DNA from: Streptomyces sp. UNOC14_S4
GTDB lineage: Bacteria; Actinomycetota; Actinomycetes; Streptomycetales; Streptomycetaceae
NCBI RefSeq assembly: GCF_020740835.1
Contig: NZ_JAINFC010000015.1
Span: 1-34,854 of the forward strand
Length of the DNA: 34,854 bases
Direction: 5' to 3'
A program made the translations under genes and the position numbers. Of this stretch, positions 1 through 34,854 are shown piece after piece. Each line of letters opens with the position of its first letter. Within the stretch, counting starts at the first letter, position 1. The notes under the pieces are model-generated. The model had not been told where the DNA came from, did not search any database, and saw only the letters and a list, made by a program, of their open reading frames with translations.

Positions 1-42
1 GTTCCCCCCGTGGTCCCCCGTGTGTTCCTCCCCCGGCCTTCC

Positions 43-819
43 TCAGGCCACCAGCTCGCCGAACGACTCCGACATCTCCCGGCCGGAGCCGATGACCTCG
101 TCGTCACGCAGCCGGCGCAGGGAGCGCCAGATGCTGCTCTTGACCGTGCCGACGCTGATGTCGAGGATCTCGGCGATCTCCGGGTCCGTACGGCCCTCGT
201 AGTAGCGCAGGACGAGCATCGTGCGCTGGAGCTCGGGCAGCCGGGCCAGCGCCTGCCAGAGGACGGCGCGCAGCTCGGTGCCGCGCATCGCGTCGGTCTC
301 GCCGACGGTCTCCGGCAGTTCCTCGGTCGGGTACTCGTTCAGCTTCCGGCGGCGCCAGGCGCTGATGTGCAGGTTGGTCATCGTGCGGCGCAGGTAGCCG
401 CCGACGGCCGCCTTGTCCGTGATCCGGTCCCAGGCGCGGTACGTGGAGAACAGCGCGCTCTGCAGCAGGTCCTCGGCCTCGTGCCGGTCGCCCGTCAGGT
501 GGTAGGCGGTCGCGTACAGCGACGCCCGGCGCTCCTGGACGTACGCGGTGAAGGCGGCCTCGGTGTCGGCCTGCTTCGTGCGGGCGGCGGCCTGCGGCTG
601 CTTCTCCGCGGGCTGTTCCGCAGCGGCCTCCCCCAAGGCCGTCACGGGCCGGCCGTACGTGATCGCGTCGATCGCCACCATGTAGGGCGGACGAACACGT
701 CCGGTGCCGCGGGCGCACCCCCGCCCGCCCACGGCACCGGACTTCTCCGGGCTCCGGCCGACGTCGTGCAGGCGCGTGCGAATGACTGCGCTCGTCATCG
801 TGCTGTGCAGTGTGTTCAT
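43..819 (-). CDS. sigQ: SigE-family (ECF-like) RNA polymerase sigma factor SigQ
   Basis: Sigma-70 family factor of 258 aa. Sigma region 2 lies at about residues 88-159 (AEDLLQSALFSTYRAWDRI) and region 4 at about 181-237, with the helix-turn-helix around PEIAEILDISVGTVKSSIWR. The start at 819 was chosen because a GGGGGG purine tract lies about 6 nt upstream. An ATG at 681 has no ribosome-binding site and would remove the N-terminal extension. The gene is divergent from afsQ1-afsQ2. Known: in S. coelicolor sigQ is the divergent neighbour of afsQ1, is controlled by AfsQ1 and antagonises its output. Inferred: the same circuit operates here, through the GTCAC-N6-GCAAC element in the shared promoter region. 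The C-terminal tail (about 20 residues after region 4) is acidic. Family and locus identity are secure; only the exact start is open. Confidence 0.9.
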   Translation of the reverse strand: MNTLHSTMTSAVIRTRLHDVGRSPEKSGAVGGRGCARGTGRVRPPYMVAIDAITYGRPVTALGEAAAEQPAEKQPQAAARTKQADTEAAFTAYVQERRASLYATAYHLTGDRHEAEDLLQSALFSTYRAWDRITDKAAVGGYLRRTMTNLHISAWRRRKLNEYPTEELPETVGETDAMRGTELRAVLWQALARLPELQRTMLVLRYYEGRTDPEIAEILDISVGTVKSSIWRSLRRLRDDEVIGSGREMSESFGELVA

Positions 820-929
820 CTCGCGCCCCCCGTCGGTGGAGCCAGCTCGGTCCGTCGTGTCGCCGGGCCGTCGCTTCTGCCCGATGACTTCAGCCTGCCG
901 GGCCAGTTTCATGACGCCGTCCGCCGACT

Positions 930-945
930 GTCACAGCCTTGCAAC
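930..945. promoter_or_regulatory. Candidate AfsQ1 operator between sigQ and afsQ1
   Basis: GTCAC at 930-934, six bases, then GCAAC at 941-945. The published AfsQ1 consensus is a direct repeat GTnAC-n6-GTnAC, so this fits at nine of ten informative positions or better. It lies in the 186-bp divergent region, about 60 bp before afsQ1 and 111 bp before sigQ, suitable for autoregulation and for control of sigQ. Binding is inferred, not shown. Confidence 0.6.
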
Positions 946-1005
946 AGGCCCGGAGCGGTGGGGCGGGACGGCTTCGGTCGAACTACCGGCCAGTCGTAGG
1001 CCAGA

Positions 1006-1692
1006 ATGACCGACGTGCCTTTCCTGTTGCTGATCGAGGACGACGACGCCATCCGGACGGCTCTCGAGTTCTCCCTGTCCCGCCAGGGTCACCGTGTGGT
1101 GACCGCGGCGTCGGGCGAAGAGGGCCTGAAGATGCTGCGCGAGCAGCGGCCGGACCTGATCGTGCTGGACGTCATGCTGCCCGGTATCGACGGTTTCGAG
1201 GTGTGCCGGCGCATCCGCCGCACGGACCAGTTGCCGATCATCCTGCTGACCGCGCGCAGCGACGACATCGACGTCGTCGTGGGCCTGGAGTCGGGTGCGG
1301 ACGACTATGTCGTCAAGCCCGTGCAGGGCCGGGTGCTCGACGCCCGCATCCGGGCGGTGCTGCGCCGCGGCGAGCGGGAGTCCAACGACTCCGCGTCGTT
1401 CGGTTCGCTGGTCATCGACCGGGCCGCGATGACGGTCACCAAGAACGGCGAGGACCTCCAGCTGACGCCGACCGAGCTGCGGCTGCTGCTGGAGCTCAGC
1501 CGCCGTCCGGGGCAGGCGCTGTCGCGCCAGCAGCTGCTGCGGCTGGTCTGGGAGCACGACTACCTGGGCGACTCGCGGCTGGTGGACGCCTGCGTGCAGC
1601 GGCTGCGCGCCAAGGTCGAGGACGTGCCGTCCTCGCCGACCCTCATCCGTACGGTCCGCGGCGTCGGCTACCGCCTTGACGCCCCGCAGTGA
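1006..1692 (+). CDS. afsQ1: Two-component response regulator AfsQ1 (OmpR/PhoB family)
   Basis: Protein of 228 aa with an N-terminal receiver domain (residues about 5-120) and a C-terminal winged-helix DNA-binding domain (about 135-225, ending RTVRGVGYRL). The acidic pocket is IEDDD at 10-14. The phosphoacceptor is Asp55 in IVLDVMLPG, with the switch Thr in LLTARS and Lys in VVKP. An in-frame GTG at 1015 would make this Asp52, the number used for S. coelicolor AfsQ1, so the true start may be 1015. The ATG at 1006 has a weak AGG 5 nt upstream. Known role: with AfsQ2 it activates antibiotic pathway regulators and nitrogen-related genes under certain nutrient conditions. It is followed by afsQ2 after 64 bp (if afsQ2 starts at 1757) and divergent from sigQ. 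Confidence 0.96.
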   Translation: MTDVPFLLLIEDDDAIRTALEFSLSRQGHRVVTAASGEEGLKMLREQRPDLIVLDVMLPGIDGFEVCRRIRRTDQLPIILLTARSDDIDVVVGLESGADDYVVKPVQGRVLDARIRAVLRRGERESNDSASFGSLVIDRAAMTVTKNGEDLQLTPTELRLLLELSRRPGQALSRQQLLRLVWEHDYLGDSRLVDACVQRLRAKVEDVPSSPTLIRTVRGVGYRLDAPQ

Positions 1693-1756
1693 CCGCTCCC
1701 GCACTCCACAGCACAGCCCGCCACAGCACGCCACAACAGCACACAGAGAGCACACC

Positions 1757-3325
1757 GTGACACTTCAGGCCGGTCGGGGAAGGGGCTGGACGGCGGCCAC
1801 GAGCGTCGTGAAGCTCAGCATGCGCTGGATCAGCCTGCGGCTGCGGCTGATGCTGGTCTTCGCGCTCGTCGCGCTCGCCGCCGCGGTCTCCGCCTCCGGT
1901 ATCGCGTACTGGCTGAACCGGGACGCGGTGCTGACCCGTACCCAGGACGCCGCGCTCGACGACTTCCGCAAGTCGTTGCAGGACAACACCGGTTCGCTGC
2001 CGCTGCAGCCGACCTGCCAGGAGCTCCAGGCGGCCGCGGACCGGATGGCGGCGACCTCGCAGAAGTACGAGGTGCTGCTGATCGGCAAGACCGGCAGCGG
2101 TGACTGCGCGGCGCCCTCCGACCGTGACCTGTTCACGCTGAAGGTCGTGCCCGAGTCGCTGCGGGCGGCGGTCAACCGCGAGCGCCGGATCGACGACTCG
2201 AACCGTTACGCGTACCACCTGTACTGGCAGCGGATCACCCTCGGCGGCAAGCCGTACCTGATCGGCGGCGCCAAGGTGATCGGCGGCGGCCCGACGGGCT
2301 ATCTGCTGAAGTCGCTGGAGAACGAGCGCGAGGACCTGAACTCGCTGGCCTGGTCGCTGGGCATCGCCACCGGCCTCGCGCTGATCGGCTCCGCGCTGCT
2401 CGCGCAGGCGGCCGCGTCCACGGTGCTGCGGCCCGTGCAGCGGCTGGGCGACGCGGCGCGGCGGCTGGGCGAGGGGAAGCTGGACACGCGTCTGGAGGTG
2501 TCGGGTACGGACGAGCTGGCCGACCTGTCGCGCACCTTCAACCGGACCGCGGAGTCGCTGCAGAAGCGGGTCGAGGAGCTGAGCGCCCGGGAGTCCGCGA
2601 GCCGTCGCTTCGTCGCCGACATGTCGCACGAGCTGCGGACGCCGCTGACGGCGATCACCGCCGTCACGGAGGTGCTGGAGGACGAGGCGGACAACCTCGA
2701 CCCCATGATCGCGCCCGCGGTGCAGCTCGTGGTGAGCGAGACCCGGCGGCTGAACGACCTGGTGGAGAATCTGATGGAGGTCACCCGCTTCGACGCGGGC
2801 ACGGCCCGGCTGGTGCTGGACGACGTGGACATCGCCGACCAGATCACGGCGTGCATCGACGCGCGGGCGTGGCTGGACGCGGTCGAGCTCGACGCCGACC
2901 GCGGCATCATGGCGCGCCTGGACCCCCGTCGCCTCGACGTCATCCTCGCCAACCTCATCGGCAACGCGCTCAAGCACGGCGGGTCGCCCGTGCGGGTCTC
3001 GGTGCGGACGGAGGGCGACACGCTGCGGATCGCGGTGCGCGACCACGGCCCGGGCATCCCGGAGGACGTCCTGCCGCACGTCTTCGACCGCTTCTACAAG
3101 GCGAGCGCGTCCCGGCCGCGGTCCGAGGGCAGCGGTCTGGGCCTGTCGATCGCCCTGGAGAACGCGCACATCCACGGCGGTGCGATCACGGCCGCCAACT
3201 CCCCCGAGGGCGGTGCGGTCTTCACGCTGACCCTCCCGCTGGACGGGGGCCCGGCGGACGGCGACGGTGCCGCCCTGCCCGCCGACGGGCAGGGCGGGGA
3301 GCGGGCACAGGAGGACGGAAAGTGA
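1757..3325 (+). CDS. afsQ2: Sensor histidine kinase AfsQ2
   Basis: Membrane histidine kinase of 522 aa from the GTG at 1757. TM1 is at about residues 31-53, followed by an extracytoplasmic sensor region of about 140 residues with two cysteines (Cys87, Cys117). TM2 is at about 195-220, HAMP at about 221-275, and the dimerisation domain has phosphoacceptor His291 in ADMSHELRTPL. The HATPase domain shows an N box with Asn403 (NLIGNALKHG), G1 DHGPGIP and G2 EGSGLGLSIA. It phosphorylates AfsQ1. An in-frame ATG at 1676 overlaps afsQ1 and would add 27 residues; an ATG at 1820 would start just before TM1. The start is therefore uncertain while the rest is firm. The stop overlaps the start of the following lipoprotein gene. 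Confidence 0.95.
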   Translation: MTLQAGRGRGWTAATSVVKLSMRWISLRLRLMLVFALVALAAAVSASGIAYWLNRDAVLTRTQDAALDDFRKSLQDNTGSLPLQPTCQELQAAADRMAATSQKYEVLLIGKTGSGDCAAPSDRDLFTLKVVPESLRAAVNRERRIDDSNRYAYHLYWQRITLGGKPYLIGGAKVIGGGPTGYLLKSLENEREDLNSLAWSLGIATGLALIGSALLAQAAASTVLRPVQRLGDAARRLGEGKLDTRLEVSGTDELADLSRTFNRTAESLQKRVEELSARESASRRFVADMSHELRTPLTAITAVTEVLEDEADNLDPMIAPAVQLVVSETRRLNDLVENLMEVTRFDAGTARLVLDDVDIADQITACIDARAWLDAVELDADRGIMARLDPRRLDVILANLIGNALKHGGSPVRVSVRTEGDTLRIAVRDHGPGIPEDVLPHVFDRFYKASASRPRSEGSGLGLSIALENAHIHGGAITAANSPEGGAVFTLTLPLDGGPADGDGAALPADGQGGERAQEDGK

Positions 3326-3927
3326 GAACCGGAAACGTGCGGATCCGTACCGCCGTCCTGGCGCTGACGCTGGCCGGCTCCCTTCCCGTGCTCTCCGCGT
3401 GCGGCATCCGCGGCACCGCCGTGCCCGTGGACGCGGGGGGCGCGCCCTCCCGGGCGTCGTGCGTCGCGCGGCCGGAGCCGAGCGCCGGTACGGGCCTGAC
3501 CACGGTGTCCGTGCAGCTGGAGTGCGCCTCGCAGCTCGTCCCGGTGACGCGCCGGGTCCCGCTGCCGACCACGCCGGACGACGCGACGGTCGTCGCGCGC
3601 ACGCTCCTCGACGAGCTGCGGCGCACACCGCCCACGGAGGAGGCGGAGGCCGGTCTGGTCACCGCCGTGCCGCAGCGGCTGTCGGTCTCGGGGCCGCGGC
3701 CGGGCGACCCGGCGGGCACCCTGCGGCTGGGCCGCGAGCCCGGGGACCTGCCGCAGGTGGCGCTGGCGCAGGTGGTGTGCTCGTTCGTGGGCACGGCCGC
3801 GGCCGACGGCAAGCGGACGGTGGTGCTGGGCGGTCCGGGTGACGCGCGGCCGCAGAGCTACGCGTGCACCGAGGAGATGCGGACGCATCCGGACACCGCG
3901 GACATCAGCGGCTCGCCGGTGTCGTGA
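3322..3927 (+). CDS. Lipoprotein coupled to the AfsQ two-component system
   Basis: Predicted lipoprotein of 201 aa. A basic N-terminus (RTGNVRIR) and hydrophobic stretch end in the lipobox LSAC with lipidated Cys27. The GTG start at 3322 overlaps the afsQ2 TGA in a GTGA arrangement, and GAGGACGG lies just upstream, so translation is coupled. The mature part has further cysteines and a segment around residues 85-150 (ARTLLDELRRTPP, then a LVTAVPQRLSVSG stretch) that resembles a GerMN-like fold as found in LpqB, the lipoprotein partner of MtrAB; this is weak similarity read by eye. A homologous lipoprotein gene follows afsQ2 in S. coelicolor. Inferred role: an extracytoplasmic accessory modulating AfsQ2 sensing. 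Its function is not established. Confidence 0.85.
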   Translation: MRTGNVRIRTAVLALTLAGSLPVLSACGIRGTAVPVDAGGAPSRASCVARPEPSAGTGLTTVSVQLECASQLVPVTRRVPLPTTPDDATVVARTLLDELRRTPPTEEAEAGLVTAVPQRLSVSGPRPGDPAGTLRLGREPGDLPQVALAQVVCSFVGTAAADGKRTVVLGGPGDARPQSYACTEEMRTHPDTADISGSPVS

Positions 3928-3934
3928 TCCGCGG

Positions 3935-3954
3935 GGCGGACGCCGAGGTCCGCC
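3935..3954. terminator. Weak hairpin after the AfsQ lipoprotein gene
   Basis: GGCGGAC (3935-3941) and GTCCGCC (3948-3954) form a 7-bp stem with a 6-nt loop, 7 nt after the lipoprotein stop. There is no T-run. It may end or attenuate the afsQ operon before the VanZ-like gene. Confidence 0.35.
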
Positions 3955-4060
3955 GGGGTACGCCGGGCCGGGTACGCCGGGGCGGACACGCCGTCGCGCG
4001 CCGCCACTCTCCGTTGCCGTGAGCGGAACCGGACGGTGGGCACCCCGCGTCCTGTGGGGC

Positions 4061-4672
4061 GTGCAGGGTCATGGTTACGGCGGTACGCCCGCCCTCCGAT
4101 ACCGCTACCGCGCCGCGGGGTGTGTGCTGCTCGTCGCCCATCTCCTGGCTGTCGGCTGGCTGGCCCTGCGTCCGCTCACGGCGCCGTGGGTGACGGCGGC
4201 GCCGCTGGAGCCGCTGGCTACGATCCGTGCCGATCTGGCGCTCTCCCCCTGGGAGGCGACGCGGGCGATCGGGACGGGCATGCTGCCGCTGGCGCCGCTG
4301 GGCGTGCTGCTGCCGTGGGCGAGGGGCCGGATCACCGCCTCGTCGCTGGGCTCGCTGACCCGCACGGTCTTCACCGCGGCGATGCTGTCGCTGGGGCTCC
4401 AGGTGGTGCGGAGCGGCGTGGTGGGCCAGGTGCTGGACGTGGACGCGCTGCTGCTGAACGTGGCGGGGGTCGCGGTGGCGCACCTGGCGGTGGTGCCCGC
4501 GGCACGGGCCCGGCTGCGGCGCAGGTACGCCGGGCACGGCGGCGGGCGCCCCAGTGGGCACGGTGAGCACGGCGAGAGGCGGGGGGCGGCGTCCCGCCGC
4601 CGTGAGGAACCCGAACGGGCGGCCGCCACGACGGCACCCCCGGCGGTGCCGAGGGTGCGTGTCGCTCCCTGA
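4061..4672 (+). CDS. VanZ-like membrane protein
   Basis: About 203 aa with four hydrophobic segments. They begin near AAGCVLLVAHLLAVGWLALRP, continue through GTGMLPLAPLGVLLPWA and LTRTVFTAAMLSLGLQVV, and end with VDALLLNVAGVAVAHLAVV. The loop motif (DVDALLLNVAG) is typical of VanZ-family proteins (VDDLLLNTLG). VanZ-like proteins are associated with cell-envelope stress, and the biochemical role is unknown. The C-terminal 45 residues are Arg/Gly/Ala-rich and cytoplasmic. The start is uncertain: GTG at 4061 or GTG at 4019, neither with a good ribosome-binding site. It lies on the same strand as afsQ1-afsQ2-lipoprotein and ends before a strong bidirectional terminator, so it may share that operon. 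Confidence 0.75.
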   Translation: MQGHGYGGTPALRYRYRAAGCVLLVAHLLAVGWLALRPLTAPWVTAAPLEPLATIRADLALSPWEATRAIGTGMLPLAPLGVLLPWARGRITASSLGSLTRTVFTAAMLSLGLQVVRSGVVGQVLDVDALLLNVAGVAVAHLAVVPAARARLRRRYAGHGGGRPSGHGEHGERRGAASRRREEPERAAATTAPPAVPRVRVAP

Positions 4673-4708
4673 CGGAGGACATGCGAGAACGGAGAAGCGT
4701 GCGAAGCG

Positions 4709-4751
4709 CGGCGGGCCGCGCACCCCGGTGCAGAGGGTGCGCGGCCCGCCG
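4709..4751. terminator. Strong bidirectional terminator
   Basis: Perfect 17-bp inverted repeat: 4709-4725 (CGGCGGGCCGCGCACCC) and 4735-4751, with a 9-nt loop. It lies between the 3' ends of the plus-strand VanZ-like gene and the minus-strand secreted-protein gene. Confidence 0.85.
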
Positions 4752-4771
4752 TCGCGTACGGGGAGGCGGGG

Positions 4772-5257
4772 TCAGCCGCCGAGGGCCGGCAGGGGCAGGC
4801 CGTTGGTGGGCAGCGGCAGGCCGCCCAGCAGGCCCTTGTTGCCGGACTGGTTCACCTTGGGGGCGCCGTTGACGGGGCCGCCGTTGGTAGGGCCGCCGCC
4901 GGCGGGGGTGCTGCTGACCTGGCCGCCGCCGTTGTCGGCCGGGGCGGCCTTGTGCTGCGGGACGAGCTCGGGGGTCTTCGGGAGGTTGGGCGCCAGGGCC
5001 TTGTCCACCGCCTGGGAGGGGCCCTTCAGGATGCCGCTCTGGACGGCGCGGTCCGCGGCGGCGATGACGGGGCCACCGGCCGGGGCGAGCTTCGCGGCCT
5101 GCTGAATGGGCAGCCCACCCATCGTGGTCTTGACGGTGCCGGTGACCGTCTCCACGGCGTTCGCGGTACCGACGGCCGCGGCGTTGCCCGCCGCGGTGGC
5201 GGCGAAGGCGACACCGAGCACGGCGGCACCGAGAGTCTTGATGGTTCCCTGCTTCAT
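4772..5257 (-). CDS. Small secreted Gly/Pro/Ala-rich protein
   Basis: Protein of 161 aa. The signal peptide (MKQGTIKTLGAAVLGVAFAA, cleavage near NAAA at about residue 28) is followed by a conserved-looking Ala/Val-rich segment with a short hydrophobic helix (residues about 30-90) and a low-complexity tail (GGGQVSSTPAGGGPTNGGPVNG) ending in LPLPTNGLPLPALGG. AGGAAAG-type purines (AGGAAAG, about 8 nt upstream) support the ATG. Similar short secreted proteins are common in Streptomyces, often mislabelled as ATP-binding; no enzymatic motif is visible. Likely an extracellular or cell-wall-associated protein of unknown role. Monocistronic: the strong hairpin 4709-4751 lies downstream. Confidence 0.85.
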   Translation of the reverse strand: MKQGTIKTLGAAVLGVAFAATAAGNAAAVGTANAVETVTGTVKTTMGGLPIQQAAKLAPAGGPVIAAADRAVQSGILKGPSQAVDKALAPNLPKTPELVPQHKAAPADNGGGQVSSTPAGGGPTNGGPVNGAPKVNQSGNKGLLGGLPLPTNGLPLPALGG

Positions 5258-5327
5258 CTGAGTCTTTCCTCGCGACGGGGGAATTTTGAGGCAACCTAGT
5301 CACGAGTTCCGGCGAACCGCAATGAAT

Positions 5328-5360
5328 GACACGGCCGGGACCTGAAGTCCCGGCCGTGTC
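5328..5360. terminator. Terminator downstream of adenosine deaminase
   Basis: Perfect 14-bp stem GACACGGCCGGGAC (5328-5341) / 5347-5360 with a 5-nt loop. A CTTTTC run follows on the plus strand. It separates add from the downstream minus-strand secreted-protein gene. Confidence 0.8.
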
Positions 5361-5414
5361 GGGGCTTTTCCCCGTGGTTTCACCGTCGGTTGCGACGGCA
5401 AAGAGAATTGCTGG

Positions 5415-6563
5415 TCAGGCGGTTTCCGTCGCCGTCTGCCGGAACAGCCACTCCGACCTCAGCTCGGCGTATCCGGGCTTGACGACGTCGTTGATCATTG
5501 CCAGACGTTCATCGAATGGGATGAATGCGGACTTCATCGCGTTGACGGTCATCCATTCCATGTCACCGAGGTCGTAGCCGAACGCCTTGACCAGGTGCTC
5601 GAATTCGCGGCTCATGCTGGTGCCGCTCATGAGCCGGTTGTCGGTGTTGACCGTCGTACGGAAACGCAGTTTGCGCAGCAGCCCGATCGGGTGCTCCTCG
5701 TAGGAGGCGGCGGCGCCGGTCTGGAGGTTCGAGGTCGGGCACATCTCCAGGGGGATGCGCTTGTCCCGGACGTAGCTGGCCAGCCGGCCCAGCTTGACCG
5801 TGCCGTCCTCGGCGATCTGGATGTCGTCGATGATGCGCACGCCGTGCCCGAGGCGGTCCGCGCCGCACCACTGGAGCGCCTGCCAGATCGACGGCAGGCC
5901 GAACGCCTCGCCCGCGTGGATGGTGAAGTGGTTGTTCTCGCGCTTGAGGTACTCGAAGGCGTCCAGGTGGCGGGTGGGAGGGAAGCCCGCCTCGGCGCCC
6001 GCGATGTCGAAGCCGACGACGCCCGAGTCGCGGTAGCGGTTGGCGAGTTCGGCGATCTCCAGGGCGCGGGCGGCGTGCCGCATGGCCGTGAGCAGCGCGC
6101 CCACGCGGATGCGGTGGCCGTTCTCGCGGGCCCGGCGCTCGCCCAGGCGGAAGCCCTCGTTCACGGCCTCGACGACCTCTTCGAGGGAGAGCCCGGCCTC
6201 CAGGTGCTGCTCGGGCGCGTAGCGCACCTCCGCGTAGACGACGCCGTCCTCCGCCAGGTCCTCGGCGCACTCGGCGGCCACCCGGACCAGTGCCTCGCGG
6301 GTCTGCATCACGGCGCAGGTGTGCGCGAAGGTCTCCAGGTAGCGCTCCAGCGAGCCGGAGTCGGCGGCTTCACGGAACCAGACGCCCAGCTTGTCCGGGT
6401 CGGTCTCGGGCAGCGCGTCGTAACCGGTCTCGCGGGCCAGGTCGACGATCGTGCCGGGGCGCAGACCGCCGTCCAGGTGGTCGTGGAGCAACACCTTGGG
6501 GGCGCGACGAATCTGCTCGGAGTTCGGGAGATTCGGGAGAGGGGAGGTGGTCTCGGTCGTCAT
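5415..6563 (-). CDS. add: Adenosine deaminase
   Basis: Protein of 382 aa, usual length for the family. It hydrolyses adenosine and deoxyadenosine to inosine and deoxyinosine plus ammonia (EC 3.5.4.4). Visible active-site residues are zinc ligands His27 and His29 (HDHLDG), His216 and catalytic Glu219 in HAGE, His240 in LGHG, and Asp308 in [12 protein letters not shown]. The second Asp of the more usual TDDP is Asn here, which is the common pattern in actinobacterial Add. There is no clear Shine-Dalgarno, but a TAGAGT -10-like hexamer ends 6 nt before the ATG, so the transcript may be leaderless. The 12-bp palindrome CTACGCGCGTAG sits just upstream and recurs upstream of the nucleoside transporter genes, suggesting co-regulation with purine/pyrimidine salvage. 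Confidence 0.96.
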
Positions 6564-6579
6564 TGCCGCACTCTAGCCC

Positions 6580-6591
6580 CTACGCGCGTAG
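6580..6591. promoter_or_regulatory. Palindromic operator candidate CTACGCGCGTAG, add copy
   Basis: Perfect 12-bp palindrome 17 bp upstream of the add start codon, in the spacer or core of the presumed promoter. Exact and near copies occur upstream of the nucleoside ABC operon (16251-16262, 16231-16242) and bmp (17478-17489). Its position would let a bound protein block RNA polymerase. The regulator is not in this window as far as can be told. Confidence 0.6.
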
Positions 6592-6665
6592 ATATCGGCG
6601 AACGATACGGAACGGTGACCCATCGGCGGGGTGGACACCGCGCGGCGTTCTGCCATCGTTCTGCC

Positions 6666-7445
6666 ATGCCTGAGCAAGCGCTTCCGCAACGGGGCCCCGA
6701 AGGGCCCGGAACGGGCGTTCCCCGTCTGGGAAAACCCGTAGGAACGGAGCACTCCGTGCACGGCGTCGCCCTGCTGCTGCCCGGCGGGCCGCCGACCGGG
6801 GCACGGCCGCCGTCGGTACGGGCGCTCGCCGCGCAGCGGCCGCTGGTGCGGCGGCTCGCCCGCGTGGGCGCGGCGGAGGGGCTCGTCGTCCATGTCGTCC
6901 GCTACCGCCACCGCGGCTGGAACGGTTCCGCGGCCGACCCGGTGCGGGACGCGCACTGGGCGGCGGACGAGGCCGTGCGGCTCTACGGCGACGTGCCGGT
7001 GTGCCTGGTCGGTACGGACATGGGCGGGCGGGCCGCCCTGCGTGCCGCGGGGCATCCGGCCGTCACCTCCGTCCTGGCCCTGGCCCCTTGGCTGCCGGAG
7101 CCGGAGGCGGTGCTCGACCCCGACCCGGTGCGGCAGCTCACGGGGCGGCGGGTGCTGCTGGTGCACGGCACCAACGATGAGCGCACGGACCCCGATCTGT
7201 CGTTCCGGCTCGCCGAGCGGGCGAAGAAGGTGAACCGGGACGTGTGCCGCTTCGAGGTCCACTCGGACGGGCACGGCCTGCGGCAGCATCGCTCCGAAGT
7301 GCTGTCCCTGGCCGTGGATTTCGTCCTCGGCTCCCTCTTCGGGCGCCACTACGCCCGGCCGGTCGCCGACGCGCTGGCGGCTCCGCCGCCTCTCGGACTA
7401 CGGATGCCGCTGGCATCCGGCTTCGGGGGGTCGCTGGGGTATTGA
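6666..7445 (+). CDS. Alpha/beta-hydrolase-like protein with Asp in the nucleophile elbow
   Basis: Protein of 259 aa from the ATG at 6666. An in-frame GTG at 6756 has a clear ribosome-binding site (GGAACGGAG about 6 nt upstream) and would give 229 aa, so it may be the real start. The alpha/beta-hydrolase pattern is present: a central strand and elbow (VCLVGTDMGGRAAL, residues 112-125), an acid after HGTND (Asp171) and a His in HSDGH (His203). The elbow reads G-T-D-M-G, so the nucleophile position 118 is Asp instead of the usual Ser. Asp nucleophiles are known in haloalkane dehalogenases and epoxide hydrolases, but the overall sequence looks more like dienelactone-hydrolase-type proteins of actinomycetes. 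Substrate unknown. It stands alone, divergent from add. Confidence 0.75.
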   Translation: MPEQALPQRGPEGPGTGVPRLGKPVGTEHSVHGVALLLPGGPPTGARPPSVRALAAQRPLVRRLARVGAAEGLVVHVVRYRHRGWNGSAADPVRDAHWAADEAVRLYGDVPVCLVGTDMGGRAALRAAGHPAVTSVLALAPWLPEPEAVLDPDPVRQLTGRRVLLVHGTNDERTDPDLSFRLAERAKKVNRDVCRFEVHSDGHGLRQHRSEVLSLAVDFVLGSLFGRHYARPVADALAAPPPLGLRMPLASGFGGSLGY

Positions 7446-7488
7446 CCGTGGTCCGGTACGCCTATTGGGGTGCGTCTTGCGCTGCGCG

Positions 7489-7538
7489 CGGCGGCTGCGG
7501 GTGCGGTGGGGGCTTGTCGCGCAGTTCCCCGCGCCCCT
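7489..7538 (-). repeat. Dispersed Streptomyces intergenic repeat, copy A
   Basis: On the minus strand it reads AGGGGCGCGGGGAACTGCGC followed by GACAAGCCCCCACC and a GC-rich tail ending in CGCAGCCGC. It matches the three copies at 28288-28500 and can fold through GGGGC/GCCCC. It lies in the gap between convergent genes. Confidence 0.8.
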
Positions 7539-7556
7539 GACGGGGCGCGTCCCGTC
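7539..7556. terminator. Hairpin between hydrolase and LysR genes
   Basis: GACGGG (7539-7544) and CCCGTC (7551-7556) pair around GCGCGT. It sits next to the repeat element between two convergent genes. A second palindrome, GACGGGGCGCCCCGTC at 7643-7658, overlaps the LysR stop codon. Together they could terminate both genes. Confidence 0.5.
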
Positions 7557-7656
7557 GGCCGAACTCCCGCCTCACCCCGGTTGTGGGCAGGCGTTCCGCA
7601 CGGCGGAACGGGTGGGCACAACCGGACCACCGGCCGCAACCCGACGGGGCGCCCCG

Positions 7657-8634
7657 TCAGCGCGGCAGGAGCTGGCCCCGGCGCGAGAGCAGGAAGCGTT
7701 TGAACGCCGCCACCGGCGCCGTGTCGGGGTGGCCCTCCAGCCACGCCACGCCGATCTCGCGTACCGCCCGCGGCGCCGTGACCGTCAGCTCGACCACGCC
7801 CGGCCGCGGCACGGCCGGCGGCGGCAGGAGCCCCACGCCCAGCCCCGCCGCGACAAGCCCCCGCAGCGTCTCCGGGTCCTCGCCCTCGAAGGCGATCTTC
7901 GGGGTGAACCCCGCCTCCGCGCACAGCGTGTCGGTGATGCGCCGCAGCCCGTACCCCGGTTCGAGGGTCACGAAGAGCTCGGACGCGGCCTCGGCGAGCC
8001 GTACCCGTTTGCGCGTGGCGAGCCGGTGGTCGTCGGGCACGACGAGCCGGAGCTTCTGTTCGTCGAGGCGGCGGCCGACGAGGTCGGGCGCGTCCGGCAC
8101 CGGCGAGGTCAGGCACAGGTCGAGGTCGCCGGAGCGCAGGCGCTCCAGCATGGCCTCGCCGTAGTTCTGGACGAGCTGGAAGCGGACGCGCGGCTGGTCG
8201 GCGCGGAAGGCGCGGATCAGCTCGGGCACGGTCTCGGAGCCGAGGGTGTGCAGGAAGCCGAAGGCCACCTTGCCGCCGCTGGGGTCGGCGTCGGCCCGTA
8301 CGGACTCGGCGGCGCGGTCGACCTCGGCGAGGGCCCGTTCGACGGAGGCGAGGAAGGCGCGGCCCCCGGCGGTGAGGGAGAGCGTGCGGCCGTGGCGGGC
8401 GAAGAGCGCGACGCCCAGGTCCGCCTCCAGGCGCGCCATGGAGCGGCTGAGCGTGGACTGCGGCATCGCCAACCGGTGGGCCGCGCGGGTGACGTGCTCG
8501 TGCCGGGCGACGGCCACGAACTGCGCGAGACGCGGGGTGAGGGTGGCCGCCCAGGAGTCCGCCTCGATGTCGAGGACCTCGGGCTTGGCGGGCTTGGCCT
8601 TGGGCTTTGCGGCCGTTATCGGGGCGCTCGTCAT
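7657..8634 (-). CDS. LysR-family transcriptional regulator
   Basis: About 325 aa from the ATG at 8634. The N-terminal winged helix-turn-helix is TPRLAQFVAVARHEHVTRAAHRLAMPQSTLSRSMARLE (split by eye, residues about 33-70), a classic LysR signature. The C-terminal effector-binding domain (about 120-310) has the two-lobe pattern GKVAFGFLHTLGSETVPELI and AGLGVGLLPPPAV. The open frame extends upstream to 8814, but that would overlap the divergent MFS gene and the candidate operator. GTG at 8673 is an alternative; no start has a good ribosome-binding site. It probably regulates the divergent MFS transporter, as is usual for LysR pairs. The N-terminal extension is low-complexity (Ala/Pro/Lys) and partly encoded by a 15-bp tandem repeat. 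Confidence 0.88.
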   Translation of the reverse strand: MTSAPITAAKPKAKPAKPEVLDIEADSWAATLTPRLAQFVAVARHEHVTRAAHRLAMPQSTLSRSMARLEADLGVALFARHGRTLSLTAGGRAFLASVERALAEVDRAAESVRADADPSGGKVAFGFLHTLGSETVPELIRAFRADQPRVRFQLVQNYGEAMLERLRSGDLDLCLTSPVPDAPDLVGRRLDEQKLRLVVPDDHRLATRKRVRLAEAASELFVTLEPGYGLRRITDTLCAEAGFTPKIAFEGEDPETLRGLVAAGLGVGLLPPPAVPRPGVVELTVTAPRAVREIGVAWLEGHPDTAPVAAFKRFLLSRRGQLLPR

Positions 8635-8659
8635 CGGGGCGGTCGTTATCGGGCTGTCA
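8615..8659. repeat. Three 15-bp tandem units at the LysR N-terminus
   Basis: GTTATCGGGGCGCTC, GTCATCGGGGCGGTC and GTTATCGGGCTGTCA follow each other directly at 8615-8629, 8630-8644 and 8645-8659. They encode the ITTAPMTSAPITAA stretch on the minus strand and span the proposed start codon. Probably replication slippage. Confidence 0.7.
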
Positions 8660-8730
8660 AAATTCCGCGTCACGCTTTCGTTGCCGATCGGTGACAGAGG
8701 AGGCCCTGACCTGCGTTCATGCTCCACAGG

Positions 8731-8745
8731 ATCGATTATCGCGAT
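8731..8745. promoter_or_regulatory. Candidate LysR operator (ATCG-N7-CGAT)
   Basis: ATCGATTATCGCGAT contains the T-N11-A pattern inside an inverted repeat, as typical for LysR-type binding sites. It lies 45 bp upstream of the MFS start and about 97 bp upstream of the LysR start at 8634. Function inferred from position and pattern. Confidence 0.45.
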
Positions 8746-8789
8746 TTTGTGCATTGGACGCATGAGCGGGACGTGCCTACGGTCGAGAC

Positions 8790-10097
8790 ATGCCTCCCGC
8801 AGATACCGGGGCATCCGTCGCCGTCGTGCGTTCGGGTGCCTCTCCCCTGTCGTCCCCTGCCTTTTCCTCCTCCGACGATGACGATCAGAAGCTGGTGCCC
8901 GGCGGGCCCGGCTACCGCAGGACGAGCCTCGCGCTCTTCGCCGCGGGTGTCGCCACCTTCGCCCTTCTCTACTCGACGCAGGCGCTCCTGCCCGCGATCT
9001 CCGACGACCTCGGGGTGACGCCGGATCAGGCGAGCTGGTCCGTCTCCGCCGCGACCGGCGGACTCGCCGTCGCCGTCGTCCCGTTGAGCGCCCTGTCGGA
9101 GCGCTACGGGCGGCGCACCATGATGACGGCCTCCCTCTGTGTGGCCGCGGTGCTGTCCCTGCTGGTGCCGTTCGCCCCGAGTCTGGGCTGGCTGGTGGGG
9201 CTGCGCGCCGTGCAGGGTGCCGCGCTGGCGGGGCTGCCCGCCTCGGCGATGGCGTACCTCGCGGAGGAGGTGAGCGCCAGGGCGCTGATCGGCGCGATCG
9301 GTCTGTTCGTGGCGGGCAACAGCCTGGGCGGCATGTCCGGCCGCATCGTCGCGGGCTGGGCGGCGCAGGCCTGGGGCTGGCGGGCCGGTCTCGCCGCGGT
9401 GGGTGTCATGGCGGTGGTCTGCACGGTGGTGTTCCGGCTGCTGATCCCCAAGGCGCGGCACTTCACGCCGGCCGCCGTGTCGCCGCGGGCCCTGGCCCGT
9501 ACGGTCGGCGGGCACCTGTCCGATCCGCTGCTGCGGCGGCTGTACGCGATCGGCGCGCTCTTCATGACCGTCTTCGGCGCGGTCTACACGGTGATCGGAT
9601 ACCGGCTGGCGGAGGCCCCGTTCTCGCTGCCGCAGGGCGTCGTGGGCTCGATCTTCCTGGTCTACCTGGTCGGTACGGTCTCGTCGGCCGCGGCCGGGAA
9701 GCTGGTCGGCAGGCTGGGGCGGCGCGGGGCGCTGTACCTGGCGATGGGCACGACGACGCTGGGCCTGCTGCTGTCGCTGTCGGACTCGCTGGGCGCGGTG
9801 CTGGCGGGGCTGGTGCTGATCACGGCGGGCTTCTTCGCGGGCCACGCGGTGGCGTCCTCCTCGGTCAGCCGCACCGCGAAGACGGGCCGCGCCCAGGCGT
9901 CCGCGCTCTACCAGACGGCGTACTACCTGGGCAGTTCGCTGGGCGGCACGCTGGGCGCGCTGGCCTTCCGCAGCGCGGGCTGGGACGGCACGGTGGTGCT
10001 GGGCCTGGCCGCGATGGTGGCGGCGGGCTCGATCACCCTCTACGCGACCCGCCAGGCCCTGGTGGCCCGGCGCGCGGCCACCGCCCGCCGCGCCTGA
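8790..10097 (+). CDS. MFS transporter (YnfM-like drug efflux type)
   Basis: Protein of 435 aa with 12 predicted transmembrane helices after a polar N-terminus of about 43 residues rich in Ser and Asp (SSSDDDD). Motif A of the major facilitator superfamily is recognisable between TM2 and TM3 (LSALSERYGRRTMM), with an equivalent in the second half (GKLVGRLGRRGALY). The TM1 region (LFAAGVATFALLYSTQALLPAISDDLG, read in two parts) is characteristic of the YnfM/CynX-type subgroup. Substrate cannot be read from sequence; drug or small-metabolite export is likely. Divergent from the LysR gene and probably controlled by it. Ends before a strong bidirectional terminator. Confidence 0.9.
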   Translation: MPPADTGASVAVVRSGASPLSSPAFSSSDDDDQKLVPGGPGYRRTSLALFAAGVATFALLYSTQALLPAISDDLGVTPDQASWSVSAATGGLAVAVVPLSALSERYGRRTMMTASLCVAAVLSLLVPFAPSLGWLVGLRAVQGAALAGLPASAMAYLAEEVSARALIGAIGLFVAGNSLGGMSGRIVAGWAAQAWGWRAGLAAVGVMAVVCTVVFRLLIPKARHFTPAAVSPRALARTVGGHLSDPLLRRLYAIGALFMTVFGAVYTVIGYRLAEAPFSLPQGVVGSIFLVYLVGTVSSAAAGKLVGRLGRRGALYLAMGTTTLGLLLSLSDSLGAVLAGLVLITAGFFAGHAVASSSVSRTAKTGRAQASALYQTAYYLGSSLGGTLGALAFRSAGWDGTVVLGLAAMVAAGSITLYATRQALVARRAATARRA

Positions 10098-10124
10098 CCC
10101 GTACCCCGGGCACCGTACAAAGCC

Positions 10125-10169
10125 CGAAGGGGCCGTCCCACCACCTGTCCTGGTGGGACGGCCCCTTCG
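10125..10169. terminator. Strong bidirectional terminator between MFS and deoA
   Basis: Perfect 19-bp stem: 10125-10143 (CGAAGGGGCCGTCCCACCA) and 10151-10169, with a 7-nt loop. It lies between convergent genes. Confidence 0.88.
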
Positions 10170-10241
10170 TCGTACCCCTCGCGTACGGCTGCGGCGTCCG
10201 CGAGGGTCGGTCGTGACGCGTGAGTAGACGCGTCAGACGCG

Positions 10242-11519
10242 TCAGGCGATGCGGTCGAGCACGATCGGCTTCGGCGTGAAGCCGGTGCCCTCCGGGGAGA
10301 TCTCGACGCCGCCGTCCAGCGCGGCCAAGGCGTAGTCGAACTTCTCCGGGGTGTCGGTGTGCAGGGTCAGCAGGGGCTGGCCCGCGGTCACCTTGTCGCC
10401 CGGCTTGGCGTGCATCTCGATGCCCGCGCCCGCCTGGACCGCGTCCTCCTTGCGGGCGCGGCCCGCGCCGAGGCGCCAGGCGGAGACGCCGACGGCGTAG
10501 GCGTCGAGGGCGGTGAGGACACCGCTCGCGGAGGCGGTGACGACGTGCTGCTCGCGGGCGACCGGCAGGGCCGCGTCCGGGTCGCCGCCCTGGGCCTGGA
10601 TCATGCGGCGCCAGTGGTCCATCGCGGAGCCGTCCTTGAGCGCCTTGGCCGGGTCGGCGTCCTTGATGCCGGCCGCGTCGAGCATCTCGCGCGCGAGGGC
10701 GACGGTCAGCTCGACGACGTCGGCGGGGCCGCCGCCGGCGAGGACCTCGACGGACTCGCGGACCTCCAGGGCGTTGCCCGCGGTGAGGCCGAGCGGGGTG
10801 GACATGTCCGTCAGGAGGGCCACGGTCTTCACGCCGTGGTCCGTGCCGAGGCCGACCATGGTGGAGGCGAGCTCGCGGGCGTCGTCGATGTTCTTCATGA
10901 ACGCGCCGGAGCCGACCTTGACGTCGAGGACGAGCGAGCCCGTGCCCTCGGCGATCTTCTTGGACATGATGGAGGAGGCGATCAGCGGGATCGCCTCGAC
11001 CGTGCCGGTGACGTCGCGCAGCGCGTAGAGCTTCTTGTCGGCCGGGGCGAGGCCGTCGCCCGCGGCGCAGATGACGGAGCCGACGTTGCGCAGGACGTCC
11101 ATCATCTCGTCGTTGGAGAGCAGGGCGCGCCAGCCGGGGATGGACTCCAGCTTGTCGAGGGTGCCGCCGGTGTGGCCGAGGCCGCGGCCGGAGAGCTGCG
11201 GGACGGCCGCGCCGCACGCGGCGACGAGGGGGGCCAGCGGCAGGGTGATCTTGTCGCCGACGCCGCCGGTGGAGTGCTTGTCCGAGGTGGGCATCGGGAG
11301 CGAGGAGAAGTCCATCCGCTCGCCGGACTTGATCATCGCGGCGGTCCAGCGGGCGATCTCGGCCCGGTCCATGCCGTTGAGCAGGATGGCCATGGCGAGC
11401 GAGGACATCTGCTCGTCGGCGACCTCGCCGCGGGTGTACGCGTCGATGATCCAGTCGATCTGCTCGTCGGTGAGACGACCGCGGTCGCGCTTGGTGCGGA
11501 TTACGGAAATGGCGTCCAT
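10242..11519 (-). CDS. deoA: Thymidine phosphorylase
   Basis: Protein of 425 aa from the ATG at 11519, supported by AAGGAAA about 8 nt upstream. The frame continues 25 codons further but those residues do not match the family. It catalyses phosphorolysis of thymidine to thymine and deoxyribose-1-phosphate (EC 2.4.2.4). Motifs: SDKHSTGGVGDK (phosphate loop), SGRGLGHTGGTLDKLE (family signature) and SKKIAEGTGSLVLDVKVGSG in two parts with Lys residues that bind phosphate. The C-terminal domain ends in TGFTPKPIVLDRIA. It lies downstream of cdd with a 111-bp gap that holds a strong hairpin, so it is probably part of the same salvage operon with attenuated expression. Confidence 0.96.
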   Translation of the reverse strand: MDAISVIRTKRDRGRLTDEQIDWIIDAYTRGEVADEQMSSLAMAILLNGMDRAEIARWTAAMIKSGERMDFSSLPMPTSDKHSTGGVGDKITLPLAPLVAACGAAVPQLSGRGLGHTGGTLDKLESIPGWRALLSNDEMMDVLRNVGSVICAAGDGLAPADKKLYALRDVTGTVEAIPLIASSIMSKKIAEGTGSLVLDVKVGSGAFMKNIDDARELASTMVGLGTDHGVKTVALLTDMSTPLGLTAGNALEVRESVEVLAGGGPADVVELTVALAREMLDAAGIKDADPAKALKDGSAMDHWRRMIQAQGGDPDAALPVAREQHVVTASASGVLTALDAYAVGVSAWRLGAGRARKEDAVQAGAGIEMHAKPGDKVTAGQPLLTLHTDTPEKFDYALAALDGGVEISPEGTGFTPKPIVLDRIA

Positions 11520-11581
11520 CAGCAGATTTTCCTTAAGTTCGTGCGTCCTCAGGCTTCCCGGACGCGATGCCGGAAAGTGAC

Positions 11582-11615
11582 CCGCACCGCGCATGAGCAG
11601 TCATACGCGGTGCGG
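11582..11615. terminator. Intercistronic hairpin between cdd and deoA
   Basis: CCGCACCGCG (11582-11591) pairs with CGCGGTGCGG (11606-11615). After one C/A mismatch the stem continues ATGA/TCAT to a GCAG loop. No T-run follows in the deoA direction, so it may be an attenuator or RNA-stability element and not a full stop. Confidence 0.6.
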
Positions 11616-11630
11616 CGCTTAAGGACATCC

Positions 11631-12050
11631 TCAGCGATTCAGGTCGGCAGGGCCAAACGCATCGGGCAGCAGGTCGGACAGCGGGCGGATGCCGGTGGTG
11701 GTGTCCACCGCCAGTTCCGGGCCGCCGTGCTCCCACAGCAGCTGGCGGCAGCGGCCGCAGGGCATCAGCACATTGCCCTTGCGGTCGCAACAGGTGAAGG
11801 CCACCAGTCGGCCGCCGCCGGAGGAGAACAGCTCGGAGATCAGCCCGCACTCGGCGCACAGGGCGACGCCGTACGCGGCGTTCTCCACGTTGCAGCCGGT
11901 GACGGTGCGGCCGTCGTCCACGAGGGCCGCGGCACCGACGGGGAAGTCGGAGTACGGGGCGTAGGCCCGGGACATCGCGTCCCGGGCCCGCGTCCGCAGG
12001 TACTCCCAGTCGATGGAGGGGTCGACGGAGGGGTCGACGGGAGTGCTCAC
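11631..12050 (-). CDS. cdd: Cytidine deaminase
   Basis: Protein of 139 aa, the usual length of the tetrameric class. It deaminates cytidine and deoxycytidine to uridine and deoxyuridine (EC 3.5.4.5). Zinc-site motifs are present: catalytic Glu and ligand Cys in ALCAECG and the paired cysteines in MPCGRCRQ; the substrate-binding CNVENAAYG is also present. The GTG start at 12050 overlaps the stop of the upstream permease as GTGA, with AAGGGGCAGGG just before it, so translation is coupled. The first residues carry a small repeat (VDPSVDPS). Its position at the end of the ABC operon links uptake and salvage of pyrimidine nucleosides. Confidence 0.96.
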   Translation of the reverse strand: MSTPVDPSVDPSIDWEYLRTRARDAMSRAYAPYSDFPVGAAALVDDGRTVTGCNVENAAYGVALCAECGLISELFSSGGGRLVAFTCCDRKGNVLMPCGRCRQLLWEHGGPELAVDTTTGIRPLSDLLPDAFGPADLNR

Positions 12051-13333
12051 TTGCCCTGCCCCTTCCGGTAGGGCTTGCCGTTCGCCTTCGGCATGCGCAG
12101 GCGCTGTGCGGAGAAGGACAGCACGAGCAGCGTCGCGACGTACGGGGTGGCGTCGACGAACTCGCCCGGCACCGTCTTGGTGAGCACGTACCAGAGGACC
12201 AGCGCGGCGGCGAGGGCGCCGGAGACGATCGCGACCCGGGGCTTGCCCATCTTGAAGCGCCAGGCGGCGAGGCCGACCAGCAGCACGGCGAGGAGCAGCA
12301 GCAGCGCGTGGACGGTCGAGCCGCCGGAGCGCAGCTGGAGGCTGTCCATGAAGCCGAACAGGCCCGCGCTCATCGCGACGCCGCCCGGCCGCCAGTTGCC
12401 GGAGATCATGGTCGCGAGACCGATGTAGCCGCGGCCGCCGGTCTGGCCGTCGGAGTACATGTGCGTGCCGATGGCGAGGAACGCGCCGCCGAGGCCCGCG
12501 AGGGCGCCGGAGACGATCACGGCCACGTACTTGTACGTGTAGACGTTGACGCCGAGGGACTCGGCGGCGACCGGGCTCTCGCCGCAGGAGCGCAGGCGCA
12601 GGCCGAAGCCCGAGCGCCACAGCACGAAGAAGGTGCCGACGAAGAGCAGCACGGCGACGATCGTCAGCCAGGACACGTCGGTGACCAGGCCGTCGGCGAT
12701 GCCCGCGAGGTCCGAGACGAGGAACCAGTGGTGCTTCTCGACGCTGTTCAGCCAGTCGGACAGGCCCGGGATGGAGAAGTCGGGCATGTTCGCCATGACG
12801 GGCGACTGCTTGTCGTTGCCGCCCGCCCGCTGGGCGGCGCTGCCCTCCGCGCCGAAGGTCATCTTGGCGAGGTACTGCGTGACGCCGAGCGCCAGGATGT
12901 TGATGGCGACACCGGAGATGATGTGGTCGGCGCCGAAGGTGACGGTCGCGACGGCGTGCACGAGGCCGCCGAGCGCGCCGCCGAGGACACCGGCGAGGGC
13001 CGCGATCCAGGGGCCGTGCTGCCAGCCCATCCAGCCGGCGCAGAAGGTGCCGAGCATCATCATGCCTTCGAGGCCGATGTTGACGACGCCCGCGCGCTCG
13101 GCCCACAGGCCGCCGAGACCGGCGAGGCCGATCGGCACGGCCGCGGCGAGCGCGCCGCCGAACTGGCCGGAGGAGGTCAGGTCGTTGGCGCCGGTGACGG
13201 CGCGCAGCGCGGAGATCAGCAGGAGTGCCGCCGCGATGCCCAGCAGGACGACGGGGGTGGTGACCCTCCGGCCGCCGGACTTGTTGTTGCCGCTCAGCGC
13301 GTTGCTGACAGCGGCGGTGAAGGTCGTGCTCAC
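12047..13333 (-). CDS. Nucleoside ABC transporter permease 2
   Basis: Protein of 428 aa of the branched/BMP-type permease family (YufQ/NupQ-like). It has about 9-10 hydrophobic segments and the cytoplasmic signature around RSCGESPVAAESLGVNVYTYK and SGALAGLGGAFLAIG that contacts the ATPase. GLWAERAGVVNIGLEGMMMLG near residue 80 is typical for this family. The GTG at 13333 overlaps the stop of permease 1 (GTGA). A long loop at about 160-205 is longer than in many homologues, but this is not clearly abnormal. It forms a heterodimeric channel with the upstream permease. Known homologues import purine and pyrimidine nucleosides; the exact substrate is inferred from the neighbours cdd and deoA. Confidence 0.92.
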   Translation of the reverse strand: MSTTFTAAVSNALSGNNKSGGRRVTTPVVLLGIAAALLLISALRAVTGANDLTSSGQFGGALAAAVPIGLAGLGGLWAERAGVVNIGLEGMMMLGTFCAGWMGWQHGPWIAALAGVLGGALGGLVHAVATVTFGADHIISGVAINILALGVTQYLAKMTFGAEGSAAQRAGGNDKQSPVMANMPDFSIPGLSDWLNSVEKHHWFLVSDLAGIADGLVTDVSWLTIVAVLLFVGTFFVLWRSGFGLRLRSCGESPVAAESLGVNVYTYKYVAVIVSGALAGLGGAFLAIGTHMYSDGQTGGRGYIGLATMISGNWRPGGVAMSAGLFGFMDSLQLRSGGSTVHALLLLLAVLLVGLAAWRFKMGKPRVAIVSGALAAALVLWYVLTKTVPGEFVDATPYVATLLVLSFSAQRLRMPKANGKPYRKGQGK

Positions 13334-14445
13334 GCGGACACCTCCGCCTTGTCGCTCTTGCGGGCCTGGGCGGCGAGCTCCTCGCCGACCTTCCGCTGCT
13401 GGGTCTTGAGGCCGTAGCGGCGCACGACCTCGTAGGCGATGACGACGCAGAGCACGATGATGCCCTGGACCACGCCGACGATCTCCTGGGCGTATCCCTC
13501 GAACTCCAGCTGGGTGCTGGTGCGGTCCAGGAAGCCCCAGAGGAGGGCGCTGAGGGCCATGCCGATGGGGTGGTTGCGGCCGAGGAGCGCGATGGCGATA
13601 CCGGTGAAGCCGATACCGGCGGGGAAGTCGGTGCCGTAGTTGTACGAGACGCCGAGCAGGGTCGGCATGCCGACGAGGCCCGCGGTGGCGCCGGAGATCA
13701 CCATCGAGGTGATCACCATGCGCTTGACGTTGACGCCGCTGGCCTGGGCCGCGGACTCGGACAGGCCCACGGTGCGCAGGTCGAAACCGAAGCGCGTGCG
13801 GTTCAGGACGAACCAGTAGGCGACGCCCACGAGGGCCGCGACGACCACGAAGCCGTAGACCGGCTTGGGCTGGGTCGGGAACTCGAAGAAGTGGGCGGAG
13901 TCCGGCAGGGAGGGCGTGTGGATCATGTTGCCCTCCTTCTTGCCGAGCCGCCCGTCCTGGAGGAAGTAGCCGATGAGCGTGCCCGCGATGGCGTTGAGCA
14001 TGATCGTGCTGATCACCTCGTTGACGCCGCGGGTCACCTTCAGCAGACCGGCGATGCCCGCCCAGATCGCGCCGACGGCCATCGCCACGATGATGATCAC
14101 GGGGATCTGCACGATGCCCGGCATCGCCATGGCGCCGCCGACGACCGCGGCGAAGAACGCCGCGATGCGGTACTGGCCGTCCACACCGATGTTGAAGAGG
14201 TTCATCCGGAAGCCGATGGCGACGGCCACCGCGGACAGGTAGTACGGGACCGCCTTGTTGATGATCCAGACCTGGGAGTCGCTCTTCGACCCGTAGTCGG
14301 CCATCACCTGGTAGGCGTGGAAGGGGTCCTTGCCGGTCACCCCGATGATCACCGAAGTGATGGCCACGGCCGCCACGATGGCCAGCAGCGGTGCGGCGAG
14401 GCCCAGGACGAGTTTGTCCTTGTCGACCTTCTTCGTGATGCTCAC
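13330..14445 (-). CDS. Nucleoside ABC transporter permease 1
   Basis: Protein of 371 aa (YufP/NupP-like). The GTG start at 14445 overlaps the ATPase stop as GTGA. The long reading frame that extends upstream across the ATPase gene is a frame shadow. About 8-9 membrane segments. Family signatures are FRMNLFNIGVDGQYRIAAF near residue 80 and the coupling region LRTVGLSESAAQASGVNVKR at about 230-250. The C-terminus is charged and cytoplasmic (QQRKVGEELAAQARKSDKAE). Partner of permease 2 and of the tandem ATPase; the BMP lipoprotein encoded upstream supplies substrate. Confidence 0.92.
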   Translation of the reverse strand: MSITKKVDKDKLVLGLAAPLLAIVAAVAITSVIIGVTGKDPFHAYQVMADYGSKSDSQVWIINKAVPYYLSAVAVAIGFRMNLFNIGVDGQYRIAAFFAAVVGGAMAMPGIVQIPVIIIVAMAVGAIWAGIAGLLKVTRGVNEVISTIMLNAIAGTLIGYFLQDGRLGKKEGNMIHTPSLPDSAHFFEFPTQPKPVYGFVVVAALVGVAYWFVLNRTRFGFDLRTVGLSESAAQASGVNVKRMVITSMVISGATAGLVGMPTLLGVSYNYGTDFPAGIGFTGIAIALLGRNHPIGMALSALLWGFLDRTSTQLEFEGYAQEIVGVVQGIIVLCVVIAYEVVRRYGLKTQQRKVGEELAAQARKSDKAEVSA

Positions 14446-16142
14446 TTGCCGTCGCCCCCTTCCTCTTCCTCGCGTCCCTCGCGCGCGTCGTCCGCCGACG
14501 CGTCGTCGTCCTGCGTTGCTTCCTGTGCCGTTTCCGGCGCTGCTTCTGCGGCTTCTGCAGCTTCTGCTGCTGCTTCCGCGTCCGCCTCGTGTTCGAGGTG
14601 GCCGCTGGTGGCACCCGTCATGGCGGAGCCGAGCTCCTCCGGCGTGATGCTCGCGGGGTCGGCGTCGGCGACCAGGCGGCCGCGGAACATCACCCGCAGG
14701 GTGTCGGAGAGCCCGATGAGCTCGTCCAGGTCGGCGGAGATCAGCAGCACCGCCAGACCCTCGTGGCGCGCCTTGCGGATCTGGTCCCAGATCTGCGCCT
14801 GCGCGCCGACGTCCACGCCCCGGGTGGGGTGCGCGGCGATGAGCAGCTTGGGGTCGTGGCTCATCTCGCGGCCGACGATCAGCTTCTGCTGGTTGCCGCC
14901 GGACAGGGAGGCCGCGGTGACCTCGATGCCGGGGGTGCGCACGTCGTACTCGCGGACGATGCGCTCGGTGTCGGCGCGGGCGGCCTTGAGGTCGAGGAGC
15001 GCGCCCTTGCTGTTGGGCTTCTCGGTGACGTGGCCGAGGATGCGGTTCTCCCACAGCGGGGCTTCCAGCAGCAGGGCGTGGCGGTGGCGGTCCTCGGGGA
15101 TGTAGCCGATGCCGTCCTCGCGCCGCTTGCGCGTGGGCACGTGGCTGATGTCGGTGCCGTCGAGGGTCACGGTGCCCGCGTCGGGGTCGCGCATGCCCAT
15201 GATGGCCTCGACCAGCTCCGCCTGGCCGTTGCCCTCCACACCCGCGATGCCGAGGACCTCGCCCTTGTGGATGGTGAAGGAGATGCCGTCGAGCACGGCG
15301 CGCACGACGCCGTCGGGGTCGGTGGCCGACAGGTGCAGCCCGTCGACGGTGAGCATCGGCGTGTCGGTGACCGTGGACTCGCGGGTCTCGGGCGAGGGCA
15401 GTTCCTCGCCGACCATCAGCTCGGCCAGCTGCTTGGGCGTGGTCTCGCTGGGCACCGCGGTGCCGACGGTGGTGCCGCGGCGGATCACGGTGATGTCGTC
15501 GGCGACGGAGAGCACCTCGCCGAGCTTGTGCGAGATGAAGATGACCGTCAGGCCCTCCGCCTTGAGCTCGCGCAGGTTGTCGAAGAGCGCGTCGACCTCC
15601 TGCGGCACGAGGACGGCGGTCGGCTCGTCGAGGATCAGCGTGCGGGCGCCGCGGTAGAGGACCTTGAGGATCTCCACGCGCTGGCGGTCGGCGACACCGA
15701 GGTCCTCGACCAGGGCGTCCGGGCGGACGCCGAGCCCGTAGGCGTCGGAGATCTCCTTGATCTTCGCCTTGGCCCTGCCGCCGATGCCGTGCAGCTTCTC
15801 GGCGCCGAGGACGACGTTCTCCAGCACGGTGAGGTTGTCGGCGAGCATGAAGTGCTGGTGCACCATGCCGATGCCGCGGGCGATCGCGTCGGCCGGGGAG
15901 TGCAGGGAGACCTGCTCCCCGTCGAGGGTGATGGTGCCCTCGTCCGGCTTCTGCATGCCGTAGAGGATCTTCATCAGGGTCGACTTGCCCGCGCCGTTCT
16001 CGCCGCAGAGGGCGTGGACGGTGCCGCGGCGGACCGTCAGGTGGATGTCGTGGTTGGCGACGACTCCGGGGAACCGCTTGGTGATACCCGCGAGTTCCAC
16101 TGCCGGCGCAGGGGTACCGCTGGGTTCTGTGGACGCTTTGAT
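14442..16142 (-). CDS. Nucleoside ABC transporter ATP-binding protein (tandem ATPase)
   Basis: Tandem ABC ATPase of the YufO/RbsA type. From the nearest conventional start (GTG at 16100) it has 552 aa, but that codon has no ribosome-binding site. An in-frame AUC at 16142 is preceded at 8 nt by a perfect GAGGAG, giving 566 aa; I use this start. With it, Walker A of domain 1 (GENGAGKST) is at about 47-55, the degenerate signature LGVADRQRVEI at about 158, and Walker B LILDEPTAVL at about 169. In domain 2 the P-loop is GVEGNGQAEL (about 301) and the signature is SLSGGNQQK (about 413). Degenerate motifs in one half are usual for this family. The C-terminal 55 residues are Ala/Glu/Asp-rich and unlike the ABC fold. 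First gene of the ATPase-permease-permease-cdd operon. Confidence 0.9.
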   Translation of the reverse strand: MKASTEPSGTPAPAVELAGITKRFPGVVANHDIHLTVRRGTVHALCGENGAGKSTLMKILYGMQKPDEGTITLDGEQVSLHSPADAIARGIGMVHQHFMLADNLTVLENVVLGAEKLHGIGGRAKAKIKEISDAYGLGVRPDALVEDLGVADRQRVEILKVLYRGARTLILDEPTAVLVPQEVDALFDNLRELKAEGLTVIFISHKLGEVLSVADDITVIRRGTTVGTAVPSETTPKQLAELMVGEELPSPETRESTVTDTPMLTVDGLHLSATDPDGVVRAVLDGISFTIHKGEVLGIAGVEGNGQAELVEAIMGMRDPDAGTVTLDGTDISHVPTRKRREDGIGYIPEDRHRHALLLEAPLWENRILGHVTEKPNSKGALLDLKAARADTERIVREYDVRTPGIEVTAASLSGGNQQKLIVGREMSHDPKLLIAAHPTRGVDVGAQAQIWDQIRKARHEGLAVLLISADLDELIGLSDTLRVMFRGRLVADADPASITPEELGSAMTGATSGHLEHEADAEAAAEAAEAAEAAPETAQEATQDDDASADDAREGREEEEGGDGK

Positions 16143-16230
16143 GGCGCACTCTCCTCGGGGAAGGGAGCGGGAGGAACCGGGCCGGCCGTGCGGGGATCGG
16201 GCGGGCTCCGGAGGGAGGGCGGCGCCGACG

Positions 16231-16262
16231 CTACACGCGTCAACGGTTAGCTACGCGCGTAG
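16231..16262. promoter_or_regulatory. Double palindromic operator candidate of the nucleoside ABC operon
   Basis: A perfect CTACGCGCGTAG (16251-16262) and a degenerate copy CTACACGCGTCA (16231-16242) whose centres are 20 bp apart, about two helical turns. They lie 89-120 bp upstream of the ATPase start. Same 12-mer as upstream of add; a 10/12 match precedes bmp. Confidence 0.6.
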
Positions 16263-16274
16263 CGTTGGCCAGAG

Positions 16275-16298
16275 GCGTCCCGTCGGGCGACGGGACGC
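16275..16298. terminator. Hairpin between bmp and the ABC operon
   Basis: GCGTCCCGTCG (16275-16285) and CGACGGGACGC (16288-16298) are an almost perfect inverted repeat with a minimal loop. It is the second of two hairpins separating bmp from the operon that follows on the same strand. Confidence 0.5.
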
Positions 16299-16353
16299 GC
16301 AGGAAGGCACAGGGAGGCCCGACGACGGGGAGGCCTTCCCCGCCGCCGGGCCC

Positions 16354-16392
16354 GTGACCCGACAGGACCGGTTCGCGCCGGTCCTCGGTCAC
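16354..16392. terminator. Terminator or attenuator directly after bmp
   Basis: The inner stem AGGACCGG (16364-16371) / CCGGTCCT (16378-16385) is extended by the outer pair GTGACC (16354-16359) / GGTCAC (16387-16392) with a small internal loop. It begins 5 nt after the bmp stop. It could set a high bmp to ABC expression ratio, common for binding-protein transporters. Confidence 0.7.
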
Positions 16393-16396
16393 GAGT

Positions 16397-17440
16397 TCAG
16401 CTGGTCTTGACCGTGATCTTGCCGTCCACGATGTTCTTCTTGGCTTCCTCGATCTTCGACTTGATGTCGTCGATGAAGCCGCCCGAGGTGGCCAGCGACA
16501 CGCCGTTGTCCTTCAGCAGGTACTTGTGCTCACCGGTGAACGGCTTGCCGTCCTGGACGCTCTTGATGAAGTCGAAGACCGCCACGTCGACGTTCTTCAC
16601 GACCGAGGTCAGGATGGAGCTCTTGTACTTCTCCAGACCCGGCTGCTGGTACTGGTCGGAGTCGACACCGATGGCCCAGGTGCCCGGCTTCTGGGAGATG
16701 GCCTCGATGGAGCCGTTGCCGGACAGGCCCGCCGCCGTGTAGATGACGTCGATGCCCTGGTCGAGCATGCCCTTGGCCTTCTCCTTGGCGGAGGCCGGGT
16801 CGTTGAAGCCCTTGTCGCTGCCCGAGAACAGGACGTCGGAGCGGACCTCGACCTTGGAGTCGGTGTCCTTGGCGCCCTGCTCGAAGCCCGCCTTGAACTT
16901 CTGGATCAGCGCGTTGTCCGTGGCACCGATGAAGCCGACCTTGTGGGTCTTGGACTTCAGGGCCGCGGCCACGCCGGCCAGGTAGGAGCCCTCCTGCTCG
17001 CCGAAGGTGATGCTCTCGACGTTCGAGCCGGAGGCGATCGAGTCCACGACCGCGAAGGACGTCTTGGGGAAGTCCTTGGCGACCTTCTCGATCGAGTTCT
17101 TGTAGTTGAAGCCCACGCCGATGACCGGGTTGTAGCCCTTGTCGGCGAGCGAGCTCAGGCGCTGCTCGCGCTCCGCCTCGGTCTCGCCGTTCTTGGCGGT
17201 CATCATCTTGCCGTCGACCTTGAGCTCCTTCATAGCTTTGTCCAGGCCACGGGCCGCGGACTCGTTGAAGGAGTGGTCGTCACGACCGCCGACGTCGAAG
17301 GCAAGACCCACGCCCTTGCCGTTGCCACCACCCGATTCGGTGGAGGACTCACCACAGGCGGTGAGAGTGAATGCGAGAGCCGCGGTAGTTGCACCCGCGA
17401 CAGCGATTGTGGATACCCGACGCACGAAGGGCCCCTTCAC
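16397..17440 (-). CDS. BMP-family nucleoside-binding lipoprotein
   Basis: Protein of 347 aa. The signal peptide ends in the lipobox LTAC with Cys29. The mature domain starts after a Ser/Gly linker (GESSTESGGGNGKG) with GLAFDVGGRDDHSFNESA, the hallmark of the Bmp/PnrA/Med family of purine-nucleoside receptors. Asn/Asp residues of the binding cleft are visible (DHSFNESA; VGVDSDQYQ). The GTG at 17440 has GGAGG at 8 nt spacing. It captures nucleosides outside the membrane and delivers them to the ABC permeases encoded downstream. S. coelicolor has paired bmp genes at this locus; only one is seen here. A near copy of the regulon palindrome lies 38 bp upstream. Confidence 0.94.
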   Translation of the reverse strand: MKGPFVRRVSTIAVAGATTAALAFTLTACGESSTESGGGNGKGVGLAFDVGGRDDHSFNESAARGLDKAMKELKVDGKMMTAKNGETEAEREQRLSSLADKGYNPVIGVGFNYKNSIEKVAKDFPKTSFAVVDSIASGSNVESITFGEQEGSYLAGVAAALKSKTHKVGFIGATDNALIQKFKAGFEQGAKDTDSKVEVRSDVLFSGSDKGFNDPASAKEKAKGMLDQGIDVIYTAAGLSGNGSIEAISQKPGTWAIGVDSDQYQQPGLEKYKSSILTSVVKNVDVAVFDFIKSVQDGKPFTGEHKYLLKDNGVSLATSGGFIDDIKSKIEEAKKNIVDGKITVKTS

Positions 17441-17477
17441 TCGAAGCGCCTCCGTCGGCGCTGGTTCGCGGGCATCG

Positions 17478-17489
17478 TAACGCGCGTAG
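17478..17489. promoter_or_regulatory. Palindromic operator candidate, bmp copy
   Basis: TAACGCGCGTAG matches CTACGCGCGTAG at 10 of 12 positions, and the following AT extends the match to the add copy (ACGCGCGTAGAT shared). It is located 38-49 bp upstream of the bmp GTG. Confidence 0.5.
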
Positions 17490-17694
17490 ATGGAGATAAA
17501 AGGGGTGCTAGAAAGCCGTTATCGGACCGATGCGAACGCCTCTTGACCCGATTGGCCACTGATTGCTCGGAAAACCCCGGAAAATGGGCCCGGAACGCCC
17601 GGAGAACACCCGGAATGCCGCCGAGAAGCCCCGAGCAACCCTTTGGAGGATCGTCTAATTGATCGATCACTTACCCATGGCTCACGGCAGTGGC

Positions 17695-18951
17695 TTACGG
17701 CAGCTCGCCGTCCAGCAGCGCCGCGGCCGTGAAGAGCTCGACTCCGGCCTGGATGGACCCCTCGTCCACGTCGAAATCACCACGGTGCAGATCACGTCGG
17801 GTGTTGTCCCCCACCGGCCGGACGCCGAGCCGGGCCATGGCGCCCGGGACGTGCTCCAGGTACCAGGAGAAGTCCTCCCCGCCGAGGCTCTGCTCGGTGT
17901 CCTCGACGGAGTGCGGGCCCCGGCGGGCCTGCATGGCCAGCCGCAGCAGCTCGGTGACCTCGGCGTCGTTGATGACCGGGGGCACCCCGCGGACGTAGTT
18001 GATCTCCGACTTGGCGCGGTGCAGGGTGGCGACCTCGTCGATCGCGGCGTGCACCAGGTCGGGGGCGTCGCGCCAGGCGTGCAGGTCCAGGCAGCGGACG
18101 GTGCCGGAGAGCTCGGCGTGCTGCGGGATGACGTTGCAGGCGTGCCCGGCCTCCATCCGCCCCCAGGTGACGGAGAGGCCCGAGCGGGCGTCGACACGGC
18201 GGGCGAGGACCGCGGGCACGTCGGTGGCCACGCGGGCGACGGCGGTCACCAGGTCGGTGGTGAAGTGCGGGCGGGCGGTGTGGCCGCCGGGCCCGGCGAG
18301 CGAGACCTCCAGCCGGTCGCACGCCGAGGTGATCGGGCCGACGCGCAGTCCGATGCGGCCGACCTCGACCTTGGGGTCGCAGTGCACGGCGATGATGCGG
18401 CCCACCCCGTCCAGCGCGCCGCACTCGATGGCGTCGAGGGCGCCGCCGGGCAGCACCTCCTCGGCGGGCTGGAAGATCAGCCGGACCGGGTGGGGCAGCT
18501 CGCCCCGCGCGGCGAGCTCGGCGAGGACGAGGCCCGCGCCGAGGACGACGGTCGTGTGCACGTCGTGGCCGCAGGCGTGCGCCATTCTGGGGACGGTCGA
18601 GCGGTACGGCACCGTCTTGGTGTCCGGGATGGGCAGCGCGTCGAGGTCGGCCCGGAAGGCGAGCATGCCGCGGGCCCGGGTGCCGTGATGCCCCGCTTCC
18701 GCGAAGACGTCCCGGCCGATGTCGCAGAAGAGCCCGGTGCCGGTGGAGAGGGTGCGGGGGGTGAGGCCCGCCTTCTCCAGCCTCGCTTTGACCGCCGCGG
18801 TGGTCCGGAACTCGCGGTTCCCCAGCTCCGGGTGCATGTGCAAGTCACGGCGGAACGCGATGAGTTCGTCGCGCAGACCGGGCGGGAGCGTACCGGGCAG
18901 GGTGCGGTCGGCGGTGTCGGGGTCGGCGGCGGGAGGCATCAGATGGTTCAC
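17695..18951 (-). CDS. M20-family amidohydrolase (metallopeptidase)
   Basis: About 418 aa from the GTG at 18951; an ATG at 18939 is an alternative and neither has a clear ribosome-binding site. M20D/AmhX-type hydrolase acting on N-acyl amino acids or similar amides. Metal-site motifs are RRDLHMHPELGNREF near the N-terminus, MAHACGHDVHTT (Cys and His ligands), the His of IAVHCDPKVEVGRIG, and LGGEDFSWYLEHVPG near the C-terminus. The dimerisation (lid) domain lies in the middle. No signal peptide, so cytoplasmic. It lies between the bmp gene and the sugar-polymer cluster on the same strand, but about 100 bp after the preceding gene. No evidence links it to polymer synthesis. Confidence 0.92.
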   Translation of the reverse strand: MNHLMPPAADPDTADRTLPGTLPPGLRDELIAFRRDLHMHPELGNREFRTTAAVKARLEKAGLTPRTLSTGTGLFCDIGRDVFAEAGHHGTRARGMLAFRADLDALPIPDTKTVPYRSTVPRMAHACGHDVHTTVVLGAGLVLAELAARGELPHPVRLIFQPAEEVLPGGALDAIECGALDGVGRIIAVHCDPKVEVGRIGLRVGPITSACDRLEVSLAGPGGHTARPHFTTDLVTAVARVATDVPAVLARRVDARSGLSVTWGRMEAGHACNVIPQHAELSGTVRCLDLHAWRDAPDLVHAAIDEVATLHRAKSEINYVRGVPPVINDAEVTELLRLAMQARRGPHSVEDTEQSLGGEDFSWYLEHVPGAMARLGVRPVGDNTRRDLHRGDFDVDEGSIQAGVELFTAAALLDGELP

Positions 18952-19053
18952 GCAGTGAAGGGTAGAGCCCTCACCCCCGCAACTGCCCCCAGATCCAGAA
19001 AACTTCAGCCGCATGGATGGGTCGCGGGGCGGGTATGACAGCTCGTTAAGGCT

Positions 19054-20499
19054 TCAGGGGGCGGTCATCGGCATGACCGGAAGTCGCCGCACATCGGGGG
19101 CGCTCTCGGTCACCTCCGAGAGAAAACCGCGCGCCCGGGGCGAGGCACCCTCACTGAGCCAAATGGGGTCGATGTCGCAGACGGCCACGCCCACGCCCGT
19201 ACCGGCGAGCGCGAGCGGCAGGGTGTGCACGACGGTCGAGGGAAAGCTGAGGACGGTGCGCCCGATGGGGCCCCGGCGGGCCACGATCTCCAGGGGCAGC
19301 TCGGGCCGTACGACCTCCAGGCCGGTCAGATCCCGTACGCGGCGCAGCTTGTCGGCGCTCTCCCGGCGGTGCGCGAAGTAGCGGGTGGCGCCGTGGGTAC
19401 GGGCCAGCGCGGCCACCGCGGCCAGATAGCGGTCCGGGTCGACGACGCCGGTCTCCACCAGCGAGGTGCCCACGAGGTCGGTGCCACGGGTGAGGCGGGG
19501 CGGGCCGAAAGTGGCGCGGGTCCAGGCGAAGGTGTTGGCCGAGACGACCACCCCGGGCGGGGGTGCGACGGCCGCCGGGGCGGCCGAGGCGGTCGAGGCG
19601 GTCGAGGCGGCCATCGGGACGGTCGGGACTGCCGCCGAGGCCGCCGAGACGACCGAGGCGAATGAGGTGAACACCGCCACGCTCCGGCGGTTGTTCGGCG
19701 TGAGCCGACGGCGCGCGGAAGCGGAGACCGGCGCGAAGGCGAGATCACGCGCCCCGTGACTGCCCCGCCGGTGCCACCGTACGAGGCGCTCCCCGCGGGC
19801 GAGTTGGGCGATGAACTCCATGGTGGCGGTACCGTCGTCGACGACCACCAGCTCCGGGGCGCGAGTGATCGTCAGGAGCAGTTGCACGTACCGCGAGAAG
19901 GGGTCGCCGATGACGACGCGGTGCGCCCTGCGCAGCGGCCCGGCGAGCCCGCGGATCGTGTGCACCGGCGCCCCGGGCCCGCCCCGTGCGTCCTCCCAGC
20001 GCACCTGGTGCCCCTGGTCCCGGGCGAGCTCGGCCATCCGGCGCAGTTGTCCCCGGGTCATGGGGTCGTGCGGCGCGAGCACGACGATCACGAGATCGGT
20101 GTCCGGGGGCCGCAGGGGGGCGCCCGGTTCGTGGTCGCGGTCGCGGTCATGGCCGTGGTCGTGGTCATGGCCGTGGTCGTGGTCATGGCCGTGGTCGTGG
20201 TCGCGGGGCTGGCGCGGGATGCCGTCGCGGAGCGGACGCGGCGCGGGCTCGCCGTCCCGGGGCGCGGGCACGTCCTCCCCGGCGTCCCCGGGCGGCGGCA
20301 TGTCCCCGGGCGGCGGCGCGGTGCCGTGGGGCAGCGCGGCGCCATGGGTCTGCACGGCGCCGTGGGTCTGCACGGTGCCATGGGTCTGCACGGCGCCGTG
20401 GGTCTGCGCGTACGCCCATTCGAGGACGTTGAGGAGCTGGACCGGGCTCTCCACGAAGGCGAGGGTGCGGGCGGCGGGCGGCCCCGCGGGTGCGGTCAC
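19054..20499 (-). CDS. Polysialyltransferase-like glycosyltransferase with repeat inserts
   Basis: Protein of 481 aa. It begins TLAFVESPVQLLNVLEWA, the N-terminal strand and helix common in bacterial alpha-2,8-polysialyltransferase-like enzymes. Later motifs are VVIGDPFSRYVQLLL and LVVVDDGTATMEFI, and the C-terminal acceptor/donor half contains TRYFAHRRESADK and VLSFPSTVVHTL. Between residues about 32 and 125 the domain is interrupted by low-complexity inserts: four QTHGAV-type hexads, a Pro/Gly stretch and a DHDHGH run; an Ala/Thr/Ser run follows near 285-310. These inserts are encoded by 18-bp tandem repeats. Start GTG at 20499, 12 bp after neuB. It probably transfers ulosonic-acid residues (inferred Kdn) from CMP-sugar to a cell-wall polymer. 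Confidence 0.8.
   Translation of the reverse strand: MTAPAGPPAARTLAFVESPVQLLNVLEWAYAQTHGAVQTHGTVQTHGAVQTHGAALPHGTAPPPGDMPPPGDAGEDVPAPRDGEPAPRPLRDGIPRQPRDHDHGHDHDHGHDHDHGHDRDRDHEPGAPLRPPDTDLVIVVLAPHDPMTRGQLRRMAELARDQGHQVRWEDARGGPGAPVHTIRGLAGPLRRAHRVVIGDPFSRYVQLLLTITRAPELVVVDDGTATMEFIAQLARGERLVRWHRRGSHGARDLAFAPVSASARRRLTPNNRRSVAVFTSFASVVSAASAAVPTVPMAASTASTASAAPAAVAPPPGVVVSANTFAWTRATFGPPRLTRGTDLVGTSLVETGVVDPDRYLAAVAALARTHGATRYFAHRRESADKLRRVRDLTGLEVVRPELPLEIVARRGPIGRTVLSFPSTVVHTLPLALAGTGVGVAVCDIDPIWLSEGASPRARGFLSEVTESAPDVRRLPVMPMTAP
20146..20199. repeat. 18-bp tandem repeat, three exact units (His/Asp insert)
   Basis: GTCATGGCCGTGGTCGTG occurs three times without change at 20146-20163, 20164-20181 and 20182-20199. 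On the minus strand it encodes HDHDHG, in frame inside the polysialyltransferase-like gene. Exact identity suggests recent expansion. Confidence 0.9.
20338..20409. repeat. 18-bp tandem repeat, four units (THGAVQ insert)
   Basis: Units of the form GGCGCCRTGGGTCTGCAC run at 20338-20355, 20356-20373, 20374-20391 and 20392-20409, differing at one to three bases. They encode QTHGAV/QTHGTV hexads in the same gene as the 20146-20199 repeat. Confidence 0.9.
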
Positions 20500-20511
20500 C
20501 TGCGGGGCCCG

Positions 20512-21432
20512 TCAGACCGCTGCCGGTTCACGGTCGGCGCCCTCGGCGACGACGCCCGCGACGCGCCGCAGTTTCCGCATGGGGCCCAGCTCGCTCTCGT
20601 ACACCTTCTTCACCCCGTCACCCAGGGCCTCCTCGACGACGCGGATGTCGCGTACGAGCCGCGCGAGGCCGCCCGGCTCGACCGAAGCGGCCTGGTCGGA
20701 GCCCCACATGGCGCGGTCGAGGGTGATGTGCCGCTCGACGAAGGCGGCGCCGAGGGCGACGGCGGCCAGGGTGGTCTGGAGGCCGGTCTCGTGGCCGGAG
20801 TAGCCGATGGGCACGTTGGGGTACTCCGCCTGGAGCGTGTGGATCACGCGGAGGTTGAGCTCGGCGGCCCTGGCGGGGTAGGTCGAGGTGGCGTGACAGA
20901 GCAGGATGTTCTCGCTGCCGAGCACCTCGACGGCGTGCCGGATCTGCTTCGGGGTGGACATGCCGGTCGAGAGGATCACGGTGCGGCCGGTGGCGCGCAG
21001 GGCGCGCAGCAGCTCGTCGTCGGTGAGCGAGGCGGAGGCGACCTTGTGGGCGGGCACGTCGAACTTCTCCAGGAAGGCGACGGCCTCGGTGTCCCAGGGC
21101 GAGGCGAACCAGGCGATACCGCGCTCGCGGCAGTACGCGTCGATGCCGCGGTACTCCTCCTCGCCGAACTCGACCCGGTGGCGGTAGTCGATGTACGTCA
21201 TCCGGCCCCACGGGGTGTCGCGCTCGATGTCCCACTGGTCGCGGGGGGTGCAGATCTCGGGGGTGCGCTTCTGGAACTTGACGGCGTCGCAGCCCGCGTC
21301 GGCCGCGGCGTCGATGAGGGCGAAGGCATTGCCGAGATCGCCGTTGTGGTTGATGCCGATCTCGCCGGTGATGTAGACGGGGTGGCCGGGGCCTGCGGTC
21401 TTGGTGCCGAGGGTGCGGGTGCGCGAGGACAT
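20512..21432 (-). CDS. neuB: NeuB-family sialic/ulosonic acid synthase without SAF domain
   Basis: Protein of 306 aa from the ATG at 21432 (AAGGAA about 10 nt upstream). TIM-barrel NeuB domain that condenses PEP with a mannose-type sugar. Motifs: EIGINHNGDL (residues about 24-33), VKFQKR, IAWFASPWD, ILSTGMST, IGYSGHE and HITLDRAMWGSDQAAS. Usual NeuB proteins have about 340-350 aa and end in an antifreeze-like SAF domain; here the protein stops after the barrel. In NeuB of Neisseria an Arg of the SAF domain contacts the N-acetyl group of ManNAc, so its absence fits a substrate without N-acetyl, such as mannose-6-phosphate in Kdn synthesis. That substrate is inferred. It sits between the cytidylyltransferase and polysialyltransferase-like genes on the same strand. 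Confidence 0.9.
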   Translation of the reverse strand: MSSRTRTLGTKTAGPGHPVYITGEIGINHNGDLGNAFALIDAAADAGCDAVKFQKRTPEICTPRDQWDIERDTPWGRMTYIDYRHRVEFGEEEYRGIDAYCRERGIAWFASPWDTEAVAFLEKFDVPAHKVASASLTDDELLRALRATGRTVILSTGMSTPKQIRHAVEVLGSENILLCHATSTYPARAAELNLRVIHTLQAEYPNVPIGYSGHETGLQTTLAAVALGAAFVERHITLDRAMWGSDQAASVEPGGLARLVRDIRVVEEALGDGVKKVYESELGPMRKLRRVAGVVAEGADREPAAV

Positions 21433-21518
21433 TCGGGGCGGTTCCTTAGGGGCTCGGGGTGCTCGGGTCGCGAAAGGGCTCGGGGTGCTCGGGACGCAGG
21501 GCAGCAAGTCAGGTCAGG

Positions 21519-23042
21519 TCAGAGGGTGGGGCCGAGGAGCCAGGAGGCGATCTCGCGGAGGGCCCCGTTGCCGCCCGGCGCGGTGGTCACGGCGCGGGCC
21601 GCGCCGCGTACGGCGTCGTGGGCGCTCGCGACGGCGACCGGCCAGCCGACGAGGCCGAAGCACGGCAGGTCGTTGACGTCGTTGCCCACGTAGAGCACGC
21701 GGTCGAGGGCGATGTCGTGGTCGTCGCACCACTGCTTGAGCGCCTGGTCCTTGCGGTCGACGCCGTGCAGCACGGGCACGCCGAGCTTGCGGCCGCGGGC
21801 GGCGACCACCGGGTTGGTCTCGGTGGACAGGGTCAGCAGGGTCAGGCCCGCGCGCCGGAGGGCGGCGATGCCGAGGCCGTCACCGCGGTGGACGGCGACG
21901 AGCTCCCGGCCGTCCGCGTCGATGAGGACGCGGTCGTCGGTCTGGGTGCCGTCGAAGTCCATGACGACGGCGTCGACGTCGCCCCGGCCGGGCAGGGCCG
22001 CCCCGGCGGCGGGCACGTCGAGCAGCGGGGCGAGGGCCCTGGCGCGGGCGAGGTCGTGCTGGTCGTCGATCTCCAGGACGCGGGAGGGCGCGGTGCGGAC
22101 GAGCTCGGTGTGCCCGAAGAACCGGTGCCGGTGGACGCGGAAGCCGTCCGCCCGCATGGCGTACGCGGCCCCGGTCTCCAGCAGGTCCTCGGGCCGGTCC
22201 TGACGCCGGGGCCGGTGGCTCTTGTCGTGGTTCACGCCGTGGGCGCCGCGCGATTCCACGGCGGGGGCCGCGGCGGGCCCGGGGACGGCGGGTCGGGAGA
22301 CGGTGGATCCGGAGGCAGCGGGCCGGGGGACGGCGGATCCGGAGACAGCGGACCCGGAGGAGGCGGGCCCGGAAGCAGCGGACCCGGAGACAGCGGACCC
22401 GGAGGCAGCGGACCCGGAGGCAGCGGACCCGTCGGGGTCGCGCCACACGAAACCGTGGAACGGCGCCACCGTCAGCGCGGTGTCCGCTCCGCGTTCCACC
22501 ACCGCCGCCACGACCCCGTCCACGTCACCGGCGGTCAGGAAGGGGCTGGTGCACTGGGCGAGCACCGCGACTCCCACCCGTCCCCCGCGCATCGCCTCGT
22601 ACGCGTCCATCGCGTGCAGCACGGCCGCCTCGCTCGACGCGGTGTCCCCGGCGATGGCCGCGGGCCGCTGCACCACCACGGCTCCGGCCTCACGCGCGGT
22701 GGCCGCGATCCCGGGGTCGTCCGTGGAGACGACGACGTCGGTGACGAGCCGCGCAGCGCGGCACTCGCGTACGGCGCGGGCGACGAGCGGCACTCCCCCG
22801 ACCGGGGCGAGGTTCTTGCCGGGCACGCCCTTGGAGCCGCCGCGGGCGGGGATCACGGCCAGCACGGCGTACGGCGTACCGTCGGCGGCGCCGTCGCCGG
22901 CGACGGCGGGCGCGGGCACCTGTACGTCAGCCACGTCGGCCACATCGGCCACACCGGCTACGTCGGCCACATCAGCTGCGTCGGCGGACAGAACGCGGAC
23001 GTGGGGACGGGCCTGGACGTGGACGTGGGCATGGGCGTTCAT
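21519..23042 (-). CDS. CMP-ulosonate cytidylyltransferase fused to KdsC-type HAD phosphatase
   Basis: About 507 aa from the ATG at 23042 (GGGGAG at 8 nt). An N-terminal leader rich in Ala-Asp-Val repeats (to about residue 40) is followed by a NeuA-like domain (about 55-320): VIPARGGSKGVPGKN for CTP, VVVSTDDPGIA, ERGADTALTV, ETGAAYAM and RVLEIDDQHDL. It is split at about 200-255 by an insert of (G/S)SAAS-like repeats. The C-terminal HAD domain (about 345-495) has VMDFDGTQTDD (nucleophile Asp), the Ser of LSTETN, Lys in RKDQALK and GNDVNDLPCF. The pair of activities, ulosonate-9-phosphate dephosphorylation and CMP activation, fits a Kdn-9-phosphate route. The stop is 86 bp before neuB. Confidence 0.9.
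   Translation of the reverse strand: MNAHAHVHVQARPHVRVLSADAADVADVAGVADVADVADVQVPAPAVAGDGAADGTPYAVLAVIPARGGSKGVPGKNLAPVGGVPLVARAVRECRAARLVTDVVVSTDDPGIAATAREAGAVVVQRPAAIAGDTASSEAAVLHAMDAYEAMRGGRVGVAVLAQCTSPFLTAGDVDGVVAAVVERGADTALTVAPFHGFVWRDPDGSAASGSAASGSAVSGSAASGPASSGSAVSGSAVPRPAASGSTVSRPAVPGPAAAPAVESRGAHGVNHDKSHRPRRQDRPEDLLETGAAYAMRADGFRVHRHRFFGHTELVRTAPSRVLEIDDQHDLARARALAPLLDVPAAGAALPGRGDVDAVVMDFDGTQTDDRVLIDADGRELVAVHRGDGLGIAALRRAGLTLLTLSTETNPVVAARGRKLGVPVLHGVDRKDQALKQWCDDHDIALDRVLYVGNDVNDLPCFGLVGWPVAVASAHDAVRGAARAVTTAPGGNGALREIASWLLGPTL
22276..22432. repeat. 15-bp tandem repeat array inside the cytidylyltransferase gene
   Basis: About ten degenerate units of the type GGACCCGGAGGCAGC (variants GGATCC, GACAGC, GGGCCC). 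On the minus strand they encode (S/G)SAASG, SAVSG and SRPAVP-like pentads inserted between conserved NeuA motifs. Frame is kept throughout. Confidence 0.85.
22925..22987. repeat. 9-bp tandem repeat in the cytidylyltransferase leader
   Basis: About seven units of GCCACGTCG-like sequence encode Ala-Asp-Val triplets (ADVADVAGVADVADV) at the N-terminus of the fused enzyme. A coil or slippage product; no known domain. Confidence 0.75.
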
Positions 23043-23062
23043 GGACATCGCTCCCCTGGTGC

Positions 23063-24469
23063 TCACAGCTCTCCCAGCCGTCGGATGACGGGCGCGACCC
23101 TCTGCACCCCGTGTCGGTACGCGCCGCGCGCCGCTTCCCGTACGGCCCGGCGCAGGGCCCCCGGCTCTCCCTGGTCCCGGACGGCGCCTGGCAGAGGGCG
23201 CCCTTCGGGATCGAGGCCGTGCCGTGCGAGCACGCCGGGGAGATAGCCGGGGGCGGTCATTGGGGTGTAGTACGGCGCGAGCGGGGGGAGCGCGGCGCGC
23301 TCGACGAGCCCCGCGACGCGCCGTCGCGCCGCGTCGTGGACGGCGCCGTGGGCGTACGGGCCGACGGCGGCGACACCCTGGCAGGCGACCCAGTCGGCAT
23401 CGGCCTCGGGGATCTCCCCCGCGTCGAGCCGGTCCCAGGAGACGAGGCAGCCGGAGCCGAGGAAGTGGTGGTTGCCGAGCGCCTCACGGATGCCGAGGTC
23501 GGTGAGGACGGCGGTGGGGACGCCCCGGTGCAGCGCTTCGAGTGCCGCCGTGGAGCTGACGGTGACGAGCAGGTCGGTGCGGTCGAGCACGTCGCCCATG
23601 TGCCCGTACACGAGACGGCAGTTGGGCGGCAGCCCACCGGCGAGCCGGGTGGCCAGCTTCTGGTACGGGAGTTCCTCGATGTGCGTGGTGTGCTCGCCGG
23701 GCCTGCTGCGGAGCTTGACGAGGACCTCGCGCGCGGGGTGCAGCCGGGCGTGCCGGACGGCGCGGCCCAGCAGGTACGCGCGGTCGGTGCGGTTCTCCGG
23801 TACGGAGGGCTGGGCGGCGAACACGACGGTGAACGGCCGCCGTTCGGCGCCGGAACCGCTGCCGCCGCCGACCCCGCCGGCACCGCCCTGACGCGGCTCC
23901 GCCGTGCTCTCGGAGAGGAACGGCAGCGCCCATTCCGTCACGCTGTCCGCGGACGCCCCCACCCCCTCGTACACCTCGCGGAAACGCGCCGCGTCCTGGG
24001 GCGAGTTGGCGAGCACGACGTCCGCGCCGTGCCGGAGCAGCAGGCCGTCGGCGAGCTTCTCGTAGACGACGCCGACGTAGCCGGTGACGACGACCGGGCG
24101 CCGGGGGGACGTTCCCCAGGCGCGGGCCAGCCCGTGGAGCATGGCCTGGACGGTGCCGCCGACGCAGGCGAGGACGACGACGTCGCACCGCTCGCGGCCC
24201 GCGCCACCGGTGGCGCCACCGGGGAAACCGTCGGCGAAGCCGCTGACGAACTCGGCCGCCGTGACCTCGCGGAGCGACTCCGCACGCACCCCGACCTCGG
24301 CGAGCTGCCGCCGGGTGGGCGTCGCGCGGCCCCTCAGCAGGAGGCCGTCGAGCCGGGCGTGCGGTGCGAGGCGGCGCGCGGTGAGGGCACCCCATTTCCA
24401 GCGGGTGTCGGAGTCTGCGAGCACGGCGATCCGCGACGGGGACGGCGGGGATTCGGTACGTGATGGCAC
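23063..24469 (-). CDS. Putative glycosyltransferase (DUF6716-like)
   Basis: About 468 aa from the GTG at 24469. The frame is open up to 24538 and no start has a good ribosome-binding site; TATTGT 7 nt before the GTG may be a -10, giving a leaderless message. The protein starts RIAVLADSDTRWKWGAL, typical of actinobacterial DUF6716 proteins of the glycosyltransferase-B type. Rossmann-like segments are VVLACVGGTVQAMLHGLA, VVVTGYVGVVYEKLADGLL and VVFAAQPSVPENRTDRAYLL; the nucleotide-binding half has DLLVTVSSTAALEALHRGVP. A Gly-rich linker interrupts at about 205-220. It lies 20 bp upstream of the cytidylyltransferase gene, so it likely leads the minus-strand sugar-polymer operon. Confidence 0.8.
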   Translation of the reverse strand: MPSRTESPPSPSRIAVLADSDTRWKWGALTARRLAPHARLDGLLLRGRATPTRRQLAEVGVRAESLREVTAAEFVSGFADGFPGGATGGAGRERCDVVVLACVGGTVQAMLHGLARAWGTSPRRPVVVTGYVGVVYEKLADGLLLRHGADVVLANSPQDAARFREVYEGVGASADSVTEWALPFLSESTAEPRQGGAGGVGGGSGSGAERRPFTVVFAAQPSVPENRTDRAYLLGRAVRHARLHPAREVLVKLRSRPGEHTTHIEELPYQKLATRLAGGLPPNCRLVYGHMGDVLDRTDLLVTVSSTAALEALHRGVPTAVLTDLGIREALGNHHFLGSGCLVSWDRLDAGEIPEADADWVACQGVAAVGPYAHGAVHDAARRRVAGLVERAALPPLAPYYTPMTAPGYLPGVLARHGLDPEGRPLPGAVRDQGEPGALRRAVREAARGAYRHGVQRVAPVIRRLGEL

Positions 24470-24482
24470 AGCGTCGACAATA

Positions 24483-24494
24483 GGAATGCATTCC
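24483..24494. promoter_or_regulatory. Perfect 12-bp palindrome in the divergent glycopolymer promoter region
   Basis: GGAATGCATTCC lies between the divergent glycosyltransferase genes, 14 bp from the minus-strand start. It is AT-richer than its surroundings. A plausible operator; no regulator gene is adjacent. Confidence 0.4.
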
Positions 24495-24656
24495 GTTTCG
24501 CTGCCCAACGCGAGTGCAACAGACGGTAAACAGCACACCGACGATCGGCGAATCGGTGTGCCACGGCGTCCGGTTCATCGTTCGGCCGCGCGTCGTTCAC
24601 CTTCGCGCCCGCCCCGCTTCAAGACGAATGCCGAAGGGGCGCCTAGGGTCACGGGA

Positions 24657-25682
24657 GTGGTCAAGCTCTCCGTCATCGCGCCGTTCTTCAATGTGCAGAC
24701 CTATGCGCCGGACACACTGAGGAGTCTGTGTGCGAACACCCGCGAGGATTTCGAATTCATTCTCGTGGACGACTGTTCGACAGATGGTACGCCGGAGTTG
24801 CTGGACCGCGCCGCACACGACCTGCCCGGCGCCAAGGTCGTCCGCCACGCCCGGAACGGCGGACTGTCCACCGCCCGCAACACCGGACTGAACACAGCCG
24901 ACGGGGAGTACCTGACCTTCCTCGACGGCGACGACTGGCTGGCTCCCGGATACCTCCCGCAACTCCTCGCCCGCATCGAGGAATTGCAGGTCGACTTCGT
25001 CCGCGCGGATCACGTGCAGTGCGCCGGGCGCGTCCGCACCGTGCAGCGCGTACCGCACGGCAGGCGCGGCGTGGTGCTCGACCCGCGCGCCGCGATCCTG
25101 CCCGCCGACCGCTCGACGTCCGTGGACTACGCGTACGCGTGGGCGGGGATCTACCACCGGCGGCTGCTGGACGAAGGGCTGCTGCACTTCCACGACGAAC
25201 TGCGCACCGCCGAGGACCGGCCGTGGATCTGGCGGCTGCACCGCGAGGCACGCACATTCGCCGTGACCGGTCTGCTGGGCGTCTTCTACCGGCGCGGTAT
25301 CACGACGTCACTCACGCAGATCGGCGATGTCCGGCAGCTCGATTTCCTGCGCGCGTTCGATCTCGTCCTGGAGGAGACGGCTCACGACAAGGACGCCGAG
25401 GAACTGCTCCCGAAAGCCGTTCGAACGTACTGCGCCATCATTTCCCACCAACTCGGCACCATCGAACGCTTCGAACCCGGCGTGGCCCGTGCGTTGCGTT
25501 CACGGAGCGCGGCCGCGCTGCGGAGAATGCCGCCCGCCCTCGTCAAGGACGCGTTGAATTCCATGGATGACGACCGCGCGGCACGCCTGCGCCGTCTGCG
25601 CCGCCGTCCTCTCGCACGTTCCACCACACGTCCTGACGCACGTCCCACCGCCCGTCCGACCGCACCGGGGGTCTCCGCCTGA
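24657..25682 (+). CDS. Family 2 glycosyltransferase
   Basis: Protein of 341 aa from the GTG at 24657, which has AGGG at 8 nt. A much longer upstream frame exists but is antisense to the neighbouring gene. GT-A fold: VVKLSVIAPFFNVQTYAPDTL, the nucleotide-binding VDDCSTDGTPELL, NGGLSTARNTGL, and the metal-binding DXD as FLDGDDWLAPGY (about residues 85-96). The catalytic-base region follows with DELRTAEDRPWIWRLH. The C-terminal tail is Arg/Thr/Pro-rich. Its TGA overlaps the ATG of the next gene by one base. It probably adds a hexose or a linkage sugar to the polymer. Divergent from the minus-strand arm of the same cluster. Confidence 0.9.
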   Translation: MVKLSVIAPFFNVQTYAPDTLRSLCANTREDFEFILVDDCSTDGTPELLDRAAHDLPGAKVVRHARNGGLSTARNTGLNTADGEYLTFLDGDDWLAPGYLPQLLARIEELQVDFVRADHVQCAGRVRTVQRVPHGRRGVVLDPRAAILPADRSTSVDYAYAWAGIYHRRLLDEGLLHFHDELRTAEDRPWIWRLHREARTFAVTGLLGVFYRRGITTSLTQIGDVRQLDFLRAFDLVLEETAHDKDAEELLPKAVRTYCAIISHQLGTIERFEPGVARALRSRSAAALRRMPPALVKDALNSMDDDRAARLRRLRRRPLARSTTRPDARPTARPTAPGVSA

Positions 25683-27088
25683 TGCCGCGCGCCCAGATCT
25701 TCCTGGCATCGACGCTCTACGGGGTCGCGACGCTCGCCGCCGCCCTGGACGCGGGGTGCTTCGCGCCCGCCGACCGCAGGCTGTTGCTCGTCGCCAACAC
25801 GGCGGCCGTTCCGGAGACCACCCCGGGGCCGGACGGAGCGCCCGGCTTCGACCGGCTGCGCGCCCGCTTCGACGGGGTGCTGTCGTGGAACGACACCATC
25901 AGCCCGTTCCACCCCTCCGGCTGGGCGCCGCGCCCGGACGACGCGCCCCTGTGGGAACGGCACCTGCGGCTGCTGTGGGGGCTGGGCAGGGACGACGTCG
26001 AGCTCGTGGTCGAGTCGATCCAGGTGAACCCCGCGCAGGCGCTCGCCCTGTGCTTCGCGGACGCCCCGCTGGAGGTCTACGCGGACGGGCTGATGAGCTA
26101 CGGCCCGACGCGCAGCAAGCTCGACCCGCTCATCGGCACGCGCGTGCGCCGCCTGCTGCACCTGGACCTGGTGCCGGGCCTGCGGCCGCTGCTGCTCACG
26201 GAGTTCGACGTCACGCCGGAGGTCGTACCGGCCGCGGCGTTCACAGCGGTGGTGGACGAACTGGCGGCGGCACAAGGCACCGCCACGGACGCCACCGACG
26301 CTACGGACACGGACAGCGCCGCACTGCTGCTGGGCCAGTACCTCTCGGCACTGGAGATCCTCACCGGCGAGGAGGAGGAGCGACTGCATGTGCGTATGCT
26401 GCGCGGCGCGGCGGCGCGCGGGCACCGCCGTATCGTCTTCAAGCCCCACCCGTCGGCACCCGCGCGCTGGTCACGCACGCTGGAGGACGAGGCGGGGCGG
26501 CTGGGCGTGGCTCTCACCGTCCTGGACACACCCGTACTGGCCGAAGTGGTCTGCCGGGAGCTCCGCCCCGCGCTGGTCGTCGGGTGCTTCTCGACCGCGC
26601 TGCTGACGGCGAGCACGTTCTACGGCCTGCCGGTGGCCCGGACGGGCACGGATCTGCTGCTGGAGCGACTCACGCCGTACCAGAACAGCAACCGCGTCCC
26701 GGTGACGCTCGTCGACGCGTTGCTGCCGCCCCTGGAGAACGCGCCGGACGCGGCCGGGTACCAGCCTCCGCCGTCCGGCGAGGAGTTGCGGGGGCTGCTG
26801 GCAGCGGTCGGCTTCGCCATGCAGCCACAGGTACTGCCGGGACTGCGGGAGGAGGCCGAGCGGTATCTGGCGGCGCACTTGACCGCGCGGACGCGCCCGT
26901 ACTTCAAACGGCGCCGCCTGACAGCCCTGGCACTGCCGGGTGCGGTGCCCTCCCCACTGGCTTTCCTGCCGCGCAGTCCGGCCGTACGGAAGATGGCGCG
27001 CCGCGCGCGGGCGATGCAGCGGCGGCTGGCACGCAGGACGGCGGCGAAGAAGACCGCGGAGACGACCAAGACAACGGTGACGGTATGA
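25682..27088 (+). CDS. Polysialyltransferase-family protein (capsule-type glycosyltransferase)
   Basis: Protein of 468 aa. It starts with RAQIFLASTLYGVATLAAAL, the N-terminal pattern of the alpha-2,8-polysialyltransferase-like family, and has HHxP-like and acceptor motifs: IVFKPHPSAPARW, VVGCFSTALLTASTFYGLPVA and VYADGLMSYGP. The second half (PHPS, then S/T-rich loop) is where CMP-sugar is bound in relatives. A TDATDATDTDS stretch at about residue 200 is a small repeat. The C-terminus is strongly basic (RRARAMQRRLARRTAAKK), fitting peripheral membrane attachment. Start ATG overlaps the GT2 stop (TGATG), so translation is coupled. Likely polymerase for the CMP-ulosonate made by the opposite arm. 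Confidence 0.85.
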   Translation: MPRAQIFLASTLYGVATLAAALDAGCFAPADRRLLLVANTAAVPETTPGPDGAPGFDRLRARFDGVLSWNDTISPFHPSGWAPRPDDAPLWERHLRLLWGLGRDDVELVVESIQVNPAQALALCFADAPLEVYADGLMSYGPTRSKLDPLIGTRVRRLLHLDLVPGLRPLLLTEFDVTPEVVPAAAFTAVVDELAAAQGTATDATDATDTDSAALLLGQYLSALEILTGEEEERLHVRMLRGAAARGHRRIVFKPHPSAPARWSRTLEDEAGRLGVALTVLDTPVLAEVVCRELRPALVVGCFSTALLTASTFYGLPVARTGTDLLLERLTPYQNSNRVPVTLVDALLPPLENAPDAAGYQPPPSGEELRGLLAAVGFAMQPQVLPGLREEAERYLAAHLTARTRPYFKRRRLTALALPGAVPSPLAFLPRSPAVRKMARRARAMQRRLARRTAAKKTAETTKTTVTV

Positions 27089-27113
27089 CGACGACGGTGA
27101 CGGTATGACGACG
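27074..27113. repeat. 20-bp tandem duplication at the gene junction
   Basis: ACGGTGACGGTATGACGACG occurs twice directly at 27074-27093 and 27094-27113. The first copy contains the stop codon of the polysialyltransferase-family gene; the second lies in the 51-bp gap before the acyltransferase start. Confidence 0.9.
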
Positions 27114-27139
27114 ACAGCACGCCCGACGGCGGCGACGGC

Positions 27140-28273
27140 ATGACGGCCCCGACGCTCCCCGGGACGCGCGCGGAAGCACCCGCCGCCGACGCTTCCGGGC
27201 CCGCCCGCCCGTCCTCGGGCGGACGACTGCGCGCTCTGGACGGCCTGCGCCTGATCGCCGCGCTGATGGTGGCGCTGTACCACTACGGTGGCCGGGACGG
27301 TGACGTCAGCAAGGCGTGGGGCGCCTCGCCGCGGCACGAATTCCCCTCGCTGTCGGGGGCGTTCGCCTACGGCTGCCTCGGGGTGGAGGTCTTCTTCGTC
27401 ATCAGCGGCTTCGTGATCTGTATGAGCGGCTGGGGGCGCCCCCTGCGGTCGTTCTTCGCGTCGCGGGCGGCGCGCCTGTACCCAGCGTACTGGGCGGCGA
27501 TCGCGCTCGTGACGCTGGTGTTCGCGCTGCCGTGGGTGCCGTACAGGACGGTGTCGTTGAGCGACACCCTGGTGAACCTCACCATGCTGCAGCAGCCGGC
27601 GGGCGCGCAGCGGGTGCTGGGCGTGTGCTGGACGCTCTGGGCGGAGCTGCGGTTCTACGCGCTGTTCGCGCTGTGCGTGGTACTGCCGGGGGCGACGCGG
27701 CGCCGGGTGGTGCTGTTCTGCGCGGTGTGGACGCTGGCGACGGTGGTGACGACGGCCTCGCACGTGGAGCTGCTGCGGGTGGTGGTGATGCCGGAGTACT
27801 CGGCGTTCTTCATCGGGGGCATCGGCCTCTACCTGATCCACCGCTTCGGCCACGACACGCTGTCGTGGGGCATCGTGGCGGTGAGCTTCCTGATCGGCCA
27901 GCACTACGCGGTGGCGGGCCTGTGGCACCCGCCGAACCCGCACTACTTCTCCAACCGCTCGCAGTGGGCCATCATCGCGGTCCTCGCGGCGGGCTACGCG
28001 GCGGTGGCCCTCATCGCCATGGGCAAGGCCACCTGGGCCAACTGGCGCTGGCTCCCCCTGGCGGGCGCGCTCACCTACCCCTTCTACCTGATCCACGAAC
28101 ACCTGGGCTGGGTGACGATCGGCACCCTCCACCGCAAGCTGGGCATCCCGTCGCCCGCGACGTTCGCCCTGACGCTGGTACTGATGCTGTGCCTGGCATG
28201 GGCCCTGCACCGCGGCGTGGAACGCCACCTCACGCCGAGACTGAGACGAGCACTGGAGGGCAGCGCCCCGTAA
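27140..28273 (+). CDS. Acyltransferase 3 (OafA/YrhL-like) membrane protein
   Basis: Protein of 377 aa with about ten transmembrane helices after a 30-residue Ala/Pro N-terminus. Family signatures: LRALDGLRLIAALMVALYHY (helix 1 with catalytic His region), CLGVEVFFVISGFVICM, RAARLYPAYWAAI, and VCWTLWAELRFYALFAL with the conserved WxLxxExxFY. The usual activity is O-acetylation of surface polysaccharides or small molecules. It is the last gene of the plus-strand arm of the glycopolymer cluster, so O-acetylation of that polymer is the simplest inference. No good ribosome-binding site is visible before the ATG (GGCGGCGACGGC). Confidence 0.9.
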   Translation: MTAPTLPGTRAEAPAADASGPARPSSGGRLRALDGLRLIAALMVALYHYGGRDGDVSKAWGASPRHEFPSLSGAFAYGCLGVEVFFVISGFVICMSGWGRPLRSFFASRAARLYPAYWAAIALVTLVFALPWVPYRTVSLSDTLVNLTMLQQPAGAQRVLGVCWTLWAELRFYALFALCVVLPGATRRRVVLFCAVWTLATVVTTASHVELLRVVVMPEYSAFFIGGIGLYLIHRFGHDTLSWGIVAVSFLIGQHYAVAGLWHPPNPHYFSNRSQWAIIAVLAAGYAAVALIAMGKATWANWRWLPLAGALTYPFYLIHEHLGWVTIGTLHRKLGIPSPATFALTLVLMLCLAWALHRGVERHLTPRLRRALEGSAP

Positions 28274-28287
28274 GGCAGCGCCCCATA

Positions 28288-28336
28288 AGGGGCGCGGGGA
28301 ACTGCGCGAGCAACCAGTGACGGCCCGCAGCCGCCG
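28288..28336 (+). repeat. Dispersed Streptomyces intergenic repeat, copy B
   Basis: Starts AGGGGCGCGGGGAACTGCGC, then GAGCAACCAG, ending CCCGCAGCCGCC. It is 15 bp after the acyltransferase gene; its short GGCAGCGCCCC lead-in is itself doubled (28269, 28274). Confidence 0.8.
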
Positions 28337-28373
28337 GACGGGCATGAGCGATCGAGCTCGTGGGCGGCTTTTC

Positions 28374-28420
28374 AGGGGCGCGGGGCACTGCGCGAGCAAC
28401 CACGGCCGGCCCGCAGCCGC
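28374..28420 (+). repeat. Dispersed Streptomyces intergenic repeat, copy C
   Basis: AGGGGCGCGGGGCACTGCGC followed by GAGCAACCACGG and CCCGCAGCCGC. One base in the core differs from copies A, B and D (A to C in GGAACT). Confidence 0.8.
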
Positions 28421-28450
28421 GAGACCACCCTCCGAGGCAGACGGCGGCGT

Positions 28451-28500
28451 AGGGGCGCGGGGAACTGCGCGACAAGCCCCCACCGGGCCCGCACCCGCGC
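28451..28500 (+). repeat. Dispersed Streptomyces intergenic repeat, copy D
   Basis: AGGGGCGCGGGGAACTGCGC followed by GACAAGCCCCCACC; almost identical to copy A at 7489-7538. Three copies in 213 bp fill the gap between the acyltransferase gene and the TetR gene. Confidence 0.8.
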
Positions 28501-28535
28501 GCGGAGCGCAAGAGGCACCCCGGTAGGCGCCCCGG

Positions 28536-29177
28536 TCACCGCATCAACGTGGCTTCTATCCCCGCAATAACCACCCGCAACCCCTCCTCGTACCCCGCCT
28601 CAAGATCCTCGAAGTACTCCCACCCGGCCTCCGTGGTGAGCGGGTACCCCTCCAGCCGACGCCGCCGCTCATCGCCCAGCGCGTACGCGGGATCGCGCTC
28701 CCCCGACGGCGTCGGGACCACGGACTGCTCCTCTATGACGTGCCCGACCGTGTACGAGACGACCGTGAACCACGCCCGCGCGGCGGCCCGCGGCGTGAAG
28801 CCCGCTTCGACGCAGTCGCGCAGTATCCGCTCGACCGGCGTGGCATAGCTGGTGTCCGTGAAACGCGTGCCGCTGAAGACCTTGGCCCCGTCGCGGTAGC
28901 CGAGCAGGAAGCGCCGCAGCTCGCGGATGGAGGCGGTCATCCGCTCCTGCCAGGTGTCGCCCTCGACCTGGGCGATCGAGTCGGACATGCGACGGAACAT
29001 CTCCGTGGCGACCTCGTCGAGCAGCTCCTGCTTGTTCTTGAAGTGCCAGTAGAGCGCGGGTGCCTGAACGTTCAGCTCCTGGGCGATCCGGCGCAGGGTC
29101 AGCCCTTCGAGACCCACGTCGTTCAGCAGGCGCAACGCGGTGTCGGCGACGAGGGCACGGTCGATTCGATTAGCCAC
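28536..29177 (-). CDS. TetR-family transcriptional repressor
   Basis: Protein of 213 aa from the GTG at 29177. The N-terminal helix-turn-helix (residues about 5-50) reads ALVADTALRLLNDVGLEG and LTLRRIAQELNVQAPALYWHFKNKQELLDE, very close to TetR itself, and the C-terminal domain is of the TetR_C class (about 70-205). It is divergent from the FAD monooxygenase, and two matching 15-bp palindromes lie in the intergenic region, one overlapping the monooxygenase ribosome-binding site. It therefore very likely represses both genes and is released by a ligand, perhaps an aromatic substrate of the monooxygenase. Shine-Dalgarno is poor (AAG only). Confidence 0.93.
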   Translation of the reverse strand: MANRIDRALVADTALRLLNDVGLEGLTLRRIAQELNVQAPALYWHFKNKQELLDEVATEMFRRMSDSIAQVEGDTWQERMTASIRELRRFLLGYRDGAKVFSGTRFTDTSYATPVERILRDCVEAGFTPRAAARAWFTVVSYTVGHVIEEQSVVPTPSGERDPAYALGDERRRRLEGYPLTTEAGWEYFEDLEAGYEEGLRVVIAGIEATLMR

Positions 29178-29185
29178 CTTGACAG

Positions 29186-29200
29186 CTTAACGCGGTTAAG
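29186..29200. promoter_or_regulatory. TetR operator 1
   Basis: CTTAACGCGGTTAAG, a 15-bp palindrome CTTAAC-N3-GTTAAG, 8 bp from the TetR start codon. Together with operator 2 it forms a larger inverted repeat, since the flanking TTC (29201-29203) and GAA (29220-29222) also pair. Confidence 0.85.
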
Positions 29201-29222
29201 TTCACCCTGGACAGGGAAGGAA

Positions 29223-29237
29223 CTTAACGTCGTTAAG
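29223..29237. promoter_or_regulatory. TetR operator 2, overlapping the monooxygenase ribosome-binding site
   Basis: CTTAACGTCGTTAAG has the same half-sites as operator 1. Its last bases are the beginning of the AAGGGGG Shine-Dalgarno of the monooxygenase. Centres of the two sites are 37 bp apart. Confidence 0.85.
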
Positions 29238-29246
29238 GGGGTTGGC

Positions 29247-30860
29247 ATGGATATCGCCATGGACACCGACGTGACCGCGTCCGAAGGGGCCGGGGTCGGC
29301 ACGGAGACCGAAGTACTGATCGCGGGCGCGGGTCCGACGGGCCTGGTCCTCGCGATCGATCTCGCCCGCCGGGGGGTGCGTCCCCGGGTCGTGGAGCGCT
29401 CGGAGCGGGGATTTCCGGGCTCGCGGGGCGCCGCCCTCCAGCCGCGCACGCTGGAGGTGCTGGACGACCTGGGGATGCTGGAGACCTTCCAGGCCGCGGG
29501 CGGCCCGTGCCAGCCGGTCCAGAACTGGCAGGGCACGGAGCGCGTCGGCACGTGGGAGCTGGTCGAGCGGAGCGAGCCCACGCCCGCGGAGCCGTATCCC
29601 AACATCCTGATGATCCCGCAGTGGCGCACGGTGGAGCTGCTGTACACGAAGCTCGAGGAGATGGGCGTCCGGGTCGAGTTCAACACGGAACTGACCGGAT
29701 TCACCCAGGAAGAGGGCGAGGACGGGAACGAGGACGGGGACGGGAACAGGAACGGACCCGGCGTCACGGCCGAGCTGCGGCACGCCGACGGCAGCACCGA
29801 AACCGTACGGGCGGGCTATCTGGTGGCGGCCGACGGCGGCCGCAGCACCGTGCGCAAGGTGCTCGGCACACCCTTCGAGGGCACGCCGATAGACGACCGC
29901 CCCGCTCTGCTGGCCGACTTCCGGATGGAGGGCCTGGACCGCGACCACTGGCACATGTGGCCCAAGGCACCCGGCGGAATGGTGGCGCTGCGCCCGCTGG
30001 AGGGCATGCGGGGGCTGTTCCAGCTGATCGCCAGGTTCGACGACAAGCGGGTGGTGGATCTGGAGAGCGAGGCCACGGCCGAGTCCCTGATCCGCCTGAT
30101 CGAGGAGCGCACCGGGCTGTCGGGGCTGAGCCTGAGCGATGTCAGCTGGTCCTCCGCGTTCAAGCCGTACGCGGCCATGGCGGAGCACTTCCGCGTGGGC
30201 CGGGTCCTGCTCGCGGGCGACGCCGCGCACGTCCACTCCCCTTCGGGCGGCCAGGGCCTCAACACGAGCGTGCAGGACGCGTACAACCTGGGCTGGAAGC
30301 TCGCGGCCGTGCTGCGGCAGGGCGCGCCGGAATCCGTGCTCGACTCCTACGACGCGGAGCGGACGCGCGTGGCGGCCGGTGTGCTCAGCCTCTCCACCCG
30401 GCAGTTCGCGACGGACAACGCCTCGGAGAACGGCTTCTCCCAGCGCGGCCGCGCCACGCGCCAGCTCGACCTGCACTACCGCGAGAGCCCGCTGACCCGG
30501 GAGGCGCGCCGGCAGGTCCCCGAGTCCGCGCTCCACGCGGGCGACCGCGCCCCGGACGCCCCCTGCCACGACTCCACGGGCACCCCGGTCCGCCTCTTCG
30601 ACCTCTTCCGCGGGCCGCACTTCACCCTCCTGGACCTCACGGTGAAGGGAGCCGCCCTCCCCACGGCGCCCTGGCTGCGCGCCTACCGTGTGAACGGCCC
30701 GGAAGCCGACGTCCTCGACACCCACGGCCACGCCGAATCCACCTACGGCAAGGCCCTGTTCCTCATCCGCCCGGACGGCTACGTCGCCCTGGCCACGGAG
30801 GACCCGGAGGACGTACGGGAGTACGTGGAGTCGTGGGGCCCGGTGTCGATACCGGCATAG
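29247..30860 (+). CDS. FAD-dependent aromatic monooxygenase (PheA/TfdB/rifampicin-monooxygenase type)
   Basis: Protein of 537 aa from the ATG at 29247 (AAGGGGG at 6 nt). Class A flavoprotein monooxygenase: GAGPTGL dinucleotide-binding motif at about 27-33, the DG motif in LVAADGGRSTVRK (Asp196, Gly197), and the GD motif in RVLLAGDAAHVHSPSGGQGLN (Gly324, Asp325). The C-terminal thioredoxin-like domain (about 420-535) starts near LHAGDRAPDAP. A Gly/Asp/Asn-rich insert (EEGEDGNEDGDGNRNGPG) at about 165-182 is unusual and probably a surface loop. It hydroxylates an aromatic compound using NAD(P)H and oxygen; the substrate may be an antibiotic or a phenolic. Repressed by the divergent TetR gene. 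Confidence 0.92.
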   Translation: MDIAMDTDVTASEGAGVGTETEVLIAGAGPTGLVLAIDLARRGVRPRVVERSERGFPGSRGAALQPRTLEVLDDLGMLETFQAAGGPCQPVQNWQGTERVGTWELVERSEPTPAEPYPNILMIPQWRTVELLYTKLEEMGVRVEFNTELTGFTQEEGEDGNEDGDGNRNGPGVTAELRHADGSTETVRAGYLVAADGGRSTVRKVLGTPFEGTPIDDRPALLADFRMEGLDRDHWHMWPKAPGGMVALRPLEGMRGLFQLIARFDDKRVVDLESEATAESLIRLIEERTGLSGLSLSDVSWSSAFKPYAAMAEHFRVGRVLLAGDAAHVHSPSGGQGLNTSVQDAYNLGWKLAAVLRQGAPESVLDSYDAERTRVAAGVLSLSTRQFATDNASENGFSQRGRATRQLDLHYRESPLTREARRQVPESALHAGDRAPDAPCHDSTGTPVRLFDLFRGPHFTLLDLTVKGAALPTAPWLRAYRVNGPEADVLDTHGHAESTYGKALFLIRPDGYVALATEDPEDVREYVESWGPVSIPA

Positions 30861-30864
30861 GAGC

Positions 30865-30897
30865 CGGGCCCCGTCGAACGGGGGTCGACGGGGCCCG
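30865..30897. terminator. Terminator after the monooxygenase gene
   Basis: CGGGCCCCGTCGA (30865-30877) / TCGACGGGGCCCG (30885-30897), a perfect 13-bp stem with a 7-nt loop, starting 4 bp after the stop. It also faces the 3' end of the convergent minus-strand gene. Confidence 0.85.
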
Positions 30898-30929
30898 AGC
30901 CGCGGGGTGTCACCAAAAGGTGCCGGCAA

Positions 30930-31337
30930 TCACCCATTGCACCAGGGGGCGGCCGGGGTGTCGCGACAGGGACTGGGGCCCGGCGGGGGCGAGTTGTCCT
31001 GGCGGTGCTGGACGAGGGCCCCTGCCACGATGAGCACCAGCGACGTGACGAACACGAGGCCCTGCACCCAGGCGGTCGCCCCGGCCCCGCGGCTGGAGGC
31101 ACGCCAGGCCGACCCCAGAGCAAGCGCACCCAGCACACCGATCGCCACGAGGTAGCCCCACACCGGGTCGGGCGCGTACGACCCGGCAGGGTCGAACGTC
31201 CACCCGGACATCCACCACAGGGCCACGATCACGCCGAGGGCGAGCAGTTCGAGCACGAGCAGAGCGAAGGCGCCGACGATGTCCGGGGCCCGGTCGGGGC
31301 ACTGCTCCGGTCCGGGCCGAGGGGAAGGCGTGTCCAT
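30930..31337 (-). CDS. Small membrane protein, unknown function
   Basis: Protein of 135 aa from the ATG at 31337 (31343 is an alternative). Three hydrophobic segments: IVGAFALLVLELLALGVIVA (about 20-40), VWGYLVAIGVLGALALGSAW (about 57-77) and WVQGLVFVTSLVLIVAGALV (about 90-110). A Pro-rich N-terminus (PSPRPGPEQCP) and a Pro/Cys C-terminus (PPPGPSPCRDTPAAPWC) flank them. No family recognised. It is convergent with the monooxygenase gene and divergent from the lectin gene, so not in an operon with either. Confidence 0.65.
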   Translation of the reverse strand: MDTPSPRPGPEQCPDRAPDIVGAFALLVLELLALGVIVALWWMSGWTFDPAGSYAPDPVWGYLVAIGVLGALALGSAWRASSRGAGATAWVQGLVFVTSLVLIVAGALVQHRQDNSPPPGPSPCRDTPAAPWCNG

Positions 31338-31546
31338 ACCCATGAGCCTGTACGAAAGAACGAGGGGGAACATGAGTACGGCTACTCAAGTGCGGCGCGC
31401 GGCCCGCGTTTCCGGCCAAAGACGGACGCGATCACGTCAGGACTTTGCCGGACGCATACCCTCCTCATGGCCGTAGCTGCCAAAGTCCCGGGTGCGGCGC
31501 CCGACCGGGTGCCGCATGGTGCACCACAGGACCAAGGAGTCCCCTG

Positions 31547-32014
31547 GTGAAGAAGAAGAGATCGGTAGGCGCCAGAGCCGCCGTACTTCTCGCAAGCTCC
31601 GCCCTCGCCGCCGTCACCCTCGCGGGCCAGGCGAGTGCGGTGACCCCGCACCACTCCCCTGCTTCGCAGCAGTCGGCCACCATCCAGGCCGAGACGCGCT
31701 ACGCGCCGTTCACCCTCAACCCCAACGAGTCGGTGAGCTCCGGCACCGCCACGCTCGTCATGCAGGGCGACGGCAACCTCGTCGTCTACGACGAGTTCGG
31801 CCGCGCCCGCTGGGCCAGCAACACCGTGGGCCAGGGCTGGACGGCCAGCTTCCAGGGAGACGGCAACTTCGTCGTCTACACCCGCACCGGCCACGCGGTC
31901 TGGAACTCGCAGACCGCCGGGCACCCGGGCTCGCGTCTGGTGATCCAGGACGACGGCAACGTTGTGATCTACGACGGCAGCCAGGCGATCTGGAACACCC
32001 GCACCGCCCACTGA
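31547..32014 (+). CDS. Secreted bulb-type (mannose-binding) lectin domain protein
   Basis: Protein of 155 aa. The GTG at 31547 has AGGAG at 7-8 nt. The signal peptide has a basic start (KKKRSVGAR) and a hydrophobic core with cleavage near GQASA (about residue 31). The mature part is one B-lectin (GNA-type) beta-prism with three Q-x-D-x-N-x-V-x-Y sites: MQGDGNLVVY, FQGDGNFVVY and IQDDGNVVIY, each complete in the mannose-contacting residues. It begins AETRYAPFTLNPNESVSSG and ends in WNTRTAH. Such small secreted lectins bind mannose or mannose-rich glycans; roles in competition or adhesion are inferred from relatives. No enzyme domain is attached, unlike many lectin-hydrolase fusions in Streptomyces. 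Confidence 0.9.
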   Translation: MKKKRSVGARAAVLLASSALAAVTLAGQASAVTPHHSPASQQSATIQAETRYAPFTLNPNESVSSGTATLVMQGDGNLVVYDEFGRARWASNTVGQGWTASFQGDGNFVVYTRTGHAVWNSQTAGHPGSRLVIQDDGNVVIYDGSQAIWNTRTAH

Positions 32015-32081
32015 CGCTCCCGCTTCCCACTGGCGGCAGGCCGGACCTCACACCGGACGGGGGTCCGGCCTCGCCAACGAG
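32011..32081. repeat. Duplicated segment A, left copy
   Basis: From the lectin stop codon onwards, 71 bp match 34705-34776 at about 93 percent by eye (four substitutions and a one-base indel). It contains a terminator hairpin: AGGCCGGACC (32038-32047) / GGTCCGGCCT (32062-32071). Confidence 0.85.
32038..32071. terminator. Terminator between the lectin gene and the membrane-protein gene
   Basis: 10-bp stem with a 14-nt loop, between convergent 3' ends (lectin, plus; membrane protein, minus). An identical stem recurs at 34733-34766. Confidence 0.7.
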
Positions 32082-32112
32082 TGGCACGGCAGCGGCACGG
32101 CCCCGCAGCGCG

Positions 32113-32622
32113 CTACGCGGCCAGTTCGTACGCCTCCAGCCGCTTGATCATGCGCCGCACGATCAGCAGCGGGACCACACCGAAGAAGCCGAACGACATG
32201 TCGATGAGCTGCCAGTAGACCGGAATGCCACGGATGTGGCCGCAGATCAGCGCCAGCGGCACGATCGCGGCGCACGCGATCATTCCGAATTCGATGACCC
32301 AGATATTGCGGACCGGGTCACGGTACGGACCGTAAAAAGCGATCGCGATGACGAGGTGAGCGAAAGCGAGCCAGTCGGTGCCGTACAGCACGAACGGATA
32401 CTTCCCGTCCGTTGCCTCCAGCCCCTCCCTCGCCCGGCCGACCCACTCCATCAGCCCCGGCAGCCAGTCGGGCACGGGCGAGCCGCCGGAGCGCAGCGTC
32501 TCGTCGAGCCACCGGATTTCGGTGACGAGGGGAAAGGCCGTCAGCCCACTGAGCACGAGGCCCACGATAAAGACGACCAGCCATATCCGAATACGACGCC
32601 GAAGCGCTTCTTCCCCGTTCAT
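32113..32622 (-). CDS. Four-helix membrane protein, conserved hypothetical
   Basis: Protein of 169 aa. Hydrophobic segments are IRIWLVVFIVGLVLSGLTAF (about 11-30), WLAFAHLVIAIAFYGPY (about 84-100), VIEFGMIACAAIVPLALIC (about 109-127) and YWQLIDMSFGFFGVVPLLIV (about 136-155). A polar loop of about 50 residues with TDGKYPF lies between the first two. The ending ...MIKRLEAYELAA is cytoplasmic. I recognise no named family; similar hypothetical proteins are widespread in bacteria. No clear ribosome-binding site before the ATG. This is the gene missing between segments A and B of the right-hand duplicate copy at 34.7 kb. Confidence 0.75.
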   Translation of the reverse strand: MNGEEALRRRIRIWLVVFIVGLVLSGLTAFPLVTEIRWLDETLRSGGSPVPDWLPGLMEWVGRAREGLEATDGKYPFVLYGTDWLAFAHLVIAIAFYGPYRDPVRNIWVIEFGMIACAAIVPLALICGHIRGIPVYWQLIDMSFGFFGVVPLLIVRRMIKRLEAYELAA

Positions 32623-32640
32623 GATCGGAGCCTACGCCTC

Positions 32641-32711
32641 GCTCATCGGCTCACACCGGTGGGGCATCCGTTCCCCGCATGGCCGCCCGCACGGCGGACG
32701 CGCCACGCCGG
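32641..32711. repeat. Duplicated segment B, left copy
   Basis: Matches 34787-34854 (the match reaches the window edge) at about 85-90 percent. It includes TTCCCCGCATGGCCGCCCGC identically in both copies. Confidence 0.8.
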
Positions 32712-32759
32712 GCGGCGGCCCTCGCGGCGGACGTACGGCAGGCCAATCTCGCTGCTGGG

Positions 32760-32950
32760 CCGGGGTCCTGGTCTCCCGCTACACGGCGAGCGAGGGCGGG
32801 AAGGAAGCGGTGATCCAGGTGGAGCCGGAGAACACCGCGTCCGCCGCGGTCGCCCGGCGGGCGGGGTTCGCCCCCGGCAAGCACACGCACGGCGAGGACG
32901 GGACACCGCTCGACTGGTACGTCCGGGACCTGCGCGTCGGCATCCGGTGA
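32760..32950 (+). pseudogene. GNAT acetyltransferase remnant (C-terminal part only)
   Basis: The frame GVLVSRYTASEGGKEAVIQ, VEPENTASAAVARRAGF, HGEDGTPLDWYVRDLR looks like the end of a GNAT-family N-acetyltransferase: the N-x-x-S-x-x-V-A-x-x-x-G-F segment is its motif B, seen in many Streptomyces proteins. No start codon or N-terminal acetyl-CoA motif (QxxGxG/A) precedes it. An ATG at 32679 opens a different frame that soon stops. The region 32623-33134 therefore holds segment B, this decayed gene and a small hairpin (GAGTCGG 33087-33093 / CCGACTC 33102-33108), with nothing else apparent. Confidence 0.6.
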
Positions 32951-33134
32951 CGGCCTCGACAGCCTGACGCGCCGAAGCGGGCGAACCCGGAGCCCGGCAC
33001 CGGGCGAGGGCGGGCATACGCGGAAAGACGTAGATGCTCGCCTTCCGCCCTGTCCGCGACGACCGCCGGGCATCCTGCTGTCCTTCGAGTCGGTGAGCAG
33101 GCCGACTCACGTGCTACGGGGGACGGGATGCGGC

Positions 33135-33860
33135 ATGTGGGTGCACGGTGAGCGGGGGATGGCGCTGGTCGTCGAGGACGAGCAGACGGTGGAGCTGCGG
33201 GCGGACGACCACGAGCTGGGGTCGGCGCTCCTGCGCCCCTCGACGACGGCGGCCCTGCTGGTGGCTTGCGGGCTCGACAGCCCCTCGCCGGTACGGCTTT
33301 CGGACCCGGAGGCGTTCCGGCCTGTCGAGCCGGACGAACGGTACGTGTACGTGGACCGGCTGGACGGCGAGGGCCGGATCGGCGGCCACTCCCCGTCCTT
33401 CGTGCGCCGTGTGCTGACGGCTCTCGATCCGACTCTGCCGCCGCCTCAGACCGCTTCCTGGCGGGTGGGGGGCGACCGGACGCCCGGCCCGGGGTGTGGT
33501 TGCGGAGGCGTGCCCCGTACGGCAGCCGCAGCAGGCCCCGGCGCGGTCCTGGACGAAGTACGGGTGCCGGTGCCGGACTTCCTGCGCCTCTTCCACGCGG
33601 TGATCGCGCCCAGCCTGGTGTCCGACATCGTCGTCGGGGTCAACGCCACGCTGGCCATCGGCACGGACATCCACCACATGATCACGGGCAACATCCTCTG
33701 CTACCAGGGAGCCCGCATCCGCCAGCAAGGCCACTCGCTGGCGATCGACGTGGGCGGCACCGTACGCGGCAGCATCCCCGGGTACGTGCACCAAGTGGTG
33801 GACGGGCGGCTCAGCATCGACTGGGACCGGCTACGCGAACTGCCGTACGTCCACATCTGA
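33135..33860 (+). CDS. Protein of unknown function, partner of the collagen-like protein
   Basis: About 241 aa from the ATG at 33135, which has GGGGGACGGG 7 nt upstream; a GTG at 33093 is possible. No signal peptide or membrane segment. The N-terminal half (to about 115) looks globular: MALVVEDEQTVELRADDHEL, RPSTTAALLVACGL, DERYVYVDRLDGEG. A Cys/Gly loop (PGPGCGCGGVP) follows. The C-terminal half (about 140-241) has alternating short beta-like repeats: LVSDIVVGVNATLAIGTD, IHHMITGNILCYQGARIRQ, HSLAIDVGGTVRGSIPG, suggesting a small right-handed beta-helix or stacked beta structure. I recognise no family. It ends 49 bp before the collagen-like gene on the same strand, so the two probably form one operon. 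Confidence 0.7.
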   Translation: MWVHGERGMALVVEDEQTVELRADDHELGSALLRPSTTAALLVACGLDSPSPVRLSDPEAFRPVEPDERYVYVDRLDGEGRIGGHSPSFVRRVLTALDPTLPPPQTASWRVGGDRTPGPGCGCGGVPRTAAAAGPGAVLDEVRVPVPDFLRLFHAVIAPSLVSDIVVGVNATLAIGTDIHHMITGNILCYQGARIRQQGHSLAIDVGGTVRGSIPGYVHQVVDGRLSIDWDRLRELPYVHI

Positions 33861-33909
33861 TCGGGAAGCCGCTGACGAGAAGGAAACAGAAGGAAACAGG
33901 GGGACGAGG

Positions 33910-34617
33910 ATGCCGAACATCGGGACGACCTGGGATCTGAAGGGCGCCGACGGCGCTCCGGGAGCGGACGGCGCGGACGGCGCGGACATGCCCAAGGGAC
34001 ACGACGGCGAGGGCGCGCACTGCGGATGGTTCGTCCTGCCGGACGGCGAGGCGGCCGACGGGCAGGACGGCCGCCCCGGCGGCATGGGCGAGAACGGCCG
34101 CAACGGCGAACCGGGCAGGCCGGGCCGGACGCTGCTGCTGACCGTGTCCACCTTCGAGGGCGGCATCGAGTTCGACGCGCGCGGCGGCTACGGGGGCCCC
34201 GGCGGACATGGTGGCCGGGGCGGCAAGGGCGGGGACGGTGGCAACGGCGGCGAAGGCTACGGCTGCGAGAAAGGCAAGGGCGGCGGACGGGGCGGCGACG
34301 GAGGCCGGGGCGGCAAGGGTGGCCGCGGCGGCGACGGAGCCAACGGCGGCACCGTCCGCGTCTACTACAAGAACTACAACCTCGCCGTCGTCCCGGCCCC
34401 GTGGCAGCGTGGAATCGGCGGCCAGGGAGGCACGGGCGGCAGCAGCGGCAACCCCGGGCAGGGAGGCAAGGGCGGCAAAGGCGGTGACAACACCTGGGGC
34501 GGCGAGGACAGCGGCGCGCACGGCCAGAACGGGGCCCAGCCCGCAGCGGGCGAGGACGGCTGGAAGGGAAACGACGGCGCCGAGAACGGTTCCTTCCTCA
34601 TGGCGCCCATGGTCTGA
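33910..34617 (+). CDS. Collagen-like glycine-rich protein without signal peptide
   Basis: Protein of 235 aa; the ATG at 33910 has GGGGACGAGG just upstream. Layout: an N-terminal G-x-x run (LKGADGAPGADGADGAD, about 10-26); a globular piece (HCGWFVLPDGEA); a second G-x-x run (DGRPGGMGENGRNGEPG); a short beta segment TLLLTVSTFEGGIEFDARGG (about 78-97); then a long GG-x repeat (GGYGGPGGHGGRGGKGGDGG) interrupted by YGCEKGKG; a strand TVRVYYKNYNLAVVPAPW (about 148-165); and a final Gly-rich tail to SFLMAPMV. No secretion signal, Pro is too scarce for typical collagen helices, and Gly exceeds one third. It could form polyglycine-II-like bundles. Function unknown. Confidence 0.75.
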   Translation: MPNIGTTWDLKGADGAPGADGADGADMPKGHDGEGAHCGWFVLPDGEAADGQDGRPGGMGENGRNGEPGRPGRTLLLTVSTFEGGIEFDARGGYGGPGGHGGRGGKGGDGGNGGEGYGCEKGKGGGRGGDGGRGGKGGRGGDGANGGTVRVYYKNYNLAVVPAPWQRGIGGQGGTGGSSGNPGQGGKGGKGGDNTWGGEDSGAHGQNGAQPAAGEDGWKGNDGAENGSFLMAPMV

Positions 34618-34704
34618 ATCCATCATGGCCCCGGTGACCTGCCGAGCTCCCTCTCCGGCAGCCATCCGCCACGGCACGATCCGCGGCTGCCGGACGGTTC
34701 TCAC

Positions 34705-34776
34705 CTGACGCTCCCGCTACCCCACTGACGGCAGGCCGGACCTCACACCGTACGGGGGTCCGGCCTCGCCGACGAG
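34705..34776. repeat. Duplicated segment A, right copy, with terminator
   Basis: Counterpart of 32011-32081. The stem AGGCCGGACC (34733-34742) / GGTCCGGCCT (34757-34766) is conserved; it serves the collagen-like gene that ends at 34617. Confidence 0.85.
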
Positions 34777-34786
34777 CCACCGCGGA

Positions 34787-34854
34787 GCTCACCGCCTCAC
34801 ACCGGCGGGGCTGTTCCCCGCATGGCCGCCCGCACGGCCGGCGCACCGCGCCGG
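34787..34854. repeat. Duplicated segment B, right copy (runs off the window)
   Basis: Counterpart of 32641-32711, separated from segment A by only 10 bp, whereas the left copies are 559 bp apart. The match continues up to the last base, so the true end is outside the window. Confidence 0.8.

Follow-up and report, generated by a model that had tools for sequence, protein, structure and literature searches.

Two anonymous ORFs at the end of a Streptomyces contig, here called P1 and P2, look like real genes and appear to belong to a pair sparsely distributed over distant bacterial groups, unnamed by the family libraries searched. The window, meaning the whole stretch of DNA analyzed, comprises the 34,854 nucleotides of contig NZ_JAINFC010000015.1 from Streptomyces sp. 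UNOC14_S4. Profile comparison supports placing P2 in a defined family of glycine-rich proteins; candidate P1-like genes lie directly upstream of most members inspected.

The gene pair and its setting

Two adjacent genes within a duplication-flanked region had been predicted here, and both points were borne out. The features are as follows.

33118..33126, + strand: GGGGGACGG, ribosome-binding-like, 8 nt before the P1 ATG (sequence)
33135..33860, + strand: P1, 241 aa, with an N-terminal part, a Gly/Pro-rich linker (residues ~111-137) and a C-terminal strand-rich segment (ORF, GC3)
33899..33909, + strand: GGGGGACGAGG, ribosome-binding-like, upstream of P2, with AGGGGGACGAGG directly before the P2 ATG (sequence)
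33910..34617, + strand: P2, 235 aa, rich in glycine and predicted to form a polyproline-II/polyglycine-II helix bundle (ORF, family profile, model)
32011..32081, no strand: flanking direct repeat A, left copy, starting at the lectin gene stop codon (repeat comparison)
34705..34776, no strand: flanking direct repeat A, right copy, 93% identity to the left (repeat comparison)
32628..32711, no strand: flanking direct repeat C, left copy (repeat comparison)
34774..34854, no strand: flanking direct repeat C, right copy, 81% identity, reaching the contig end at position 34854 (repeat comparison)

Both ORFs are on the same strand, separated by 49 nt. Their GC content at codon position 3 versus position 2 is 88.8% versus 49.8% for P1 and 89.4% versus 61.3% for P2, and no comparable coding pattern was present in the competing frames tested in this region. 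Together with the ribosome-like sites, this makes P1 and P2 look like real genes. No promoter- or terminator-like consensus was found near the pair. Neither protein was named by a family in Pfam, NCBIfam, PHROGs or PADLOC; for P1, no Pfam, PHROG or PADLOC family was found at the limits used, and the NCBIfam match was at chance level (E 0.24).

The proteins had also been described as lacking a signal peptide. On the Kyte-Doolittle scale, the best 15-residue mean near the start was -0.16 for P2 and 1.17 for P1, compared with 2.14 for the adjacent lectin. No strongly hydrophobic N terminus was found in these two proteins or anywhere among 11 P2s and 8 P1s. Therefore, usual signal-peptide export is not indicated.

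The glycine-rich family and the recurrent pair

P2 contains 35% Gly and 5.5% Pro. The GG-x/G-x-x pattern and the two interspersed beta segments of the original prediction could both be located in it.

33943..33987, + strand: GXX run 1, residues 12-26 (sequence)
34021..34029, + strand: Cys38-Gly-Trp40, the C-x-W loop (alignment)
34060..34131, + strand: GXX run 2, residues 51-74 (sequence)
34132..34182, + strand: beta segment 1, residues 75-91 (DSSP on model)
34183..34254, + strand: eight-unit GGX run, residues 92-115 (sequence)
34264..34266, + strand: Cys119, the second Cys, in the loop joining the GGX runs (alignment)
34282..34335, + strand: six-unit GGX run, residues 125-142 (sequence)
34354..34368, + strand: beta segment 2, residues 149-153 (DSSP on model, alignment)
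34411..34491, + strand: third glycine block, residues 168-194 (sequence)

The strands at 75-79, 89-91 and 149-153 of a moderately confident model fit the two beta segments. In the long GGX run, most X positions carry charged or polar residues (Y, P, H, R, K, D, N, E). Aligned relatives also have a Cys in or near the loop between the GGX runs, and Tyr153 is invariant across eight aligned P2s. The family follows an ordered layout of GXX, strand, GGX, Cys loop, GGX, strand and Gly block, to which P2 conforms. Against a profile of seven P2-like proteins built without it, P2 scored 95 bits (E=1e-27) and the protein of locus L112 scored 103 bits; the best glycine-rich outsider (L055) reached 57 bits.

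We then consider the neighbors. A P1-like candidate was found directly upstream of the P2-family gene in eight of nine inspected loci outside the window, and the ninth, L112, carries what by its pattern is an apparent P1-P2 fusion. In seven loci (L117, L070, L153, L158, L159, L164 and L165) the order is P1-like then P2-like, as in the window, and each P1-like protein matched the profile of the other six with E 2e-43 to 5e-4. The Gordonia P1-like protein (L131) is a pattern match only (hhalign P 0.035); the Smith-Waterman scores of P1 with two L131 frames were reached by 253/1000 and 25/1000 shuffles. The fusion, likewise assigned by pattern, gave hhalign P 0.28, or 0.46 with eight sequences. 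P2-based searches had found L131, L117, L070, L112, L164 and L165. Searches with the P1 profile had found L153, L158 and L159, and a P2-like gene was directly downstream in all three. The relatives of P1 and P2 thus do adjoin, so that the proposal passes the check set for it originally, namely that it would fall if homologues were never neighbors, and the two-gene module that had been proposed is a recurrent one. It is plausible that P1 and P2 assemble together.

The pair recurs thinly, in records of Gordonia, Westiellopsis (L117), Bryobacteraceae and Myxococcaceae and in further genomes from the orders of the last three. A search of 246 genomes of the genus returned P2 itself and five further matches (E 4e-5 to 1e-3), and P2 profile A2 returned only the window P2 from 396 genomes of the phylum; these genome searches scored only part of the first-pass candidates. 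Four of the five extra genus matches were inspected and rejected as low-complexity chance. P1-like profile A6 found nothing in 136 Gordonia-family genomes; it missed the known Gordonia genome itself and is therefore blind to the divergent Gordonia copy. Neither tblastn of three P1-like proteins against plasmids nor single-sequence searches in viral contigs, plasmids and phages gave a match. Peptide-pattern scans yielded 110 stretches (103 genome, 7 viral), with a glycine-rich protein inspected in about a third. Most of those inspected were, by eye, of other kinds (Nostoc-type, mycobacterial PGRS-type or phage-type). Across all 110 stretches, the P1-like HMMs detected separate P1-like genes above threshold only in L117 and L070. 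Two other stretches also drew matches to the P1-like HMM: in L133 (E 0.0045) a strand segment lies within a long glycine-rich protein, and L126 (E 0.046), with a strong composition bias, ranked above P1. Among the titles and abstract openings listed by literature searches, none describes the pair or its cluster.

Predicted folds of P1 and P2

A small beta-helix had been proposed for the last part of P1, and one segment corresponds to it.

33594..33752, + strand: P1 residues 154-206, predicted small beta-solenoid, with SDIVVGVNATLAIG..ITGNILCYQGARIRQQGHSLAIDV from residue 163 (hhalign P 0.022, HMM alignments)

The strand pattern of this segment is in register with that of the P1-like proteins and lies at the matching protein end. 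The beta-helix is the one part of the original description that no model bears out, the AlphaFold2 model of P1 (mean pLDDT 30.4) being unusable as a fold test. Membership of the window P1 in the P1-like family is favored by the shared register and the results of shuffling only. None of 5000 shuffles of P1 reached its best-domain score in each of three tests, and one of 5000 reached its full score in the first of the three. In the ORF sets, the match to the family profile of seven whole proteins was not significant (E 2.3-4.0). With fewer members, the E-values were 69 with three C-termini, 0.14-0.27 with five and 0.88-1.6 with six, the paired values arising where the ORF set contained both a cut and a full copy. 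Comparison by hhalign gave P 0.35 with two sequences and the above 0.022 with five, and BLASTP gave no match.

P2 probably folds as a flat polyproline-II/polyglycine-II helix bundle like that of the snow-flea antifreeze protein, judging from a model with a mean pLDDT of 66.8 (four-sequence input; the best of five models, whose values go down to 30.5). In VIA-align, this model superposed on 3bog with Z 11.4 and an rmsd of 1.5 Angstrom over 81/81 residues, with 42% identity over the aligned residues, and on 7jjv with Z 9.1. Z was at least 2 in four of 13 chains, and the three listed are springtail proteins. Foldseek gave E 1e-7 but a TM of only ~0.1. Sequence profiles of the P1-like and P2-like proteins found no convincing relative of solved structure; the best match of the P2-like profile (E 0.0003) is, by its name, a linker-containing fusion construct. 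Few proteins adopt the glycine-rich polyproline-II bundle fold, and a bacterial bundle family with a dedicated neighbor gene would be well suited to studies of its folding.

Comparable bundles are described elsewhere. Those of Obg and the acetophenone carboxylase beta subunit are reported in PMC8409303 to lie inside the cell but are domains of larger proteins, whereas P2 is free-standing with a dedicated neighbor gene; neither Obg nor gp38 of phage S16 was among the listed structure matches of P2, an absence that does not decide against gp38. The glycine-rich triplets of mycobacterial PE_PGRS proteins are modeled in PMC9436101 as polyglycine-II (PGII) sandwiches. P2 differs from them in having no PE domain (no Pfam domain at E up to 1) and in its family-specific Cys-x-Trp loop, its strands and its pairing with P1.

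Enzyme neighbors and candidate roles of the pair

Several relatives are surrounded by biosynthetic-type enzyme genes. A third gene, P3, is present in five relative loci, and its product resembles DMATS-type aromatic prenyltransferases. The best two PDB matches of the P3 profile were such enzymes (6zrz/6zs0, E 0.004; profile positions 18-178 on chain 14-176); the next were named dTor_3x33L (E 0.026), and no Pfam match of P3 was meaningful. Near the pair there are genes for PhyH proteins (L168, L169 and L170), cyclase-like proteins (L169 and, by a weak match, L168), a P450 (L168) and methyltransferases (L168 and L170), and CxxC protein genes lie near P3 in four of the five loci. C-x-W was found in all five P2s next to P3 versus none of six from loci without P3 in view, a correlation that was noticed before being tested and that involves few, partly related loci. 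The C-x-W Trp is the sole Trp of P2 in four of the five P3-bearing loci. This property fails for the window P2, because it has five Trp (8, 40, 165, 196 and 218). In the Gordonia P2, for which no P3 is in view, this alignment column also holds a Trp, but outside any C-x-W. No P3 was seen in the window, although the window P2 carries C-x-W.

The reading that we tentatively favor, and consider quite possible, is that P1 and P2 are the core pair of a conserved, probably intracellular module in which the P2 bundle presents the C-x-W loop to neighboring enzymes. The window P1 would be the P1-like protein of this locus, and its short beta-solenoid would dock on the strands interrupting the glycine runs of P2, so that both form a single soluble body, as the apparent fusion does. 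The glycine bundle would serve as a rigid, water-soluble platform for the Cys38-x-Trp40 loop. In the fuller relatives, the DMATS-type prenyltransferase may act first on this loop, followed by PhyH oxygenases, cyclase-like and methyltransferase proteins. The window shows the platform pair only; the enzymes would be encoded past the contig end or at another genomic site, or have been lost.

A bolder reading, which we hold to be somewhat unlikely, makes the pair the core of an undescribed ribosomal indole-terpenoid class, with the window as a stripped or split version. P1 would hold P2 while the Trp of Cys-x-Trp is offered to the DMATS-type enzyme and prenylated; squalene-cyclase-like, PhyH and P450 enzymes would then cyclize and oxidize the attached isoprenoid, and the CxxC protein would handle the conserved cysteines. 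If the Trp loop is indeed prenylated, terpenoid-indole chemistry would here be reached by a protein-borne route. As described for ComX and the PalQ-product peptides (PMC5331326, PMC10853753), a prenyltransferase would have a ribosomally made Trp as its target. P2, however, is a protein of 220-260 residues modeled as folded, P3 is DMATS-like, and the modification is hypothetical here.

The original prediction was that the two proteins assemble into a fibre, shell or adhesive particle, with the glycine-rich P2 as a structural component. Nothing was found in favor of this, and we now regard it as unlikely. Polyproline-II glycine bundles do serve as adhesin tips: gp38 of Salmonella phage S16 is described in PMC6851490 as a beta-helix with a polyglycine sandwich, that is, with polyglycine-II helices and beta-helical strands. 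Long glycine-rich proteins, possibly gp38-like, were also seen in five of seven inspected viral contigs. However, gp38 is one receptor-binding protein at a tail-fibre tip, whereas here two genes lie in bacterial contigs. The P2s are short (221-260 aa across the family, the L070 value after trimming), the N termini of P2s and P1s are not strongly hydrophobic, and several fuller relatives lie amid tailoring-type enzymes.

It is similarly improbable that P2 is the sole functional gene and P1 an unrelated or degenerating neighbor. The homology of P1 to the P1-like family is below significance, and no second P1 was found: 295 genomes of the genus, with part of the first-pass candidates scored, returned P1 itself and two matches judged chance after locus inspection, and 8-residue patterns did not find it again among 84,980 species genomes. 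A search with the P1 C terminus in 396 genomes of the phylum returned itself and six weak matches, three of which were inspected and judged chance. Yet the GC3 of P1 is that of a coding gene, a ribosome-like site precedes it, and it occupies the position of a P1-like gene with its strand segment in register at the same protein end.

We consider it quite improbable that the module accompanies Rhs/YD-repeat proteins (secreted or contact-dependent effectors) and that P2 serves them as a chaperone or shell part. In L170, the gene following P3 encodes an RHS/SpvB-type giant protein; in L169, an SpvB-type match is a few genes away; and in L055, the glycine-rich gene is immediately preceded by one for an RHS-repeat protein. 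The last, however, is outside the P2 family proper at its 57 bits, the L045 neighbor had no Pfam match, and no Rhs-type gene was recognized by eye in the listed ORFs around the pair in L158, L159, L153, L165, L131 or the window.

The springtail antifreeze proteins (3bog, 2pne and 7jjv) are the closest solved folds to the P2 model and share its predicted polyproline-II helix bundle, but a role of P2 in structuring ice or water is very unlikely. A common fold does not show a common function, and P2 is bacterial, lacks a signal-like N terminus, has interrupting strands and a partner gene, and gives no indication of binding ice. The snow-flea protein has an Ala-rich, charge-poor face, reported in PMC8409303 to bind ice, in contrast to the mostly charged or polar X positions of the long GGX run of P2.

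Finally, a collagen triple helix, as the term "collagen-like" in the original prediction would imply, is most unlikely despite the GXX runs and the weak resemblance to streptococcal collagen-like proteins in NCBIfam (E 0.01): these matches were >300 bits under their cut-offs, the long uninterrupted Pro-rich GXY stretches of collagen are replaced by long runs of mostly GGX, low in Pro and interrupted by strands, and the model is a single-chain polyproline-II/polyglycine-II bundle instead.

The gene pair and its surroundings

The window is the entire contig C134 of a genome of 8.2 Mb in 1076 contigs, which base composition and gene content suggest is Streptomyces-like. It contains two neighboring open reading frames, both with coding third-position GC and a ribosome-like site:

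33135-33860, + strand: P1, 241 residues with a strand-rich C-terminal segment
33910-34617, + strand: P2, 235 residues, glycine rich

As originally predicted, the two genes lie side by side. Both are on the + strand, with a gap of 49 nt. The description of P2 as a glycine-rich repeat protein with two beta segments also held, since it is 35% glycine and has GGX and GXX runs with two strand segments between them. A strongly hydrophobic N terminus was absent from both proteins, in agreement with the lack of a signal peptide claimed for P2. The claim of a duplication-flanked block was borne out by direct repeats on both sides of the pair. Those on the right abut (34705-34776 and 34774-34854), and the contig end falls within the right repeat; those on the left (32011-32081 and 32628-32711) lie apart, with a gene between them (32113-32622) that is kept in at least 19 of the 61 genomes searched.

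Neither P1 nor P2 had a meaningful score against Pfam, NCBIfam, PHROGs, or PADLOC, and single-sequence searches with either found no relatives. P1 was not found again in 295 genomes of the genus, nor P2 in 246; judged from these searches, the window copy seems to be rare within its genus. This result, together with the flanking repeats, suggests acquisition.

Left of the pair, a B_lectin-type protein is encoded at 31547-32014 (Pfam E value of 1e-7), and DNA resembling this stretch (75%) was seen at G000:C179:4113-4427. Elsewhere in the window, an element starting AGGGGCGCGGGG is present in three closely spaced copies (28288-28502) and one inverted copy 21 kb off (7491-7538), and a 15-base direct repeat occurs in ten overlapping registers at 22242-22446.

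Relatives in other genomes

DNA was scanned for the P2 peptide GGKGGDGGNGG, giving 103 genome stretches and 7 viral-contig stretches. The full P2 layout was common to three of them, from Gordonia jinhuaensis (L131), Westiellopsis prolifica (L117), and a Bryobacteraceae MAG (L070). In each, a gene with a strand-rich, P1-like C-terminal segment was found directly upstream of the P2-like gene. The P1-likes of L117 and L070 are clear homologues (2e-18). That of Gordonia has a frame that breaks within the strand region, which points to a pseudogene or to an error in the sequence; after the break, the P1-like tail continues in the next frame (L131:2089-2660). A McrBC-type restriction system beside the Gordonia pair (L131:3587-6123; Pfam McrBC E value of 1e-17, plus an AAA_5 protein) hints at a genomic island.

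The other relatives came from profile searches, and their group labels are those of the named record at the center of each search. P1-like profile A3 matched 2 of 195 genomes in the order of Westiellopsis, one of them new (L153, a P1-like gene and then two P2-likes). P1-like profile A5 matched 3 of 130 genomes in the order of the Bryobacteraceae MAG, two of them new (L158 and L159, both with a P1-like and then a P2-like). P2 profile A7 matched 3 of 127 genomes in the order of a Myxococcaceae MAG, with E values of 1e-15 or better: L164, where a P2-like follows a P1-like gene; L165, where two P2-likes follow one; and L112. Relatives of the two genes thus do neighbor each other: outside the window, a candidate P1-like is directly upstream of a P2-like in eight loci, the Gordonia one being counted by pattern only. 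A ninth, L112, looks like a P1-P2 fusion, also by pattern only. Gaps were about 10 to 365 nt in loci with both gene ends clear. The pair was rare in every group searched. It is nearly certain that P2 and its P1-like neighbors elsewhere constitute a real recurrent module.

A profile of seven P2-likes, built without the window P2, scored it at 95 bits (E = 1e-27), L112 at 103 bits, and the best outsider at 57; by this comparison, P2 can be placed securely in its family. The membership of the window P1 is not secure by sequence. When each of seven P1-likes was compared with a profile of the other six, E values were 2e-43 to 5e-4 (4620 ORFs), L164 being the weakest. The best E values of the window P1 were 69 with a profile of three C termini, 0.14 with five members, 0.88 with six, and 2.3 with seven whole P1-likes; hhalign P values were 0.35 (two sequences) and 0.022 (five). 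The alignments put its C terminus in the same register as the P1-likes. Its best-domain score was reached by none of 5000 shuffles in three tests, and its full score by 1 of 5000 in the first test. We take P1 as the P1-like gene of its locus mainly because of position, order, and strand pattern, and it is probably a member of that family.

Five of the seven viral contigs (L143 to L149) were read, and their glycine-rich proteins have long N-terminal parts; these may be marine phage tail adhesins of the polyglycine-bundle kind. In Bacteroidetes records, GGX runs and a short strand segment (such as SDILVADTLIMMDSSRLVLN) are combined in one protein whose start is signal-like, possibly a one-gene version:

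L108:3687-4472
L109:6955-7740
L073:3225-4004
L122:5058-5840

Its upstream neighbors in L073, L108, and L122 resemble one another and look fumarase-like.

Predicted structure of the pair

AlphaFold2, run with P2 and three relatives, gave five models with mean pLDDT values from 66.8 down to 30.5; the best had a pTM of 0.59. Ten-residue pLDDT means were 80-92 across much of the glycine runs. With the P2 model, Foldseek returned only springtail antifreeze proteins at E < 0.01, with a poor TM score of about 0.1. In VIA-align, all 81 residues of the snow-flea antifreeze protein were superposed on the model at 1.5 Angstrom (Z of 11.4), and 85 residues of the springtail antifreeze protein 7jjv at 2.0 (Z of 9.1). 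These superpositions support a polyproline-II/polyglycine-II bundle as the likely fold of P2, as modeled. Such bundles have been reported from Obg, an acetophenone carboxylase subunit, phage S16 gp38, and springtail antifreeze proteins; for PE_PGRS proteins they have been modeled (PMC8409303, PMC6851490, PMC9436101, PMC13243192). The model of P1 was worthless (mean pLDDT of 30.4).

P1 and P2 are probably in contact, and a two-protein body is the most economical account of the pair. P2 would be a rigid glycine bundle and P1 the beta-solenoid protein that partners it, the two genes being retained as a pair; fuller versions would add a third partner, an enzyme.

A third gene and the Cys-x-Trp loop

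In five loci (L158, L159, L070, L164, and L117), P2 is followed by a member of a single gene family, P3. P3 was found neither in the flanks examined of L131, L153, L165, and L112 (as L166) nor in the window. It had no meaningful match in Pfam. When its profile was compared with all solved chains, the best two were DMATS-type aromatic prenyltransferases (E value of 0.004), a resemblance that was already suspected before the comparison was run.

Wider views were taken of L158 (L167), L159 (L168), L117 (L169), and L164 (L170), and L070 was viewed as a 6.7-kb stretch only. Four of the five P3 loci encode a small CxxC protein nearby. PhyH oxygenases occur in L168, L169, and L170 and are homologous to one another (36-39% identical). 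L168 has a P450, L168 and L170 have methyltransferases, and L167 has a CxxC protein with a candidate methyltransferase-like ORF. L169 has a squalene-hopene-cyclase match; its weaker relative in L168 falls short of that Pfam cutoff but slightly exceeds the cutoff of the alpha-macroglobulin TED domain. Rhs/YD-repeat or SpvB-type Pfam matches occur in three unrelated records, close to P2-like or other GGX genes:

L169:3-1490
L170:1-7605
L055:1-3060

All five P2s next to P3 carry Cys-x-Trp between residues 34 and 39, and in four this Trp is the only one (L164 has a second). Six P2s from loci where no P3 was seen (L131, two in L153, two in L165, and L112) all lack the motif, although the L131 P2 has a Trp in the same alignment column. 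In a scan of residue classes, the Trp column was the sole aromatic one present in 5/5 and at most 1/6 P2s; two aliphatic columns behaved in the same way. Fisher tests of Cys-x-Trp against P3 gave 0.008 by loci and 0.029 by clade, with small numbers and a pattern noticed before testing. P3 may possibly prenylate this Trp in P2. The window P2 has Cys38-Gly-Trp40 and four further Trp residues.
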